64,000 nt of DNA, taken from assembly GCF_014077005.1 (NCBI RefSeq), contig NZ_JACGVC010000053.1, positions 434,001 through 498,000 of the forward strand, given 5' to 3'. Shown one piece after another: positions 1 through 64,000 of this stretch. Made by a program: the position numbers and the translations under genes. Each line of letters begins with the position of its first letter. Position 1 is the first letter of the stretch. The notes under the pieces were generated by a model, which was not told the origin of the DNA, did no database searches, and saw nothing but the letters and a program-made list of their open reading frames with translations. Origin of the DNA: Colwellia sp. MB3u-45. GTDB lineage: Bacteria > Pseudomonadota > Gammaproteobacteria > Enterobacterales > Alteromonadaceae.

Positions 1-159
1 ATGATTTATCTACCACTAGATAAAATTATGCAACAGCAGTCTAGTAGTCAACGTGCTACGCAACAATCAGTACCGGCGATAAACCAGTCGTCAAATAGTA
101 CTAATACTGCACCAGCATTATCCGGTCGTAATGATCGTTTCAATAATGGGAGAGACTAA
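1..159 (+). CDS. hflK: HflK, C-terminal fragment (cut by window start)
   Basis: The open frame from base 1 to the stop at 157-159 encodes a polar Gln/Ser/Asn/Thr-rich tail that starts with a YLPLDK-like segment, as expected for the end of the SPFH/prohibitin protein HflK. HflK and HflC form a periplasm-facing membrane complex that modulates the FtsH protease. Only about 52 residues are visible and the true start lies outside the window. The call rests mainly on hflC starting 3 bp after the stop, the usual hflK-hflC operon order. The tail itself is poorly conserved and would not be diagnostic alone. Confidence 0.8.
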   Translation: MIYLPLDKIMQQQSSSQRATQQSVPAINQSSNSTNTAPALSGRNDRFNNGRD

Positions 160-162
160 GCC

Positions 163-1047
163 ATGAAGAATTTTATATTGGCAATTATTGCCTTAATACT
201 TGTGCTAACAGTTTCGTCTGTTTTTGTTGTGACTGAAGGCCAACGTGGCATAGTTTTCCAGTTCTCAAAAATTACGCGTGACGGTGATACCGGCGACATG
301 AAAGTTTATGAGCCAGGTTTACACTTTAAATTTCCATTTATTAACACAGTACGTAAACTTGATGCGCGTATTCAAACTTTGGACGAAGAGCCAGATCGTT
401 TTGTAACATCTGAGAAGAAAGATTTAATGGTCGACTCATTTGTTAAATGGCGTATTGTTAACTTTTCAACCTATTATTTGCGTACTTCAGGTTCAATTGA
501 GAACGCTCGCGCGTTATTGAAACAGAAAGTAAATAATGGCTTACGTACCGAGATTGGTACACGTACGATTAAAGAAATTGTTTCTGGCGATCGAGATGAC
601 ATCATGGCCCAAGCATTAGAAAGTGCTACCAGTAGCCGTGAAGATTTAGGTATTGAAGTGATTGATGTTCGCATCAAAGCTATCAACCTACCTACAGAGG
701 TCAGTAATTCAATTTACGAACGTATGCGTGCTGAACGTACCGCTGTGGCGAAAGAACATCGTTCACAAGGTCAAGAGCAAGCTGAAATCATTCGTGCCAC
801 TATTGATGCTAAAGTAACGGTTATGTTAGCAACAGCACAGAAGAATGCACAAGAAGTTCGTGGTGAAGGTGATGCCCTAGCAGCAAAAGTCTATGCCGAC
901 TCTTATACACAAGATGCTGAGTTTTATAACTTCTTCCGTAGTTTAGAAGCTTATGAAAACAGTTTTAGCTCTAAGAGTGATATTTTAGTTATTAAACCTG
1001 ACAGTAATTTCTTTAATTACCTAAAGAATGGTAAAAAAACTAATTAG
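163..1047 (+). CDS. hflC: HflC, FtsH protease modulator
   Basis: This is a 294-residue SPFH/prohibitin-family protein. Residues about 4-23 form a single N-terminal membrane anchor, followed by the typical TEGQRGIVFQF opening of HflC, the SPFH domain to about residue 190, and an Ala/Glu/Gln-rich coiled-coil with the ERTAVAKEHRSQGQEQAE-type heptads seen in the family. HflC pairs with HflK to form a large complex around FtsH at the inner membrane and tunes degradation of membrane proteins. It starts 3 bp after the hflK stop, so the two are co-transcribed. A strong terminator follows at 1071. Length matches the family. Confidence 0.96.
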   Translation: MKNFILAIIALILVLTVSSVFVVTEGQRGIVFQFSKITRDGDTGDMKVYEPGLHFKFPFINTVRKLDARIQTLDEEPDRFVTSEKKDLMVDSFVKWRIVNFSTYYLRTSGSIENARALLKQKVNNGLRTEIGTRTIKEIVSGDRDDIMAQALESATSSREDLGIEVIDVRIKAINLPTEVSNSIYERMRAERTAVAKEHRSQGQEQAEIIRATIDAKVTVMLATAQKNAQEVRGEGDALAAKVYADSYTQDAEFYNFFRSLEAYENSFSSKSDILVIKPDSNFFNYLKNGKKTN

Positions 1048-1070
1048 TAGTTAAGGTTAAAGAGTAATTT

Positions 1071-1105
1071 AAAAGCCATGACATTGTCATGGCTTTTGTG
1101 TTTTT
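1071..1105 (+). terminator. Intrinsic terminator after hflKC
   Basis: A perfect 12-bp stem (AAAAGCCATGAC and its complement) with a 3-nt loop is followed by GTGTTTTT. It sits 24 bp after the hflC stop and should end the hflKC transcript. Confidence 0.85.
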
Positions 1106-1176
1106 ATCACTTGAAAAATGTACTCAAAGTGTTCTAGATTTGGTTTTCATTGTATGGGTTTATATAAGGAATTTAC

Positions 1177-1362
1177 ATGCTATCTACGTTGCTAATGGCA
1201 TTGGCTATTGCGTTAATTATTGAAGGAGTGATTCCGGCACTATTTCCGAATAAATGGCGAGCCTATGTTTTAAAACTAGCCAATGAACCGGTTAATACTA
1301 TTCGTCAAATAGGTTTATTTTTGCTGTTAATCGGTATTATGCTGTTTTGGACAGTAAATTAA
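1177..1362 (+). CDS. yjeT: YjeT/DUF2065 small inner-membrane protein
   Basis: A 61-residue protein with two hydrophobic segments (about 3-22 and 42-59) separated by a short loop containing PNKWRAY, the pattern of the DUF2065/YjeT family. In enterobacteria yjeT lies between hflC and purA, and it does here too, which strongly supports the call. The function is not known; it is presumed to be an integral inner-membrane protein. It lies between the hflC terminator and purA, so it is probably transcribed from its own promoter in 1106-1176. Confidence 0.85.
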   Translation: MLSTLLMALAIALIIEGVIPALFPNKWRAYVLKLANEPVNTIRQIGLFLLLIGIMLFWTVN

Positions 1363-1467
1363 TTCCTTTGCTAACTCTGCACTACCACAGGTTTTTTTAA
1401 TAACGCATTAAAATTCAACAATTATTGCTTGGACTCAATATTGATATTTGATAGAATCCTCGCCTAA

Positions 1468-2787
<1,320 letters not shown>

Positions 2788-2815
2788 TTAAATTTCTACG
2801 TTTTAATCACTTTTT

Positions 2816-2842
2816 AAAAACCACCTGCTAGGTGGTTTTTTT
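2816..2842 (+). terminator. Intrinsic terminator after purA
   Basis: The palindrome AAAAACCACCT-gct-AGGTGGTTTTTTT lies 28 bp after the purA stop. The symmetrical A/T runs mean it could also work on the other strand. Confidence 0.9.
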
Positions 2843-3503
2843 ATCGCTAAAATTCAGTCACTATTTACCTCTGCATTTTTAAATCCCTTTGACTAATTTA
2901 ACCGATCTATTGTTTCACCAGCAAAAATGTATAAATACAAGGCATAAAATGTAGTCAGTAGTTATGCTACTTAGCAGTTTTATAATACGGTATTTTCTGA
3001 TGTTAACCCTTCTAAGTGAGTAGATAATTAATCCACTCGGTATGGCAAGCTAGTCGCAGTATCAGCATTAAAATTTAGCTTAAGCCTTTTTAATCTGGGC
3101 GAGAGCATAGTTATAAAGATCATTAAAAGCATGGTTAACACTATAGTTAAAAGTAAAGACAGATCTACTTTGGTTAATTTTGTTAGTCAGTATGAAATGA
3201 TACAAAAGCACAAAGCTTTACAAGTAAAACAAGCGGCTTAAACTTAATCTATATAATTAAACTGCTTATGGTTTGATAAAGTATGCTAATCGCTATTTTT
3301 ATATCAATAGTTAACGCTTTATGTCCAATATTTAGCTAGGTTATGTGAAATATCAAACTATTCAGGCTATATTAATTATAGCTTGTAGCGAATTAATATA
3401 TACAAAACAGCTTGAAATTAGACATCGCATTGCAATAGTATATAAATAACCATAATAGCTCTAACGTAAACTCACGCATAAGACTCACACATTAGGAATA
3501 AAC
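2843..3503. other. Long AT-rich intergenic region, purA to malic enzyme
   Basis: This gap of about 660 bp has no convincing gene. It contains a 36-codon open frame at 3131-3241 with no ribosome-binding site or recognised product, and a small inverted repeat GCTATA-ttaat-TATAGC at 3364-3380. The promoter of the malic enzyme gene must lie toward its right end. The region is long for this genome and could hold an unrecognised RNA gene or decayed sequence. Confidence 0.5.
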
Positions 3504-4745
3504 ATGACAGATCTTCGCCAACAAGCACTTGATTATCACCAATACCCAACGCCGGGCAAAATTAGTGTTGAATTAACGACCCCTGCTGAAACAAGCAAAG
3601 ATCTCTCGCTCGCTTATAGCCCTGGTGTTGCCGAACCTGTTCGCGCCATTGCTGAAAATCCTGATGACGTTTATAAATATACCGGCAAAGGTAATACCGT
3701 TGCTGTTATCACCAATGGTACCGCTATTTTAGGTTTAGGAAACTTAGGGCCAATGGCCTCTAAACCTGTGATGGAAGGCAAAGCGTTATTGTTTAAACGT
3801 TTTGCTGGCATTAATTCGTTTGATATTGAAGTTAACCATAAAACCGTTGAAGACTTCATTAACACGGTAGCTAATATTGCTGACAGCTTTGGTGGCATTA
3901 ACTTAGAAGATATTAAAGCACCTGAATGTTTTGTTATTGAAAAGGCACTCATTGAACGCTGTAAAATACCGGTATTTCATGACGATCAACACGGTACTGC
4001 TATTGTAACGGCAGCGGGAATGATAAATGCGCTAGAAATTCAAGGTAAAGAACTTCGACACGCTAACATTGTTTGTATGGGGGCTGGCGCTGCAGCGATT
4101 GCCTGTATGGAACTGTTGATTAAATGTGGCGCACAACGTGAAAAAATTTATATGCTCGACACTAAAGGTGTTATTCACACCCGCCGTGACGATTTAAATG
4201 AATATAAAAAATTATTTGCTAACAATACGGATAAGCGCACGCTAGAAGACGCCATCGATGGTGCTGACGTATTCATTGGTGTATCTGGCCCTAATTTACT
4301 ATTACCTTCACACATAAAGCTTATGGCCGCTAAGCCAGTGATTTTTGCGTGTTCAAACCCAGATCCAGAAATTAAACCTGAACTGGCTATGGCAACACGC
4401 GATGATTTAATTATTGCTACCGGTCGTTCAGACTACCCAAACCAAGTAAATAACGTACTTTGTTTCCCCTTTATTTTCCGTGGCGCTTTAGATGTGCGCG
4501 CACGTATCATTAATGATGAAATGAAAATTGCCGCCGTACATGCCATTCGCACCTTAGCAAAAGAGCAAGTGACGGCAGAAGTATTAGCGGCTAGTGGCTG
4601 TGACGAGTTAAATTTTGGTAGAAATTACATTATCCCAAAACCTATGGACTCACGTTTACGTTCGGCGGTAGCCATTGCGGTTGCTCAAGCGGCGGTAGAT
4701 TCAGGTGTTGCTGCGCTACCCATGCCAGAGAACTATAAGGGTTAG
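3504..4745 (+). CDS. Malic enzyme, short form without phosphotransacetylase domain
   Basis: A 413-residue malate dehydrogenase (oxaloacetate-decarboxylating), which converts malate to pyruvate and CO2 with reduction of NAD(P). Visible family signatures are YSPGVAEP near residue 38, the TNGTAILGLGNLGP segment, a metal-site region HDDQHGTAIV near 160, a Rossmann motif MGAGAAAIA near 192, and CSNPDPEI followed by TGRSDYPNQVNN. E. coli MaeB is about 760 residues because of a C-terminal phosphotransacetylase-like domain; that domain is absent here, as in many marine gammaproteobacteria. Cofactor preference cannot be read from the sequence. It is monocistronic, with a terminator at 4808. Confidence 0.93.
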   Translation: MTDLRQQALDYHQYPTPGKISVELTTPAETSKDLSLAYSPGVAEPVRAIAENPDDVYKYTGKGNTVAVITNGTAILGLGNLGPMASKPVMEGKALLFKRFAGINSFDIEVNHKTVEDFINTVANIADSFGGINLEDIKAPECFVIEKALIERCKIPVFHDDQHGTAIVTAAGMINALEIQGKELRHANIVCMGAGAAAIACMELLIKCGAQREKIYMLDTKGVIHTRRDDLNEYKKLFANNTDKRTLEDAIDGADVFIGVSGPNLLLPSHIKLMAAKPVIFACSNPDPEIKPELAMATRDDLIIATGRSDYPNQVNNVLCFPFIFRGALDVRARIINDEMKIAAVHAIRTLAKEQVTAEVLAASGCDELNFGRNYIIPKPMDSRLRSAVAIAVAQAAVDSGVAALPMPENYKG

Positions 4746-4807
4746 TTATTAATCTTGCCGATAGTCTTGTACAAATAGCTAGGCTATAGTAAAGCTATTA
4801 ATATTGA

Positions 4808-4833
4808 AAAGGTGTCGAATTGACGCCTTTTTT
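4808..4833 (+). terminator. Intrinsic terminator after malic enzyme gene
   Basis: AAAGGTGTC pairs with GACGCCTTT (one G-T wobble) around a 5-nt loop and runs into TTT. It lies 62 bp after the stop codon. Confidence 0.75.
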
Positions 4834-4923
4834 GATTAAGCCATTCATTAAAAAACGTTAAGGTATGTTAGGCGGAAAATATCCTCTTTTGGCTGTAAAG
4901 ACCTTAAACTGCAATTTATGGCA

Positions 4924-4948
4924 ATAAAAAAGGCGCATCAAGCGCCTT
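4924..4948 (-). terminator. Intrinsic terminator after metJ (minus strand)
   Basis: On the minus strand AAGGCGC-ttgat-GCGCCTT runs into TTTTT. It lies 32 bp beyond the metJ stop. Confidence 0.85.
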
Positions 4949-4980
4949 CTATTATTTATAACCTAACGGTTTTATTGCAT

Positions 4981-5325
4981 TTAATCTTCTGTTTCTTCTT
5001 CAATTTCCGCTTCGTATGCACTAAAGTCAGTTATGCCTTTTGCTTCCAAAGCCCGGCGAACACTCGCGGGTAATTTTTGTGTGTTGTCTTTAGCCAAGTC
5101 ACTATCATCAGGTAATGGTTGGTCAGTAAAAGCGTGTAAAAACGCTTCACATAACAATTCACTGTTGGTGGCATGACGCAAGTTATTCACTTGGCGACGT
5201 GTACGTTCATCAGTGAGCACTTTTAACACACGTAAAGGGATAGACACGGTGATCTTTTTGACTTGTTCACTTTTCTTCCCGTGTTCGGCGTATGGGTTAA
5301 TATACTCGCCATTCCACTCTGCCAT
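4981..5325 (-). CDS. metJ: MetJ, methionine regulon repressor
   Basis: MetJ is the ribbon-helix-helix repressor that uses S-adenosylmethionine as co-repressor and binds tandem 8-bp met boxes. The first 80 residues nearly match the enterobacterial protein: [20 protein letters not shown], the beta-ribbon [20 protein letters not shown], and [32 protein letters not shown]. The C-terminus differs and is longer (114 residues against 105 in E. coli), ending in an acidic tail. It is divergent from metB, and the 233-bp shared region carries met boxes, so autoregulation is likely. Confidence 0.97.
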
Positions 5326-5458
5326 GAATATTCCTCTATGCTAATTAATTGAGATAAACTTATCGATGTTAAACCTGTCTGGTAGGCCAGTTTATGATAA
5401 ATTTATTCTTACTACTTGATTTTACTGGTTGTGGGGCCTGAGTCAATAACGAATGTGT

Positions 5459-5482
5459 AGAAGTTTAGAAGTCTAAAGTACT
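5459..5482 (+). promoter_or_regulatory. Upstream met-box cluster (MetJ operator)
   Basis: Tandem 8-mers AGAAGTTT, AGAAGTCT and AAAGTACT in register match the met-box consensus AGACGTCT at 6, 7 and 4 of 8 positions. MetJ binds two or more adjacent boxes cooperatively. The site lies between the divergent metJ and metB genes. Confidence 0.7.
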
Positions 5483-5505
5483 TGACCCAAGAACTTAAAC
5501 CATTT

Positions 5506-5529
5506 AGATTGATAGACGTCCAAACATCT
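5506..5529 (+). promoter_or_regulatory. Proximal met-box cluster (MetJ operator)
   Basis: AGATTGAT, AGACGTCC and AAACATCT lie in 8-bp register; the central box matches the AGACGTCT consensus at 7 of 8. It ends 29 bp before the metB start, where bound MetJ would block metB transcription. Confidence 0.78.
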
Positions 5530-5558
5530 ATACAGAAAATATTTTTACCGGAGTACAC

Positions 5559-6716
5559 ATGAGCGAGAAAAAAATTGCCACTACCGCTGTTCGAGCAGGT
5601 ATTAATAGCGACCAACACCATGGTGCTGTTGTTCCAGCTCTTCACCTTTCAAGCACCTATGCACTGAAAGGTTTTAATGACAAGCGTCAGTTTGACTATT
5701 CACGCACCGGTAATCCAACTCGCGCTACGTTTGCCCAAGCTATTACAGATTTAGAGCAGGGTGCCGTTGGCATAGTGACAAATACCGGCATGTCAGCTGT
5801 GCATCTTATTTGCCAATTACTTGATACACAAGACACGGTTGTTATTCCGCATGATTGCTATGGTGGAAGTTTTCGCTTATTTACCCATCTTGCCAAGCGG
5901 GGTCAGTTTACGCTCGTGGTGGTTGATCAAAACGATCAACAAGCCTTGGCGCAAGCCTTAGCAACAAAACCTAAATTAGTCTTAGTTGAATCACCGAGTA
6001 ATCCATTGTTACGCTTAGTTGATATTGCTGCCATTACCAAACAAGCCCATCAAGTTGGCGCATTAGTGGCGGTTGATAACACCTTTATGTCGCCGGTATT
6101 GCAACAACCTTTGTTATTGGGTGCTGATATTGTTTTTCACTCCACCACCAAATACATTAATGGTCATAGCGATGTAGTGGGTGGTGTGCTAGTCACCAAA
6201 GAACAAGCTTTAGGAGAAAAACTAGCTTGGTGGGCAAACTGCATTGGTATTACGGGTTCAGCTTTTGATAGCTTTTTAGCTCTGCGTGGCTTAAAAACTT
6301 TGCCCATACGGATGAAGCAGCATCAAATTAATGCCAATGCCGTGGCAAAATTTTTGCAACAGCATTCGGCTATTCAACAGGTTTATTTTCCGGGTTTAGC
6401 TAGCCATCCGCAACATGAATTAGCTAAAAAACAGCAGTATGATTTTGGCGCTATGATGAGTTTTGAGCTTAAAGGTGGCGTTGAAGCGGTTAAAATACTG
6501 TTTGATAAACTTGAACTTTTCACCTTGGCACAATCACTTGGTGGTGTTGAAAGTTTGATCTGTCATCCCTCAACCATGACCCATGCTGGGATGGAAATTG
6601 AAGCACAACTTACCGCCGGTATTACCCAGTCATTAGTGCGACTTTCTGTTGGTATTGAAGATATTGACGATATACTGGCCGACCTATCTCAGGCGCTCGA
6701 TGCCAGCCAAGCTTAA
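5559..6716 (+). CDS. metB: Cystathionine gamma-synthase MetB
   Basis: MetB joins O-succinylhomoserine (or the acetyl ester) and cysteine to give cystathionine in methionine synthesis. The 385-residue protein belongs to the Cys/Met PLP-dependent family: it begins KKIATTAVRAGINSDQHHGAV, has the phosphate-binding YSRTGNPTR segment, ESPSNPLL, VDNTFMSP, and the PLP lysine motif HSTTKYINGHSD, followed by GVESLICHPSTMTHA near the C-terminus. It is divergent from metJ and controlled by the met boxes at 5459-5529. The metL gene follows after 96 bp and is presumably co-transcribed. Confidence 0.95.
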   Translation: MSEKKIATTAVRAGINSDQHHGAVVPALHLSSTYALKGFNDKRQFDYSRTGNPTRATFAQAITDLEQGAVGIVTNTGMSAVHLICQLLDTQDTVVIPHDCYGGSFRLFTHLAKRGQFTLVVVDQNDQQALAQALATKPKLVLVESPSNPLLRLVDIAAITKQAHQVGALVAVDNTFMSPVLQQPLLLGADIVFHSTTKYINGHSDVVGGVLVTKEQALGEKLAWWANCIGITGSAFDSFLALRGLKTLPIRMKQHQINANAVAKFLQQHSAIQQVYFPGLASHPQHELAKKQQYDFGAMMSFELKGGVEAVKILFDKLELFTLAQSLGGVESLICHPSTMTHAGMEIEAQLTAGITQSLVRLSVGIEDIDDILADLSQALDASQA

Positions 6717-6778
6717 AGCGGTTATCCATAGTTATCAATGTACTTTGGCTGCGTGTTATATATCAATAAATTAAAGGC

Positions 6779-6800
6779 GGTATGACAAGGTTGTCATACC
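6779..6800 (+). promoter_or_regulatory. Perfect hairpin between metB and metL
   Basis: GGTATGACAA and its exact reverse complement TTGTCATACC are separated by 2 nt, giving a stem of up to 10 bp directly before the metL start at 6813. It is not followed by a T-run, so it is not a standard terminator. It could stabilise the metB 3' end, be a processing site, or limit metL translation. Confidence 0.6.
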
Positions 6801-6812
6801 TGTGGTAGTAAA

Positions 6813-9344
6813 ATGATCGGTTCAAATACAGCGGTAACGCTTAGCTCTGCAAAAAATCACTTGGCAAAAGTTGCCTGTAATGTCCATAAATTTGGTGGTA
6901 GTAGTTTAGCTACCAGTGCTTGCGTTGAACGTGTGGTGGATATTATTCGTCAGCATTGCCAGCTCAATGACATTATTGTGGTATCTGCTAATGGCAATAC
7001 CACAGATGCATTATTTACTCTTTATCAACTCGCGGTTGAGCTTCAGGAAATAACTTCGCTGAACACTGAGCAAGTGAGCACGAGTAATGACCTAAACACC
7101 TTACGTGAGCATTTACGGGTAACTATTACTGCCCTTGATGCGACGCAAGCTCAGTTAATTGATGAACTGTTAAATGCCAGTAGTGCCGCCAGACTGAAAA
7201 GTTTACTCAAGCAAGATGTTGCACAAATAACAGAACATTTACTGAGTGATCCGCTAAGTGCTCCCCTTAGTGAGCCATTGAGTTATCAAAATGACTTATT
7301 GGCCTTTGGTGAGGTTTGGTCCGCGCGCTTGTTATCTGCGGTATTGAGTGAAAGTGTGTGTCCAAGTTATATGTTGGATGCGAGAGACTTTCTTTTGCTA
7401 AAAGATGAAAAAAATTGTGCTATTGACTATAGCGTGAGCCAAGAAAACTTTTTACCGCTGCAACAACAAGACCAACTGGTGATCGTTACCGGTTATATTG
7501 CGCGTAATCAACAGCAACAAGCCTGCACGTTAGGGCGCAATGGTAGTGATTACTCAGCAACTATAATGGCGGCACTATCAGGTGCGGGCAATGTAACGCT
7601 TTGGACTGACGTTGATGGTATTTATAGTGCTGACCCAAGGCTTGTCCCCTTAGCGAGAAAATTACACCGTTTACCTAATGCGGTTGCCAATGAACTTGGC
7701 CGTTTGGGTAACCCAGTATTACATGCCAAAACCTTACAGCCATTAACCAACCATAATACCCATTTACATGTTGCCAGTAGTTTTGCACCTGAGGTTAGCG
7801 GTACTGAAATAGGCAAGTTTGGCCAAATAGCGAAACAAGAACTTTCAGTCACCAGTTTAAACGATTTAATATTAGCGAAATCAAGCAGCTTTTTAGCTAA
7901 GTCTGGCGAATTAGCGGTAAGTGAATTTTCACCGATTTGTTACAATCTTGACGAAGGTTACCTAGTCGTCACGCAGGCCCAACAAAAAGCGCTTAGCCAA
8001 TGGTTAGCAAGTCATGACACCGAAGTGACCTTTAGGCCAGTAGCGATTATTGCCATTGTGGGTCATAGTGTCGCGAAACAAGGCGATATGCGCGCTAGAT
8101 TTAAAAGAGCGCTTAAGCATCAACAATGCTTACATTTTTTACATGCCTTTAATGAACACAGTTATATTGCGGTTTTACCTGAGCCATGCTCGAGTGAAAT
8201 ACTCAATAATGTTCACGCGGATATGACCAAAGACGCGAAAAACATTGCCCTTGTTGTCGCCGGATTAGGTAATGTTGGCCAACGATTTTTAACCATGTTA
8301 CCCAAGCAAATAGCGCGTGTCGCAGGCTTAGACAATGTGCATTTAGTCGCCTTAGTGGGGGCAAGTAAAGCCTTAATAAATACCGATGGCATAGATGTCG
8401 CTAATGCTCTGTTACATTATCAACAACAAGCGCAGCCGTACGACAGTGAGCAACTGTTAACTTGGTTGACTAATCACCCTTATGACGAGTTGATTGTTGT
8501 TGATATCACACCCAGTGAAGACTTTAGTCAGTTGTATGAAGAATTTTTTGCCCGTGGTATTCATGTTATTGGTGCGAACAAGTGGGCGGCATCTTCAAGC
8601 ACTGAAAATTATCAGCAATTGCTTAAAACAGCAGAAAAAAATAATAGCTTATGGTTGGGTAATACCACAGTTGGTGCTGGTTTGCCTATTAACTCAAGCA
8701 TTAAAGAGTTGATGAATAGCGGTGATAAAATAACGGAAATTTCGGGTATATTCTCGGGCACTTTATCCTGGCTATTTCAATTTTATGATGGCACAACGCC
8801 ATTTTCTGCGCTGTTGTCAAATGCCTTAACGCAAGGGTTGACTGAGCCGGATCCGCGAGAAGATTTATCCGGGCGAGACGTACAGCGTAAATTATTAATT
8901 TTAGCGCGTGCCGCAGGTTTTGAATTGTCGTTAGCTGATATTGACTGTCAGAATTTAGTGCCAGAGTCATTACGTGGTATTAGCTTAGAGGCGTTTCTTC
9001 AACGAACGTCTGAGCTTGATGAGTTGTTTTTATTGCGCTTACAGCAAGCACAGGCAAAAGCCTGTGGAATTCGTTATGTTGCTCGCTTTATCAGTGATCA
9101 TGGTCAAGTGAGTGCGAAAGTTAGCTTGGAAGAATTAAGCCATAACGACGCGTTTTCACAATTAACCCCATGTGATAATGTTTTTCAAATTAAAAGCGAG
9201 TGGTATCAAGAAAATGCGCTGATTATTCGTGGCCCAGGTGCTGGGCGTGATGTCACTGCGGGTGGTATTCATGCTGATTTAGTCACTATTTGCCAGCAGC
9301 TAAATTATCGTCAGCAGCACGTTAAAATCAAAGGGTTAAATTAA
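6813..9344 (+). CDS. metL: Bifunctional aspartokinase II / homoserine dehydrogenase II
   Basis: The 843-residue fusion catalyses the first and third steps from aspartate to homoserine. The aspartokinase domain covers about residues 20-460, with KFGGSS near residue 27 and GRNGSDYSATIMAA and WTDVDGIYSADPR in the catalytic core. The homoserine dehydrogenase domain covers about 470-840, with a Rossmann motif VVAGLGNVGQRF, GANKWAAS, NTTVGAGLPI and SGIFSGTLSW. The short linker with reduced ACT-like sequence, and the position after metB under MetJ control, favour MetL over ThrA. No strong Shine-Dalgarno is visible; a hairpin ends 12 nt before the ATG. Confidence 0.95.
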   Translation: MIGSNTAVTLSSAKNHLAKVACNVHKFGGSSLATSACVERVVDIIRQHCQLNDIIVVSANGNTTDALFTLYQLAVELQEITSLNTEQVSTSNDLNTLREHLRVTITALDATQAQLIDELLNASSAARLKSLLKQDVAQITEHLLSDPLSAPLSEPLSYQNDLLAFGEVWSARLLSAVLSESVCPSYMLDARDFLLLKDEKNCAIDYSVSQENFLPLQQQDQLVIVTGYIARNQQQQACTLGRNGSDYSATIMAALSGAGNVTLWTDVDGIYSADPRLVPLARKLHRLPNAVANELGRLGNPVLHAKTLQPLTNHNTHLHVASSFAPEVSGTEIGKFGQIAKQELSVTSLNDLILAKSSSFLAKSGELAVSEFSPICYNLDEGYLVVTQAQQKALSQWLASHDTEVTFRPVAIIAIVGHSVAKQGDMRARFKRALKHQQCLHFLHAFNEHSYIAVLPEPCSSEILNNVHADMTKDAKNIALVVAGLGNVGQRFLTMLPKQIARVAGLDNVHLVALVGASKALINTDGIDVANALLHYQQQAQPYDSEQLLTWLTNHPYDELIVVDITPSEDFSQLYEEFFARGIHVIGANKWAASSSTENYQQLLKTAEKNNSLWLGNTTVGAGLPINSSIKELMNSGDKITEISGIFSGTLSWLFQFYDGTTPFSALLSNALTQGLTEPDPREDLSGRDVQRKLLILARAAGFELSLADIDCQNLVPESLRGISLEAFLQRTSELDELFLLRLQQAQAKACGIRYVARFISDHGQVSAKVSLEELSHNDAFSQLTPCDNVFQIKSEWYQENALIIRGPGAGRDVTAGGIHADLVTICQQLNYRQQHVKIKGLN

Positions 9345-9411
9345 ACATTTTTGCTAGCGGGAAGTGATGCCAAGGGGTATAAATAGCGTTAAGCAGGAAG
9401 GTTAAGTAAAG

Positions 9412-9515
9412 TTTTGGCGCGATTCGTTATGATCAAAGTATCGCGCCAAATTCATCAGGAAATTAATTAACCTGGGTTTTTATTAGCCAACAAAACAGTG
9501 TATTCTTGTTTTGTT
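9412..9515. other. Two inverted repeats between metL and the convergent porin gene
   Basis: TTGGCGCGAT pairs with a near-complementary ATCGCGCCAA across a 16-nt loop at about 9414-9449, and AACAAAACA pairs with TGTTTTGTT at about 9489-9515. Neither is followed by a clean T-run. They probably act in 3'-end formation or protection for the convergent metL and porin transcripts. Confidence 0.45.
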
Positions 9516-9535
9516 AGCTGTTAATTAGCGAGGTC

Positions 9536-10180
9536 TTAGAAAGATGTACCTATGCTAAATACTAGGTTTTCGTCACTTTCAGTACCTGATAATTCTTTTG
9601 AATTAGCCACAAGCGCAATACCCACGTCGAAACCTGAAACTTCTGTACTGTAACCTGCTTCTAGGTAGTCGCCATCAAAATCGTCACCCCAAGTGCCGTA
9701 AGTGGCATAAAAACCTTTATGTTCAACCGTTGCAGATAAGAAATCATAGTCTTGGTTTGCAGCACCTTCAACTTCCCACTCACCGACATTATAAGCAAGT
9801 GAAAACATGCCGTAACTTAAGCCTAAGTTTACTTCATTATAAGAAGTATCAAAATCACCGGTATATTGGTAAGTTGTAAAGCCAAGGCTATAGCCTACAC
9901 CACCCTCGAGTTCGCCGCCGTAACCGCCATAAACGTCTACTTCTAAACCCTCTTGTACGTCAGCTGCCCAAGTGCCAATATAAAAACCACTGTTTTCATA
10001 ATCAACACCCGCACTAGCAGAGGCGGTGTCTGTTTGTACTATGCCACGGAAAATATATTGTGATACCGCACCCACATTGGCACTTAAGCCTTCTATGTCA
10101 GTAGCAGATGCTGACGTTGCTGTAAGTGCAGAAGTTGTTAATATCATCGAAATTGCTAGAGAGGTCATTGTTTTGTTCAT
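9536..10180 (-). CDS. TorF-family putative porin (Gcw_chp type outer-membrane protein)
   Basis: A 214-residue exported protein. Residues 1-26 are a clear signal peptide (hydrophobic core, then SASA cleavage). The mature part opens with a strand containing VGAVSQYIFRG, the hallmark of the TorF/Gcw_chp family, and continues as alternating aromatic and Gly/Asp-rich beta strands, ending in Phe as outer-membrane barrels do. The family is thought to form small barrels in the outer membrane, but the substrate is unknown. It is monocistronic and convergent with metL, with a 361-bp upstream region shared with rpe. Confidence 0.82.
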   Translation of the reverse strand: MNKTMTSLAISMILTTSALTATSASATDIEGLSANVGAVSQYIFRGIVQTDTASASAGVDYENSGFYIGTWAADVQEGLEVDVYGGYGGELEGGVGYSLGFTTYQYTGDFDTSYNEVNLGLSYGMFSLAYNVGEWEVEGAANQDYDFLSATVEHKGFYATYGTWGDDFDGDYLEAGYSTEVSGFDVGIALVANSKELSGTESDENLVFSIGTSF

Positions 10181-10541
10181 GTTTTAGTCCACTAAGTTTT
10201 TATAATTACTAAGGACATTGCAAAGACAGTGCCTATTTAATTAAATTTTTATAAAGACTTTATTTTCAGTGGCTTAGTGATTTTATTGAGGTGTTTCTTG
10301 GTTGAGTCAATTGACCATTTTGTACAGGCTTGGTGCAAAAAAAAGACGAATGTACAAAAAAGGTGCACAGCATTGCTGACAATAACCACCCGTATTGAGC
10401 TCAATATTGCGTCATGGGCGAAAACTTCAGCGTTAATCTAGCCGTTATTATTGCTTTTAATATCGATTTTTGTGCGGGTTCTCAGTCGCAAAATTATGGT
10501 AATTGAGGTAAAGTAGCGAAAATTTTTTTAAGGTTATCATT
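10181..10541. other. Divergent promoter region, porin / rpe
   Basis: This 361-bp gap separates two divergent genes and must hold both promoters. It contains a direct repeat TGTACA (about 10321 and 10351) and two GGTGCA words close by. I see no open frame or strong hairpin and cannot place the promoters with confidence. Confidence 0.45.
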
Positions 10542-11213
10542 ATGTCTAATTTTTTAATTGCTCCCTCAGTTTTATCGGCAGACTTTGCTCGTTTGGGTGA
10601 AGATGTTGCTAATGTGCTCAGCGCTGGTGCTGATGTAATTCATTTTGATGTAATGGACAATCATTTTGTGCCCAACCTGACCTTTGGTCCAATGATCTGT
10701 AAGTCATTACGAGATTACGGTATTACCGCGCCGATTGATGTGCATTTGATGGTAAAACCTGTTGATCGCCTTATTCCTGACTTTGCCAAAGCGGGCGCTG
10801 ATATTATTACCTTTCATCCAGAAGCGAGCGATCATATTGATAGAACTTTGCAGTTGATTAAAGATCACGGCTGTAAAGCAGGTTTAGTGTTAAACCCAGC
10901 AACGCCGCTGCATGTGTTAGATTTTGTCATGGATAAGCTCGACGTTATTTTATTAATGTCAGTGAATCCTGGTTTTGGTGGGCAATCTTTTATTCCTACC
11001 ACCTTAGATAAGTTACGTTTAGTCCGTGAAAAAATTGCAGCCAGTGGTTACGACATCCGCTTGCAAGTTGACGGTGGTGTTAAAGCTGACAATATTGCTG
11101 AAATAGCCGAAGCAGGGGCTGACATGTTTGTTGCGGGCTCAGCCATTTTCTCCAAGCCAGATTACAAAGTCGCGATTGATGAAATGCGTGCAGAACTTGC
11201 AAAAGTAAAATAA
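10542..11213 (+). CDS. rpe: Ribulose-phosphate 3-epimerase
   Basis: Rpe interconverts ribulose 5-phosphate and xylulose 5-phosphate in the pentose phosphate pathway. The 223-residue TIM barrel shows the family motifs in order: [32 protein letters not shown] with the catalytic and metal Asp/His, [25 protein letters not shown], and [10 protein letters not shown] followed by AGSAIF at the phosphate site. trpS follows after 61 bp in the same direction. In many gammaproteobacteria rpe, gph and trpS are clustered; gph is missing between them here. Confidence 0.96.
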
Positions 11214-11274
11214 AAAAATATTGATTAAAACACGATTAAATCACATTACATTAAGAAAAATTGAAGGATAAAAA

Positions 11275-12279
11275 ATGAGTAAACCTATTGTATTAAGCGG
11301 CTGTCAGCCATCGGGCGAGTTAACTATTGGTAATTACCTTGGCGCGTTAAAGCAATGGGTGGACATGCAAGATAGCCACGAATGTTATTACATGCTGGTT
11401 GATCAACATGCGATTACGGTGCGTCCTAAACCTGAAGATTTACGTAAAGCGACCTTAGATGGTTTAGCCTTGTATTTAGCTTGTGGTGTTGATCCAGAAA
11501 AAAGCACCATTTTTATTCAGTCGCATGTGCCAGAGCACGCGCAATTGAGTTGGGTATTAAATTGCTACACCCAAATGGGTGAGTTAAACCGCATGACACA
11601 ATACAAAGATAAGTCGGCAAAGTCTGAAGCTAATATGAACTCAGGTTTATTTACTTATCCGGTATTAATGGCGGCAGATATTTTATTGTATGGCGCGAAC
11701 AAAGTGCCGGTTGGTGATGACCAAAAGCAACATTTAGAATTAGCCCGCGATATAGCGACTCGTTTTAATAATCTACATGGTGAAACCTTTAAAGTACCAG
11801 AGCCTTATATTCCAGAATTTGGCGCCCGGGTGATGAGTTTATTAGAGCCCACTAAAAAAATGTCAAAGTCTGATACTAACCCGGGTAATTTTATTGGTTT
11901 ATTAGAAGACACCAAGAAAATTACCAAGAAAATTAAACGTGCGGTAACTGACTCTGACGAGCAAGCCAATATCTATTTTGACATAGCTGAAAAACCAGGT
12001 GTGTCAAACTTGTTGTCACTTTTATCGTGCACAACCGGTAAATCAGTGGCTGAACTTGTGCCTGAATATGAAGATAAAATGTATGGTCATTTAAAAGGTG
12101 ATGTAGCTGAAGCCGTGGTTGCTTTATTAGCGCCCATTCAAGCGCGTTATCATGAATTTCGTAATGACCAAGCTTATCTAGATGAAGTGATGCGCAAAGG
12201 TGCTGAAAAAGCCTCTGCGCGTGCGAGTAAATTGCTTGCTGAGGTTTATCAGGCGGTTGGTTTTATTGCTAAGCCTTAA
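11275..12279 (+). CDS. trpS: Tryptophanyl-tRNA synthetase
   Basis: A class I aminoacyl-tRNA synthetase of 334 residues that charges tRNA-Trp. It starts [24 protein letters not shown], which contains the HIGH-equivalent segment TIGN, and carries the KMSKS loop as KKMSKSDTN near residue 197. [28 protein letters not shown] is the tryptophan-site region typical of bacterial TrpS. An AAGGA ribosome-binding site lies 7 nt before the ATG. It is probably co-transcribed with rpe and ends at the terminator at 12367. Confidence 0.97.
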
Positions 12280-12318
12280 TCTCTGCACTACTCATGCTGA
12301 CGAGTTATTAAACTAGCG

Positions 12319-12366
12319 ACTAAGTCAGTCACTAAGTAAATCACTAAGTAAATCATTAAGTCAGAC
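12319..12366. repeat. Four imperfect 12-bp tandem repeats
   Basis: The units are ACTAAGTCAGTC, ACTAAGTAAATC twice, and ATTAAGTCAGAC, in exact 12-bp register directly before the trpS terminator. This is probably slippage-derived spacer sequence with no evident function. Confidence 0.85.
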
Positions 12367-12400
12367 ATAAAAAAGCCGTCGTATTTACGACGGCTTTTTA
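12367..12400. terminator. Bidirectional terminator between trpS and the FHA gene
   Basis: A 13-bp perfect stem (AAAAGCCGTCGTA and its complement) around a 2-nt centre is flanked by A- and T-runs on both sides. It can stop trpS on the plus strand and the FHA-domain gene on the minus strand. Confidence 0.92.
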
Positions 12401-12466
12401 GTTTTTATTTTTTCAATTCAGTCTTAAATCTGTTTAAGTATTTAAGTATTTAGGGCTGAATGACTG

Positions 12467-13435
12467 CTATTCTTTATTATCTTCAGCGGCCTCTTTCGTT
12501 ACTTTTTCAAATAACTTAGCACTGTCACTGACAAAGCTTTCAACATCACTGCTCGGTGTAAACAAAAAGGCTGGCGACATGATGGTGGTGTCAAACTGCG
12601 GCCGGGGATTAAAGTCGGGTTGTTTACTTAATTGGACGATAAAACTACCGCCAAATAACAACAATACCAAACATAAAGACACGAAACTTCTGCGTTTTAA
12701 TGTCATATGAAAGCCGACGTAACAGTTGAGCCAAAACAAACAAAAAGCCAGCAACAAAGGAACAATGGCGAGCAGCCATAACATTGAAGCGTTGCTTGAG
12801 GTATTAAAGTGCACAATGTTTTCAAAAATATCACTGAGCCACATTAAGTTGAAGAAGATATAGCTAATACCCATTTGGGTCCAAAAACGGCCATCGTGTT
12901 TGGTTAAATGCGACACTAAAGCAATACCGGCTGGCCATAAGGCAAAACCTAGCGTTAAGCCAATGGTGGGCACGAGTATTTGCGTTAAGCTAACTTCGTT
13001 AACATTGTTTAAATTAATAATCCAACCGCCAATAAAGGCAAATAAGGTCATGCTTAATGCCACTACCATAGGGTGACGCGCTAAGTTAATTAAGCCTTCA
13101 AACGGGCTAATCGCTATGCTTTTTGAAACCGGATGGCTGGGAAAGACAAAACGAACTTGGCTTTTTCCAATGGTGATAATATCGCCAGAACGTACTTGGT
13201 GTTGAATAACGTTGTCTTTACTGTTTTCAAGATAACTACCATTAATTGAACCTTGATCATTAACTAGCCAATGTTCACCATTAAAATGCAGTTGCAGATG
13301 ATCAGCGCAAACGTGAGGGTCACTAATGATAATATCGTTATCGTAACCGCGGCCAATGCTAATGTTATTTGAGGCAAACTTGTGGCGGCTTAATAATTTA
13401 TGACCATGACTGATTTCTTCAATGATTATTTCCAT
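12467..13435 (-). CDS. FHA-domain membrane protein
   Basis: The 322-residue protein has an N-terminal FHA phosphothreonine-binding domain, about residues 5-98, with the conserved GR (28-29), a S-x-x-H region SDPHVCADH (38-46) and NGS (65-67). After a linker come about five hydrophobic helices (roughly 118-140, 150-175, 188-203, 216-240 and 250-268), then a polar, acidic tail ending KEAAEDNKE. FHA domains read Ser/Thr phosphorylation, but no kinase gene is nearby. The start overlaps the end of the upstream protease gene by 10 bp, so the two are translationally coupled. I do not recognise a named family for the whole protein. Confidence 0.8.
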   Translation of the reverse strand: MEIIIEEISHGHKLLSRHKFASNNISIGRGYDNDIIISDPHVCADHLQLHFNGEHWLVNDQGSINGSYLENSKDNVIQHQVRSGDIITIGKSQVRFVFPSHPVSKSIAISPFEGLINLARHPMVVALSMTLFAFIGGWIINLNNVNEVSLTQILVPTIGLTLGFALWPAGIALVSHLTKHDGRFWTQMGISYIFFNLMWLSDIFENIVHFNTSSNASMLWLLAIVPLLLAFCLFWLNCYVGFHMTLKRRSFVSLCLVLLLFGGSFIVQLSKQPDFNPRPQFDTTIMSPAFLFTPSSDVESFVSDSAKLFEKVTKEAAEDNKE

Positions 13436-14679
13436 GAAACCGACTCCATAAATTTAGCTAGAAAGGCTAATGAGGTTTCTTGTGCCACACCTGAAATCGT
13501 AAAATGGCTGAGCAATGCGTATTGTTCGTGATCTACCGAGATGGCAATGTAGAGCACATCGTAAAGTGCGGGGAAGTCTTTATAAGCGCGGGTACAAAAT
13601 ACTGCTTTATTCTTAATATTACTGCTGTTGGGCGTAACGATATCATGGTGGCATTGATATTCAGTAACATCATCTTTACCGGCTTTATTACCTGGCGCGG
13701 CTTGATTTAACTGACGTTCAAAAATATGGTAAAACTTAGTGCTACCAATTTTATCTGATTCCATATAGCGGTATTCCATTTCTAACGAACCAGTAAAAAA
13801 GTCAGAAGAAATGTAAGTGTTCTCATCTAGGTCACAATTAGCAACAGCCGCCATAATTTGTGCGTCGGTTTTATCTGAGTTGGATTCACCCCAACAACGT
13901 ACAAAAGGTACGTCAACGGTTGGAATTAAGCCTCGACCCAAAGGTTTTAGTTGCCAATCACTGTTCAGTATTGTGGTGATTAACTTTTTTTGATTTTGCA
14001 TAAGTTGTGCAGCCATTTGCTGCTCAATACTTTCTGGTGGGCTATTTTTATAGGCCTGATAAAGCTCAAGTAGCTTGTCGTGCGGCACTAAAAAGCCAAT
14101 TTGATTACCCGAAGTAGCGACATTAATACCAACAACTTCGGTATTTTTGTTAACCACTGGGCCGCCACTCATACCTGAGTTAACCGAGCCAGTAAAATGA
14201 ATGCGATCATTAAATGATTCATTTTTTAAACCATTATAAGTGCCGGGCACGACTATCATACCTAAATCATGTGGGTTACCTAATGAATATAGTTCTTCAC
14301 CTTTAGTCGGGGCTTGTTGGGCAAGCTGAAAAAAGGGCATTTCAGCCGTGACTTCACGTTGCACTATGGCGAGGTCATTAATGACATCAACACTTTTTAA
14401 GGTTAATGGCGCTTGGTTACCTTGGTTGTCTAAATATTCAATCTTGTATTTATTGGGATGACGTGCAAAACCGGAAATAACATGATAATTAGTGGCAATA
14501 AGGCCACTGCTGCTAATTTGAAAACCCGAACCAATGGATGATTTTTCACCACTGGCTTTGTCAATTAAGCGAATTTGATAAAGTGATGGGGCCAGTTGTT
14601 TAAAAATTTCTTCGGCCTGCTCAGCTGCGAAACTTAATGTACTAAAGCACATAAGTAGCAGAGCAAAAATAGCTTTCAT
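13426..14679 (-). CDS. Secreted trypsin-like serine protease (S1/S1C family)
   Basis: A 417-residue protein with a signal peptide (residues 1-18, LLLMCFSTLSFA). The trypsin-like domain spans about 22-215 with a complete triad: His66 in TNYHVISG, Asp102 in VINDLAIVQ and Ser171 in GMSGGPVV. Unlike DegP/DegQ no PDZ domain follows; the C-terminal 200 residues are not recognised and hold five cysteines. It should act in the periplasm. The FHA membrane-protein gene overlaps its end by 10 bp, suggesting a two-protein module spanning the inner membrane. Its promoter lies in the 587-bp gap before feoA. Confidence 0.85.
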   Translation of the reverse strand: MKAIFALLLMCFSTLSFAAEQAEEIFKQLAPSLYQIRLIDKASGEKSSIGSGFQISSSGLIATNYHVISGFARHPNKYKIEYLDNQGNQAPLTLKSVDVINDLAIVQREVTAEMPFFQLAQQAPTKGEELYSLGNPHDLGMIVVPGTYNGLKNESFNDRIHFTGSVNSGMSGGPVVNKNTEVVGINVATSGNQIGFLVPHDKLLELYQAYKNSPPESIEQQMAAQLMQNQKKLITTILNSDWQLKPLGRGLIPTVDVPFVRCWGESNSDKTDAQIMAAVANCDLDENTYISSDFFTGSLEMEYRYMESDKIGSTKFYHIFERQLNQAAPGNKAGKDDVTEYQCHHDIVTPNSSNIKNKAVFCTRAYKDFPALYDVLYIAISVDHEQYALLSHFTISGVAQETSLAFLAKFMESVSWK

Positions 14680-15230
14680 TGCATATCCTTTTGTATTATT
14701 ACTTTGGGAACTGTTTGATATTTAGGCAAAGCAGAACTTGTCTGACTACCATTGTGCCAGTGTAATCAAATTTGTCATCTTTTATCCGACAATATGACTA
14801 TTTTGCTTGATGCAATGCACTAGTGTAACGGGATGAAAAAAAGCCACGATGAATAGCTAAACTAATTTGCGCTATTTGCATATCCGTTTAATACCTGTAG
14901 AAGCTTATGAAACTAATAGGCGTCTATTTAAGCAGTAACATCTTTAGATGATTAGGTTTATTACTGGCATTACATTTGTGTTCTTTTTGTCTGCAGATAA
15001 GCGAAATAAAATCATAGGGTTATTGTTCCAGATTAACTACAAGTGGCGAAATTTTTATTGGTGAAATACTCGCAATCACCCTAGCAGATTATTGTGATGA
15101 ACAGCCAAATTGCTCTGGTGTGTTTTAACCCACATAAGTGGCTAATAATTTAATGAAACGGGTATCAGATCAAGCTAACGTTAAAACGTTTATTTAATAT
15201 CTTGTTGTCTGCTACTAGTTTTAGTATGAT
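14680..15230. other. Divergent intergenic region, protease / feoA
   Basis: About 550 bp of AT-rich sequence with no convincing open frame. It must contain the protease promoter on the minus strand; the feoA control region, with the Fur box, is at the right end. Confidence 0.45.
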
Positions 15231-15253
15231 TAAATGATAATTGTTATCATTTA
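15231..15253 (+). promoter_or_regulatory. Fur box upstream of feoAB
   Basis: AAATGATAA-TTG-TTATCATTT has perfect 9-bp arms and matches the Fur consensus closely (GATAATGATAATCATTATC type). It ends 13 bp before the feoA ATG, so Fe(II)-Fur would repress the operon when iron is plentiful. Confidence 0.9.
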
Positions 15254-15266
15254 GATATAGGCTACT

Positions 15267-15497
15267 ATGACCTTATACGAATTACCCCTTAATCAACCAG
15301 CTCATATCAGTTATTTACCGGCAAACTTTGCGTTAAGTGCGCAGTTAATTGAACAGGGCTTCGCCTTGAAAAGTGAAATATCACTAGCCCATAAAGCGCC
15401 TTTTAACGGTCCACTTGCCTTTCATTTGCATGGCACAAAAATGTGCCTGCCAGCGACCATTGCCAAGCAAATCAACATTAAGTTATTAACCAAATGA
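15267..15497 (+). CDS. feoA: FeoA, ferrous iron transport accessory protein
   Basis: A 76-residue SH3-like-fold protein that accompanies FeoB in Fe(II) uptake. The sequence is short and divergent (MTLYELPLNQPAHISYL), and the call rests on size, the FeoA-like Leu/Gly pattern, the Fur box directly upstream, and a 4-bp overlap with feoB. FeoA is cytoplasmic and is thought to interact with the FeoB G domain. Confidence 0.88.
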   Translation: MTLYELPLNQPAHISYLPANFALSAQLIEQGFALKSEISLAHKAPFNGPLAFHLHGTKMCLPATIAKQINIKLLTK

Positions 15498-17674
15498 TCG
15501 AACAAAATATTGCACTGGTCGGTTTTGCTAATTCAGGCAAAAGCACACTTTTTAATGCCTTGGCGGTGGCAAAACAGAAAACAGGTAACTGGACAGGTGT
15601 CACAGTTGCCGCCAAACAGCAGCAATGTCAGCTAAATAAAAAGCTGACATTGCTGTCTGATTTACCTGGCATTAGCTCTTTAGCGCAGCGAAGTCAGCAA
15701 AGTAAAGATCTGTCGGTTACCCATGACTTTATTAAGCAAAATCACATTGATTGTTTAATTAATGTGATTGACGCCACACAACTTAAGCGCCAGCTGTATT
15801 TAACTACACAGCTGCTTGAGCTTGGTTTACCTATGATAGTGGTGCTAAATAAATCAGACCGTAAAGAAGCCGCTAATATAGATTTACAAAAACTGTCTGC
15901 TCAGTTAGGTTGCCCAGTAGTTACTGAAAATAGTGTTGGAAAACATGCGGGCAAAAAAATTACTGCCGCATTACAACATATTCCTAGCCCCCGGGTCGCT
16001 GGGCATTTATTGACCCTACCCGAAGCATTAGCTGATTACTCAGGCATGCCACTTGAATTAGAACGCCAAGCTTGCGGCAACACACCAGGCTGCCAATCAA
16101 CTGATAAAAAGGCTATGGCGGTCATGCAAGCAAGGTATGACTTTATTTATCAACTGGTTGCTGACGTGGTTACGGCCCCCAGTAATAATACTCAATTTAG
16201 TGACAAGTTAGACCGTTGGATGTTGCATCCGGTTTTAGGTGTACCGATTTTTTTAGTGATGATGTACTTGCTATTCATGTTTGCGATTAATGTTGGCGGT
16301 GCTTTTATTGATTTTTTTGATATTTTAGCGGGCGCAATATTTGTTGATTATCCACAACACTTTTTAAGCGCTTTTAACTTACCCGCCTGGCTAAGTACTA
16401 TTATCAGTGGTGTCGGTTTAGGTATTCAAACCGTGGCAACATTTATTCCTATTATCGCCAGTTTATTTATTGGTTTGTCACTGCTAGAAAGTAGTGGTTA
16501 TTTAGCCCGAGCTGCATTTGTGGTTGATGCCGCGATGCAAAAAATTGGTTTGCCGGGTAAAGCCTTTGTGCCATTAATTGTTGGTTTTGGTTGTACCGTG
16601 CCAGCGGTGATGGCAGCACGTATTTTGGATAATGAAAGAGAAAGAATCACCACCATAATGATGTCGCCATTTATGTCTTGCGGCGCTAGATTACCGGTTT
16701 ATGCCTTATTTGCGGCGGCTTTCTTTCCAGAGTCAGGGCAAAACTTAGTATTCTTGTTGTACCTTATTGGCATTGCTGCTGCGGTATTGACTGGGCTGAT
16801 GTTAAAGAAAACCATTTTAATGGGTAAAAACTCTATTAATATTATGGAATTACCTTTGTATGAATGGCCAAAACTGTCATATTTGTTGAAACGGGTATGG
16901 CAACGCACACGCTCTTTTATTGTTGGCGCGGGTAAAACCATCATAGTGGTGGTCTGTGTTTTAAACTTCTTTAATTCTTTAGGCACAGACGGTGAATTTG
17001 GTCATCATGACACGCAAGACTCTTTGCTAAGTAAAAGTGCGCAGGTGCTAACACCCTTGCTTGCGCCCATGGGGGTTAAAGAAGATAACTGGCAAGCCAG
17101 TGTCGGTATTATTACTGGGCTATTTGCAAAAGAGGCGTTAGTGGCTACTTTTAATAGTTTATATTCACCGGTTTCACAAGCGCCAACAGCACCCGATCCT
17201 ATGCCGGTATTATGGCAGCAAGCGCTAGCCAGTATTAGCGATAATTTACAAGGCATAGCAGCAGATGATCCCTTAGGTACTGACATTGGTGATGTGTCTA
17301 GCGTAGAAGTTGCCGCACAAGCACAAGGCGTTGAACAAAGTACCATTACCATTATGCAAGCGGCTTTTGCGGGTAAAATTGGCGCATTTTGTTACTTGCT
17401 TTTTATTTTACTTTACACACCATGCGCGGCGGCAATGGGGGCAATTAAAAATGAAGTGGGTACACGTTGGGCAATGTTTGCCGCATTGTGGAGTTTTACG
17501 TTAGCCTACTTATCGGCAGCAGGATGTTACCAACTTGCGGTGTTTTCATCACAACCTGTTCACTCGTTCATCAGTATTGTGGTGATCATGGCAGTATTTT
17601 TTAGTATATATTACGGTTTAAAACGAGCAGGTAAAAACATTCTGACCATACCTACGTTGGTTTCTTATCGTTAA
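15494..17674 (+). CDS. feoB: FeoB, ferrous iron transporter
   Basis: A 726-residue inner-membrane Fe(II) transporter with an N-terminal GTPase-like domain. G1 is GFANSGKST (10-18), G3 is DLPG (56-59) and G4 is NKSD near residue 120. The helical domain follows, and from about residue 255 there are multiple membrane helices with the two gate regions, including VGFGCTVPAVMAAR with SPFMSCGARLPVYALF, and TPCAAAMGAI near the C-terminus. Its ATG overlaps the feoA stop by 4 bp. No feoC is seen downstream. A terminator follows at 17729. Confidence 0.96.
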   Translation: MIEQNIALVGFANSGKSTLFNALAVAKQKTGNWTGVTVAAKQQQCQLNKKLTLLSDLPGISSLAQRSQQSKDLSVTHDFIKQNHIDCLINVIDATQLKRQLYLTTQLLELGLPMIVVLNKSDRKEAANIDLQKLSAQLGCPVVTENSVGKHAGKKITAALQHIPSPRVAGHLLTLPEALADYSGMPLELERQACGNTPGCQSTDKKAMAVMQARYDFIYQLVADVVTAPSNNTQFSDKLDRWMLHPVLGVPIFLVMMYLLFMFAINVGGAFIDFFDILAGAIFVDYPQHFLSAFNLPAWLSTIISGVGLGIQTVATFIPIIASLFIGLSLLESSGYLARAAFVVDAAMQKIGLPGKAFVPLIVGFGCTVPAVMAARILDNERERITTIMMSPFMSCGARLPVYALFAAAFFPESGQNLVFLLYLIGIAAAVLTGLMLKKTILMGKNSINIMELPLYEWPKLSYLLKRVWQRTRSFIVGAGKTIIVVVCVLNFFNSLGTDGEFGHHDTQDSLLSKSAQVLTPLLAPMGVKEDNWQASVGIITGLFAKEALVATFNSLYSPVSQAPTAPDPMPVLWQQALASISDNLQGIAADDPLGTDIGDVSSVEVAAQAQGVEQSTITIMQAAFAGKIGAFCYLLFILLYTPCAAAMGAIKNEVGTRWAMFAALWSFTLAYLSAAGCYQLAVFSSQPVHSFISIVVIMAVFFSIYYGLKRAGKNILTIPTLVSYR

Positions 17675-17728
17675 CACTCAGGCCTTTAATTATCGTTAAG
17701 TCATCAATTCGACTGATATAGCACCTGA

Positions 17729-17763
17729 TAACGCTATCTTTGCACAACATAGCGTTATTTATC
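17729..17763 (+). terminator. Terminator after feoAB
   Basis: ATAACGCTAT and its complement ATAGCGTTAT flank a 10-nt loop and run into TTATCTT. It lies 55 bp after the feoB stop. Confidence 0.7.
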
Positions 17764-17829
17764 TTGTCGAACATTACTAAACAGCTTAGGCTATATTGAA
17801 TCTTAGTTGTAAAAAGCAGTATTGAAAAT

Positions 17830-18222
17830 ATGGATAACATACAAGCAAAGCGTTATTTACTGAATAAAACTGAAACTATTGAATATACTCCATTTGGTCC
17901 TGATGTGAGTGTTTTTAAAGTAAAGCATAAAATGTTTGCGACATTATCGCTAGGCAAAGGTAATGAAAAAGGCACTAATGGTAAAATGGCAGGGCATTAT
18001 TGCATCAACTTAAAATGTGACCCTGACGAAGCCGTTATGCTACGTGATGTTTTTGATGCGGTTATACCAGGTTACCATATGAACAAAACGCAATGGAATA
18101 CGGTTATTTTAGATGGTTCAATTCCACAAGGTGAAGTTGAACGCATGATTGATAATTCCTATATGCTAGTAGTAAACAAGATGCCCAAGCAAGACCAGCA
18201 GTCGCTGCTAATGCCTTTATAA
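17830..18222 (+). CDS. MmcQ/YjbR-family protein
   Basis: A 130-residue protein matching the MmcQ/YjbR (DUF419) pattern: a central FKVKHKMFATLSL strand pair, NLKCDPDEAVMLRD, VIPGYHMNKTQWNTVILDGSIP and a C-terminal helix with DNSYMLVV. The family has a CyaY-like fold and is often listed as DNA-binding, with little direct evidence. It stands alone, 155 bp after feoB and beyond the terminator, so it is probably not part of the iron operon. Confidence 0.82.
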   Translation: MDNIQAKRYLLNKTETIEYTPFGPDVSVFKVKHKMFATLSLGKGNEKGTNGKMAGHYCINLKCDPDEAVMLRDVFDAVIPGYHMNKTQWNTVILDGSIPQGEVERMIDNSYMLVVNKMPKQDQQSLLMPL

Positions 18223-18632
18223 AATTAACATTAGCGCTAAAAAAGCACCAAACTGATGAATGGTGCTTGCTAACCTGAACTATTAAGCTGATGGCCTTAA
18301 ATCTAGCTAAGACTAATGCTATTAGTCCTGAATCCAAAACCAAAACCCAAAATAGCCAACGCCATAGTATTGAGCTTACAGACCTTGTCTGCAATAACTG
18401 CTCCCCATTGCATTTACATACAATTTGCTGAATCGTTAACCTGACACTCACCTTGTTTTTAACAATATCATCAATTCAACCTTGTAATCATGATGCTTTT
18501 TGTATTCTTGAGTGTCTCCACCACACAATTAATTTATGCCACCTAAATACTGTTATTTTAAATAAAGCTCAATACTTATGCTGTATTTGTTGCTAAATTA
18601 ACATCAGGATAAGATAAAACAACAGGCTGATA
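18223..18632. other. Intergenic region before the binding-protein/cyclase pair
   Basis: This 410-bp gap holds no supported protein gene. On the minus strand, AAGCACCA-(10 nt)-TGGTGCTT runs into TTTT at 18239-18268, which looks like a terminator for a leftward transcript starting somewhere in 18300-18630. No leftward protein gene is present there. Confidence 0.5.
18239..18268 (-). terminator. Minus-strand terminator-like hairpin without an obvious gene
   Basis: An 8-bp perfect stem with a 10-nt loop is followed on the minus strand by six Ts. On the plus strand it is preceded by the A-run but not followed by Ts, so it fits leftward transcription better than the end of the YjbR-like gene. Confidence 0.5.
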
Positions 18633-19655
18633 GTGTTGAATCTAAAATACCCCTTGGTATCTTCTATAACCTTACTCATTATTTTGGGGCTTGGGATCTT
18701 GTCTTTTAATCTACAAAGTTTTTGGCATCAGGACAAATACTCGGTGATTATTGCGGTTTCTAAAACTCCTTTGTCTACGCCTTTTTATATTGCTAAAGCG
18801 ATAAATTCTTTTGATGACACCTGCGTTAGGGTTAAGTATGAGCAGGTAATAGGAGGTAAATCTGCATTTGATAAGGTGATGAGTGGTGAGGTTGATTTTG
18901 GCACAAGTTCTGATTCGGTTATTGCTTTTCAAAGTTTGACTACGCCATCATTTGTCAGCCACGCGATGTTTGTCCAATCTGATAATGATGTGAAATTAAT
19001 TACCCATTCTGCCGATAACATAAAATCAGCCTTGGATCTAAAAGGTAAAAAAGTGGGTGTTACCCAAGGTACTGCCAGTGAATATCTGTTAAGTACACTT
19101 TTAGCGATTGAAGGCTTAACTATGGCTGATGTGAAGTTATATTATGATAAACCGCCACAATTGCTACAAGCTTTTAGTCGTGATGAGGTTGACGCTATTG
19201 TGTCTTGGGAGCCCTTCGTTTTTCAATTGTTGCAAGGACTTGATAAAAAAATAAAAATTCATGATACCAAAAGTTTAAGCACATTGAGCTTTAATTTAAT
19301 TTCTCAAACCGCAGACAGTCAAGGGGTAGAAAAAGCAAAATGTGTCATTCAAGGACTACAAACTGCCATCCATTACATTGCTTCGCATCCACAAGCCGCT
19401 AAAAAAATAGTGATAGATGAGCTAAATTTAGATCCCGCATTTATTGACTGGGTGTGGCCTGATTATATTTTTAAGCTCGGATTGAATCAATCATTGATAT
19501 TAAACATTAGATCTCAAGCACTATGGGTAGTGGAAACACAAATGAGAGTATCTAATAGTGCGCCTAACTCATTGCGCTTTGTTGATAGTAGGGCATTGCT
19601 ACAGGTCGATCCTGGAGCCGTAGATATACCGCTGCAGATATTCCCCGGTAAATAA
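18633..19655 (+). CDS. Periplasmic substrate-binding protein (NMT1/TauA-like)
   Basis: A 340-residue exported or membrane-tethered binding protein with a hydrophobic N-terminal segment (about 8-26). The fold matches ABC substrate-binding proteins of the nitrate/sulfonate/thiamine-precursor class: AVSKTPLSTPFYIAKA, GGKSAFDKVMSGEVDFGTSSD, ALDLKGKKVGVTQGTASEYLL and DEVDAIVSWEPF are typical. No ABC permease or ATPase gene is nearby. It is followed after 8 bp by a transmembrane diguanylate cyclase, so I infer a sensory role, handing ligand information to the cyclase. The start is a GTG; the ligand cannot be predicted. Confidence 0.85.
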   Translation: MLNLKYPLVSSITLLIILGLGILSFNLQSFWHQDKYSVIIAVSKTPLSTPFYIAKAINSFDDTCVRVKYEQVIGGKSAFDKVMSGEVDFGTSSDSVIAFQSLTTPSFVSHAMFVQSDNDVKLITHSADNIKSALDLKGKKVGVTQGTASEYLLSTLLAIEGLTMADVKLYYDKPPQLLQAFSRDEVDAIVSWEPFVFQLLQGLDKKIKIHDTKSLSTLSFNLISQTADSQGVEKAKCVIQGLQTAIHYIASHPQAAKKIVIDELNLDPAFIDWVWPDYIFKLGLNQSLILNIRSQALWVVETQMRVSNSAPNSLRFVDSRALLQVDPGAVDIPLQIFPGK

Positions 19656-19663
19656 GGTTTTTT

Positions 19664-20947
19664 ATGAAGATAAGCTTACAGCAACATATTTACTTTTTTA
19701 CCCTGAGTACCGGTTTATTGTTCACTGTACTTGTGGGGAGTATTTTATGGTCCACTCAAGTAGTAGAAGTCGCTTTAGAACGAGAACAGTATGCCAATAA
19801 AGTTGAAAATCATACTAACATTTTAAAGCAATTGCTTATCAATGAAGACATTTATGCCAGCGATTACAATACCGATAATTGGCTGGTTTTAGACCGTAAA
19901 TTTAATGAGTTACTGAGACGTAATCCTAGCTTGACACCAGAACAACAAACCATTCAAAACAGTATTGAAAGCCAGAATAAGAATGTACAAAGGTTATTTA
20001 ATACCATCAATAAAAATCAACTAAAAAATGCCGATGAGAAAATTAAAAAGCATTTAAAAACCAGGTTGATAACGCAATTAGAAGCTATTCGATCTGACAC
20101 AATACAGCTCTCCAGCATAGTTCAAAAAGACATTGCAAACGTTATTAAGCAACAGATCATATTTATTCTATCTATACTCGCTCTTAGCCTTTTTATTCTA
20201 GTTTATGGTGCGGTTAAATTAGTTAAAATTTTTAGCACATCACTCAATGAAGTCAAAACAGCCTTTGAAAAAAATCGCAGTGGTAACTTTCAAAAAATAC
20301 AACTTTCTAATCAATCAGAAGAGTTTAATGGTATCGCTAATGCCTTTAATAACATGAATAAAGAATTGAGTGAAACGACGATTTCTTTAGAGTCAATGAC
20401 CAAAATTGTTGCAGAAAGAACTCAAGTATTAGAGCAACTATCTAACACCGACCCTTTAACCAAAGTGGCCAATCGTCGGGCACTGTTTGAACGAGGCAAT
20501 GACGAGTTTTCTCGTGTACAAAGAAGCAAAAACCCATTGGCTGTCATTTTGTTAGATTGTGATTTATTTAAAAACATAAACGATCAGTTTGGTCATTTAT
20601 TCGGTGACGAAATTTTGAAAAATATTTGCAAAGTGTGTACTGAAGAAATACGCAGTATTGATTTTTTTGCTCGTTATGGCGGCGAAGAATTTATCATTAT
20701 TTTACCCGATAGTGGTGTCAACGCCGCAGTAGAAACAGCCCATCGTATTCAACACGCTTTAGCTGATCATTGCATAACATATGAAGGTGAAGATATTTTT
20801 GTGACTGTCAGTATTGGTATTTGTACTGTTAATGATCAACATATTGATTTCGAAAACTTAATAAAAGATGCGGATTTAGCTATGTATCAAGCCAAGGAAA
20901 ATGGCCGCAATAGAATTGAAGTGTTTGGCGATAGTATCGTTGATTAA
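19664..20947 (+). CDS. Transmembrane diguanylate cyclase (HAMP-like + GGDEF)
   Basis: A 427-residue inner-membrane protein. Helix 1 (about 10-32) and helix 2 (about 164-186) bracket a mostly helical periplasmic region. A HAMP-like segment and coiled coil (about 187-255) lead into a GGDEF domain (about 260-425) with the active-site motif GGEEF and an inhibitory RxxD site (RSID) five residues before it, so it should make c-di-GMP and be feedback-inhibited. It lies 8 bp after the gene for a periplasmic binding protein, its likely sensory partner. Confidence 0.92.
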   Translation: MKISLQQHIYFFTLSTGLLFTVLVGSILWSTQVVEVALEREQYANKVENHTNILKQLLINEDIYASDYNTDNWLVLDRKFNELLRRNPSLTPEQQTIQNSIESQNKNVQRLFNTINKNQLKNADEKIKKHLKTRLITQLEAIRSDTIQLSSIVQKDIANVIKQQIIFILSILALSLFILVYGAVKLVKIFSTSLNEVKTAFEKNRSGNFQKIQLSNQSEEFNGIANAFNNMNKELSETTISLESMTKIVAERTQVLEQLSNTDPLTKVANRRALFERGNDEFSRVQRSKNPLAVILLDCDLFKNINDQFGHLFGDEILKNICKVCTEEIRSIDFFARYGGEEFIIILPDSGVNAAVETAHRIQHALADHCITYEGEDIFVTVSIGICTVNDQHIDFENLIKDADLAMYQAKENGRNRIEVFGDSIVD

Positions 20948-21266
20948 TTGTAACATCAGTAATGGTCATTATCTCAACATGTGCGTAGTAAGTGTGCGGA
21001 GTAAGTTAGGCTCATTGCATGCTTTTAAACATAGCCCTCAAACCACAGTATTGAAGTTAGCCTTTGCGAAAGTGATAGAGCTTACTGTTCTACCGCTTAT
21101 TGTTCTACAGCTTATTGTTCTAAAAAAACATTCTAAAAAAGCATGCTAAAAATTATTGCAAAGCAATTGGTTATTAGTGTTTATTAGTGTTTATGAGTTA
21201 GGTGTATTGTATCTAGATATTAAAGGGCTTTAATATCTATGCGATTATGTCATGCTTAACACTAGT
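20948..21266. other. Intergenic region with a short tandem repeat
   Basis: No gene is supported in this 319-bp gap between convergent genes. At 21079-21123 there are three 15-bp tandem copies of (A/C)GCTTA(C/T)TGTTCTAC. I see no clear terminator. Confidence 0.5.
21079..21123. repeat. Three 15-bp tandem repeats
   Basis: The copies AGCTTACTGTTCTAC, CGCTTATTGTTCTAC and AGCTTATTGTTCTAA are contiguous. They lie in non-coding sequence between convergent genes. Confidence 0.8.
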
Positions 21267-22154
21267 TTAACACCTTGATAAAATTGTGATTAACTTATTT
21301 AAGCCCTTGCCTTTGTTCGTTATTTTCCATGCCATAAATAAGTCTTGAGGTGGACGTTCTTCAGCTAATTTGATCACAATGAGCTCGCCTGACTCAATGT
21401 GATCTTGGATCAGGTTTTTGGGTAAATAGCCAATACCGATTCCGGCAATAATAGCGGCAGTTTTGATGGCAATAGAGCTGACAAAAAAATGTTGGCTGCC
21501 TGCAATCATATTAACCGACCATGGAATTTGATGCTGTGCTGAGTCATGAACAACCACATTTCTATAGCCTGATAACTGTTCTAATTTAATCGGCTGCGTA
21601 ATAAGTGATAACTCATGTGCTTTATTGACCACTAACACACTGTTTAACTGAGCTATTTTTATTGCTCGGATACCTTTTTGATTAGGTACCGGTGCAGGGG
21701 CGCCAATCACCAAATCAACTCGGTCGTCAATTAACGCTTCCCACGTGCCGTTCATCACCTGTTCTTGCACATCAATCTCAATACTGTGATGTGCAGCTAA
21801 AAACCCTTCTATGCCATTAAAAATAGTTTTTATATCCATAATTGAATCACAAGCAAGGCGAATTTTTGGCTCCCAGCCATTAGCAATGGTTTGTGTTTGC
21901 TCTGACAAGGTATTGATTGCACTTAAGACTTTTCGCCCCTCAGACAATAAATGTTTGCCTGCTGGCGTAAGAACAGCACGACGACCTTGGCGCTGAAATA
22001 GTGTGACATTTAACTGCTCCTCAAGCTTCTGCACAATATAAGAAAGCGCTGAAGGCACTTTATTTAATTGCTCTGCTGCGGCCGCATAACTGCCACGAGT
22101 TTCAATGGCGTCTAATACAAGTAATGCTTCTAGGCTGATAGCGGGTGTCTTCAT
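21267..22154 (-). CDS. LysR-family regulator, YhaJ-like
   Basis: A LysR-type activator/repressor. I start it at MKTPAISLEALLVLDAIETRG (22154), the usual family opening; an in-frame ATG six codons upstream also exists. Residues 1-60 form the winged helix-turn-helix with GSYAAAAEQLNKVPSALSYIVQKLE, and the rest is the effector-binding domain. It is divergent from a DoxX, glutathionyl-hydroquinone reductase and pirin cluster. In E. coli the homologous set is yhaJ next to yqjF, yqjG and yhaK, where YhaJ responds to nitroaromatic breakdown products, so a quinone or aromatic signal is a reasonable inference. Confidence 0.88.
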   Translation of the reverse strand: MKTPAISLEALLVLDAIETRGSYAAAAEQLNKVPSALSYIVQKLEEQLNVTLFQRQGRRAVLTPAGKHLLSEGRKVLSAINTLSEQTQTIANGWEPKIRLACDSIMDIKTIFNGIEGFLAAHHSIEIDVQEQVMNGTWEALIDDRVDLVIGAPAPVPNQKGIRAIKIAQLNSVLVVNKAHELSLITQPIKLEQLSGYRNVVVHDSAQHQIPWSVNMIAGSQHFFVSSIAIKTAAIIAGIGIGYLPKNLIQDHIESGELIVIKLAEERPPQDLFMAWKITNKGKGLNKLITILSRC

Positions 22155-22177
22155 GTTGTTTAATCCAAACACTTAAT

Positions 22178-22196
22178 TGTTCAAATTATTTGAACA
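22178..22196. promoter_or_regulatory. Palindromic operator candidate for the divergent LysR regulator
   Basis: TGTTCAAAT-T-ATTTGAACA is a perfect 9+1+9 inverted repeat between the LysR gene and the DoxX gene. It fits the T-N11-A style dyads bound by LysR regulators and is the only strong dyad in the gap. Confidence 0.65.
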
Positions 22197-22284
22197 TAAC
22201 AAACAAATACTAGGGGTTATTCAACAGCAATTCAACTTATACAATAGTGACATATTCAATTAACAACACTTAAAGGCATTTAGC

Positions 22285-22743
22285 ATGGCAATTACCAACA
22301 TCATTAATAGCATCACTAAAACTGAACAATCTTTGTCACCATTACCACTACGATTAATCGCAGGGCTTATTTTTAGCGCTCACGGTGCGCAAAAATTATT
22401 TGCTTGGTTTGGTGGTTATGGCTTAGAGGGTACAGGCCAGTGGATGGAATCGATAGGGCTTACGCCAGGATTTTTAATGGCATTGCTGGCTGGTAGTGCT
22501 GAATTTTTTGGTGGCTTATTACTCATCGTGGGTTTTCTCACTAGACCGACAAGTTTTGTTTTAGCCGTTACTATGATAGTTGCCATTTTTAGTGTCCATA
22601 TAACGAGTGGCTTTTTTATCAGTAATAATGGCTATGAGTTTGCTTTAGCGCTATTAGCTATGACTCTTGCCTTATTTATTCAAGGTGGCGGTAAATACTC
22701 AATAGATAACACAGCTTATCGGCAGTTAAACAAAAATGCTTAA
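22285..22743 (+). CDS. DoxX-family membrane protein (YqjF-like)
   Basis: A 152-residue integral membrane protein with four hydrophobic helices, including LPLRLIAGLIFSAHGAQKLFAWFGGYG and LAGSAEFFGGLLLIVGFLTR, both typical of DoxX/YqjF. The molecular function is unclear; family members are linked to thiol and quinone redox stress. It is the first gene of a cluster that continues with glutathionyl-hydroquinone reductase (72 bp later) and pirin, as in the E. coli yqjF-yqjG arrangement, and is probably controlled by the divergent LysR protein. Confidence 0.88.
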   Translation: MAITNIINSITKTEQSLSPLPLRLIAGLIFSAHGAQKLFAWFGGYGLEGTGQWMESIGLTPGFLMALLAGSAEFFGGLLLIVGFLTRPTSFVLAVTMIVAIFSVHITSGFFISNNGYEFALALLAMTLALFIQGGGKYSIDNTAYRQLNKNA

Positions 22744-22815
22744 CTGGCGCTTACTATCTTTTATCACAAGCATTAGCCATGCTATTGGCTAAAGAAAAAA
22801 ATTTAGGAGTTTATT

Positions 22816-23766
22816 ATGGGATTAATTGTTAACGGTAAATGGGTCGACCAATGGTATGACACCAATAAAAGTAAAGGACAATTTGTACGTCAAGATAGTC
22901 GTTTTAGAAATCAAATATCAGCCGCAGAAAATAGTCAATTTAAACCCGAGGCAGGTCGTTATCATTTATATGTTTCATTGGCTTGTCCTTGGGCACATAG
23001 AACCCTAATCTTTCGCCAATTAAAACAACTCGAAGATGTTATTTCGGTCAGTGTTGTAGAAGCCGCCATGATGGAAAATGGTTGGGAGTTTGGTGAAAAA
23101 GGTGATCCGCTTTATCAGTTAAATTATGCCTACCAGTTATACTTAAAAGCAGATCCCAGTTACCAAGGCCGTGTTACTGTGCCTATTTTATGGGACAAAA
23201 AGACTCAAACTATTGTTAATAATGAATCAATTGAAATCATGAGAATGTTTAATTCAGCATTCAATGAATTAACCAGTAACGTTGATGATTATTACCCACT
23301 TGCTCAAAGATCAGCAATAGACAACGTGAACGCTCGTATTTATGGCAGTATTAATAATGGGGTTTATAAAGCCGGATTTGCCACCACACAAGTCGCTTAC
23401 AATGAGGCTTACCAGGCCTTATTTGCTAGTTTAGACTGGCTAGAAGATCTTTTATCAACACAGCGTTATCTCGTGGGTGAAAACATTACTGAAGCGGATT
23501 GGCGTTTGTTTACTACCCTGATTCGTTTTGATGCGGTATATCATGGTCACTTTAAGTGTAATCGCGAAAAACTGATTGAGTTTCATCATATTAGTAACTA
23601 TGTTAATGAGCTTTATCAAGTATCTGGTGTGAAAGGAACGGTTGATCTGGAGTACACGAAAATTCATTACTACGCGAGTCATTTAACGATTAACCCTACT
23701 CGTATTGTCCCTTTAGGTGCGCGTCAACACTTTGATGCGCCACACGATAGAGACCGTCAATATTAA
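22816..23766 (+). CDS. yqjG: Glutathionyl-hydroquinone reductase (YqjG/EcM4 family)
   Basis: A 316-residue Xi-class glutathione transferase that removes glutathione from glutathionyl-hydroquinones. The catalytic cysteine motif CPWAHR begins at Cys57. The N-terminal WVDQWYDTNKSKGQFVRQDS-type segment, an ESIEIMRMFN glutathione-site motif, and the C-terminal helical domain with GENITEADWRLFTTLIRFD-type sequence follow in order. A TAGGAG ribosome-binding site precedes the ATG. It sits between DoxX and pirin genes in a quinone-stress cluster. Confidence 0.94.
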   Translation: MGLIVNGKWVDQWYDTNKSKGQFVRQDSRFRNQISAAENSQFKPEAGRYHLYVSLACPWAHRTLIFRQLKQLEDVISVSVVEAAMMENGWEFGEKGDPLYQLNYAYQLYLKADPSYQGRVTVPILWDKKTQTIVNNESIEIMRMFNSAFNELTSNVDDYYPLAQRSAIDNVNARIYGSINNGVYKAGFATTQVAYNEAYQALFASLDWLEDLLSTQRYLVGENITEADWRLFTTLIRFDAVYHGHFKCNREKLIEFHHISNYVNELYQVSGVKGTVDLEYTKIHYYASHLTINPTRIVPLGARQHFDAPHDRDRQY

Positions 23767-23878
23767 GGGCTAACAAGTGTTAATCGTTTAACGATCAAAT
23801 ACCGCTTTATAGCGCTAAAAATTTATTACCAACGCCATGAGTTATAAAGTTTCATTCAATGAGTGTGGAGGAAAGACC

Positions 23879-24586
23879 ATGATCAAACATTATCCCTATA
23901 AAAGCTTAGGCAAAGCTAACTACGGCTGGCTGAAATCTAACCATCATTTTAGTTTTGCTAATTACTATAATCCAACACGTATGGGCTTTGGAAAACTACG
24001 CGTAGTCAATGACGACTGGGTAGAAGCCGGTATGGGCTTTCCTTCGCATCCACACCGTAATATGGAAATTATTAGTTTTATTCGCTCAGGTGCTATTACT
24101 CATCAAGACAGCACAGGTAATAAAAGCATCACTAAAGCAGGTGAAGTACAAGTGATGAGTGCAGGTACGGGCATTGTGCATTCAGAGTATAACCGTACGA
24201 ATAAACCGTTAACTTTCTATCAAATTTGGCTTGAAAGCAATAAAGATAACGTAGCACCGCGCTGGGAAAGTAAAAAATTTCCTAGCGAGTATGGCTCAGC
24301 ACTGACGTTGTTAGTCTCAGGTTATCCAGAAGATAAAAGTAAGGCATTGTTTATTAACCAAGAAACGAGAATCTATGGTGGAAAATTAACTAAAGGAAGC
24401 GTTATTGAACATAAAATCAGCCATCAAGCTTATATTTTAGCTTCTGATGGCATGTTTAAAGTAGAAGACAGCTTAAAAACGGTAACCATGAACAAGGGCG
24501 ATGGGCTGGAAGTTACCCAATCCAATGCCATTTTACTCAGAGCTGCTACCGACTGTGAAGTGATTATTATCGATACTATCGCTTAG
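23879..24586 (+). CDS. Pirin-family protein (YhaK-like)
   Basis: A 235-residue bicupin. I use the ATG at 23879 because a strong GGAGGA ribosome-binding site sits 6 nt upstream and the protein then starts MIKHYPYKSLGKANYGWLKS, the family form; an in-frame ATG at 23837 exists without a good site. Metal-ligand motifs of the N-terminal cupin are visible: HPHRNMEIISFI and GTGIVHSEYN. Family members include quercetinase-like and redox-sensing proteins. It follows the hydroquinone reductase, matching the enterobacterial yqjG/yhaK neighbourhood. Confidence 0.92.
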   Translation: MIKHYPYKSLGKANYGWLKSNHHFSFANYYNPTRMGFGKLRVVNDDWVEAGMGFPSHPHRNMEIISFIRSGAITHQDSTGNKSITKAGEVQVMSAGTGIVHSEYNRTNKPLTFYQIWLESNKDNVAPRWESKKFPSEYGSALTLLVSGYPEDKSKALFINQETRIYGGKLTKGSVIEHKISHQAYILASDGMFKVEDSLKTVTMNKGDGLEVTQSNAILLRAATDCEVIIIDTIA

Positions 24587-24754
24587 TTTTTCCTACATAT
24601 AAAGTAGACCAGCTAATTAATGAAACGGCTATAATCATTAAAAAACAAGGTGTTCACTAGAATGTAAAGCCTAACTATTGCCACAAATAATTCACATGTA
24701 AAGGTGTTAATTGGACAATAGCCAGTGCTAACCGTAATAATTAAAGGAGATTTT

Positions 24755-27727
24755 TTAGGACAGCCAAGCGCTATCAGGCTGCCAACTGTCCAGCCATGTT
24801 AGCACTGCACTGGCGGGCATTGGCCTTGCAATGCCGTAACCTTGTGCTAATTTACAACCCAGTTGTAATAATTCAGTGCCATGTTCAACCGTTTCTACCC
24901 CTTCTGCTATCACCTCAAGCTGGAAGGCTTTCGCCAAGCTAACAACGCCCTTCACAATGGCTAAGTCATCGGGGTCAATGAGCATGTCGCGTATAAAACT
25001 CTGATCTATTTTGATCTGGCTAGCGGGTAGGCGCCTGAGATAAGTTAGCGAGGAATATCCAGTACCAAAATCATCTAGGGCAAACTGCACACCCAGGCTA
25101 ATACAAGATTTCATGGTCGCTATAATATAGTTGATGTCATTTAATGCGCTGGTTTCCAATACCTCTAGTTCCAATAAATGGGGTGACACATCAGGATGTG
25201 CCGCCAATAATGTCGCCAGGCGTTCAACAAAATCAGTTTTTTGGAGCTGATAAGCACTGATATTGACGCTAATCGGTAACGTAATGCCGATACTTTGCCA
25301 CTGGCTTATTTGGCTCAGCGCGGTATCAATAACCCATTCACCTATATCTAGACTAATAGCGTGGTTTTCTATTAGCGGTAAAAAATCTAATGGCGGCACT
25401 AAACCACGGATAGGGTGTTGCCAGCGGATCAAGGCTTCTACACCCACTACTTCACCCGTAGACATATTCACTTTCGGTTGATAATACAAAACGAACTCAC
25501 CTTTATCGAGTACTGCACTGATATTGTTAATTTTTTCCTGTTCAAGGTTAACGGCGTCATCGAGGGCGCTATCAAACAAGTGATAACAATTTTTACCCGA
25601 TTTTTTCGCCATGTACATGGCTTGGTCGGCATGACGGATAAGTATTTCTGCATCGGATTCATCTTGAGGGTATTGAGTAACACCTATGCTAGCCGATACA
25701 TTTAACACCAGATCATCAACTATTACTGGCGCTGAAACCACCAGCAGTAAACGCTCTAATATCTTGTTAAACTCTTCAGTTTTCGTTAAATCGGTTAATA
25801 CCAAGACAAACTCATCACCACCAATACGAGCAAGTGTATCGCCCTCACGTAACGCCTCTTTCATGCGTAGTGAGATAATAATTAATAGTTCATCACCGAC
25901 ATGATGGCCATGGGCATCATTAACCGTTTTTAAATCATCTAAATCTATAAATGCTACAGCGAGGGAATTATGCTGGCGATTGCTTTGTAATATCGCTTGG
26001 TTCAGGCGCTGAGCGAGTAATGTGCGATTGGGCAAATCGGTTAAGTCGTCGTAATGAGCCATGCGCTGTAGTTGACTTTGATGGGTTTTGTTAAGTTCTG
26101 TAATGTCAGAATAGAGTGCAACATAATGGCTGATTTCGCTAGCCGCATTTTTCACCGCACTTAGGGTCAGGTTTTCTGGGTATACTTCACCATTTTTACG
26201 ACGATTCCAAATGGTGCCAACCCAATAGCCTTTGGAGTTAACCGCTTGCCACATCAAAGCATAGAACTCAGCTGACTGACTGTCTGATTGAAAGAAGCGT
26301 AGGTTTTTACCGACCGCCTCTTGATGTGAGTAACCGGTAACTTCAGTGAAGGTGTTGTTGACTTTGATGATGCTCGCACTCGCATCAGTGATGATAATGC
26401 CTTCACGGGTGTGAGAAAATACAATAGCGGCAAGGGCTAGCTCAGCTGCGCGTTTATCTTTCTCTTCGTTGGCAAGTTTAAGCTTTTTCTCACTTTTTTT
26501 ATGTTCAGTAATATCGGTACGAATTGAAGTATAGCCACTAAGCTTTTCGTCTACATACAAGGGTATAATGGTGGTATTAACCCAATACTCTTGTCCATCT
26601 TTGGCAAGATTACAGATGTCATCATTCCAGGAGCCGTCTTTAGATATAATTAAATACATCTCACGCCAATAGTCTTTCGGTTGCTGCTTAGAATTAAGCA
26701 GGCGATGATTGGCTCCAATGAGTTCCTCTTGACTATAGCCACTGACCGTACAAAATTTGGTATTGGCATAGTTAATCGTGCCTTTAACATCAGTAATCGA
26801 CACTAGCGAATGCTCATCCATGGCCGCTTTTTGTGCTAGAAGTGCAGCCTGAGCAGCTTTGACCGCCTGAGTGTCTTGTTCTGTTTGTGCTTTAGAACGG
26901 TGATCAAGTTCATGTAAAATTTCTGCTTTAACTAGTACTTCTGCGTTTAAGCTGTTAACTAGTTGTTTGTACCTTAGTAAGTGCGGAATGAGCATAGTGA
27001 GCAGTAATAGCACTAAAATCACCACAGTGACAATTAAGGCTAATGTGGTTGGAGGGACTGCATCGATGACTTGGTCTGTAGTTTGCGGAATAAAGTGCAC
27101 GGCTGTCATCGCGCTATAGTGCATACTTGAAGATGCCAAGCCCATAACCACAGCACTCACTAGATGTTTTTTAGTTATAAATTGATACTGGTGTTGATTA
27201 ATAGCGGCATACTGTATCTTTAGTGCCACCATAGCCAATATCACCGCGATCAAGATAGACAAATAAACTAAGGTCATATCATGAACCATTACGGCTTGTA
27301 ATCTCATAGCGCCCATGGCTATGTAATGCATAAGGCCAATACTTGGACCTAACAACAGCCCAGCGATTAATAATCGATAATAGCTAAATGTTTTTAGTGT
27401 CATCAACCACATAACAATACTAGAGGCAAACATTACCGGTAGAATAGACACCATAGTTGTGGCTAGGTCATAGCTAACCGGTATTGGAAATGTTAACGAT
27501 ACCATGGCAATAAAATGCATTGCCCAAATACCGACACTCATCATTAAAGCACCGAATAAATTCCATAATATTTTTTGACTTTGTTGGGAAGCGGACATAC
27601 TTCGTTCAACTATGCCAAAGGCACTGAATGAGGCTAACATGGCAATTAGCATGGAGAGAACGACTAATTTGAGATCATAAGTGGTCGTGAGCGCTGCAAC
27701 AGTTATACCGTTATAGTCGTGATTCAT
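24755..27727 (-). CDS. MHYT-PAS-PAS-GGDEF-EAL membrane c-di-GMP enzyme
   Basis: A 990-residue protein. The N-terminal MHYT sensor (about 10-245) has seven hydrophobic helices with MHFIAM, MHYIAM and MHYSAM, motifs proposed to bind copper and sense O2, CO or NO. Two PAS domains follow (about 295-405 and 420-540). The GGDEF domain (about 555-715) has an intact GGDEF with an REGD inhibitory site. The EAL domain (about 730-985) has EALIRW, DDFGTGYSSL, KIDQSF and AEGVE, so phosphodiesterase residues look intact. Both activities are possible, and the net direction cannot be read from sequence. It is monocistronic. Confidence 0.94.
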   Translation of the reverse strand: MNHDYNGITVAALTTTYDLKLVVLSMLIAMLASFSAFGIVERSMSASQQSQKILWNLFGALMMSVGIWAMHFIAMVSLTFPIPVSYDLATTMVSILPVMFASSIVMWLMTLKTFSYYRLLIAGLLLGPSIGLMHYIAMGAMRLQAVMVHDMTLVYLSILIAVILAMVALKIQYAAINQHQYQFITKKHLVSAVVMGLASSSMHYSAMTAVHFIPQTTDQVIDAVPPTTLALIVTVVILVLLLLTMLIPHLLRYKQLVNSLNAEVLVKAEILHELDHRSKAQTEQDTQAVKAAQAALLAQKAAMDEHSLVSITDVKGTINYANTKFCTVSGYSQEELIGANHRLLNSKQQPKDYWREMYLIISKDGSWNDDICNLAKDGQEYWVNTTIIPLYVDEKLSGYTSIRTDITEHKKSEKKLKLANEEKDKRAAELALAAIVFSHTREGIIITDASASIIKVNNTFTEVTGYSHQEAVGKNLRFFQSDSQSAEFYALMWQAVNSKGYWVGTIWNRRKNGEVYPENLTLSAVKNAASEISHYVALYSDITELNKTHQSQLQRMAHYDDLTDLPNRTLLAQRLNQAILQSNRQHNSLAVAFIDLDDLKTVNDAHGHHVGDELLIIISLRMKEALREGDTLARIGGDEFVLVLTDLTKTEEFNKILERLLLVVSAPVIVDDLVLNVSASIGVTQYPQDESDAEILIRHADQAMYMAKKSGKNCYHLFDSALDDAVNLEQEKINNISAVLDKGEFVLYYQPKVNMSTGEVVGVEALIRWQHPIRGLVPPLDFLPLIENHAISLDIGEWVIDTALSQISQWQSIGITLPISVNISAYQLQKTDFVERLATLLAAHPDVSPHLLELEVLETSALNDINYIIATMKSCISLGVQFALDDFGTGYSSLTYLRRLPASQIKIDQSFIRDMLIDPDDLAIVKGVVSLAKAFQLEVIAEGVETVEHGTELLQLGCKLAQGYGIARPMPASAVLTWLDSWQPDSAWLS

Positions 27728-28049
27728 TGATATTAAACCCTAAGCATAGTGTGAATATTTAGCGAACTTTTTTTCTGCAATATACAGGGTCTACACGTCA
27801 TTTGATACAGTTGTGAATACTTTTGATGCGGTATATAAGTTAGCTAAAAGACAGTTATATATTTTCTATTAAACGAGCGTTTATTAATTTTATCGGCTGA
27901 GTCACAGGCCTAAAGCAGGGACAGTTTGATCTTAATTTCATTTTGTTGCGTATTTAGCTCTAGTTAAATAGATACTCGTTAGCTAGAGCTAAAAGTTAAT
28001 TCACCGTTCTGATGAATGGTTCTATAAGAAAAATAGGAGTGATTGAACA
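27728..28049. other. Divergent region, MHYT protein / HAD hydrolase
   Basis: The 322-bp gap carries the promoter of the rightward HAD-CIA30 pair (27927-27953) and, toward its left end, the unassigned promoter of the leftward MHYT gene. There is no open frame. Confidence 0.55.
27927..27953 (+). promoter_or_regulatory. ECF-sigma type promoter before HAD-CIA30
   Basis: TGATC at 27927-27931 and CGTAT at 27949-27953 are separated by exactly 17 nt, an exact match to the motif upstream of the ECF sigma/ChrR operon at 44520. The -10 element is 97 bp before the HAD start, farther than at the other sites. Confidence 0.7.
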
Positions 28050-28667
28050 TTGTTAGCAGAGAAATTGTTAGGCGTTATATTTGATTTAGATAATACTTTA
28101 GTTTCTTCATCTTTAAATTTTGAAGAAATAAGAGCGTCTTTAGGTTGCGCAAAAGATATCGACTTATTAGATTTTGTTGATGCTTTGCCCACAGAGCAGC
28201 AGATTCATGCCAATAACTCGTTAGTTGAATTTGAAGTTAGTGACGCGCTTAATGCGAAAAAACTGCTCGGCACTGACCAACTTATAGCGCTATTGTCTGA
28301 ATTGGATATACCTTGTGCCATTGTTACGCGAAACTGTCGTCAAGCGGCTTTGATAAAAATGCAAAATAATAATATTGCTATTACCCTGCTATTAACTAGG
28401 GCCGATCACGAGGCTAAACCTGCTCCTGATGCTTTATTGCATTTAGCACAATTATGGCAAGCACCTGCTGAAAATTTATTATATGTTGGTGACTATTTAT
28501 ACGATCTACAAGCCGCACAAAATGCTAATACTATGTCATGTCTGGTGACGCATGGCGAAACGCCTGATTATGCCAATTTAGCGAATATTGTAGTGAACGA
28601 ACTGACCGAGTTAAGTGAGGTTATTAGGCAAATTTTTATTCGTGAGGCTGCTGGTGTCTCGGGCTAA
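28050..28667 (+). CDS. HAD-superfamily phosphatase
   Basis: A 205-residue HAD hydrolase with all four motifs: DLDNTL near residue 12 (nucleophile Asp), the Thr of AIVTRN, the Lys of AKPAPD, and VGDYLYDL for Mg2+. It resembles the phosphoglycolate phosphatase/YjjG type, but the substrate is unknown. The start is a TTG with AGGAG ten nt upstream; no in-frame ATG fits the nucleophile motif. A CIA30-family gene follows after 74 bp. An ECF-type promoter upstream links both genes to the photo-oxidative stress regulon. Confidence 0.85.
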   Translation: MLAEKLLGVIFDLDNTLVSSSLNFEEIRASLGCAKDIDLLDFVDALPTEQQIHANNSLVEFEVSDALNAKKLLGTDQLIALLSELDIPCAIVTRNCRQAALIKMQNNNIAITLLLTRADHEAKPAPDALLHLAQLWQAPAENLLYVGDYLYDLQAAQNANTMSCLVTHGETPDYANLANIVVNELTELSEVIRQIFIREAAGVSG

Positions 28668-28741
28668 AGTTCATCACTCAACAGTCACTAGTCACCGTTC
28701 ACCAGTTAACATTCACCAGTCAAGAATAGGAGCGCAAGCCA

Positions 28742-29353
28742 ATGCGAGTGACTGTTTACGCACTTTTATTATCGACTGTTTTTGCTGGTTATAGCCTTGC
28801 TAGCACTGAGTTTCAAATACAGGCCAAGCAAAATAAACAGCTTGCTGGTATGGCCAAAAAAGAGTCTGCCCTTATGATTAATTTTACTGAGCAACAAAGC
28901 CTTGATAGTTGGCGCATTACTAATGACGGTGTCATGGGAGGCAAATCTCAAGGTCAGATTTCATTACAAGTAAACAAAGCAATATTTTCAGGTGATATAT
29001 CACTAGCAAATAACGGTGGGTTCAGCTCAGTATTTCGCCCAATAGAGCCTTTAGCTAAAGCGCTTGAAAGCGTAACAATAGATATTGAAGGTGATGGACT
29101 GACTTATCAATTAAGATTGATTGTTAACCTTGACGGTTATCGTATGGCTTATAAACAGAGTTTTGATACGGTGGCAGGCCAACAAACACAACTAAGTTTT
29201 ATACTGGCTGACTTTCAAGCATCATTTCGAGGCCGTGAAATACCCAATGCGCCGGTACTAACATCTGAAAATATTCGTGAAGTGGGTTTTTTAGTGACTA
29301 GCAAAGTCGCTGGCCCATTCTCTTTAATTATTGCTAGTGTGTTTTTTAAATAA
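28742..29353 (+). CDS. CIA30-family protein
   Basis: A 203-residue protein with an N-terminal signal-like segment (MRVTVYALLLSTVFAGYSLA). The body matches the CIA30 (complex I intermediate-associated protein 30) domain: SWRITNDGVMGGKSQGQI, GDISLANNGGFSSVF, and a galactose-binding-like beta sandwich. Bacterial members are of unknown role. An AGGAG site lies about 11 nt before the ATG. It follows the HAD gene and likely shares its ECF-type promoter. If the N-terminal segment is a true signal peptide, the protein acts in the periplasm. Confidence 0.85.
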   Translation: MRVTVYALLLSTVFAGYSLASTEFQIQAKQNKQLAGMAKKESALMINFTEQQSLDSWRITNDGVMGGKSQGQISLQVNKAIFSGDISLANNGGFSSVFRPIEPLAKALESVTIDIEGDGLTYQLRLIVNLDGYRMAYKQSFDTVAGQQTQLSFILADFQASFRGREIPNAPVLTSENIREVGFLVTSKVAGPFSLIIASVFFK

Positions 29354-29739
29354 ACTAGCTTATGGCTTTGGGCTATAGGTTGTTTTCTGTTCTATCACTA
29401 GGGGCTAACTAGGTAGTTATAAACTTAACTTTACCCGCTAACGCTCAGTTTACAGTGTATTCTGGCTAAACTACTAGGTGTGTAACTACCATAGTTTGAG
29501 CGCTTTGAAAAATCAGTTAGATAAAACTATACATAAACTATTAATAAAAGATAACTAATTGCTCTATAAACAATTACTGATTAATTATTTATCAATGACT
29601 TAATGAAGTTTCCCTGTCGATTTTTAAAAATAAAGCTTGTTATAAGCCTTGTAGTAGCAGTGTTGAGTGTTGATCTCATTAAGCACAATGCCTAGCAATA
29701 ATGCTATTGACTAGGCATTGTTATAGCATTTATTCAATA
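29354..29739. other. Convergent intergenic region with a strong hairpin
   Basis: No gene is supported in these 386 bp. A GGTAGTTA/TAACTACC pair spans 29412-29490, and a long hairpin lies at 29686-29720 near the end of the leftward SDR gene. Confidence 0.5.
29686..29720. repeat. Long inverted repeat at the 3' end of the SDR gene
   Basis: CAATGCCTAG-CAATA-atgc-TATTG-a-CTAGGCATTG forms a stem of about 15 bp with one bulged base. It lacks a T-run on either strand, so it may be a Rho-dependent or mRNA-stabilising structure, or a protein-binding dyad. Confidence 0.7.
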
Positions 29740-30486
29740 CTACCAGTTGATAGATTCTCCCTGCCAATCGAGATAGCTTGCTGTTTGATCTAACGCAGTG
29801 TTCTCAACAATGTCTAGTAGCTGTTTAGCGACAAATTCTGGGGTGAAAAGCTTATTAGCCGGAACATTTTTTTGAAACGGCTTTGATAATGGCGTATCAG
29901 TAGTGCCCGGATGAAAAGCGATTAGCTTGATATTTTTTGCTCGACGGGCTAACTCTATTGATGCGGTTTTAACTATCATGTTTAATGCCGCCTTCGACGC
30001 CCGATAACTATACCAACCGCCTAAACGATTCTCACTAATACTGCCTACTCGGGCACTAAATAGCACGAATTTGCAGGGTGATTTCCCGGTCAATAAAGGG
30101 GTTAATTTTTGTATCCACAACATTGGTGTTAAAGAATTTGCGGTCATAATTTCAATAAAGGCTTGGGCATCAAAGTCTTCTAAACGTTTTTCTGGACGAA
30201 TATGATCATTATGCAGTATGCCATTACAGACAAATACCCGCGTTATTGGCGCATGCTTATGCTGAGCTAATTCTGCGATCGCTTGGTCGATTGATTCTGC
30301 TTGGTAGTCTTTAAGACTAATTTTTGTCACATTAGCGCCTATCAAGTCACTAGCAACAGGATTAGGCTGTGCTAAGTCTCGACTAATCAGTATTAAGCCA
30401 GTGTTTTCTGAAGCTTGTATTTGCGCAGCAATGGCTTGGCCAATATCGCTATTTGCGCCGATGATCAGTGTTTGTTCGGTTATCAT
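29740..30486 (-). CDS. Short-chain dehydrogenase/reductase (C-factor-like)
   Basis: A 248-residue SDR with a variant nucleotide-binding motif GANSDIGQAI (residues 9-18), VCNGIL replacing NNAG, and the active-site YSYRASKAALN (Tyr-x-x-x-Lys). The C-terminus FHPGTTDTPLSKPFQKNVP is typical of the CsgA/C-factor-like group. The substrate is unknown. Its start lies inside the end of the DCC-family gene (38-bp overlap), so the two are co-transcribed leftward. A second SDR of the photo-oxidative island at 49093 is only distantly similar. Confidence 0.88.
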   Translation of the reverse strand: MITEQTLIIGANSDIGQAIAAQIQASENTGLILISRDLAQPNPVASDLIGANVTKISLKDYQAESIDQAIAELAQHKHAPITRVFVCNGILHNDHIRPEKRLEDFDAQAFIEIMTANSLTPMLWIQKLTPLLTGKSPCKFVLFSARVGSISENRLGGWYSYRASKAALNMIVKTASIELARRAKNIKLIAFHPGTTDTPLSKPFQKNVPANKLFTPEFVAKQLLDIVENTALDQTASYLDWQGESINW

Positions 30487-30874
30487 GACAAGTTCCTGAA
30501 TTACAGTGAGTGGTTTTAATATTAAATAATTTGGCGAGCAGTGCTGAAATTGGATGACGATATTTAGCTAAGCCTAAATAGACCCAGTGGCTGATAGTTT
30601 TAATGACTGGCCAATTAAGTGGTGCAACCCAAAAACCTTTGCCAACTAAAGTCCATGCTCGGTGTGTAACGGCTAGGCCCAATAATACTTGGCCGTTGTA
30701 ATGGCCATGCAATATTTTCATTGCGCCATCAAAACTGACGCTAGGGTGGAGCGTAGCAAAATTGTCTTGGTGGATATCGACCAAAGTTATTAAATCGTTT
30801 TGATCATGTTTTTTTAGCTGAGCCATTTCTGTGGCACATAATGGGCAGTTACCATCATAAAATATTGTTAACAT
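30449..30874 (-). CDS. DCC-family thiol-disulfide oxidoreductase-like protein (DUF393)
   Basis: A 141-residue protein that opens with FYDGNCPLCATEM, the YDGxCPxC signature of the DCC (DUF393) family, thought to have a thioredoxin-like fold. VLLGLAVTHRAWTLVG and the hydrophobic middle region are also typical. The function is not established; members often sit near photolyase, SDR and membrane-lipid genes. It is the first gene of a leftward pair with the SDR gene, overlapping it by 38 bp. I found no match to the ECF-type promoter upstream. Confidence 0.88.
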   Translation of the reverse strand: MLTIFYDGNCPLCATEMAQLKKHDQNDLITLVDIHQDNFATLHPSVSFDGAMKILHGHYNGQVLLGLAVTHRAWTLVGKGFWVAPLNWPVIKTISHWVYLGLAKYRHPISALLAKLFNIKTTHCNSGTCHDNRTNTDHRRK

Positions 30875-31005
30875 TAAATTAGCCCTAAAAGTTACTATAT
30901 ACGGCAGTTAAGCCTTGGAAAAATCTCAAAAAATTAAGCGGGTATAGCGAGGTGATTTTTACTTTACCCTTAATGCGCTCAACGTCAGATTAATGCTTAG
31001 CTCGA

Positions 31006-31665
31006 TTACTTTTCTGCTTGGCCATCGACTGAAAGTTTTTGCTGCGATTCATCAGGTTTTGCATAACTTACACGCGATAACCGTTTACTGGTGTGATAGC
31101 TGTCGAGCCCAGAAACCATGACGGTATTTAATGACTCAATATCGATATAACCGTCACTTTTTATTGCGTCTTGTTCACAAAGAATATCCGTTATTTCGCC
31201 AATCACTAATACGGTGTTATTAAGTTGTATTGGTACTATTTCTTTTAGCGTTAAGGCATATTTAAGTCGACTTTCTTGCACAAATGGCGCATTAACTGCG
31301 TCGATAAAATGTGGCGTTAATCCAGTTTGTTTAAATTCACACTCATCATTGCCGTAGCGCGCAGAGGTTTGATGAGCTGCTTGCCAAAAGCTTTCATTGA
31401 CTTGGTTAATCGTAAATTGTTTGGTTTGCTGAATATTGCGTAACGTATGTCGGTCAACACTGTCGGGGCGTGAAATAAAACCCACTAAAGCCGGTGAAGC
31501 ACCCAGGTGAAATACCGAGCTAAACATGGCCAAGTTATTGATATTTTGCTCGTCGCGGGTGCCAATAAGATTAGCACTTTTAAAACCAGATAAGCTGTTG
31601 ATAACCTGAGCTCTATAGCGAGGTTCCATATTAACCAGTTCGTCGTGATTGATAATATATTGCAT
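31006..31665 (-). CDS. Flavin reductase-like (flavoredoxin-type) FMN-binding protein
   Basis: A 219-residue protein of the flavin reductase-like domain family: RYRAQVINSLSGFKSANLIGT, NLAMFSSVFHLGASPALVGFI with RPDSVDRHTL, then the NQVNESFWQAAHQTSARY helix are characteristic of the split-barrel FMN-binding type. It may transfer electrons to an unknown oxidoreductase. An exact ECF-type promoter (TGATC-N17-CGTAT) lies 38 bp before its ATG on the minus strand, so I infer photo-oxidative control. It appears to be a single-gene unit, 131 bp before the DCC gene in the same direction. Confidence 0.87.
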   Translation of the reverse strand: MQYIINHDELVNMEPRYRAQVINSLSGFKSANLIGTRDEQNINNLAMFSSVFHLGASPALVGFISRPDSVDRHTLRNIQQTKQFTINQVNESFWQAAHQTSARYGNDECEFKQTGLTPHFIDAVNAPFVQESRLKYALTLKEIVPIQLNNTVLVIGEITDILCEQDAIKSDGYIDIESLNTVMVSGLDSYHTSKRLSRVSYAKPDESQQKLSVDGQAEK

Positions 31666-31702
31666 TTAAGTGCTGTCATATAAGTTGACTTGTGTACCTA
31701 GT

Positions 31703-31729
31703 ATACGTAATTAGCTGGGTTTACGATCA
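31703..31729 (-). promoter_or_regulatory. ECF-sigma type promoter before the flavin reductase-like gene
   Basis: On the minus strand TGATC (31725-31729) and CGTAT (31703-31707) are 17 nt apart, an exact match to the element before the ECF sigma gene. The -10 is 37 nt from the start codon. Confidence 0.78.
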
Positions 31730-31886
31730 CTTAACGTACTTAAACTTATCGATTTTTGTTGGTTAATAGCTAGGTTTATTTGTGGTTATAAGCTTTATTT
31801 GCCTGTAAAAAAGCTATTGTCAGTATAGCCTGATAGCCCAGAGCATTAATAACACAGAGCCATACCTGCTTGCACAAAATGGCGCG

Positions 31887-33644
31887 TTATATACGCTCTG
31901 CTTTGTTAGCTATCCATACGGTTTGATAAGGAGATAATATTATCTCTTGGCTTAACTCGGTAATGTTTTCCCCCGTGATTAATTCTACCCAAGTTTGGGT
32001 AACGATCAAATTAAGTTCGCTTAACGGCAAGGCGACAGCTTGGTCTGAGACGTTACTGACACAAAATATACTTTGTTTTCTGTTTTGGCTTTGTCGCCAA
32101 AAACCAAATAATTGTAAGCCTAAATGTAAAGTAAATTGGGTGGCGTTGGGATGAAATGCGGGTTGTTTAATACGAATATTTAACAATGTTTTTAAGCTTG
32201 AAAGCACTTTTGCGTGATGTAAACTACTATCAGCCAATGCGGCCTCTAGAGCCTCTTCATGCCAACAATGGCGATTGATTGAGCGGTTATTATGCGTGTT
32301 GGCCAATTTTTTATAGTCGTTTTGTGTTCCTAGCATGCTGTGAATATAAATTCCGGGTATACCTTCAAGGGCAAACATGACGGCATGTGCACAAATAAAA
32401 CGTTCAAAGTTCCAGTGGTCTTTACCTGCAACCGTACCTTGTAGCGCATCATAAAGGGCAATATTCATTTCATAAGCTTTTTGCTCGCCAGTGTTTGAGG
32501 TTCGCCATGAAATTTTACCGCCAAAGCTCTCAATAGTATGAATTAAACTATCAAGCTCAGTGTCACTTAATAATCCTTCTGCTGGACGCAGACCAATGCC
32601 GTCATGTGAGGCAATAAAGTTGAAATACAGGGTACCGTCTTGTGAAGGTGGCATGCTCATTAGCCAGCGTTTTAAATATAAACAATTACCGGTCAGTAAA
32701 GTGTTTATGAGTAAGGGTGGCAATGAAAAGTTATAGATACCGTGGGCTTCATTAGCGTTACCAAAGTAGGTAAGGTTTTGGGTGTTAGGAATATTGGTTT
32801 CAGTAATGATAATCGCTTGCGGGTCTGCAGATTCAATTAAGGTGCGTAATAAGCGCACAATTTCATGAGTTTGAGGTAGGTTAATACTATCGCGGCCAAC
32901 AATTTTCCAGATAAAGGCAATGGCATCAAACCTAAATATTTTCACCCCGCTATCAAGATATTGTCGAATAATTGCAGCAAATGCTTTTAATACTTCGGGG
33001 TTACGAAAGTCAAAATCGACTTGGTCGTGACTAAAAGTACACCAGACAAATTTTTGCCCTTTGCCGGTGTTCACTTCCTTTAGTAAGGGTGATGTCCGTG
33101 GTCTTACCACCGCAGAAAAATCATCGTCTAACTGCGCGGTAAAGAAAAAATCATGCCCTATTCCTTCGCCTTTGATGAAGTTATCAAACCAAGCACTGCG
33201 GCTTGAGCAATGATTAATCACCAGATCTGACATCAGTTGATAAGCTTGACTTATTTCAGTGATATCTTGCCATGTTCCCAGTGATTCATTAACCGATGAG
33301 TAGTCAATAACCGAAAAACCATCGTCAGAGCTATACGGAAAAAAGGGTAATATATGTACACTGTTGATGGTGTTTTTTAGATGATTATCTAAAAATACTT
33401 TTAAAGTGTGTAACGGTGGCTGAGCTGCTTTTATGATGCTATCACCATAGGTAATTAAGACAATGTCTGCTTCTGACCAATGATTGCTAAAAGGTGTTGG
33501 CGCCAGTACTTCGCTTGGTAAGCGCATAATATCAATCAGCGCATCGGCAATATCATCCGTTGCTTGCTCAAGTGCTACCTCGTGATAAATAGTTGAAAGC
33601 TGTTGAATTAACTTGTTTTTTAACGGTTCAATTTGTGCGGGCAT
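31887..33644 (-). CDS. GH13_18 sugar phosphorylase, probably glucosylglycerate phosphorylase
   Basis: A 585-residue alpha-amylase-family enzyme of the sucrose-phosphorylase type. Catalytic residues are visible: Asp240 in FRFDAIAF (nucleophile), Glu282 in ITETN (acid/base) and His347-Asp348 in IASHDGIGLRP. The start of the barrel shows ILPFFPYSSDDGFSVIDY, typical of GH13_18. Members split sucrose, glucosylglycerate or glucosylglycerol with phosphate. The three upstream genes (glucosyl-phosphoglycerate synthase, phosphatase, glycerate kinase) point to glucosylglycerate: products would be glucose 1-phosphate and D-glycerate. It is the last gene of the leftward operon, 15 bp after the synthase. 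Exact specificity needs an assay. Confidence 0.85.
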   Translation of the reverse strand: MPAQIEPLKNKLIQQLSTIYHEVALEQATDDIADALIDIMRLPSEVLAPTPFSNHWSEADIVLITYGDSIIKAAQPPLHTLKVFLDNHLKNTINSVHILPFFPYSSDDGFSVIDYSSVNESLGTWQDITEISQAYQLMSDLVINHCSSRSAWFDNFIKGEGIGHDFFFTAQLDDDFSAVVRPRTSPLLKEVNTGKGQKFVWCTFSHDQVDFDFRNPEVLKAFAAIIRQYLDSGVKIFRFDAIAFIWKIVGRDSINLPQTHEIVRLLRTLIESADPQAIIITETNIPNTQNLTYFGNANEAHGIYNFSLPPLLINTLLTGNCLYLKRWLMSMPPSQDGTLYFNFIASHDGIGLRPAEGLLSDTELDSLIHTIESFGGKISWRTSNTGEQKAYEMNIALYDALQGTVAGKDHWNFERFICAHAVMFALEGIPGIYIHSMLGTQNDYKKLANTHNNRSINRHCWHEEALEAALADSSLHHAKVLSSLKTLLNIRIKQPAFHPNATQFTLHLGLQLFGFWRQSQNRKQSIFCVSNVSDQAVALPLSELNLIVTQTWVELITGENITELSQEIILSPYQTVWIANKAERI

Positions 33645-33659
33645 CGGCGATATCTTCCT

Positions 33660-34886
33660 TTATTTTTGATTAAACTCTTCGTTGTCTAACTCTACGGCGG
33701 TTTTTAATTGAGATAAAATATCGGGAATAGCACTCACCACACGGTTCCAAGAGGGAATAAAAGGCGTTTCCATTGGGTTTGCTAAGAAAGTGTTGCCTGC
33801 AGTTAAAATATTTTGCGCGAACATTTCTACTGCTTTTTCTTCATTATGAATATCAAGTTCCAGTCCATTCATCATCGCGTCATTGCGATAGGTTTCAACA
33901 TAATCTAAAGCAATGCGATAGTAAGTTGCTTTTAAGGTTCTAAACTTTTCAGCGCTGAAGGTTTCACCTTGAGTGGCAAGTTTACGAATGAAAGCTTTGC
34001 TGATATCAATCGACATTTTTGATAGACCACCCGCGGTATTATCTAACGATAAGTCTTGATGCTTATGATCATAAGTGGCGGCAATATCCACTTGGCATAA
34101 GCGGTTTGGTGAATAGTTGCGATACATTTCAGATAATACGCCAATCTCTAACCCCCAATCACTTGGAATACGAATGTCATTTAATACATCGCGTCGAAAA
34201 GAGAATTCACCCGCTAAGGGATACAAAAAACTGTCCATATATTCTAGGTAGTCGCAATGGCCAACCGTTTTTTTCAGCGCTTTGATCAAAGGGGTGACCA
34301 ACAAGCGAGAAACCCGGCCATTTATTTTTCCGTCAGCAACACGAGCATAAAACCCCTTGGCAAATTCATAGTTAAATAATGGGTTGGCCACGGGATACAG
34401 CAGTCGGTCGAGTAACTCTGTTTCATAAGTGAGAATGTCACAGTCATGAAGGGCGATGGACTCGGCTTTACCTGAGGATAAAATATAGCCCATGCAATAC
34501 CAAACATTGCGGCCTTTGCCGAGCTCTTTTGGTGCTAAACCTAAGGCCTGTAATTTTGCATCTATTGCTTGTAATCTGGGGCCATCATTCCATAACACTC
34601 GATGGTGTTGAGGTAGCTGAGAAAAAAATGATAACGCGTGTTGGTATTGCGCTAAATCTGCTCGGTCTAAGCCGATAACAATTTCAGATAGATACTTTAC
34701 CTGTTTTATTTTATGAATAATATCGGGTAAAGCTTTACCCTCTAGCTCGGAAAACAGCGAGGGTAAAATGAGCCCTAATGAACGTTTTTTTGAAAACGCT
34801 AGTAACTCAGCGGCCATATTTTCTGGCTCGCGCTGGGCCAAGTTATGTAATGTTGTCACCGTACCATTTTGATAGAAGTCAGCCAT
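33660..34886 (-). CDS. gpgS: Glucosyl-3-phosphoglycerate synthase (GT81-like)
   Basis: A 408-residue GT-A glycosyltransferase. It has the GKGRNVWYCMGY donor-site segment (123-134), the metal-binding DCD (148-150) in ALHDCDIL, a YPLAGEFSFRRDVL acceptor-loop region and DWGLEIGVLSEMYRNYSP. These fit the glucosyl-3-phosphoglycerate synthase/GT81 family, which transfers glucose from an NDP-glucose to 3-phosphoglycerate. The next gene upstream encodes an HAD phosphatase of the mannosyl/glucosyl-phosphoglycerate phosphatase type. The product glucosylglycerate is a compatible solute, used by some marine bacteria under salt stress with nitrogen limitation. Confidence 0.85.
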   Translation of the reverse strand: MADFYQNGTVTTLHNLAQREPENMAAELLAFSKKRSLGLILPSLFSELEGKALPDIIHKIKQVKYLSEIVIGLDRADLAQYQHALSFFSQLPQHHRVLWNDGPRLQAIDAKLQALGLAPKELGKGRNVWYCMGYILSSGKAESIALHDCDILTYETELLDRLLYPVANPLFNYEFAKGFYARVADGKINGRVSRLLVTPLIKALKKTVGHCDYLEYMDSFLYPLAGEFSFRRDVLNDIRIPSDWGLEIGVLSEMYRNYSPNRLCQVDIAATYDHKHQDLSLDNTAGGLSKMSIDISKAFIRKLATQGETFSAEKFRTLKATYYRIALDYVETYRNDAMMNGLELDIHNEEKAVEMFAQNILTAGNTFLANPMETPFIPSWNRVVSAIPDILSQLKTAVELDNEEFNQK

Positions 34887-34899
34887 GATTTACCTCAGA

Positions 34900-35742
34900 T
34901 TAAGTTGCTTGTGAACCTAGTTGTTTTGCTAATAGTTGTTGAATCGCTTCTGCCCAGCCTTCGGGGCCATATAACTGGGTTTGACTGGTTTTGTATTGTC
35001 GATACAGCGGCGGAAAATCGTGCACCGGTGAGCGTATTTGCACGGCAATATCTGCGGCTTCTAACATGGGTGTGTCGTTTTCACCGTCGCCTAGGGCAAT
35101 GGTGTAAACCGTGTGGCGGCTAAAATATTCGCGATATTGTTGGGTTAACCAAATAAGCGCTTGGCCTTTATCACAGTAACCACCGACATGAATAAAGCGT
35201 CCTCCTTGGACAACGCTGGCGCCTAATGCCACTAAATGTTCGATAAAGGCTTTTTTTGTGCTGTTATCACCTATCCATTGCACGGGTTCACTATAGTGTC
35301 GCTGTTTTGCCCGCTCAGCTTGCGCTAAATCTAAGCCCGTTATTTTGCCCACGGCGGCGGCTGAGAGGGTTGAAAAACCGTGGAAATATGGCTGAAATTT
35401 TTCACTGTGCTCGTTCAGTAACTTTAGCCAATATTGTCTTGGTAAACAGAATGATTTTACCCAATAGTTACCGATGAGTTCAGTCTCTGCCGGTTGGGTA
35501 ATAAAGGTATTAATAGGGATGTAAACGGCAGCGCCATTTTCGATAATAAAGGGCGTATCAAGCTTAAGTTCAGCGCGAATAATCTCTAATTCAGCCAGTG
35601 TTTTACTGCTATTTAAGATCACCGGAATCTTGGCTTTGCTTAACTGTTGCAGTGTTTGACTTGCCGGCGTTGACTGATAGCTATAATGGTCAAGCAGCGT
35701 GCCGTCGAGGTCACTGAAAATAATGGTTTTTGTCGCACTCAT
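34900..35742 (-). CDS. Glucosyl/mannosyl-3-phosphoglycerate phosphatase (HAD-IIB)
   Basis: A 280-residue HAD-superfamily IIB phosphatase. Motif I is FSDLDGTLLD with the nucleophile and acid Asp11/Asp13, motif II is ILNSSK, and motifs III/IV include the Lys region near GQALIWL and GDGENDTPMLEAAD. FIIENGAAVYIP is characteristic of the MPGP group that removes phosphate from mannosyl- or glucosyl-3-phosphoglycerate. Its start overlaps the kinase stop by 4 bp, and the synthase follows after 13 bp, so the order is kinase, phosphatase, synthase, phosphorylase. The synthase neighbour favours the glucosyl substrate. Confidence 0.87.
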   Translation of the reverse strand: MSATKTIIFSDLDGTLLDHYSYQSTPASQTLQQLSKAKIPVILNSSKTLAELEIIRAELKLDTPFIIENGAAVYIPINTFITQPAETELIGNYWVKSFCLPRQYWLKLLNEHSEKFQPYFHGFSTLSAAAVGKITGLDLAQAERAKQRHYSEPVQWIGDNSTKKAFIEHLVALGASVVQGGRFIHVGGYCDKGQALIWLTQQYREYFSRHTVYTIALGDGENDTPMLEAADIAVQIRSPVHDFPPLYRQYKTSQTQLYGPEGWAEAIQQLLAKQLGSQAT

Positions 35743-36620
35743 AGATCTTCCATAAAGGGCGTTTTGGAAATATTTCTCGCGTAATCTAAGTAAAAAATAG
35801 CATCAGCAGTCTGTGAAATGCTCAGGCATGCTTGCACACTCAATCGTTGAAAATATTGCGTGAAATTTAAGATACCAGCAGATTTCATTATTTTTGAATT
35901 CGGTAAACCCATATTCTTGTCTTGCAATTTTTGCTCTTGCTCTAAGCGCCATTGGTAAACACAGTCGAATGACGGTGCTTGCAGTGCTAACCAGAAATTC
36001 ATTGTTTTATATAAAGGTTGATAGTTATTTTTAAGTTGTTGATTAACATAATGGCGCCATTCACCCTTGCTGTCATGCTTGAGCTCAAGTTCATTAACCG
36101 GGGCTTTTAATTGCTCGTCAGTTTGTGGCTTTACGCCCCAACACCAGCCTTCTAGTAAAATAATGTCTGCTGGCTTGTTAACTATTGGCCACTGTTCTGC
36201 AGGGTATGGTTCGTCAGTGGCTTTATTAAACCTTGGGATAGCAAAGCCTGTTTGCTGGGCTTTTAACTTTGTTAAGGTACTTGCTAGCATTGTCATGTCG
36301 TGCGTGCCAGGCACACCACGAGTTGCTAATAACGGGTGAATGTCATTAGCAAGCTGCTGGCGTTTTTCACCGGTGAAATAAAAGTCATCTAACGACATCA
36401 CTACAATGGTTAATTGATAGGTGGTGGCCAAATATTCAGCGATAAAATCAGTCAGTGTTGATTTACCGCTGCCTTGACAGCCATTAATACCGACAAAATA
36501 AGCGCCATTATTTTTCGTAAACTGACTGAATATTTGCTCGGCGAGCGGTTGGTAGTGCTCTTGTGCTGTTAGTTTAAAATTTTCTGGCAGTTTGTGGTGT
36601 TTAATAAAATTTGAGAGCAT
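35739..36620 (-). CDS. D-glycerate 3-kinase-like P-loop kinase
   Basis: A 293-residue P-loop kinase. Walker A is GCQGSGKST (47-55), followed by VVMSLDDFYFTG, the HPLLATRGVPGTHDM loop and ILLEGWCWGV, all typical of the plant-type glycerate 3-kinase (GLYK) family also found in bacteria and fungi. It would phosphorylate D-glycerate to 3-phosphoglycerate with ATP. As first gene of the glucosylglycerate operon it can return the glycerate released by the phosphorylase to the synthase acceptor pool. A pantothenate- or uridine-kinase-like role is the main alternative, but the neighbours argue against it. Confidence 0.83.
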   Translation of the reverse strand: MLSNFIKHHKLPENFKLTAQEHYQPLAEQIFSQFTKNNGAYFVGINGCQGSGKSTLTDFIAEYLATTYQLTIVVMSLDDFYFTGEKRQQLANDIHPLLATRGVPGTHDMTMLASTLTKLKAQQTGFAIPRFNKATDEPYPAEQWPIVNKPADIILLEGWCWGVKPQTDEQLKAPVNELELKHDSKGEWRHYVNQQLKNNYQPLYKTMNFWLALQAPSFDCVYQWRLEQEQKLQDKNMGLPNSKIMKSAGILNFTQYFQRLSVQACLSISQTADAIFYLDYARNISKTPFMEDL

Positions 36621-36977
36621 AATTTTTACTTTAGCTAAATAGTAATATAATTATACTTACAACTCTTATGCCATTAATTTAGTCACTGAATTTAGGGTGT
36701 AATCTATTGTAAAATAATGATTATTTTATTTTTGGTGCTGAATGTTAAAAAATGACAACACGGCGTAAAGGGCAGTAAATGAACAATTTGCTTTATTTTG
36801 GTGCAATTAGCTATTGTGCTTAACCATTGTGGCTAGCGAGTATATTCGTTAAGCGCGGCATTAAATATCACCTGGTTCACTGACCTAATTTCATCAGTTA
36901 GCATTTCATTAGTTAGTAGTGCATCACTGATAGCGGCTTTGTTTCAATAACTAAGAAAACTAAGATAATTAAGATAG
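36621..36977. other. Intergenic region upstream of the glucosylglycerate operon
   Basis: The 357-bp gap holds the leftward operon promoter and the 3' region of the leftward LysR gene. It is AT-rich, with several TAAGATA/CTAAGA-type direct repeats at about 36950-36982. There is no open frame and I cannot assign an operator. Confidence 0.45.
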
Positions 36978-37850
36978 CTAAGCGATAAAGTCAATAATGG
37001 CGCTTTTGATATATTTGCTGCGGTTGTTTTCAAGTGAGTGTCGGTTCTGACATAAATACAGGGTTTCATTCACCGAATGTGCTAATAAATGCATCTTTAT
37101 TTTTTCTGGTTTACTAAAGGCTTTTACAGCATATAAGGGTAAAACGGTAAAACCAAGTCCGCGGCTAACCGGTTCAAGAATTAAGTTAATTTGATTAGAA
37201 AACCCTTGGTGCTCAAATTGGCTAATGTGTTCAAATTGAGCATAGTTTTTACTGAGCAGCGCTTGTGCATGGTGCTCACCGTCAGGATGGTCAATAAAGC
37301 CTAGTGTGGTTAGTGTTTGCCAAGTGATGGTACTAACCGTATTTGGAGTGACTAGCACCAGTGGCTCAACCGCGACTTTTTGGCTGATAATAGTGGCCGC
37401 CTTACTTAGCTCAGTGACCAAGCCAATATCGATTTTACGCTCAGTTAAGTCTTGCTCAATATTTTTATTCGGCGCAAATTTGTAGTTGATGGCTAATTGC
37501 CTGTGCTGTTGTTGAATATCGAGCATATAAGGATAGAGCTTTAAGCCAATACTGCCCGGCGAGGCAATTTTTACTGTACCTATGTAAGGATCATCTTGTT
37601 GGATTGCTTTTTCTAACTCTGCTGAACTTTGCAATAAGCTTTGTCCTTGTTGATGCAATTTTATGCCGGCGTCGGTAAGCGAAAAAGACTTGCCTTCGCG
37701 CATCACTAACAAGGTGTTTAGCTGCTGTTCTAGCTTTTTTACTTGTTGACTAACCCCAGACTGGGTCATAAAAAGCTGGTCAGCCGTTCTAGTGAAGTGG
37801 CCAACATCAACCAGTGTGCAAAAAGTTTTTAACCAAACAAGATTTATCAT
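36978..37850 (-). CDS. LysR-family transcriptional regulator
   Basis: A 290-residue LysR regulator. The N-terminal helix-turn-helix is LKTFCTLVDVGHFTRTADQLF and MTQSGVSQQVKKLEQQLN; the effector domain follows from about residue 90 with GTVKIASPGSIGLKLYP. It is divergent from the VOC-family gene at 37958 (107-bp shared region) and might control it. It lies upstream of the glucosylglycerate operon in the same direction, but the 357-bp gap suggests a separate transcript. The effector is unknown. Confidence 0.9.
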   Translation of the reverse strand: MINLVWLKTFCTLVDVGHFTRTADQLFMTQSGVSQQVKKLEQQLNTLLVMREGKSFSLTDAGIKLHQQGQSLLQSSAELEKAIQQDDPYIGTVKIASPGSIGLKLYPYMLDIQQQHRQLAINYKFAPNKNIEQDLTERKIDIGLVTELSKAATIISQKVAVEPLVLVTPNTVSTITWQTLTTLGFIDHPDGEHHAQALLSKNYAQFEHISQFEHQGFSNQINLILEPVSRGLGFTVLPLYAVKAFSKPEKIKMHLLAHSVNETLYLCQNRHSLENNRSKYIKSAIIDFIA

Positions 37851-37957
37851 AACAAAACGTACTTAACTTCATAACTAATGATAATTTTTTATAATTTATA
37901 ACATTGTCTATACTTTGTCCATCACATTAAAAAAAGTTATTAAAAGAGGTTATTAAC

Positions 37958-38461
37958 ATGAGCAAAGCCTATCCAAGAACATTTTCACATATTGGTATTT
38001 CAGTACCGAGCGTAGAAAAAGCGGTTAAGTTTTATACTGAGGTTTTAGGTTGGTATTTAATTATGGCGCCGACAGAAGTTATTGAAGACGACAGCGCCAT
38101 TGGCGTAATGTGCACTGATGTTTTTGGTGCTAATTGGGATAAATTCAAAATTGCCCATATGTCGACTGGCGATCGTATTGGCGTGGAGTTATTTGAATTT
38201 AAAAATCAGCAAAATCCAGAAAATAACTTTGAATATTGGAAAACGGGTATCTTTCACTTTTGCGTGCAAGATCCAAATCTTGAAGAGTTAGTTGAGAAAA
38301 TAGTCGCTGCCGGTGGTAAAAAACGTATGGCAGAGCCACGTTACTATTACCCAGGTGAAAAACCTTACCGTATGATTTATATGGAAGACCCCTTTGGTAA
38401 TATCCTTGAAATTTACAGCCATAGTTATGAATTAACTTATGCTCAAGGCGCCTATCAATAA
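37958..38461 (+). CDS. VOC-family (glyoxalase-fold) protein
   Basis: A 167-residue vicinal-oxygen-chelate protein with two beta-alpha-beta-beta-beta modules: FSHIGISVPSVEKAVKFYTEVLGW with the first metal His, GVELFEF, then FHFCVQDPNLEELVEKI and MEDPFGNILEIYSH. The metal ligands His, Glu, His and Glu appear present, so it is likely an enzyme (dioxygenase, lyase or resistance-type), substrate unknown. An AGAGG site lies about 9 nt before the ATG. It is divergent from the LysR regulator. Confidence 0.88.
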   Translation: MSKAYPRTFSHIGISVPSVEKAVKFYTEVLGWYLIMAPTEVIEDDSAIGVMCTDVFGANWDKFKIAHMSTGDRIGVELFEFKNQQNPENNFEYWKTGIFHFCVQDPNLEELVEKIVAAGGKKRMAEPRYYYPGEKPYRMIYMEDPFGNILEIYSHSYELTYAQGAYQ

Positions 38462-38565
38462 TCAGTGTTTCTAGTGTATAGCCTTTCACTTCTAGCTTAG
38501 CTCCCTGTCGGCAAGCCGAGAAAGGGGCATTTTGAAGTGGAACGGTTATATAAGGTCAATCATAT

Positions 38566-38592
38566 TGAACTTTATGTCTATTTAACTCGTAT
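38566..38592 (+). promoter_or_regulatory. Possible ECF-sigma promoter before the small-gene trio
   Basis: TGAAC (38566-38570) and CGTAT (38588-38592) are 17 nt apart: one mismatch to the TGATC-N17-CGTAT motif. The -10 is 53 nt from the start at 38646. Confidence 0.5.
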
Positions 38593-38645
38593 ATGTTGTT
38601 AATAAAGGTATACGATTAATACGAGAAATAGACCAATGGAGGTTT

Positions 38646-38915
38646 ATGATACAATCAAGTTCAATACCTTCTTCAGAGCCCATTATTATCGCTGTTGCAG
38701 GTGCTACCCATTATTTAGTAGGGGTTATCGACTCAAGTGATAACTTTGTTGGATTAGGAGAAGACTCGGTAGAAGTTGTTAATTCTATCGTCGAAGCAAA
38801 AGCGTATTTAAGAGGCAACAATATATTTTCTGCACTGCTTGAGATAGACAGTGCTTTTGATGAAATGTGTGGCCAATCAAAGAAAAGCCGTTACCGTCAG
38901 AGGATCTTGTGCTAA
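38646..38915 (+). CDS. Small conserved protein (possibly DUF6482-like)
   Basis: An 89-residue soluble protein with a GATHYLVGVIDSSDNFVGLGEDS segment followed by a helix, VNSIVEAKAYLRG. It resembles the DUF6482 pattern as I remember it, but I cannot confirm this. A strong GGAGG site precedes the ATG by 3 nt. Its stop codon overlaps the start of the next gene (TAATG), so the two are coupled. It is the first of three small genes, the last of which encodes a Trp-rich protein. Confidence 0.65.
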   Translation: MIQSSSIPSSEPIIIAVAGATHYLVGVIDSSDNFVGLGEDSVEVVNSIVEAKAYLRGNNIFSALLEIDSAFDEMCGQSKKSRYRQRILC

Positions 38916-39181
38916 TGATGAAAAATAATACTGTCGCCTTAAGTGATTTATTACAGGTGTTTAATTTAGTCACCACCCAAGGTAGCAAAACTGAGGGTAA
39001 CTATGAGTATCAAGGTATAACCGCTTGGCATGACTTCGATGGTTATACCTGTTTTTTAGGCTATAAAGACTTAACCTTAACCTTGTTGTTTCATGGTCGT
39101 TATACTTTTGATTTCGAGCAGCAAGAAACTTTAGATGTGTTCTTATCTAAGGTAAATAAACTATTGCTTGCAAAAGCATGA
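38915..39181 (+). CDS. DUF3081-family protein
   Basis: An 88-residue protein. I start it at the ATG at 38915, overlapping the previous stop; a second ATG follows directly, and an upstream in-frame ATG at 38867 lies inside the previous gene. LLQVFNLVTTQGSKTEGNYEYQGITAW then DFDGYTCFLGYKDLTLTLLFHGRY fit DUF3081, a small family of gammaproteobacteria with unknown function. Its stop overlaps the next start by 4 bp. Confidence 0.75.
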   Translation: MMKNNTVALSDLLQVFNLVTTQGSKTEGNYEYQGITAWHDFDGYTCFLGYKDLTLTLLFHGRYTFDFEQQETLDVFLSKVNKLLLAKA

Positions 39182-39393
39182 ACAGAGTAAATCCAAAAGT
39201 ATTGCTGCATAGTAAGTGGACCAAGGTGAGTGTTGAAAACCGAGAAAAGCATTTTGTTATCACTGAGGTAGAATTTGATGAGCAGAAAAATGTTATTGAG
39301 TGTCTTATCACCGCGGTTATTAATCATAATGAATACTCAATAAACTGGCGAGATTTAAAACAGCCTACGCTCTGGCGCTTTGGCTGGCAGTAA
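39178..39393 (+). CDS. Trp-rich TIGR02450-family protein
   Basis: A 71-residue protein that matches the TIGR02450 Trp-rich family throughout: NPKVLLHSKWTKVSVENREKHFVITEVEFDE, INWRDLKQPTLWRFGW. The family has no known function but often sits beside photolyase/cryptochrome genes. Here the photolyase gene is 8 kb away, yet a one-mismatch ECF-type promoter lies upstream of this three-gene unit. It overlaps the DUF3081 gene by 4 bp. Confidence 0.85.
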   Translation: MNRVNPKVLLHSKWTKVSVENREKHFVITEVEFDEQKNVIECLITAVINHNEYSINWRDLKQPTLWRFGWQ

Positions 39394-39819
39394 GTCTTGG
39401 CAGACAGATGAGTTGAAGCTTTATTTTTTCATTTTTACCTATATAAATAAGATCTTAAAGCCAAAAAAACATTAAATCAACAAGATGAATTACTCATCTG
39501 ATTAAGCGAGTGATAACAATACCAATATCCGCTAATCACCGCCAGTAGCGTCGCCTTCATCATTTGCACTCAAGTCTATTGCTAGCTTTAGTATTTCACT
39601 ATATTGACGGAGCGCTGGTATTAATATGATTAATCTATCTAGATTTCTCTTATTTTGAATGAGAAATAGATATTACTACCCAGCATTGCTTTGCCAGCAC
39701 ATATTCATCGGAGTAAAAATGTGCTCAAAGATAAATATCCACTTTGATAGTCCTATAACAAATTTTTATGCCGGGCATAAAAGTTAAGTGACGCTTATTT
39801 ATCTTTTTTTAAATGTTGT
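39394..39819. other. Intergenic region with small hairpins
   Basis: No gene is supported in this 426-bp convergent gap. Visible structures are ATTTCTC-(12 nt)-GAGAAAT near 39641-39667 and TTTATGCC-gg-GCATAAA at 39765-39781. Neither has a proper T-run. Confidence 0.45.
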
Positions 39820-40836
39820 TTAAAAAAAGTCTACGCTACCGCCTTGAATGTCAGATTTTTTAGCTATTCCTTGACTCAGCATATTTTCAAAAAAAGTAAT
39901 TTGATTTTTACCACTTTTTTTACTTTTATATAAAGCCTGATCTGCATAATCGATAGACGTTATATGAAAGGTTTCTTTCTTAAGTTCAACTACGCCGATA
40001 CTAACAGTTACTGTATCTAAATTTGGAAATTGATATTCTTCCACATTACGTCTAAAACGTTCTAGAATTTGCATGCATTCCATTTGGTTATCAGCACTCA
40101 ATAGAATAACAAACTCTTCTCCTCCAAAACGGAATTGTAAATCTTCGTTTCTAAAGTTTGAGCGAATAATTTGTGCTAAATGAATTAATATTTCATCACC
40201 ATAAAGGTGTCCAAATCGATCGTTAACATGTTTAAAATCGTCGATATCAACCATCACTAACCAATATTTATGGCTCTCTTGAATTCGTCTGTCACGTTCT
40301 ACTTTTTTGTACTCTTGGGGCCGCGTGTTAAAAATATTTGAAATAGCAGAGTCAAATGTTTTTCTGTTGGCAAGCCCGGTTAATTCATCCGTTTGAGATT
40401 CATTTAACAGTTTAATAAAGTTACTGTATATGCTGAGAAGACCTGAGAGGATATAGTCACTTTCTTTGGCCATTTTTTCTTCTAAATTAATGATTAAGAA
40501 TTGCTCGCTTTTCCTATCATGATGCAGTAGATGTATTACGGAGTAACCGGTTTTAGTTTTTACGGTCAAGGTTGCCAGAGAAGAATCATGCATGTGCTCA
40601 AAACTACGTCTTAAAGCACTCTCTACCTCAATAGAGCTGTCATTAACAGTGTAATGACTGTTCTCAAAGAAGATATGAGCTCTAATATCTCCCTTTTTAT
40701 TAACAGTAATTATCCTTGTTGATAAGCAACTTATCATGCTATTAACGCTTTTCAACAGACTAAAAGCCAATAGCTCTGTGTTACGCTGAGAAGTGAAATT
40801 AGCTATGTGGTTGATAATTGTGCTCGATTGATACAT
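39820..40836 (-). CDS. Soluble diguanylate cyclase with N-terminal sensor region
   Basis: A 338-residue protein with no membrane segment. Residues 1-145 look like a GAF-type sensor fold but carry no motif I can name. The GGDEF domain (about 160-325) starts at DELTGLANRKTFD, has the active-site GGEEF and an RNED inhibitory site five residues earlier, so it should be an active, feedback-controlled c-di-GMP synthase. It is a single leftward gene with unassigned regions of 426 bp on both sides. Confidence 0.9.
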   Translation of the reverse strand: MYQSSTIINHIANFTSQRNTELLAFSLLKSVNSMISCLSTRIITVNKKGDIRAHIFFENSHYTVNDSSIEVESALRRSFEHMHDSSLATLTVKTKTGYSVIHLLHHDRKSEQFLIINLEEKMAKESDYILSGLLSIYSNFIKLLNESQTDELTGLANRKTFDSAISNIFNTRPQEYKKVERDRRIQESHKYWLVMVDIDDFKHVNDRFGHLYGDEILIHLAQIIRSNFRNEDLQFRFGGEEFVILLSADNQMECMQILERFRRNVEEYQFPNLDTVTVSIGVVELKKETFHITSIDYADQALYKSKKSGKNQITFFENMLSQGIAKKSDIQGGSVDFF

Positions 40837-41262
40837 TTAAATACTACTTTTGGTTAATGCAAATTAAAAGAAATATTTTTCATATCTCTAACAAGGACTC
40901 TAATAATATTGTCTTGGTGTAAAGTCCAATTGTCTAATTATTACTCTGAATTTATAGGCTGAGAAAAGTAGTAGTCCTGTACTAGATTAAATATACCTTT
41001 GCGATGAGTCGTGTTGATAGCTTTAACGATAAACTGCTTCATTGCGCATGTGTTCACTAAATATTTACTACCATGGTGAGCAAGTTTTTATATTCATTGT
41101 AGCATTTTATGGTTTAACCCACCAATCAGCGGCATGGCTGACTTAGAAGAGTAGCGGATACTTTCACCGATTATTAATGGCAAATTTTAAAGTTAAATTA
41201 AAGTTTATTTAATAGCGGCGTAAAGTCTTATTTTCATTTCTGAGCCTATACATCTGACTCGG
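40837..41262. other. Intergenic region between diguanylate cyclase and DUF3429 genes
   Basis: This 426-bp AT-rich gap must contain the promoter of the leftward cyclase gene and the 3' region of the leftward DUF3429 gene. I see no open frame, terminator or ECF-type promoter. Confidence 0.45.
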
Positions 41263-41679
41263 CTAAGTACACCACAAGAGAACCGCAATAATATGCATTA
41301 TTACCACTAGCGTAGTCAGTTTCAGCCGCATGCGTAAATAAGACTTGTGTTCATTTTTAGCAGTATCAAAGTAGTATTCACAGCATAAAATCGCTGGGTA
41401 ACTCACCGCCAATATTACCAGTGCTAGATAGTTGGGTAATAACAGAGCAAAAAAAGCAAGTAAACTGAATATGTTACTGCAGAGCTGTAATTTAATACTT
41501 AATTTATCATTGTGCTTGCGCCACAGTGTGCCAGCAATAAAGCTTAAGATGATGGCGCTGTAAAATATAAATACCTGCTCGGCGGCGATATTTAATAATG
41601 TAGGACTGAACTTTTCAAATACCAGTGCGAGGACGAAGGGAGCTAATCCTAAATAACCTAAGATTTGTTGCATTTGCAT
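41263..41679 (-). CDS. DUF3429-family membrane protein
   Basis: A 138-residue integral membrane protein with about five hydrophobic helices. QQILGYLGLAPFVLALV and FYSAIILSFIAGTLWRK are typical of DUF3429, whose function is unknown. An exact ECF-type promoter lies on the minus strand with its -10 31 nt before the ATG. It is divergent from the DUF2878 gene, and proteins of both families recur around photolyase/ChrR clusters, which supports a place in the photo-oxidative stress response. Confidence 0.83.
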   Translation of the reverse strand: MQMQQILGYLGLAPFVLALVFEKFSPTLLNIAAEQVFIFYSAIILSFIAGTLWRKHNDKLSIKLQLCSNIFSLLAFFALLLPNYLALVILAVSYPAILCCEYYFDTAKNEHKSYLRMRLKLTTLVVIMHIIAVLLWCT

Positions 41680-41710
41680 AGTAAGATCTTTTCAATATTT
41701 ATTGTTCAGC

Positions 41711-41737
41711 ATACGAAATTTTTTAGCATATAGATCA
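41711..41737 (-). promoter_or_regulatory. ECF-sigma type promoter before the DUF3429 gene
   Basis: On the minus strand TGATC (41733-41737) and CGTAT (41711-41715) are exactly 17 nt apart. The -10 is 31 nt from the start codon. Confidence 0.78.
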
Positions 41738-41825
41738 TAAAAAACCTGAGCAGACTAATCTTGTTTACAGTTTATTACGTACAATTGACTAAGTTTGCAT
41801 AAAGGCACGTTATGAGAATAAAGTT

Positions 41826-42353
41826 ATGGTGAATAAAGTGATGAAAATTAAATCTCCACTATGGAATTTAGTCGCGTTCAATGTCGCTTGGTTTGGCTTG
41901 GTTTTTATTGGCGATTTATTTGTTCCGATTGCAGCCATTTTGTTTGGCGCACAGCTTTGGTATTTTAAGAGCACTACAAACGAAATATTATTAATCTGCT
42001 CAGTGGCAGCGCTTGGTATTTGCTTAGACCTTGCTTTAGTTTATTCAGGTGTTTTTATTTTTCCAGGTACCGAGGGTATTCCTTTTTGGCTTATTACTTT
42101 GTGGATTGTTTTCGCTAGTACCATACGCCATAGTTTAGCTTTTCTAGCCAATTCTAAGTTACTGCAGTTTGTTGTTGGCGCCATATCAGCACCATTAAGT
42201 TATCTGGCCGGAGCAAAATTAGCCGTGGTTGATTTAGGGCTATCAGTAGGGTCTAGTTATTTATTACTGGCCTGTTTGTGGGGGCCGTTCATGGTATTTA
42301 TGTTTGCGCTAAGTGGTTGGTTACTGGTAAAGGAAAAAAGTTATGTTGGTTAA
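41826..42353 (+). CDS. DUF2878-family membrane protein
   Basis: A 175-residue membrane protein with about six hydrophobic helices and the DUF2878 pattern (NLVAFNVAWFGLVF near the start, TEGIPFWLITLWIVFAST in the middle, LACLWGPFMVF near the end). The function is unknown. An in-frame ATG at 41841 (MKIKSPLW) could be the true start; neither has a clear ribosome-binding site. It overlaps the chalcone isomerase-like gene by 11 bp and begins a three-gene operon that ends at the terminator at 43590. Confidence 0.83.
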   Translation: MVNKVMKIKSPLWNLVAFNVAWFGLVFIGDLFVPIAAILFGAQLWYFKSTTNEILLICSVAALGICLDLALVYSGVFIFPGTEGIPFWLITLWIVFASTIRHSLAFLANSKLLQFVVGAISAPLSYLAGAKLAVVDLGLSVGSSYLLLACLWGPFMVFMFALSGWLLVKEKSYVG

Positions 42354-42978
42354 TGTCAATCTTATGTCTACGCTTACACTATTAATTGGGCTATTTTCTT
42401 TCAATGCCCTAGCGAATAACCCGATTGAAAGTGTTACCCCTAGTGAAGTGGCAGTCGTCAGTGATGAAGGTTTGATGAAGTGTCAAGCTTCTGAACAAGT
42501 GTCTATTATCGCTAACGACTTAACAAAGTTGACTACCGAGCAGCACTTTACCTTATTGGGTAAAGCCAAGTTCTCAGTTTTGTTTTGGGATATTTATGAA
42601 AGCTCGTTATTCACTACCGATGGCCAACGACCCTTTAGTAACCTATGTCAGCATGCCTTGTTTGAAATACATTACTTACGCGACATCAGTAAAAAAGAAT
42701 TAATAGATAACACCGTATCGCAATGGCAACATTTATCGCTTAATGAAAATGAATATTTAGCTTTTTTGCCTTTACTAGAAAAAATATGGCGAGATATTAA
42801 TGCTGGAGATCGCTTGTCGATGTTAAGCCAAAAAGGTATAAGCGTATTCTATTTGAATAGGCAAAAAATAGGTGAAATTGAAAGTTTAACTTTTGCCAAA
42901 ACATTTCTTCGTATTTGGTTAGATGAAAACACCAGCGAGCCTAAACTACGACAACAGCTATTAGGGAATAATATATGA
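42343..42978 (+). CDS. Chalcone isomerase-like domain protein, exported
   Basis: A 211-residue protein with a signal peptide (cleavage after FNALA, about residue 24) and a chalcone isomerase-like domain: LLGKAKFSVLFWDIYESSLFT, ALFEIHYLRDISKKELI, ISVFYLNRQKIGEIESLTFAKTFLRIWLDENTS. In bacteria this fold is not a true flavonoid isomerase; fatty-acid binding has been proposed for plant relatives. It lies between DUF2878 and DUF3833 genes with overlaps of 11 and 4 bp. This set recurs next to ChrR/photolyase/CFA synthase genes in marine gammaproteobacteria, as I recall. Confidence 0.85.
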   Translation: MLVNVNLMSTLTLLIGLFSFNALANNPIESVTPSEVAVVSDEGLMKCQASEQVSIIANDLTKLTTEQHFTLLGKAKFSVLFWDIYESSLFTTDGQRPFSNLCQHALFEIHYLRDISKKELIDNTVSQWQHLSLNENEYLAFLPLLEKIWRDINAGDRLSMLSQKGISVFYLNRQKIGEIESLTFAKTFLRIWLDENTSEPKLRQQLLGNNI

Positions 42979-43526
42979 GTAAACATGCGAAATTGGCGGC
43001 ACTTTTTTGCTTAGTCTTTGTACTTTCAAGCTGTACAACAAAATTAGAAGATTATCAGGCTACTGCTCCTCAACTCGATATACAGCAATATTTTTCTGGC
43101 AAGTCGATAGCCTGGGGCATGGTACAAGATTACAGCAGTAAAGTGACTCGGCGTTTTTGTGTTGAGCTTGATGGCCAATGGCAAGGTGACGAAGGTGTGT
43201 TAAAAGAAGTATTTTACTTCGCTGATGGCGAAGTTACTTTTCGTAATTGGCAGCTAACCAAGTTAAAAGAAGGTAAATACTTGGGTAGTGCTGGAGATGT
43301 TGTTGGTAAAGCTGTCGGTCAACAAATGGGTTTTGCCTTTCAATGGCAATATGAGTTATTGGTACCAATAGACGGTGAAGAAGTGCAATTGTCACTTGAC
43401 GATTGGATGTATCGAATTGATGAGTACCGAGTATTTAACCGCACAAAAATGAAGAAATTTGGTGTTACTGTGGCTGAAATTACTTTATTTTTTGATAAAG
43501 AATTGCCGGTAAAAAGCTGTCAATAA
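42975..43526 (+). CDS. DUF3833-family lipoprotein
   Basis: A 183-residue lipoprotein with a lipobox LSSC (Cys20). The mature part matches DUF3833: LDIQQYFSGKSIAWGMVQDYSSK, FVE-type beta strands, and GQQMGFAFQWQYELLVPIDGEEV. It looks like a lipocalin-type beta barrel, so lipid handling at the outer membrane is possible, but the function is unknown. Its ATG overlaps the previous stop by 4 bp. The operon terminator is at 43590. Confidence 0.85.
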   Translation: MSKHAKLAALFCLVFVLSSCTTKLEDYQATAPQLDIQQYFSGKSIAWGMVQDYSSKVTRRFCVELDGQWQGDEGVLKEVFYFADGEVTFRNWQLTKLKEGKYLGSAGDVVGKAVGQQMGFAFQWQYELLVPIDGEEVQLSLDDWMYRIDEYRVFNRTKMKKFGVTVAEITLFFDKELPVKSCQ

Positions 43527-43589
43527 GGCCTTGAATTCATCGTTCTAGCTGGCATTGACTATCTGAACCAAATTACTGTCTGACCCTTT

Positions 43590-43611
43590 GCCCTTGTTAG
43601 GGCTTTTTTTT
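43590..43611 (+). terminator. Intrinsic terminator 1, end of the DUF2878 operon
   Basis: GCCCT-tgtt-AGGGC followed by eight Ts, 64 bp after the DUF3833 gene stop. This is the left end of the tandem repeat. Confidence 0.92.
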
Positions 43612-43622
43612 GCTGATTGCTG

Positions 43623-43649
43623 TGATCGTTTTTTGTTTTTACCACGTAT
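43623..43649 (+). promoter_or_regulatory. ECF-sigma type promoter, repeat copy 1
   Basis: TGATC (43623-43627), 17 nt, CGTAT (43645-43649). There is no gene before terminator 2; the transcript would be about 80 nt. Confidence 0.78.
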
Positions 43650-43655
43650 AACTCT

Positions 43656-43735
43656 TCAATATTGTTAAAGATTATTGCTTGTTGTATTTCCTGTTTGACT
43701 CTTTGCCCCTCTGACTCTTGATGGGGCTTTTTTTT
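43656..43735 (+). ncRNA. Candidate small RNA 1 (ECF-sigma controlled)
   Basis: Predicted from a promoter with -10 at 43645-43649 and an intrinsic terminator ending at 43735, with no open frame or ribosome-binding site between them. The 5' end is an estimate (about 7 nt after the -10). The RNA would start with a U/A-rich region and end in the GCCCC/GGGGC stem and U-run, the usual form of an Hfq-dependent small RNA. It is near-identical to the second candidate at 43780. Confidence 0.55.
43705..43735 (+). terminator. Intrinsic terminator 2 (repeat copy 2)
   Basis: GCCCC and GGGGC around a 13-nt loop, followed by eight Ts. Confidence 0.85.
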
Positions 43736-43746
43736 GCTCATTGCTG

Positions 43747-43773
43747 TGATCGTTTTTTGTTTTTACCACGTAT
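43747..43773 (+). promoter_or_regulatory. ECF-sigma type promoter, repeat copy 2
   Basis: TGATC (43747-43751), 17 nt, CGTAT (43769-43773), with a spacer identical to copy 1. Confidence 0.78.
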
Positions 43774-43779
43774 AAATCT

Positions 43780-43860
43780 TCAATATTATTAAAGATTATT
43801 GCTCGTTGTATTCCCTGTTTGACTCTTTGCCTCATCTGACTCTTGATGGGGCTTTTTTTT
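43780..43860 (+). ncRNA. Candidate small RNA 2 (ECF-sigma controlled)
   Basis: Same architecture as the candidate at 43656: promoter with -10 at 43769-43773, about 81 nt without an open frame, then terminator 3. It differs from the first copy at about six positions, several of them in the terminator stem, where one change keeps base pairing as G-U. Confidence 0.55.
43829..43860 (+). terminator. Intrinsic terminator 3 (repeat copy 3)
   Basis: GCCTCATC pairs with GATGGGGC (8 bp, one wobble) around an 8-nt loop, followed by eight Ts. Confidence 0.88.
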
Positions 43861-43871
43861 GCTCATTGCTT

Positions 43872-43898
43872 TGATCGTCTTTTGCTTTCAACACGTAT
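43872..43898 (+). promoter_or_regulatory. ECF-sigma type promoter, repeat copy 3, driving the LON-domain gene
   Basis: TGATC (43872-43876), 17 nt, CGTAT (43894-43898). The -10 is 38 nt before the ATG at 43937, with no terminator between. Confidence 0.78.
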
Positions 43899-43936
43899 AA
43901 CTAATATCAATCCATTAAGATTAGTTATTGTAAACT

Positions 43937-44503
43937 ATGCCAACTATTAATTTGCCTATTTTCCCATTGCCAATATTTTTGTTACCTCGAGGGGTAACTC
44001 GACTGCGTATTTTTGAAGCGCGTTATTTAAAAATGGTCTCGCTAGCAATGAAAAACCAAGGCTTTGTTATTTTTTCGCATGACAGAGATGAAAAAGCTAA
44101 ACCTATGTCAGTCGGCAGCTGGGTCGAAATTATTAACTTTGACCAAGGTGAAGACGGGGTATTACTGATTGACGTACGCTGTAAATGCTTAGTCGATATC
44201 AAGGCGATTACCCAAGACACTGATAAACTGCATCACGGCGTTGTCACCGCTAAAATCCATTGGCCTGATATCAGTCTAGATAAAACCACCGATAAACTGG
44301 CTAAGTCATTAGGTAAAGTTTTTATCGACAATGCTGAGTTAAATGCCTTATATCCAAAGCAACATTTTGATCAAGGCGATTGGGTGGTAGCGCGCTGGTT
44401 AGAATTGATACCGGTTAAACTTGCTGAAAAAAGTTTGTTTGTCGACAAAGATTCGTATAGCCAAGCGAAAGAACTGTTACAACGTATTATTTTATCTGAG
44501 TAG
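43937..44503 (+). CDS. LON substrate-binding (LonN) domain protein
   Basis: A 188-residue protein consisting of a stand-alone Lon N-terminal substrate-binding domain: LPIFPLPIFLLPRGVTRLRIFEARYLKMV, GVLLIDVRCKCLVDI and a C-terminal helical part with ERKLLQRIIL-like sequence. No ATPase or protease domain is present, as usual in this family; a cereblon-like adaptor role is possible. It has its own ECF-type promoter from the third repeat copy and sits directly before the sigma/anti-sigma genes. Confidence 0.85.
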   Translation: MPTINLPIFPLPIFLLPRGVTRLRIFEARYLKMVSLAMKNQGFVIFSHDRDEKAKPMSVGSWVEIINFDQGEDGVLLIDVRCKCLVDIKAITQDTDKLHHGVVTAKIHWPDISLDKTTDKLAKSLGKVFIDNAELNALYPKQHFDQGDWVVARWLELIPVKLAEKSLFVDKDSYSQAKELLQRIILSE

Positions 44504-44519
44504 AAAAGGTAAAATAATG

Positions 44520-44546
44520 TGATCTAGATCTATTTTTGTTGCGTAT
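44520..44546 (+). promoter_or_regulatory. ECF-sigma type promoter (autoregulatory) before the sigma/ChrR operon
   Basis: TGATC (44520-44524), 17 nt, CGTAT (44542-44546). The -10 is 33 nt from the sigma gene ATG. ECF sigma factors usually activate their own operon, so this site is the natural reference for the motif. Confidence 0.82.
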
Positions 44547-44579
44547 ATAAAAATATATGTCAAAAAATGGGTAAGAATT

Positions 44580-45206
44580 ATGCTGTCAGTGCATTCAGTG
44601 TTGCCAAGTCATAAGGCAAATGCTACATCTAATAACATGACTAATAAAATCAATCATCCAGAACTCTGTCAATGGCTGAAATCAATCGCTATTGATAGAG
44701 ACAAACAAGCATTTACTCAAGTGTTTAAGTTTTTTGCACCCAAAATACAGCGTATTGCGCAAAGTAAAATCAATAGTGAAGCACTCGCTGCAGAAGTTGT
44801 TCAAGACACTATGAGCAATGTCTGGCGCAAGGCGCACTTATTTGATGATAGTAAAGGGGCTGCTACTACTTGGGTTTATACTATCATGCGTAACGTTACC
44901 TTTGATCTATTACGTAAAATGAAAGCCAATAAAGAAGACAACCTCAGTGACGACATATGGCCGCTTGCTGAATTGGCAAACACTGAAGAAGAGGTGTTTA
45001 CTGACCATATTCAAAGTCGAAATTTACAAGGCATAATTGCCACGCTACCTGAAAACCAACAACAGGTAGTGAAAGGTTTCTATTTTATGGAAATGTCACA
45101 AGAGCAGCTTGCTGTTCATCTTGATTTACCACTTGGCACAATAAAATCACGACTTCGGCTTGCACTTGGCAAACTTAAGTTAAAAATAGGAGACCACAAT
45201 GATTAA
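44580..45206 (+). CDS. ECF sigma factor, ChrR-partnered (RpoE/ECF11 type)
   Basis: A 208-residue RNA polymerase sigma factor. Region 2 is about 35-105 (QAFTQVFKFFAPKIQRIA, EVVQDTMSNVWRKAHLFD, ATTWVYTIMRNVTFDLLR) and region 4 about 150-205 (IATLPENQQQVVKGFYFMEMSQEQLAVHLDLPLGTIKSRLR). The next gene, overlapping by 8 bp, is a ChrR-type zinc anti-sigma factor, placing this in the group that controls the singlet-oxygen response in Rhodobacter, Caulobacter and Vibrio. An in-frame ATG at 44637 (MTNKINH) is an alternative start closer to usual family length. Confidence 0.93.
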   Translation: MLSVHSVLPSHKANATSNNMTNKINHPELCQWLKSIAIDRDKQAFTQVFKFFAPKIQRIAQSKINSEALAAEVVQDTMSNVWRKAHLFDDSKGAATTWVYTIMRNVTFDLLRKMKANKEDNLSDDIWPLAELANTEEEVFTDHIQSRNLQGIIATLPENQQQVVKGFYFMEMSQEQLAVHLDLPLGTIKSRLRLALGKLKLKIGDHND

Positions 45207-45888
45207 ACACCACCCTAAATTTGAATTGTTACAAGGTTTTGTGGATGGTGACTTACCCGCTTCACTTGCTGCCGGTATAGCGATACATACTAACATGTGT
45301 GCTTCTTGCCAACAGAAAGTAAGCCAACTAACAGAACAAGTTGCAGAGGCCAGTTTTGAGCAGAGTTTTCATCATAAAGTTATTGTTAATGATGAGGAAA
45401 ACTTAACGGAAATCGCCGAAATGGACTTTGATGATATGATTAATCAGATTACCGCTTCTGATGACGTTGCACCAACAAAAGCCTTCTATGATGAACGTTC
45501 AATTAACTTTAAAGGTATGCAGTACACTTTACCCAGTGCCTTGCGCAATATTGAGTTAGGTAAAACTGCACAAATAGGTAAATTATCACGCGCACGGTTA
45601 AATTTAGGCGAAGGTGAAATTCATACTAATTTATTGCATATAGGGCCTGGGGGTTCGATACCTGAACACACCCATAAAGGTTTTGAGCTCACACTCTTAC
45701 TAGCTGGTACCTTTGCTGATGCACAAGGTCAATATGTGGCAGGCGATTTTATTATGCTTGATAAACGCGATCAGCATCAGCCAGCTACCGAAGATGGTTG
45801 TCTTTGTTATACCGTGGCTAATGATGCACTGCACTTTACCCAAGGTATAAATAAGTTACTGAACCCTATTGGTGCTTTCATTTACTAA
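45199..45888 (+). CDS. chrR: ChrR-type anti-sigma factor with cupin sensor domain
   Basis: A 229-residue zinc-binding anti-sigma factor. The N-terminal ZAS domain has His5 (or His4), His30, Cys34 and Cys37 in HTNMCASC, matching the ligand pattern of Rhodobacter ChrR. The C-terminal cupin (about 105-215) has the EHTHKGFELTLLLAG and DQHQPATEDGC motifs. It holds the sigma factor inactive until singlet oxygen or organic peroxides act through the cupin domain. It overlaps the sigma gene by 8 bp and is followed after 11 bp by the DUF523/DUF1722 gene. Confidence 0.93.
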   Translation: MIKHHPKFELLQGFVDGDLPASLAAGIAIHTNMCASCQQKVSQLTEQVAEASFEQSFHHKVIVNDEENLTEIAEMDFDDMINQITASDDVAPTKAFYDERSINFKGMQYTLPSALRNIELGKTAQIGKLSRARLNLGEGEIHTNLLHIGPGGSIPEHTHKGFELTLLLAGTFADAQGQYVAGDFIMLDKRDQHQPATEDGCLCYTVANDALHFTQGINKLLNPIGAFIY

Positions 45889-45899
45889 TTGAGCTGGCT

Positions 45900-46859
45900 A
45901 TGTATAAAGAATTCGAAAAAGCAGATGTTATTATTGGCATTAGTGCATGCTTAATAGGTGAAAAAGTCAGGTTTGATGCCAGTAACAAACCGTCAAATTT
46001 TTGCATAAAAGAACTTGGTCAGCATGTTACTTTTAAAGCCTACTGCCCTGAAGTGGCGGTTGGCCTACCCGTACCTAGGCCCACTATACGTTTGATTAAA
46101 GATGATCAAATGATAAAAGTGTCGCGTCCAGATGGCTCGGGCGATGTAACGAGCGCCATAAAAGCTTACGGTAAAAAAATAGCCTCCCTGTCTAAAAACC
46201 TCAGTGGTTATGTGTTTTGTGCTAAAAGTCCAACTTGCGGCATGGAACGCGTTAAAGTGTATTCACCTACCGGCAATCAGCTACAAGTCCAAGGTGTTGG
46301 GGTTTTTTCACGAGAGATCATGAAAGCAAATCCGCTGCTACCTTGCGAAGAAAATGGTCGCTTGAATGATCCCATTATCAGAGAAAACTTTGTTGCACGG
46401 GTATTCGCTTATCGCCATTGGTTAGCATTGGTTGAATCTGGCATCACTAAGCATAAATTGACCAGTTTTCATGCCCAATATAAATATACCTTGATGAGTC
46501 ATGACTTTGTTGCGAGCAAGCAATTAGGGCGTTTGTTAGCCAGTGCTGATATGGCGCTGGAGCAAATGGCTGAGCAATATATCTCTGGCTTAATGGCCGC
46601 ATTAACGCTAAAAGCAACCCGTAAAAACCATGCTAATACGCTATCGCACATTCAAGGCTATTTTTCTACGCACTTGGACAGAATGCAACGCAAAGAGTTA
46701 TCCGAACAAATTGATGCTTACCGTTCAGGCTTAATGCCATTAGTGGTGCCACTGACCTTGATTAAGCATTATTTATTAGCGCACCCTAATTCTTATTTAG
46801 CTCAACAGTCATATTTGAATCCTTATCCTGAGTCGTTAAAACTCAGATACGGTTATTAA
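45900..46859 (+). CDS. DUF523-DUF1722 protein (YbgA family)
   Basis: A 319-residue protein with two parts: DUF523 (about 12-160; GISACLIGEKVRFDASNK and FCAKSPTCGMERVKVY, with conserved cysteines) and DUF1722 (about 190-305; HKLTSFHAQYKYTLMSHD, then KRKELSEQIDAYR-type sequence). The biochemical role is not known, though the cysteines suggest metal or cluster binding. It is third in the sigma-ChrR operon and immediately precedes photolyase, an arrangement common in Vibrio-type photolyase clusters. Confidence 0.9.
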   Translation: MYKEFEKADVIIGISACLIGEKVRFDASNKPSNFCIKELGQHVTFKAYCPEVAVGLPVPRPTIRLIKDDQMIKVSRPDGSGDVTSAIKAYGKKIASLSKNLSGYVFCAKSPTCGMERVKVYSPTGNQLQVQGVGVFSREIMKANPLLPCEENGRLNDPIIRENFVARVFAYRHWLALVESGITKHKLTSFHAQYKYTLMSHDFVASKQLGRLLASADMALEQMAEQYISGLMAALTLKATRKNHANTLSHIQGYFSTHLDRMQRKELSEQIDAYRSGLMPLVVPLTLIKHYLLAHPNSYLAQQSYLNPYPESLKLRYGY

Positions 46860-46992
46860 TACCCATTTCATTCATTAGGTGGTCTACTTTATACGCAGGA
46901 AAAATGGCCAAATATAAGGCATTTATTTAATAGCTAGTTGTGCTAATTATTAAATAAATAACGCCGTAGTTGATTATTTTAACCAGTAAAAA

Positions 46993-47019
46993 TGATCAGA
47001 TAATGAGTGAGATTGGTAT
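46993..47019 (+). promoter_or_regulatory. ECF-sigma type promoter before photolyase
   Basis: TGATC (46993-46997), 17 nt, GGTAT (47015-47019): one mismatch to the motif. The -10 is 27 nt from the photolyase start, in line with the other sites. Confidence 0.72.
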
Positions 47020-47046
47020 AACATAGTTAATTATTAAGGAACGTCC

Positions 47047-48447
47047 TTGTTACTTTGGTTTCGCAACGATATAAGAATTCACGATAATCCCGCCTTAGAT
47101 TATTTTCTTGAACAACATAAGGGGGTTGACCCCGCTCAGGCGATATTTTTTGTCAGTGAAAAACAGTGGTTAGCTCATGATTGGTCAACAATAAAAATTG
47201 ATTTTATAAAACGTCATGTCAATGCACTCGCCGAGCAGCTGTTAGCTTTAAATGTTAGTTTACAGGTTGTTCATTGTGATGATTTTTCTGAGCAAGTTTC
47301 ATTTTTAAAAAATTATTGCCAGCAACATAATGTTAGCGAAGTGGTGGCTAATAAAGAGTTAGAAGTTAATGAAAACCAACGCGATAAGTCTTGTCTTGAG
47401 CAAGGTATTCCACTACGCATGTTTGAAAGTGATGTTATCGTTGAAAAAGGTAAAGTGCTAAATAAAAGTGGTGAAATGTATAAGGTGTTTACCCCGTTTA
47501 AACGCGCTTGGTTAACTTATGTAAAACAGCATAGTTTTCCTTACCTTGGTAAGCCTAGCCCTAAAGATTCAACCACGCCAAACAGCCAAGCAGCGCTGAC
47601 ATTAAACACGCCTTTACACTGTTCTAATGAATCGGCGGCATGGCCTTTGGCTGAACAAGTTGAACAAGAAGTTATTCCTGACTTTTACCGATATAAAGTG
47701 GCGGGTTACGGACAAAAACGTGATTTTCCTGCCATTAAAGCAACCTCTGGCTTATCACCTTATTTAGCGATAGGTGCGATTAGTCCACGCTATTTACTGC
47801 TGTTATTTATCCAACGTTTTCCTGATATTTTAGTCGCGTCAGACAGTGAGGAATTTACTTGGCTAAATGAGCTAATATGGCGAGAGTTTTATCGAAATTT
47901 AGTTTTTCATCAACAGAGTTTATCTAAACATCAATGCTTTAATCCTAAATACCGCACTATGATTTGGCCTAATGACCCCGAGTTATTCCAGGCATGGTGT
48001 CAAGGAAAAACCGGCTACCCTTTGGTTGATGCTGCCATGAGGCAACTTAATCAAACAGGCTGGATGCATAATCGACTGCGTATGGTGGTAGCGAGCTTTT
48101 TGACTAAGCATTTACTTATTGATTGGCGCTGGGGAGAAAAATACTTCATGCAGCAGCTTATTGATGGTGATCTTGCATCTAATAACGGTGGTTGGCAATG
48201 GGCGGCAAGTACCGGTTGTGATGCACAGCCTTATTTTCGTGTATTTAACCCGATTAGACAAAGCGAAAGGTTTGATCCAAAAGGCACCTTTATTCGTAAA
48301 TATATGCCAGAGCTGGCGAAATTACCTGATAAAGAGATCCATTTTCCACACCAATACATGGCTAAAGAAAAGTTATCATCTTATTGGCCAGCCATAGTAG
48401 ATCACAAGCAAGCTAGGTTAGCTGCTCTTGAGTTTTATAGGGTGTGA
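47047..48447 (+). CDS. phrB: Deoxyribodipyrimidine photolyase (class I CPD)
   Basis: A 466-residue FAD-dependent DNA repair enzyme that splits UV-induced cyclobutane dimers using light. The N-terminal antenna domain starts LLWFRNDIRIHDNPALDYF. The FAD domain has KATSGLSPYLAIGAISPR, ELIWREFYRNL, RQLNQTGWMHNRLRMVVASFLTKHL and NNGGWQWAASTGCDAQPYFR, all close to bacterial CPD photolyases. The start is TTG at 47047 with AAGGA 6 nt upstream; no better ATG exists. A one-mismatch ECF-type promoter lies just upstream, consistent with light-stress control. Confidence 0.95.
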   Translation: MLLWFRNDIRIHDNPALDYFLEQHKGVDPAQAIFFVSEKQWLAHDWSTIKIDFIKRHVNALAEQLLALNVSLQVVHCDDFSEQVSFLKNYCQQHNVSEVVANKELEVNENQRDKSCLEQGIPLRMFESDVIVEKGKVLNKSGEMYKVFTPFKRAWLTYVKQHSFPYLGKPSPKDSTTPNSQAALTLNTPLHCSNESAAWPLAEQVEQEVIPDFYRYKVAGYGQKRDFPAIKATSGLSPYLAIGAISPRYLLLLFIQRFPDILVASDSEEFTWLNELIWREFYRNLVFHQQSLSKHQCFNPKYRTMIWPNDPELFQAWCQGKTGYPLVDAAMRQLNQTGWMHNRLRMVVASFLTKHLLIDWRWGEKYFMQQLIDGDLASNNGGWQWAASTGCDAQPYFRVFNPIRQSERFDPKGTFIRKYMPELAKLPDKEIHFPHQYMAKEKLSSYWPAIVDHKQARLAALEFYRV

Positions 48448-48554
48448 TCGTCATTAGGTATTAATGTTCAGTCTTGAGCAATACAAATGTGTTGTTGAAA
48501 TTTTAGCCTGATTACTTATGCTGAAATAAAGCTGAGGCATTAATTTAGCCTAAG

Positions 48555-48581
48555 TAATCCAATAGCTATTATTTTTCGCAT
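48555..48581 (+). promoter_or_regulatory. Weak ECF-sigma-like element before the NTF2-like gene
   Basis: TAATC (48555-48559), 17 nt, CGCAT (48577-48581): two mismatches to the motif but the same spacing, with the -10 35 nt before the start at 48617. Confidence 0.4.
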
Positions 48582-48616
48582 AAGGGACTAATGTGACGAT
48601 AAAATAAAGAGTATTT

Positions 48617-49096
48617 ATGTCAAATAAAAATGTTACGCAAGCGGCTAAATTTAGTGCTCAACCCCAAGATGCAGTGTGGTTAGCTAAATTTATTGATACC
48701 TACCAAAAGCTCTCAACTGATAATTTGCAGTTGCTAGCTGACGTTTACCACCAAGACATTGTATTTATTGACCCGATGCACCAACTAACAGGCTTTAAGC
48801 AGTTAGAAAAATACTTTAAGCAACTTTATCAAAAGCTGAGTTATTGTGAGTTTACAATTGAACACGTTATAGCGCATGACTCTGAGGCGGCTATTTACTG
48901 GCAAATGAGTTACCAACACCCGCGCTTAAATTCAGGTGACATTGTCACTGTGCAAGGTAGTTCACATCTTAAAGGCGTTGGCGATAAGGTTGTTTATCAT
49001 CGAGATTACCTGGATTTAGGTGCTATGCTTTACGAGCAATTACCTTTGTTGGGTCGGATTATTCGCTCGCTTAAAAATAGGGCTGCAAACGCATGA
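48617..49096 (+). CDS. NTF2/SnoaL-like protein
   Basis: A 159-residue protein with the NTF2-like cone fold pattern: FIDTYQKLSTDNLQLLADVYHQDIVFIDPMH, LEKYFKQLYQKLSYCEFTIEHV, and a late strand GDKVVYHRDYLDLGAMLYEQLPLLGRIIRSLK. The family includes small hydrolases, isomerases and binding proteins; no activity can be assigned. It begins the tightly packed five-gene run to CFA synthase, overlapping the SDR gene by 4 bp. Confidence 0.85.
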   Translation: MSNKNVTQAAKFSAQPQDAVWLAKFIDTYQKLSTDNLQLLADVYHQDIVFIDPMHQLTGFKQLEKYFKQLYQKLSYCEFTIEHVIAHDSEAAIYWQMSYQHPRLNSGDIVTVQGSSHLKGVGDKVVYHRDYLDLGAMLYEQLPLLGRIIRSLKNRAANA

Positions 49097-49890
49097 ATAT
49101 AAAACCTACCATTCTGATCACAGGCGCTACTTCTGGCATAGGCGAGTCATTGTTACAGCACTATTTAGCCCATGACTATCAAGTTATTGCTTGTGGCCGT
49201 AATCAAGAAAAGCTTAAACAATTAGCCACTGATAATGCCAATGTTGTTCCTATTGCTTTTGATATCACTGATAAAGAACAGATCCGTGCCGCAGCAAATA
49301 AAATTAGCGCTATAGAGCGCATTGATATTTTAATGCTTAATGCGGGTGATTGTCGTTATATTGATAATGCTAAAGCCTTTGATGGTGAATTGTTTGCTAG
49401 CGTTATAGCGACAAACCTGCAATCTCTGGGCTATTTGCTCGAGTACTTTTTGCCAAAAGTTAACGCGGGTGGGCAAGTCGTATTTGTCAGTTCTAGTGCA
49501 ACGTTATTGCCCTTTCCACGGGCAGAGGCTTATGGCGCTTCTAAGGCTGGAATTGATTATTTAGCCAAAAGCTTACGGCTGGATTTAAAAGCAGAAAATA
49601 TAGCAGTTACCCTAGTTCATCCTGGATTTATTAAAACGCCATTAACCGATAAAAATGACTTTGCTATGCCGTTTTTATTGACCAGTGAGCAAGCGGCCAG
49701 TCGTATTTACCAAGGTGTTAGTGCCCGGAAAAGCTACCTGCATTTCCCTAAAAGGTTAACCTTGACCATGAAATTATTCGCACTGCTGCCAGATTTTATT
49801 TGGCAAAGTATTGCTTTAAAAAATGAGAAAGCTTTAAGCAATGAAAAAGCCTTAAAGCAAGAGAAAGAGTTAAGGAATGACAAAAAATGA
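49093..49890 (+). CDS. Short-chain dehydrogenase/reductase of the photolyase-CFA cluster
   Basis: A 265-residue SDR with TGATSGIGESL (residues 8-18), LNAGDC for NNAG, and the catalytic set SSSATL with YGASKAGIDY. VHPGFIKTPLTDKND follows. The C-terminus is an unusual charged stretch with a heptad-like NEKAL repeat. The substrate is unknown; the neighbours (amine-oxidase-like FAD protein, DUF1365, CFA synthase) suggest lipid modification. It overlaps the genes on both sides by 4 bp. Confidence 0.9.
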   Translation: MNIKPTILITGATSGIGESLLQHYLAHDYQVIACGRNQEKLKQLATDNANVVPIAFDITDKEQIRAAANKISAIERIDILMLNAGDCRYIDNAKAFDGELFASVIATNLQSLGYLLEYFLPKVNAGGQVVFVSSSATLLPFPRAEAYGASKAGIDYLAKSLRLDLKAENIAVTLVHPGFIKTPLTDKNDFAMPFLLTSEQAASRIYQGVSARKSYLHFPKRLTLTMKLFALLPDFIWQSIALKNEKALSNEKALKQEKELRNDKK

Positions 49891-51170
49891 AACGTATCGC
49901 CATTATAGGTGCCGGTGTCTCGGGTTTAACCACAGCTTATTTATTATCAAAAAAGCATCAAGTCAGTGTTTTTGAAAAGTCTGCTCATATTGGCGGACAT
50001 ACCGCGACAGTTGATGTTGAGTTGGAAGGTCAGTCTTATGCCATTGATACTGGGTTTATTGTCTTTAATAATAAAACCTACCCAAATTATTTAGCATTAC
50101 TAGACGAAATTGGTGTCGGTAAGCAAGAAACAGAAATGAGTTTCTCAGTGCATAACTCAGCGACAGGCATGGAATACAATGGCCATAATCTCGATACCTT
50201 GTTTGCTCAACGCCGTAATATATTCAACCCTAAGTTTTGGTGGTTAGTTAAAGAAATTCTCCGATTTAATAAGCTGTGTAAGCAAAGTTATCAAGCGAAA
50301 AACTATCAGGACAGCCTAACCTTAGGTGAGTTTTTACAAGCAAATAAATTCAGTGACTACTTCGCTGAACACTATGTTTTACCTATGGGAGCGGCTATTT
50401 GGTCTAGCTCTTTGGCGCAGATGCAAGTATTGCAATTTCATTTTTTTGTTAAGTTTTTTCATAATCATGGTTTATTGAATATCGCTGATCGTCCACAGTG
50501 GTATGTAGTGCCCAAAGGTTCAAGAAGTTACTTAGCGCCACTGTGTAAGCCCTTTGCTGACAATATCCACCTTAATGCGGATATTACCGCGGTGACTCGG
50601 GAAAACAACGCAGTGCAGTTACATTTTGCCAATGGTGAAAGTCAAACCTTCGATGAAGTGGTTTTAGCCTGTCATTCAGATCAAGCTTTGGCATTACTCG
50701 CTGATGCTAGTGAGCAAGAGCAAAAAATACTAGCTGCTATACCCTATAGCGCAAACTCAGTGGTGTTACATACCGATATTAATTTATTACCAAAAAGAAA
50801 AAAAGCTTGGGCGAGTTGGAACTATCAATTGAGTGCTAACAGAACTAAACCCGCTAGTGTTACTTACAATATGAATATTTTGCAGGGCTTGAACGCCAAG
50901 CACACGTTTTGCGTCACCTTAAATCAGCGTGAAGATATTGATCCAAGTAAAATTTTACGCGAATTTACTTATCACCATCCGGTGTTCTCAACCAGCTCTA
51001 TTAACGCCCAAGAGCAACGCTCAGCAATATGTGGTAAGCAAAACACTCATTTTGCTGGTGCCTATTGGTATAGCGGCTTTCATGAAGACGGAGTTAGAAG
51101 TGCGGTAGATGTTGGGCAGCGATTTGATTGTTATTTACAAAAGAATCAGCCGGAACATCACGATGGTTAA
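49887..51170 (+). CDS. FAD-dependent amine-oxidase-like oxidoreductase
   Basis: A 427-residue flavoprotein with an N-terminal dinucleotide motif GAGVSGLTTAYLLSKKHQV (residues 7-25) and FEKSAHIGGHTATVDVE, typical of the amine oxidase/phytoene desaturase group. IDTGFIVFNNKTYPNYL and a late GAYWYSGFHEDGVRSAVDVG flavin segment are characteristic of the family linked to CFA synthase and DUF1365 genes. It may introduce or remove double bonds in a lipid, as proposed for the UfaD/CFA-type clusters. Its gene overlaps the SDR gene by 4 bp and the DUF1365 gene by 8 bp. Confidence 0.9.
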   Translation: MKRIAIIGAGVSGLTTAYLLSKKHQVSVFEKSAHIGGHTATVDVELEGQSYAIDTGFIVFNNKTYPNYLALLDEIGVGKQETEMSFSVHNSATGMEYNGHNLDTLFAQRRNIFNPKFWWLVKEILRFNKLCKQSYQAKNYQDSLTLGEFLQANKFSDYFAEHYVLPMGAAIWSSSLAQMQVLQFHFFVKFFHNHGLLNIADRPQWYVVPKGSRSYLAPLCKPFADNIHLNADITAVTRENNAVQLHFANGESQTFDEVVLACHSDQALALLADASEQEQKILAAIPYSANSVVLHTDINLLPKRKKAWASWNYQLSANRTKPASVTYNMNILQGLNAKHTFCVTLNQREDIDPSKILREFTYHHPVFSTSSINAQEQRSAICGKQNTHFAGAYWYSGFHEDGVRSAVDVGQRFDCYLQKNQPEHHDG

Positions 51171-51996
51171 GCCTTCAACACATAATCACATTTATCGTGG
51201 CCAGATAACTCATCGACGATTCACACCAAAGTCGCACAGCTTTAGTTACCAACTATATATGCTGGCACTAGACGTTGATGAGATGCAAGCTAAGCAAAGT
51301 CCAAAAGGTATTTTTGGCTTTTCTTGGTTTAATCTCTTGAGGTTTAAAGAAAATGATTACCTTAGAGATGAACCAGAATGCCTTAAGCAGCGTATAGTGA
51401 ATAAAGTACATGCTTTATCCAGTGGTGAAGCATCTTGTGATGCAGATATAAGTCGCATCACCATGTTAGTTCAAGTTAGGTGTTTAGGGCTATATTTTAG
51501 TCCGGCAAATTTTTATTTTTGTTATAACGCTGATGAAGTTTGTACGCAAGTGTTGGTCGAAGTCAGTAATACACCATGGAATGAAAGGCATTATTATTTA
51601 GTGCCGCTAGCAAGTAGTGATATTAACGTCCCAGATTTAGCGCCACATGTAACGGATAAAAACTTCCAAGTATCGCCTTTTATGGATTTAAATATGTGCT
51701 ATAAATGGCTGATTAAGCCGCCAATGGCCGATAGCTCAACATTATTAGTGCATATAGAGAATCACAGTAACACTGTTAATGATAATGGCAGTGAGGTAAG
51801 TACGGGCGAAAAAATATTTGATGTAACCATGAAATTAACCAAAGCGCCTTTTTCGAGGGCGTCGTTATGGCAACTCTGGTTTAATATGCCCGTGATGACC
51901 TTAAAAATAGTGTTGGGCATATATTGGCAAGCCATGAAGCTCTTCTGGAAACGTATACCCTTTATTGGTTATCAACAAGGTAAGCCGAAAAGGTAA
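51163..51996 (+). CDS. DUF1365-family protein
   Basis: A 277-residue protein of the DUF1365 family: HNHIYRGQITHRRFTPKSHSF then FSYQLYMLALDVDE, WFNLLRFKENDYL, and LVEVSNTPWNERHYYLV and FQVSPFMDLNMCYKW. I start it at the ATG at 51163 (MVKPSTHN), which has GGA 8 nt upstream; an earlier in-frame ATG at 51109 lies well inside the previous gene. The family is always found next to the FAD oxidoreductase and CFA synthase and may take part in fatty-acid modification (11-methyl furan fatty acid type pathways), an inference from other species. Confidence 0.9.
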   Translation: MVKPSTHNHIYRGQITHRRFTPKSHSFSYQLYMLALDVDEMQAKQSPKGIFGFSWFNLLRFKENDYLRDEPECLKQRIVNKVHALSSGEASCDADISRITMLVQVRCLGLYFSPANFYFCYNADEVCTQVLVEVSNTPWNERHYYLVPLASSDINVPDLAPHVTDKNFQVSPFMDLNMCYKWLIKPPMADSSTLLVHIENHSNTVNDNGSEVSTGEKIFDVTMKLTKAPFSRASLWQLWFNMPVMTLKIVLGIYWQAMKLFWKRIPFIGYQQGKPKR

Positions 51997-52026
51997 ACCA
52001 AAAAAACTTAAAGCAGGAGTTTAGTG

Positions 52027-53253
52027 GTGGAACAAGTGTCAGGACTGAAAATTAAAAAGCCAGCAAACTGGTTAGATAAACGCTGTCGTAGTTTAGTGTT
52101 GTCGGTTTTTGCAAAACTGAAAGTTGACCAAATTGAATTAGTCGACAATGGTGAGCATTTTCTTTTTCCCGAGGTTGTTCCAAGCAACGCCTTAATGGGC
52201 CGAATGAATATACATGACCATAGTGCGTATCGTGATTTTGTTAAAGGTGGCTCTATTGGCGTAGCAGAAGCTTATATTGCTGGAAAATGGAGTAGTCCAA
52301 ATTTAACCACAGTCGTGCGTATATTTGCTCGTGCCCAGCAAGAAACTGATGCACTTGAAAAGCAAAGACCTTGGCTATCAAAGATTAAACATACCTTGTT
52401 CCACCGTCGTAATGGAAACAGCCAGTCAGGTTCAAAAAAGAATATTTTGGCTCATTATGATTTAGGTAACGAACTTTATTCACGTTTTCTTGATCCTGAA
52501 ATGATGTATTCATCAGCTATTTATCCAGATCAACAAGCGAGTTTGGCGCAAGCACAACTGCATAAAATGTCGACTATTTGTCAACGCTTAGAGCTAACAG
52601 CCGATGACCATTTATTAGAAATAGGGACAGGTTGGGGTGGTTTAGCTATTTATGCCGCACAGCAATATGGTTGCAAGGTTACCACGACAACAATTTCTGA
52701 TGCGCAGCATGAATATGCCAAAGAGCGCATTGAGCAGTTAGGGCTAGCAGACAAAATAACCTTGTTAAAAGAAGATTATCGCGACTTAACCGGTGAATAT
52801 GACAAGTTAGTTTCAATCGAAATGATAGAAGCGGTTGGTTTTGAATATTTACCCAGCTTTTTTAAGCAGTGTAATGCCAGATTAAAACCAGGTGGTAAAT
52901 TGTTGATACAGTCAATTACCATTGCCGATCAGCGTTTCGATTATTACAAACAGAATGTTGACTTTATTCAGCACTATATTTTCCCTGGTGGCTTTTTACC
53001 TTCTATTACTGTACTTACCGGGCACTTGACTGAATATACCGATTTAGTGACTGAATCGATTAGTGACATAGGCTTAGATTATGCAAAAACCCTAGCCCAT
53101 TGGCGTGAAGCCTTTTTAAACTCTTGGCCTGAGCTCAAACCTTTTGGCTATGATGAAGAGTTTAAAAAACTTTGGCTTTATTATTTCGCCTACTGCGAAG
53201 GTGCGTTTCTTGAGCGCGCCACCAGTACAGTACATTTAGTCGCGAGAAAATAA
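52027..53253 (+). CDS. cfa: Cyclopropane-fatty-acyl-phospholipid synthase
   Basis: A SAM-dependent lipid methyltransferase of about 408 residues that converts unsaturated phospholipid acyl chains to cyclopropane (or methylated) forms at the membrane. HYDLGNELYSRFLDPEMMYSSA, the SAM site LLEIGTGWGGLAIYAAQQYG, VSIEMIEAVG and YIFPGGFLPS are all family motifs. The start is one of two adjacent GTG codons (52024 or 52027); AGGAG at 52015-52019 favours 52027. It ends the photo-oxidative island and is followed by a terminator at 53278. Confidence 0.95.
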   Translation: MEQVSGLKIKKPANWLDKRCRSLVLSVFAKLKVDQIELVDNGEHFLFPEVVPSNALMGRMNIHDHSAYRDFVKGGSIGVAEAYIAGKWSSPNLTTVVRIFARAQQETDALEKQRPWLSKIKHTLFHRRNGNSQSGSKKNILAHYDLGNELYSRFLDPEMMYSSAIYPDQQASLAQAQLHKMSTICQRLELTADDHLLEIGTGWGGLAIYAAQQYGCKVTTTTISDAQHEYAKERIEQLGLADKITLLKEDYRDLTGEYDKLVSIEMIEAVGFEYLPSFFKQCNARLKPGGKLLIQSITIADQRFDYYKQNVDFIQHYIFPGGFLPSITVLTGHLTEYTDLVTESISDIGLDYAKTLAHWREAFLNSWPELKPFGYDEEFKKLWLYYFAYCEGAFLERATSTVHLVARK

Positions 53254-53277
53254 CGGCTATTGCTTCATTGCTTAAAG

Positions 53278-53322
53278 CAGAAACAGTAACTATTCAAGTT
53301 GTTGTTTCTGTTTTTTTTTATT
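53278..53322 (+). terminator. Intrinsic terminator after cfa
   Basis: CAGAAACA and TGTTTCTG flank a loop of about 20 nt and run into nine Ts. It lies 24 bp after the cfa stop. Confidence 0.85.
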
Positions 53323-53638
53323 AAACACACTTGCACTTCGTTTTACCTCCTACAACATAAATTACAGCCAATAAATCATAGCTAACAGCATAAGTTACAG
53401 CAAATTTTATATCGCTACTTTACCTTTAAGCGCATTGTTATTGTGTTGTGTAGGCTAAGTTATTCTGTATTTTTTGCTGCTTATCTCATCTGTTGTCACA
53501 CTTACGTTATAAAACCTTCATCGTTCGGTCATTTTTCTTTTACCTTACTGTCATTTTTACTGCTTAGCATGCTAGTGGTGTTAATGCATCGGCATTAACA
53601 AACTCACTTTAACTAAAAATAACACCAAAGGAAGCATT
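53323..53638. other. Upstream region of the alkaline phosphatase pair
   Basis: About 316 bp with no open frame. Pho-box-like repeats lie at 53526-53565. A short repeat CATAA(A/G)TTACAGC occurs at about 53355 and 53389. The phoA promoter should lie within 53530-53600. Confidence 0.5.
53526..53565 (+). promoter_or_regulatory. Tandem Pho-box-like repeats (PhoB site)
   Basis: CGGTCAT (53526), CTTTTAC (53537) and CTGTCAT (53548) start at exact 11-bp intervals, with ACTGCTT one base off register at 53559. PhoB binds direct repeats of CTGTCAT with 11-bp periodicity, so phosphate-starvation control of the following phosphatases is likely. Confidence 0.65.
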
Positions 53639-55222
53639 ATGAACTCGACATGGGTTTCACTTTCAGCTTTGTCATCTTTTTTACTCTCTAGCGTCGCTGT
53701 TGCTGGGGTTTTACCAAACGTACAAAAAGACAGTCAGTGGTTTGTTGATGGTCAGCAAGCAGTGATGGCTAAAACCAAACTAATAACACGTAATAAAGCT
53801 AAAAATGTCATTTTATTTGTCGGTGACGGCATGGGCTTGTCAACCTTAACCGCTGCCCGAATTTTAGCCGGGCAAAACGAAGGAAGAACGGGCGAGGAAG
53901 GCTACTTAAGTTTTGAAAAGTTTCCTTATTCTGCGCAAGTTAAAACCTATAATGTTGACGCACAAACGCCAGATTCTGCCGGCACAATGACCGCGATGAT
54001 GTCAGGTGTGAAAACAGATGTTGGTGTGATTGGTGTTGATGAAGATATTGAACGTGGTGATTGTGCAACGGTGAAGGGGAATGAATTAGTCACGTCATTA
54101 GAAGCGGCTGAAATTAAAGGCTTATCAACAGGCATTATTTCAACGGCACGTATTACCCATGCGACACCCGCGGCAACCTTTGCAAAATCAGCGGATCGAA
54201 ATTGGGAAGATATTTCTGATATGCCAGCAGCAGCGGTAGCGGCTGGTTGTGTCGATATTGCAACCCAACTTATTGATTTTGAAAAAAATCTAGAGCAACG
54301 TTTCCCAGGCGTTGACGTTGATGGTATTGAAGTGGCATTTGGCGGAGGTCGTCGACACTTTCTACCGAAAGATGCCAGCTTTAACAGTGCAGATGCCAGT
54401 AGTACCGTTGAAGGCGATCGCACCGATGGTGTTAATTTAACCGCCAAATGGCAGGCACAATATCAAACCGGTCAGTATATTATCGATCAAGCAGGCTTCG
54501 ACGCCATTGACGCGAGTAGCACTGAGCGGGTGTTGGGACTATTTAATGAGTCGCATATGCAATACGAAGGCGATCGCAGTAATGATATTGCGGGTGAACC
54601 TTCGTTAACTGAACTTACCAGTAAAGCCATTGATATTCTTGATAATAACGACAAAGGCTTTTTTCTTGTTGTGGAGTCAGGGCGAATTGATCATGGTCAT
54701 CATGCGGGCTCTGCTTATAATGCCTTAACTGATACCATCGAGTTCTCTAACGCAGTACAAGCCGCCATCAATAATACCAATCCTGAAGAAACATTAATTT
54801 TAGTCACGGCGGATCATAGCCATGTATTTACCATTGCCGGTTACCCAAAACGTGGCAATCCAATATTAGGTAAGGTGGTTAATGTTGGCGCAACTGAACC
54901 GGCTCTAGCAAGTGACGGTCTGCCGTATACCACAGTAGGTTATACCAATGGTAAAGGCTTTAGAAACTTGGTCAATGAAACCAATGCAGACGTAACCTAT
55001 AACGATGATGCACTTGCTGGTCGTCAAGATCTAAGCACAGTAGACACCACCACCACAGGATTTCATCAAGAGGCTACCGTGCCACTGAGCTCTGAAACCC
55101 ATGCAGGTGAAGATATTAGTTTACATGCATCAGGACCTGGAGCGCACTTGGCACAAGGCGTTATCGAACAAAGTGTTGTGTTTCATATCATCAATCAATC
55201 GCTTGGCTTAATTGCTAACTAA
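53639..55222 (+). CDS. phoA: Alkaline phosphatase, exported
   Basis: A 527-residue phosphomonoesterase of the PhoA family with a signal peptide (about 1-22). Visible active-site regions are FVGDGMG (Asp63, metal), TPDSAGTMTAMMSG (nucleophile Ser113), VESGRIDHGHHAG (Glu, Asp and His ligands), TADHSHVF (Asp/His) and ETHAGED (His). It releases phosphate from organic phosphates in the periplasm or outside. A paralogue follows after 24 bp, probably from tandem duplication. Pho-box-like repeats lie 75-110 bp upstream. The Ala-Gly after the nucleophile is as in other marine PhoA, unlike E. coli DSAASATA. Confidence 0.93.
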   Translation: MNSTWVSLSALSSFLLSSVAVAGVLPNVQKDSQWFVDGQQAVMAKTKLITRNKAKNVILFVGDGMGLSTLTAARILAGQNEGRTGEEGYLSFEKFPYSAQVKTYNVDAQTPDSAGTMTAMMSGVKTDVGVIGVDEDIERGDCATVKGNELVTSLEAAEIKGLSTGIISTARITHATPAATFAKSADRNWEDISDMPAAAVAAGCVDIATQLIDFEKNLEQRFPGVDVDGIEVAFGGGRRHFLPKDASFNSADASSTVEGDRTDGVNLTAKWQAQYQTGQYIIDQAGFDAIDASSTERVLGLFNESHMQYEGDRSNDIAGEPSLTELTSKAIDILDNNDKGFFLVVESGRIDHGHHAGSAYNALTDTIEFSNAVQAAINNTNPEETLILVTADHSHVFTIAGYPKRGNPILGKVVNVGATEPALASDGLPYTTVGYTNGKGFRNLVNETNADVTYNDDALAGRQDLSTVDTTTTGFHQEATVPLSSETHAGEDISLHASGPGAHLAQGVIEQSVVFHIINQSLGLIAN

Positions 55223-55246
55223 CTGGCTAATCGAAAGGAATTAATC

Positions 55247-57070
55247 ATGAAAACAGTAAAAAATTTATCATTAGCCGTGTTGGCTGTATTAGCAGGTTGT
55301 GGCGGAGATGACGGTTCAAATGGTAGTAATGGTATTGACGGCGAAAGTGCTTTCAATAGTCTGGTTAGCCAAACCTTATTAAATGTTGGCCATGCACAAT
55401 GCCTTAATGGTGGGGTAAAAATTGATTCAGGTGTTGATGATGATAGCTCTGGCGTATTGGATACTAATGAAGTCGATGCAACAGAATTTGTTTGTTCACC
55501 GACACTAACGCAAACACAAGGTTCGGCATTGACCGCCACCACTCATAATTTATGGTATGAGCAAGGCCAAAGTGTTTTAGCGCAAGCCGCAATCAATACT
55601 CAGTCATTGGTTAATACTAAAGGCAAAGCGAAAAATATTATTTTGTTTGTTGGTGATGGTATGGGTATTTCTACTGTGACGGCAACGCGCATTTTAGCAG
55701 GCCAACAGTTAGGTAAATTGGGTGAAGAACATCAATTAAGTTTTGATAAGTTCCCTTTTTCTGGTTTTGCTAAAACCTATAATGTTGATGCACAAACGCC
55801 AGATTCTGCGGGCACCATGACCGCGATGATGTCAGGGGTTAAAACCGATGCAGGTGTTATTGGTGTAAACGAAGCCATTAGTCGCGGCGACTGTGCTTCA
55901 GTCTCCGGAAATGAGCTAGTAACCGCATTAGAATTAGCAGAAATTGCCGGCAAATCAACAGGTATTATTTCTACTGCACGTATTACGCATGCTACGCCAG
56001 CGGCAACTTATGCTAAATCGGCAGAGAGAAATTGGGAAGATAATTCTGATATGCCAGCTGCTGCTGTGGCCGCGGGCTGTGTTGATATTGCCTCACAATT
56101 GATTAGTTTTGAAGATGATATGCAAAGCCGATTTTCTGGCGCAAAAGTTAACGGCATAGAAGTAGTAATGGGCGGAGGAAGACGACACTTTTTACCAAAA
56201 GATGCGGCCTTTAATAGTACCGATGCAGCCAGTGCTATAGAGGGTGATAGAACCGATGGCCGAGATTTAACCGCAGAATGGCAAGCACAGTATCCAGCGG
56301 GCAGTTTCGTTACCGACCAAGCGGGCTTTGATGCGGTTGATGCTAATACCACGCCGCGGCTGTTTGGTTTATTTAATGAATCGCACATGCAGTATGAAGT
56401 CGATCGCGGTAATGACATTGCCGGTGAGCCGTCTTTACGCGAGATGACCAATAAAGCGATTGATATACTTGATAATAACGAGCAAGGGTTTTTCTTAATG
56501 GTGGAAGCTGGCAGGATTGATCATGGTCATCATGCGGGTAGTGCACATGGCGCTTTAACAGATGCAATTGCTTTTGCTGATGCAGTGCAGGCTGCGGTTG
56601 AGGCGACCAATCCAGAAGAAACCTTAATTATTGTTACCGCGGATCATAGTCATGTCTTTACGATGGCAGGCTATCCCAAACGCGGTAACCCTATTTTAGG
56701 TAAAGTGGTGAGTGTGGGTAGCACAGAACCAAGCCTAGCAAGTGACGGTATGCCATACACAACATTAGGTTATACCAATGGCAAAGGCTTTAGAGATTTA
56801 GGTGCAGAAACTAATGCCGATGCGAGTTATAGCGCTGACGCCGTCACTGGCCGTCAAGATCTTAGTATGGTGGATACCCAGTCTACGGGCTTTCATCAAG
56901 AAGCCTTAGTGCCCACAAGTTCGGAAACCCATGCGGGTGAAGATGTGGGTATTTACGCCCAGGGTCCTGGTGCGCATTTAATTACCGGTACCAATGAGCA
57001 AAGTGTGATTTTCCACGTGATGGATTATGCCGCAGACCTTGTTGTAAAAGCTGAGCAAGCGCTAAATTAA
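55247..57070 (+). CDS. Alkaline phosphatase, lipoprotein form
   Basis: A 607-residue paralogue of the upstream phosphatase with the same motifs (FVGDGMG, TPDSAGTMTAMMSG, VEAGRIDHGHHAG, TADHSHVF, ETHAGED) from about residue 125. The N-terminus differs: a lipobox LAGC (Cys18), a Gly/Asp/Asn-rich collagen-like linker, and a small domain of about 65 residues with the LDTNEVDATEFVC pattern found after lipobox regions of other surface lipoproteins. It is therefore probably anchored to the outer membrane, possibly facing outward. It is in one operon with the soluble paralogue. Confidence 0.93.
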   Translation: MKTVKNLSLAVLAVLAGCGGDDGSNGSNGIDGESAFNSLVSQTLLNVGHAQCLNGGVKIDSGVDDDSSGVLDTNEVDATEFVCSPTLTQTQGSALTATTHNLWYEQGQSVLAQAAINTQSLVNTKGKAKNIILFVGDGMGISTVTATRILAGQQLGKLGEEHQLSFDKFPFSGFAKTYNVDAQTPDSAGTMTAMMSGVKTDAGVIGVNEAISRGDCASVSGNELVTALELAEIAGKSTGIISTARITHATPAATYAKSAERNWEDNSDMPAAAVAAGCVDIASQLISFEDDMQSRFSGAKVNGIEVVMGGGRRHFLPKDAAFNSTDAASAIEGDRTDGRDLTAEWQAQYPAGSFVTDQAGFDAVDANTTPRLFGLFNESHMQYEVDRGNDIAGEPSLREMTNKAIDILDNNEQGFFLMVEAGRIDHGHHAGSAHGALTDAIAFADAVQAAVEATNPEETLIIVTADHSHVFTMAGYPKRGNPILGKVVSVGSTEPSLASDGMPYTTLGYTNGKGFRDLGAETNADASYSADAVTGRQDLSMVDTQSTGFHQEALVPTSSETHAGEDVGIYAQGPGAHLITGTNEQSVIFHVMDYAADLVVKAEQALN

Positions 57071-57167
57071 CTCGTGCTTTAGCAAATGCTGTAGCAGGGA
57101 AGTTGTCAGATTAAACATGGCAACTTCCTTTTATTTATTGACCTATTTACCCTGAGTTGGTTTTATT

Positions 57168-57875
57168 ATGAAAATTATTTCAGCATTATTATGCCTTTTG
57201 TCTTTGAGCATTAGCGCCAGTGAGTGCCATATTTCACCTAATGTGATTAGTGCTTATTATCAACTAAGTACTCAAGCGGCTAACAGCGAGCGGATGACAA
57301 AGCCAGTTCAGCAATTGTTTGAACTACACCGCAATAATAATACCGTGCTGCAACGAAATGTCAGCGCAGGTATTAACGATATTTGGTTGTTGAACGGTAA
57401 TCGATTATCGCTAAACCGAGCATTTGAAAAGTATCAACACACCATAGAATATCAACCTAATGAATTGAGACATCAACCGCAGTGGCAAGATGCTTTTCAG
57501 TTGGTTATGACACCCGAACTGAGTCAGATGCAGCTGGTAGAGCAGAAAAAATCCGGTTGTTTACTTGAGCAACACTTTGTACTGAAAGATAAACACAGAG
57601 AATATCAGTTAACTTGGTTACCTAAATTACAGTTAGTAAAATTCTTTCAAGTAAGAGGTGTCGAGTTAACACGACAATGGCAGTTGACAAAATTTCAACC
57701 TGATGCGGAAAAAACAGTACCACTACTTAAGCAATACAGGAATTATCAGAGCACAGATTATGCTGATATCGGCGATAATGAAGGTATCCCGTTTTTAGCC
57801 ACCATGATTAACCAAGGTTTTTCAATGCCGGTGCATAATCGCCCAGCTTTGGCCAACAAGGCGCATCAACATTAA
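57168..57875 (+). CDS. Secreted protein of unknown function
   Basis: A 235-residue protein with a clear signal peptide (MKIISALLCLLSLSISAS). The mature part is polar, has two cysteines, and ends with a conserved-looking GDNEGIPFLATMINQGF segment. I do not recognise the family. It follows the lipoprotein phosphatase after 97 bp in the same direction without a clear terminator in between, so it may belong to the phosphate-starvation unit. Confidence 0.75.
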   Translation: MKIISALLCLLSLSISASECHISPNVISAYYQLSTQAANSERMTKPVQQLFELHRNNNTVLQRNVSAGINDIWLLNGNRLSLNRAFEKYQHTIEYQPNELRHQPQWQDAFQLVMTPELSQMQLVEQKKSGCLLEQHFVLKDKHREYQLTWLPKLQLVKFFQVRGVELTRQWQLTKFQPDAEKTVPLLKQYRNYQSTDYADIGDNEGIPFLATMINQGFSMPVHNRPALANKAHQH

Positions 57876-57948
57876 GGCACCTGATCTGCAGAATAGATAA
57901 ATTATTGCGTTAGCGGCAAGGGTATTGGTTTTTTATTAGCGATTTAAA

Positions 57949-57975
57949 ACCGTGAGCTCTTTGTTAGAGCCCACG
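57949..57975. other. Hairpin after the secreted-protein gene
   Basis: CCGTG-a-GCTCT-ttgtt-AGAGC-c-CACGG forms two 5-bp stems with one mismatch. No T-run follows on the plus strand. It separates convergent genes and may help end transcription. Confidence 0.5.
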
Positions 57976-58051
57976 GCTAGTGGTATTACTTTATTTTGCT
58001 GTGATGTCGTTGTGGGAGTAACTTTACTTCAGTATTCGAATAGTCATTATC

Positions 58052-58095
58052 TTAGGCGTTAGGCGTTAGGCGTTAGTCAACTCAACTCAACTCAA
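58052..58095. repeat. Two adjacent microsatellites
   Basis: TTAGGCG is repeated 3.5 times (58052-58076), directly followed by TCAAC repeated almost four times (58077-58095). Both are in the convergent intergenic region just after the siroheme synthase stop. Confidence 0.88.
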
Positions 58096-58099
58096 GGCA

Positions 58100-59065
58100 T
58101 TAGTTGCCACTATATATATGCTTGGTGATAATAGCGCTTTCTGCCAAGGTTTTATTCTCAGGCAAGTCGACAGCGCCACTGAGTAAGTAAATCACTTTTT
58201 CACCTTGGTCGGCTAAATCTAATGCGTGTTGAACATTAATTAAAATGCTTGAGGCGATTGCTTGAGGAAACTTGCTGGCGTCACGTCGAATATATTCTAT
58301 CAGGTCGATATTAACCGCTTGGTCGTAAAAAACCGCATCGGCAAATTGCATTTCTCGATGGGCATTAAGGGTTAAATGGTCGGGATTACCGTCACGGGTA
58401 TGGATAAAAACAATTTCACCACTGGGTGGTGGCGCTTGTGTTTGTAAGCTGGCAATTAACTGTTGTTCAGCTGAAGTGGTTTTACCATCTAAAATGGCTT
58501 GTCCGATACTGCCGCGTAAAGTGCGCTCCCAAAAAATGCGACGCTCGCGTAAACTTTTCACGCGCGCTTTTACGTGGTCTCTAAATTTAAAAGAAAAGTC
58601 AGCTAATTTCCCATAGCCATTAGGTAATGTTTTTTCAATTTGCTCGCGTAACATCCGCAGTAAAATAGGTGCGCTTCCAGAACTCGACATGGAAATTATG
58701 ATGGGGCTTCGGTCAATAATAGCCGGGGTTATATAGGTGCACAGTTCAGGTTGGTCAACGACATTGGTCAGTAGTTTTAACTGAGTGCTTTCTGTGGCCA
58801 CCGCGCTATTAACTTCAACACTGTCGGTGGCAGCAATGACAATATTACTCTTGCTCAGGTGCCCGGGTTGATAATTATGCTTGAGCCAATTTAATTGGTG
58901 CAAATTCACCAAACGCTCAACACTGCTATTCAGTGTTTCAGACATAATAGAAATGTTAGTTGTCGATTTTAATAACAGCTCTATTTTACGTGCTGCTACC
59001 TCGCCGCCACCTATAATCATAGCGTTAATATGTTTGGCATCTAGATATATAGGAAAATACTTCAT
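58100..59065 (-). CDS. Siroheme synthase-like precorrin-2 dehydrogenase/ferrochelatase with a truncated methylase domain
   Basis: A 321-residue protein. Residues 1-215 match the CysG N-terminal part (Met8-type): GGGEVAARK (19-27) for NAD, NVVD (101-104) with the catalytic Asp, and SSSGSAP around 127-133. It should oxidise precorrin-2 and insert Fe2+ to form siroheme. Residues about 216-300 resemble the start of the uroporphyrinogen methyltransferase domain (GEIVFIH, GNPDHLTLNAHREMQFADAVFYD, IRRDASK), but the GAGPGD site is replaced and the rest of the domain is absent. It lies 67 bp after rraA in the same direction. Confidence 0.85.
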   Translation of the reverse strand: MKYFPIYLDAKHINAMIIGGGEVAARKIELLLKSTTNISIMSETLNSSVERLVNLHQLNWLKHNYQPGHLSKSNIVIAATDSVEVNSAVATESTQLKLLTNVVDQPELCTYITPAIIDRSPIIISMSSSGSAPILLRMLREQIEKTLPNGYGKLADFSFKFRDHVKARVKSLRERRIFWERTLRGSIGQAILDGKTTSAEQQLIASLQTQAPPPSGEIVFIHTRDGNPDHLTLNAHREMQFADAVFYDQAVNIDLIEYIRRDASKFPQAIASSILINVQHALDLADQGEKVIYLLSGAVDLPENKTLAESAIITKHIYSGN

Positions 59066-59132
59066 TATTTCACTCTACTTTTTGGCTTTATTTACCCGCT
59101 TAGCGACACTGTGCTGACTAAGCGGGCAATCA

Positions 59133-59615
59133 TTAAAAGGGGATTAATACTTTGCTAATGGCTAAGCCATTAGCGTCACCATAAATATATTCACCAGGAT
59201 TAAAGCTTAAGTCGGCAAAGTGAATAACCTGGTTAATTTCACCTTTACCCAATTTCTCGGTTTTTATCGGGCAGCAGCCAAGGGCTTTTACCGCAATGGG
59301 TAAAGTGGCAATAGTACCCGCGTCACGTATACAGCCATTAATAACAATGGCTTGCCAGCCATTTTTTACGGCTAGCTCAGCTAGCATGTCACCGAGTAAG
59401 GCGTTAGTCATACTCGCTTTGCCATCAACCACCATCACTTTGTTGGTACCGTCGGTGGCTACCAACTCTTTGACTTTGGAATTGTCATTATGACAGCTAA
59501 CAGTCACTATTTCGCCAGAGAAGATAGTGTGACCACCATAGTCGTTAAAAATCGGCTGAGCTAAAGAAAGCTGTTCGCTATGATCATCAAATAAATCGGG
59601 TAGTAGATCTAACAT
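59133..59615 (-). CDS. rraA: RraA-family regulator of ribonuclease E
   Basis: A 160-residue protein of the RraA/MenG-like family. I use the start MLDLLPDLFDDHSEQ (59615), which matches the family N-terminus; an in-frame ATG seven codons upstream also exists. FNDYGGHTIFSGEIVTVSCHND, VMVVDGKASMTNALLGDMLAELAVKNGW, and VINGCIRD follow as in E. coli RraA. It forms a trimer that binds and inhibits RNase E. It is probably co-transcribed with the siroheme synthase-like gene downstream. Confidence 0.9.
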   Translation of the reverse strand: MLDLLPDLFDDHSEQLSLAQPIFNDYGGHTIFSGEIVTVSCHNDNSKVKELVATDGTNKVMVVDGKASMTNALLGDMLAELAVKNGWQAIVINGCIRDAGTIATLPIAVKALGCCPIKTEKLGKGEINQVIHFADLSFNPGEYIYGDANGLAISKVLIPF

Positions 59616-59636
59616 TTTTATCCCTAAGGTATGCAC

Positions 59637-60306
59637 GCTAGTATATTGAGTATAAATGAAGTTTTACTTTATCAGAACAGGCAATGTATATCTGCGCAGC
59701 GTAAGTAATATTGAGTATAAAGCTAAGTTATTTTCCTTGCTGGTAAAGCGCTATTCATTTTTTTCATTGGCTTAAAGTCATTGGGTTAAATCATTTGGTA
59801 ACCTGCATTAGCCTTGATATTACCTAAGGCCTTTGTTCATACGAACATAATAGCGTTTTAGATTTTTTAATCTTACGGCACTATATAAGTCGGTTGCATA
59901 AGTCATTGGCAAAGTTAGCTACTTGAGGTTGAGTTTCAGTGAGTTGGGAACAAGGTCCAGGAGAGAATTTTATCTTGGCAATTTGGTGCGCAGCTATTCG
60001 TGTTACTTCAATTATATCGAGCCTCATGTCGCTAGCCTGACTTTTTCTATTAAGCAGTTGTTATACACTAGCCTCTTTACTGACAATGTTGAGTGGTTAA
60101 GCGCAAGCTAATACAGCTGTAAACCTCAAACGTCATGATATTATTTTTAGCATTTTGATAACGTTTATTTTGCTATTACTCTAGCAATGACGAAAGGCTA
60201 TCAATCGCCAAATTATCTGTAGTTATTGCTCGAGTATATGGCTAAAGTAACTATTTTGTCGCGGTAGAGGGTGATAAACTAGCAAAAAATTTTAATGAGA
60301 AAAAAC
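59637..60306. other. Divergent intergenic region, rraA / prmA
   Basis: About 670 bp without a supported gene. An open frame at 59923-60111 (TTG start, 62 codons) has no ribosome-binding site or recognisable product. TTGAGTATAAA occurs at about 59647 and 59711. Promoters of rraA (leftward) and prmA (rightward) must be here. Confidence 0.45.
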
Positions 60307-61188
60307 ATGCCTTGGATCCAGCTTAGATTAAGTGCCAATGAAGAGACAGCTGAAAAATATAGCGATTGGTTGAGTGCTTGTGGCGCACAAGCGGTGACCT
60401 TTATTGACGCTAAAGATACACCTATATATGAGCCGCTTCCGGGTGATGAAGTTATTTACTGGAATAATACTGTGGTAATGGGCTTATATGATGCCAGTCA
60501 TGATATGGACAAGGTGTTGAATTATTTAAAATCTATCCATCCAGACAAAGCTAAAATGGTTTACAAGCTTGAACAGTTGGAAGACAAAGATTGGGAACGT
60601 GAATGGATGGACAATTTCCATCCGATGAAATTTGGCCAACGTTTATGGATTTGTCCAAGCTGGCGTGATGTTCCTGACCCTAGTGCGGTGAATGTTATGC
60701 TTGACCCCGGCCTAGCATTTGGTACGGGCACCCACCCAACAACCGCTTTATGTTTAACTTGGCTGGACGGTTTAGACTTAGTCGGCAAAACCGTGGTTGA
60801 TTTTGGTTGTGGCTCAGGTATTTTGTCATTAGCCGCGCTTAAATTAGGCGCAAAAAAAGTGATTGGTATTGATATCGATCCTCAGGCGTTACAAGCGAGT
60901 TTAGAAAACGCTAAACGCAATCACTGTGAAGACCGTTTGGCATTATTTTTACCGAAAGACCAACCTGAATTTAAAGCTGATGTGGTGGTGGCAAATATCT
61001 TAGCCGGACCATTACGTGAACTTGCTCCAGTTATTATTAACTATCTAGCGAGCAATGGTGTGCTTGCTTTGTCTGGTGTTTTAGAAGAGCAAGCCGAACA
61101 ATTACAAACTCAGTATGCTGAATTTTGTCAGATGGACGCTATTGCTGTTCAAGACGAATGGGTGCGTTTATCTGGTGTTCGTTATTAG
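60307..61188 (+). CDS. prmA: Ribosomal protein L11 methyltransferase
   Basis: PrmA trimethylates ribosomal protein L11. The 293-residue protein starts [20 protein letters not shown], so I use the ATG at 60307, not the in-frame ATG four codons upstream. The linker [20 protein letters not shown], the SAM-binding [14 protein letters not shown] and [20 protein letters not shown] motifs and the [12 protein letters not shown] catalytic region are nearly identical to the E. coli protein. It precedes dusB-fis, the usual gammaproteobacterial order. Confidence 0.97.
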
Positions 61189-61395
61189 TTTATTATTAGT
61201 TAGCGATTAATGGCCTAAAAATGAGCAGCTTTTGTTATCAAATCGTACAGAAACTGCTCGCATCAACACTTTAGAAAATGTCAACATGAAAAACGTGAAA
61301 AAAAGCGCGTTTTGTTCAATTTATATCCTTTTCAATCCCAAAAAAAACACGTAAACTTAGCGCCCTTTTGACTAGTAGCTCAAAAAAACAGCAGC

Positions 61396-62373
61396 GTGAA
61401 GATAGGTCCATACACTTTAGCAAGCAATACTATGCTTGCACCCATGGCGGGTATTACCGATCAACCATTTAGACAACTATGTTGTCAGATGGGGGCAGGC
61501 TTAGCGGTATCTGAAATGATGTCATCTAATCCAAAAGTGTGGAATACCGGTAAATCTCAGCGTCGAATGTTGCATAGCGAAGAAGCAGGTATTCGTTCCG
61601 TACAAATCGCGGGCTCGGATCCTGAAGAATTAGCATTTGCAGCTAAGCATAATGCTGATAATGGCGCACAAATTATTGATATCAATATGGGCTGCCCAGC
61701 AAAAAAGGTAAATAAAAAATTAGCAGGTTCAGCGTTACTGAAAGAGCCCGCATTAGTCGAGCAAATTATTAAAGCTGTGGTTAATGCGGTGGATATTCCA
61801 GTCACGTTAAAAATTCGAACCGGCTGGTGTGAAAACACTCGCAATGGTATTGAAATAGCCAATATTGCTGAGCATAACGGCATACAATCACTTGCGGTGC
61901 ATGGCCGTACTCGTAATGACTTTTATAAAGGCAATGCAGAGTACGACACCATTAAAGCAATCAAGCAAGCGGTGAGTATTCCAGTTGTTGCTAATGGCGA
62001 TATTACTTGTGCCGAAAAAGCGGAGCAAGTGCTGAATTACACTGGGGCTGACGCTATTATGGTTGGTCGTGGTGCCCAAGGGAGACCTTGGATTTTTCAA
62101 GAAATTAATTATTTCTTGAAAACGGGTAGGCATTTGCCTGCTCCTTCAACGGATGAAGTACGCACAATTTTGATTGGGCATGTAATGGAATTACACAAAT
62201 TTTACGGTGAATTTATGGGTTTACGTTTTGCCCGTAAACATGTTTCTTGGTACATGCAAACGCATGAACAAGGAAAATCGTTTCGTTCTATTTTTAATGC
62301 ACTCGAGTCAGTTACTGAACAACTTGACGCATTAACTATGTATTTTGATAATTTAACTTTAGAAAGAGTCTGA
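61396..62373 (+). CDS. dusB: tRNA-dihydrouridine synthase B
   Basis: A flavin-dependent enzyme of 325 residues that reduces uridine (position 17) in tRNA. It begins [26 protein letters not shown] and has [32 protein letters not shown] with the catalytic Cys, [20 protein letters not shown] and [13 protein letters not shown]. The start is GTG at 61396, which fits the family N-terminus exactly. fis begins 5 bp after the stop, the standard dusB-fis operon, which in enterobacteria is growth-rate regulated. Confidence 0.97.
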
Positions 62374-62378
62374 ACTTT

Positions 62379-62666
62379 ATGTTTGAACAAAATATTTCCT
62401 CTCCATTTATTACCGGTGATCTACAAACTCAGACAAAGGCCTCGCCTTTACGCACACAAGCAAAAGTAGCCATTAAAAACTACTTGTCTCAGTTAAACGG
62501 TAATGACGTTGATGATATGTACGACCTTGTACTTTCAGAAATTGAAGCGCCAATGCTTGAAGAAGTCATGCAATATACGCGCGGTAACCAAACCCGCGCC
62601 GCTAACTTATTAGGCATCAACCGTGGTACTTTACGTAAAAAGTTAAAAAAATACGGCATGAACTAA
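62379..62666 (+). CDS. fis: DNA-binding protein Fis
   Basis: A 95-residue nucleoid protein that bends DNA and activates stable-RNA promoters. The C-terminal helix-turn-helix [20 protein letters not shown] and [17 protein letters not shown] is almost identical to E. coli Fis, and the N-terminal beta-hairpin region ([20 protein letters not shown]) is also present. It is co-transcribed with dusB (5-bp gap) and followed by a 16-bp palindrome and an intrinsic terminator. Confidence 0.98.
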
Positions 62667-62673
62667 GAAGTAC

Positions 62674-62689
62674 GACAGGCTAGCCTGTC
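62674..62689. repeat. Perfect 16-bp palindrome after fis
   Basis: GACAGGCTAGCCTGTC lies between the fis stop and its terminator. It could extend the 3' hairpin structure or be a protein-binding dyad. Confidence 0.7.
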
Positions 62690-62695
62690 AATTAG

Positions 62696-62717
62696 AAGCA
62701 CCCTCGGGTGCTTTTTT
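62696..62717 (+). terminator. Intrinsic terminator after dusB-fis
   Basis: AAGCACCC-tc-GGGTGCTT followed by TTTT, 29 bp after the fis stop. Confidence 0.93.
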
Positions 62718-62775
62718 GCTTTTAGAGAGATAAAAGTTATCCAAGTAGTCAACTTTTATGCCATTTAAGAATTAT

Positions 62776-62805
62776 CACATATCAATAATGTAAAACAGAT
62801 ATGTG
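62776..62805 (+). promoter_or_regulatory. Inverted repeat in the purH leader
   Basis: CACATATC and GATATGTG flank a 14-nt loop, 45 bp before the purH start. It does not match the PurR operator (ACGCAAACGTTTGCGT type), so any regulator is unknown; it may be an mRNA hairpin. Confidence 0.4.
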
Positions 62806-62850
62806 TCATAGGCCAGACAACCATTTTAATTTATAGGTAATTAGAAAACC

Positions 62851-64000
62851 ATGGATACACCACGCCCAATCAAACGTGCACTATTAAGTGTTTCAGATAA
62901 AACCGGTATTGTTGAATTTGCTCGCTCGTTATCACAAAAAGGTGTCGACCTTTTATCAACTGGCGGTACCGCTAAGTTATTGGCGGAAAATGGCATTAAA
63001 GTCACTGAAGTATCTGATTACACCGGGCATCCAGAAATTATGGATGGTCGAGTTAAAACCTTACACCCGAAAGTGCATGGCGGTATTTTAGCACGTCGTG
63101 GTATCGACGAAACTGTTATGGTTGAAAACGACATCAGTGCGATAGATTTGGTGGTGGTAAATCTTTACCCATTTGCCAATGCCGTTGCTGATGAAAATTG
63201 TTCATTAGAAAATGCCATTGAAAACATCGATATTGGTGGCCCAACTATGGTGCGCGCAGCCGCTAAAAATCATAAAGACGTCACCATAGTAGTCAATGCC
63301 CATGATTACGACCGTGTTTTAGCCGAAATGGCGACAAATAATAATTCTTTGGTTTATCAAACACGTTTTGATTTGGCTATTGCTGCCTATGAGCACACGG
63401 CAGCTTACGACGGTATGATTGCTAACTACTTTGGTAAAATGTTACCCGCGTATGGCGCAACTGAATCTGCAGCATCTGTTGACTCATCAGTAGGTGAAAA
63501 AGTTAAATTTCCACGCACCTTTAACAGCCAGTTTATTAAAACTCAAGATTTACGTTATGGTGAAAACTCGCATCAAGAAGCAGCTTTTTACAAAGAAGCG
63601 CATCCTGAAGCAGCGTCAGTTTCTACGGCAACTCAATTGCAAGGCAAAGCCTTATCTTATAACAACATTGCTGATACGGATGCGGCATTAGAATGTGTTA
63701 AAGAATTTGACGAACCCGCTTGCGTTATTGTTAAGCATGCAAACCCATGTGGTGTTGCTATTGGCGATAATATTTTAGCGGCTTATGAAGGCGCTTATAA
63801 GACGGATCCAACGTCTGCGTTTGGTGGCATCATAGCGTTTAACCGTGAGTTAGATGCAGATACTGCGCAAGCAATCGTATCTCGTCAATTTGTTGAAGTT
63901 ATTATCGCACCTAGCGTGTCAGATGCAGCTGCAAAAATTGTTGCCACTAAAGCTAACCTGCGTTTATTAGTCTGTGGTCAATGGACAAGTAAAACTACTG
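62851..64000 (+). CDS. purH: Bifunctional AICAR transformylase/IMP cyclohydrolase, N-terminal part
   Basis: PurH performs the last two steps of IMP synthesis. The frame is open from the ATG at 62851 to the window end (383 codons of about 530). The IMP cyclohydrolase domain comes first: [53 protein letters not shown] and [16 protein letters not shown]. The transformylase domain starts near residue 200, with [24 protein letters not shown] and [17 protein letters not shown]. purD is the usual next gene but lies outside the window. Confidence 0.97.

What the first reader, a model, noticed from the sequence alone, without database searches (positions are those of the whole stretch)
43612..43860. 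Candidate tandem small RNA genes controlled by the ECF sigma factor
Inside the 124/125-bp tandem repeat the order is terminator 1, promoter 1, 80 nt, terminator 2, promoter 2, 81 nt, terminator 3, promoter 3, LON-domain gene. Promoters 1 and 2 each read into an intrinsic terminator without crossing an open frame, so they would give two near-identical RNAs of about 80 nt ending in a GC stem and U-run. Tandem homologous small RNAs occur in photo-oxidative stress responses of other bacteria (the CcsR group in Rhodobacter), though no sequence relation is claimed. I know of no description of this arrangement next to an ECF sigma/ChrR locus.
Basis: partly seen in the sequence, partly recalled or inferred. 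Interest (0 to 1): 0.85.

Follow-up and report, generated by a model that had tools for sequence, protein, structure and literature searches.

The report
Stress-switched tandem small-RNA genes
Next to a light-stress sigma factor, this marine bacterium carries two near-identical tiny genes that each should make a ~78-letter RNA and no protein; relatives carry from none to at least seven copies, which suggests a stress-triggered regulatory RNA whose dose evolves by copy number.

Summary
Between a DUF3833 gene and a LON-domain gene lie terminator 1, promoter 1, terminator 2, promoter 2, terminator 3, promoter 3 in a 124/125-bp repeat. All three promoters are TGATC-N17-CGTAT, the published RpoE2/ChrR type of Shewanella; the same box precedes this sigma factor gene and, elsewhere in the genome, RpoH, DASH-cryptochrome, catalase and glutathione peroxidase genes. 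Promoters 1 and 2 should give two noncoding RNAs of about 78-79 nt. New here: 9 of the 16 genus genomes with the LON gene carry at least one such unit, including all 8 of one clade. Copy number is 1, 2, 6 or at least 7 (9 as read on two contig ends). In one unit per species, the promoter boxes are invariant while spacer and leader diverge; three of nine units in the largest array have weakened boxes. Another genus has its own arrays of 2 and 3 larger units at the same place. Best reading: ECF11-controlled, probably Hfq-dependent sibling sRNAs. Expression, Hfq binding and targets are unshown; my target searches found nothing above control.

The parts
43576..43611 (+). Terminator 1 (43590-43611) with its upstream core (CTGTCTGACCCTTTGCC, 43576-43592); follows the DUF3833 gene
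43623..43649 (+). Promoter 1, TGATC-N17-CGTAT, ECF11/ChrR type
   Evidence: consensus in PMC4336711
43658..43735 (+). Candidate small RNA 1, about 78 nt (5' end inferred)
43691..43707 (+). Core of RNA 1 (CTGTTTGACTCTTTGCC), the candidate seed, running into the terminator stem
43705..43735 (+). Terminator 2 (GCCCC/GGGGC stem and 8 T)
43747..43773 (+). Promoter 2, identical in sequence to promoter 1
43782..43860 (+). Candidate small RNA 2, about 79 nt (5' end inferred)
43815..43831 (+). Core of RNA 2 (CTGTTTGACTCTTTGCC)
43829..43860 (+). Terminator 3
43872..43898 (+). Promoter 3, promoter of the LON-domain gene; such a box is present in 16 of 16 genus genomes that have the gene
43937..44503 (+). 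LON substrate-binding-domain gene (PF02190); Pfam shows no protease domain
44520..44546 (+). Promoter of the sigma factor gene itself (autoregulation inferred)
44580..45206 (+). ECF sigma factor; best solved relative is Rhodobacter RpoE (2q1z_A, E 1.2e-31)
45199..45888 (+). ChrR anti-sigma factor (TIGR02451, above cut-off)
42975..43526 (+). DUF3833 gene upstream of the array

Best explanation
The repeat is a small array of sibling small-RNA genes in the regulon of the neighbouring RpoE/ChrR (ECF11) sigma factor. When ChrR lets the sigma factor go (singlet oxygen or peroxide, from known biology of the family), P1 and P2 each start a noncoding transcript of about 78 nt that stops at its own terminator; P3 makes the LON-domain mRNA. 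The RNAs most likely act in trans with Hfq: a U-rich body with a core (CUGUUUGACUCUUUGCC) and a U8 tail pairs with mRNAs, possibly over Shine-Dalgarno-like AAAGA/AAAGG, and lowers their translation. This would be the repressing arm of a sigma factor that can itself only activate. Copies add up to set the dose. Shown from sequence: promoters, terminators, conservation, copy-number change. Inferred: transcription under stress, Hfq binding, targets, dose effect.
For: Promoter type: published RpoE2 boxes TGATCC/CGTATT, with a LON-domain gene (SO_1987) in that regulon (PMC4336711). In the own genome the exact pattern has 17 sites against 7 for the reversed control, among them sites in front of catalase, glutathione peroxidase, DASH cryptochrome, RpoH, flavin reductase and DUF3429 genes. 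Conservation: in a LON+ECF FastTree of 21 genomes a clade of 8 (support 0.992) all carry at least one unit. In one unit per lineage the -35/-10 columns vary in 0 of 10, the spacer in 10 of 15 (p 0.001) and the leader in 22 of 23 (p 1e-7). Terminator stem: each of 5 pairs forms in 21-23 of 23 chosen terminators, with one compensatory C-G to U-A change in 5. Tandem promoters at this spacing occur in 4 of 395 family genomes, each time at this locus, 0 for the reversed control. Copies in one genome are more alike (means 0.92-0.97) than between genomes (means 0.82-0.87). Hfq is encoded. No conserved peptide.
Against: No expression data were available. Anti-core matches in the own genome outside the array (11) equal the reversed control (11); by my ORF script four of the 11 lie within 80 nt of an ORF start, none convincing. 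In a duplex scan of 54 leaders (51 in the window, 3 elsewhere), the best z was -2.98, chrR ranked 7th (-1.69), rpoH 34th, ECF 36th, LON 43rd. The RNA body diverges between lineages; only the 3' part aligns by eye. The core also stands before terminators in genomes with no unit, so it may belong to the terminator rather than be a seed. The invariance test used units picked with intact boxes: three of nine G154 units as read have weakened boxes, and one G153 unit has a short spacer. No unit was recognised in 7 of 16 genus genomes with the LON gene. By the control, several of the 17 own-genome boxes are expected by chance.
Confidence: 0.6

Rival explanations
1. Attenuator or insulator: the terminators serve to stop read-through from the DUF3833 side into LON, and the short RNAs are by-products of duplicated terminator-promoter cassettes without a function of their own.
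For: Terminator followed by LON promoter is also the arrangement in the seven genus genomes without a recognised unit. In 16 of 16 genus genomes with LON the gene has its own ECF-type box. In G143 the unit leader is a clear copy of its LON leader (0 of 500 shuffles as similar), as a simple duplication would give. Three of nine G154 units as read have weakened boxes.
Against: A by-product promoter should decay, yet every species of the 8-member clade keeps at least one intact unit while spacer and leader change. Insulation needs one terminator, not six or more.
Confidence: 0.2
2. Sigma-factor sink: extra promoter copies bind sigma-factor holoenzyme and damp or time the response; the RNA itself does not matter.
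For: Near-identical promoters in tandem; copy number changes while the RNA body diverges.
Against: A handful of sites is few against likely polymerase numbers (inference); terminators and, mostly, the core are kept as well.
Confidence: 0.06
3. Small-protein genes: each unit encodes a short peptide, as the RpoE-dependent Pos19 RNA of Rhodobacter does.
For: A TTG frame of about 19 codons is present in G000 unit 1, in all four G153 units examined and in six of eight G154 units examined. Pos19 is a coding sRNA (abstract).
Against: Start codon lost in unit 2 of the window; no ribosome site obvious by eye; no shared peptide in the five single-unit species of the clade.
Confidence: 0.05
4. Neutral tandem repeat: slippage copies without selection.
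For: Copies within one species are alike; G153 has 157-bp inserted elements in two of its six units; weakened boxes in some G154 units.
Against: Unit present in 8 of 8 species of a clade with LON identities to the window's down to about 70%; invariant boxes in one unit per species; separate arrays in another genus.
Confidence: 0.09

Closest known systems
Pos19 (Rhodobacter sphaeroides, RpoE-dependent sRNA)
   Same: Small RNA in the regulon of the same sigma/anti-sigma family; Hfq-dependent there (abstract read).
   Different: 219 nt, carries a translated 150-nt frame (abstract); single copy (recalled). No sequence comparison was made.
CcsR1-4 (Rhodobacter sphaeroides)
   Same: Several homologous sRNAs linked to photo-oxidative stress.
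   Different: Processed with RNase E from a precursor shared with ccaF1 (passages read), under RpoHI/RpoHII (recalled); here each unit has its own ECF-type promoter and terminator.
Brt1-9 of Bartonella henselae
   Same: Multicopy sRNAs with a 3' hairpin just before a protein gene (passages of a review read).
   Different: Brt1 acts as an attenuator for a trp gene apparently without its own promoter; here the LON gene has its own promoter. Not under an ECF sigma factor as far as I know (recalled).
MicA/RybB/VrrA-type sRNAs of sigma-E (Enterobacteria, Vibrio)
   Same: An ECF sigma factor gains a repressing arm through short Hfq-dependent sRNAs (recalled, no call).
   Different: Different sigma factor (envelope-stress RpoE, GAACTT-type promoter), scattered single genes (recalled).
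AbcR1/2, LhrC1-5, PrrF1/2 sibling sRNAs
   Same: Tandem near-identical sRNA genes (AbcR: start of abstract seen in listing; others recalled).
   Different: Other regulators and lineages (recalled); I know of no copy-number change of this speed between sister species there.

Membership tests
ECF11 (RpoE/ChrR) regulon member | Promoter with TGATC(C) -35 and CGTAT/CGTAA -10 at 16-17 nt | tested here: met
   published promoters
ECF11 (RpoE/ChrR) regulon member | Cognate sigma and ChrR encoded in the genome | tested here: met
ECF11 (RpoE/ChrR) regulon member | Transcription lost without the sigma factor | not testable with these tools
   no expression data
Bacterial trans-acting sRNA (Hfq type) | Own promoter and intrinsic terminator with U-run, 50-200 nt | tested here: met
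   (sequence features; 5' ends inferred)
Bacterial trans-acting sRNA (Hfq type) | No conserved open frame | tested here: met
Bacterial trans-acting sRNA (Hfq type) | Conserved single-stranded seed | tested here: inconclusive
   core mostly conserved but also before terminators without a unit; partly paired in several folds
Bacterial trans-acting sRNA (Hfq type) | Target mRNAs with complementary sites | tested here: inconclusive
   no excess over control; whole-genome target prediction was not run
Bacterial trans-acting sRNA (Hfq type) | Binds Hfq | not testable with these tools
   only the presence of an hfq gene shown
CcsR | Processed from a precursor with ccaF1 rather than made from a promoter per unit | tested here: not met
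   each unit has a promoter-like box; CcsR facts from passages
Any Rfam family | Match above the gathering score | tested here: not met
   14 matches up to E 10 in 43400-44700, none at its gathering score
Brt-type attenuator | Downstream gene lacks its own promoter | tested here: not met
   P3 at 43872-43898

The most novel reading that the evidence does not exclude
The spot before the LON gene is a repeated birthplace of ECF11-driven small RNAs: duplication of a terminator-promoter cassette makes an RNA gene in one step, and the array then grows and shrinks (1, 2, 6, at least 7 copies in related species), so copy number works as an evolutionary dial for the repressing arm of the singlet-oxygen response in these marine bacteria. 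Three origins are suggested by the data: the 8-species clade, G143, and the other genus.
Probability: 0.35. Interest if true: 0.78.

Novelty: new variant of a known kind. Interest (0 to 1): 0.62.

Why it matters
ECF11/ChrR is the model singlet-oxygen sensor, but in the one gammaproteobacterial regulon paper whose passages I read (PMC4336711) only protein-coding targets appear. A conserved RNA arm of variable dose would make it directly testable how an activator-only sigma factor represses, and would give a natural series of species (0, 1, 2, 6, at least 7 copies) to measure how sRNA dose evolves. The step from a terminator-promoter cassette to an sRNA gene would also be a simple route for de novo sRNA birth.

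Tried and rejected
Rfam: nothing at gathering score; weak hits of TarA, NsiR1 and Spot 42 in the array (E 0.8-7) and the best hit of all, COG3860 RNA inside the LON gene (E 0.045, 20.8 bits against 42.5), are taken as chance. Family-wide nucleotide search with one unit: only 3 of 147 genomes matched (own, G091, G040), because the RNA body diverges, so I went through the LON gene instead. Peptide hypothesis: rejected. LON-leader mimic: supported in G143 (0 of 500 shuffles), weak in G153 (15) and G000 (34), absent in the other six of nine genomes tested; rejected as a general rule. Target search by anti-core: no excess. Duplex scan limited to 54 leaders: no convincing target. Tandem promoters elsewhere in the order: only the window's genome of 247 sampled. 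Wider spacing in the family: 2 of 196 genomes, G130 (the other-genus array) and G124, whose first box lies in a coding stretch resembling DUF3833 and which I judge chance. Plasmid collection: no match. Dropped or cut rows: two rows ran on past their terminator (G154a_2, G143); G154a_2 was cut, and a contig-cut sixth unit on contig C36 of G154 was left out of the alignments; the two interrupted G153 units were not aligned; repeat copies were reduced to representatives. One search stopped with an error after printing its statistics and eight of nine folds; only what it printed is used. G119 has no LON match and was not pursued. Count mended on re-reading: the last two units on C36 of G154 differ by two bases each from the first two on C26, so they could be the same units; I now say at least 7, and 9 as read.

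Full report
What is there. Between the end of a DUF3833 gene (42975-43526) and a gene for a lone LON substrate-binding domain (43937-44503; PF02190) lies a 124/125-bp tandem repeat. Read on the + strand it is T1 (43590-43611), P1 (43623-43649), RNA 1 (about 43658-43735, ending in T2), P2 (43747-43773), RNA 2 (about 43782-43860, ending in T3), P3 (43872-43898), then the LON gene. The window holds 7 TGATC-N16/17-CGTAT sites against a mean of 0.24 (maximum 2) in 100 Markov resamplings.

The promoters belong to the ECF/ChrR sigma factor. The gene after LON is an ECF sigma factor whose best solved relative is Rhodobacter RpoE (2q1z_A, E 1.2e-31), followed by a ChrR-family anti-sigma factor (TIGR02451 above cut-off; 2z2s_B). 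In Shewanella oneidensis the RpoE2/ChrR promoter is TGATCC/CGTATT, with SO_1987, a LON-domain gene, in the regulon described there (passages of PMC4336711). In the window's own genome the exact pattern has 17 sites against 7 for the reversed control, so a part of the 17 may be chance. Four are in this cluster. Of the other 13, seven stand before an ORF: catalase, glutathione peroxidase, DASH cryptochrome, RpoH, a HAD hydrolase, a flavin reductase and DUF3429. Four lie inside ORFs (one of these antisense), and two had no ORF that my script recognised. The motif thus picks out an oxidative- and light-stress gene set. The starts of transcription at 43658/43782 are inferred from it.

The transcripts. 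Folded alone, RNA 1 gives -16.1 kcal/mol (6 of 200 shuffles as good) and RNA 2 -14.7 (9 of 200). Both end in a GC hairpin and eight T. The longest frames are TTG frames of about 19 codons whose start is lost in unit 2 and which have no counterpart in the five single-unit species of the clade, so the RNAs are most likely noncoding. No Rfam family reaches its gathering score. The genome encodes Hfq.

Relatives. The LON gene was found in 119 of 147 sampled family genomes and 16 of 17 genus genomes. All 16 have a TGATC-N16/17-CGTAT box before LON and another before the sigma factor gene. Nine of the 16 have at least one extra promoter-RNA-terminator unit upstream of the LON promoter: this genome (2); G153, the same locus as Colwellia sp. 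C1TZA3 (6, of which two hold a 157-bp inserted element with inverted ends, and one of these two also has a shortened promoter spacer); G154, the same locus as Colwellia sp. MB02u-6 (9 as read on two contig ends, six on C36 with the last one cut and three on C26; at least 7 if the ends overlap); G155, G148, G151, G152, G150 and G143 (1 each). No unit was recognised in seven: G091, G007, G056, G149, G157, G156, G147. On a LON+ECF FastTree of 21 genomes, eight of the nine carriers form one clade (support 0.992) in which every member carries a unit; G143 lies elsewhere, and its unit leader is a copy of its own LON leader (0 of 500 shuffles), so it probably arose separately.

Another genus. G069 (the locus of Colwellia hornerae ACAM 607) and G130 carry 2 and 3 units of about 175 bp before LON, with RNAs of about 120 nt whose body I could not relate by eye to those here; the third unit of G130 lacks a clear terminator. 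G161 of that genus is cut by its contig end but shows a similar 3' end before LON. The strict tandem pattern with short spacing was found in 4 of 395 family genomes, each time at this locus, with 0 for the reversed control; with longer spacing in 2 of 196, one of which I judge chance; and in the order sample only in the window's genome of 247. The strict pattern misses units with 16-nt spacers or other distances, so these are lower bounds.

Selection. With one unit per lineage for the eight lineages of the clade, the ten -35/-10 columns do not vary, while 10 of 15 spacer columns (p 0.001) and 22 of 23 leader columns (p 1e-7) do. This counts columns on related sequences without correction for the tree, the units were found through these boxes, and for the arrays a unit with intact boxes was chosen: three of nine G154 units as read have weakened boxes and one G153 unit a short spacer. 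Still, all eight genomes of the clade keep at least one intact unit. In an alignment of 23 chosen terminators from the 16 genomes, the stem is kept, with one C-G to U-A compensatory change in five sequences of related species. Before the stem runs a core close to CTGTGTGACCCTTTGCC, recognisable in most rows, also in genomes without a unit, but weak in G157 and in terminator 1 of G143. It therefore predates the RNA genes, and may be part of the terminator or a seed taken over by them. In the arrays of G000, G153 and G154, units of one genome are on average more alike (means 0.92-0.97) than units of different genomes (means 0.82-0.87), though single G154 pairs go down to 0.86; this means recent expansion or gene conversion.

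How it most likely works. The sigma factor, freed from ChrR, activates P1, P2 and P3 together. P1 and P2 give short RNAs that end before the next promoter. With Hfq they would act in trans on mRNAs, giving the sigma factor a repressing arm, and extra copies would raise the dose. I could not show a target: anti-core matches outside the array (11) equal the reversed control (11), and a duplex scan over 54 leaders gave nothing convincing. Rivals are an insulator/attenuator with by-product RNAs, a sigma-factor sink, small peptides, and neutral slippage; retention of an intact unit through a whole clade speaks most against the neutral and by-product readings.

What is known. An RpoE-dependent sRNA exists in Rhodobacter (Pos19, abstract), and four homologous CcsR sRNAs are made from a precursor there (passages of PMC8307010). 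Multicopy sRNAs in front of genes exist in Bartonella (Brt, passages of the review PMC8070961). My literature searches found no description of this arrangement: sRNA with singlet oxygen, ChrR and ECF sigma factor gave 7 papers, none on this arrangement as judged from titles and starts of abstracts; tandem or homologous sRNAs with alternative sigma factors (5 of 6 terms) 3 papers, none on it by the same view; Colwellia with small RNA, sigma factor and terminator 0; ChrR, sRNA, Vibrio, photolyase, singlet oxygen (4 of 5 terms) 13 papers, none of the 12 listed on a gammaproteobacterial ChrR-dependent sRNA by title and start of abstract; tandem array, sRNA genes, copy number variation, intrinsic terminator (4 of 5 terms) 0; Colwellia with ECF sigma and ChrR 0. 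The library lacks most subscription papers. I file it as a new variant of a known kind: tandem sibling sRNA genes, here under an ECF11 sigma factor, with unusually labile copy number.

Noticed in passing
window 41263-41737 (-): An exact ECF-type box (TGATC-N17-CGTAT, starting at 41737 on the minus strand) ends 31 bp before a DUF3429 gene (41263-41679), a likely further regulon member.
   Followed up: partly
L100 (own genome C53:104040-104066): An exact ECF-type box ends 90 bp before rpoH (TIGR02392), which would mirror the RpoE to RpoHII cascade of Rhodobacter in a gammaproteobacterium.
   Followed up: partly
L094 (own genome C35:78891-78917): An exact ECF-type box ends 71 bp before a glutathione peroxidase gene, parallel to the RpoE2-dependent pgpD of Shewanella.
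   Followed up: partly
L079, minus strand, 1866-2022 and 2427-2583 (reverse-complement coordinates): Two copies of a 157-bp element with 18-bp near-matching inverted ends are inserted in two units of the G153 array.
   Followed up: partly
L085 and L086: The G154 array shows a recurring order of unit types, and the units of one type have weakened promoter boxes.
   Followed up: no
L081 and L082, minus strand, before LON: The about 120-nt RNAs of the other genus begin at or near an ATG with a short frame of roughly 14-18 codons by eye; coding not tested.
   Followed up: no
window 27927-27953 (+) and 31703-31729 (-): Two more exact ECF-type boxes stand before a HAD-hydrolase gene and a flavin-reductase-like gene.
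   Followed up: partly
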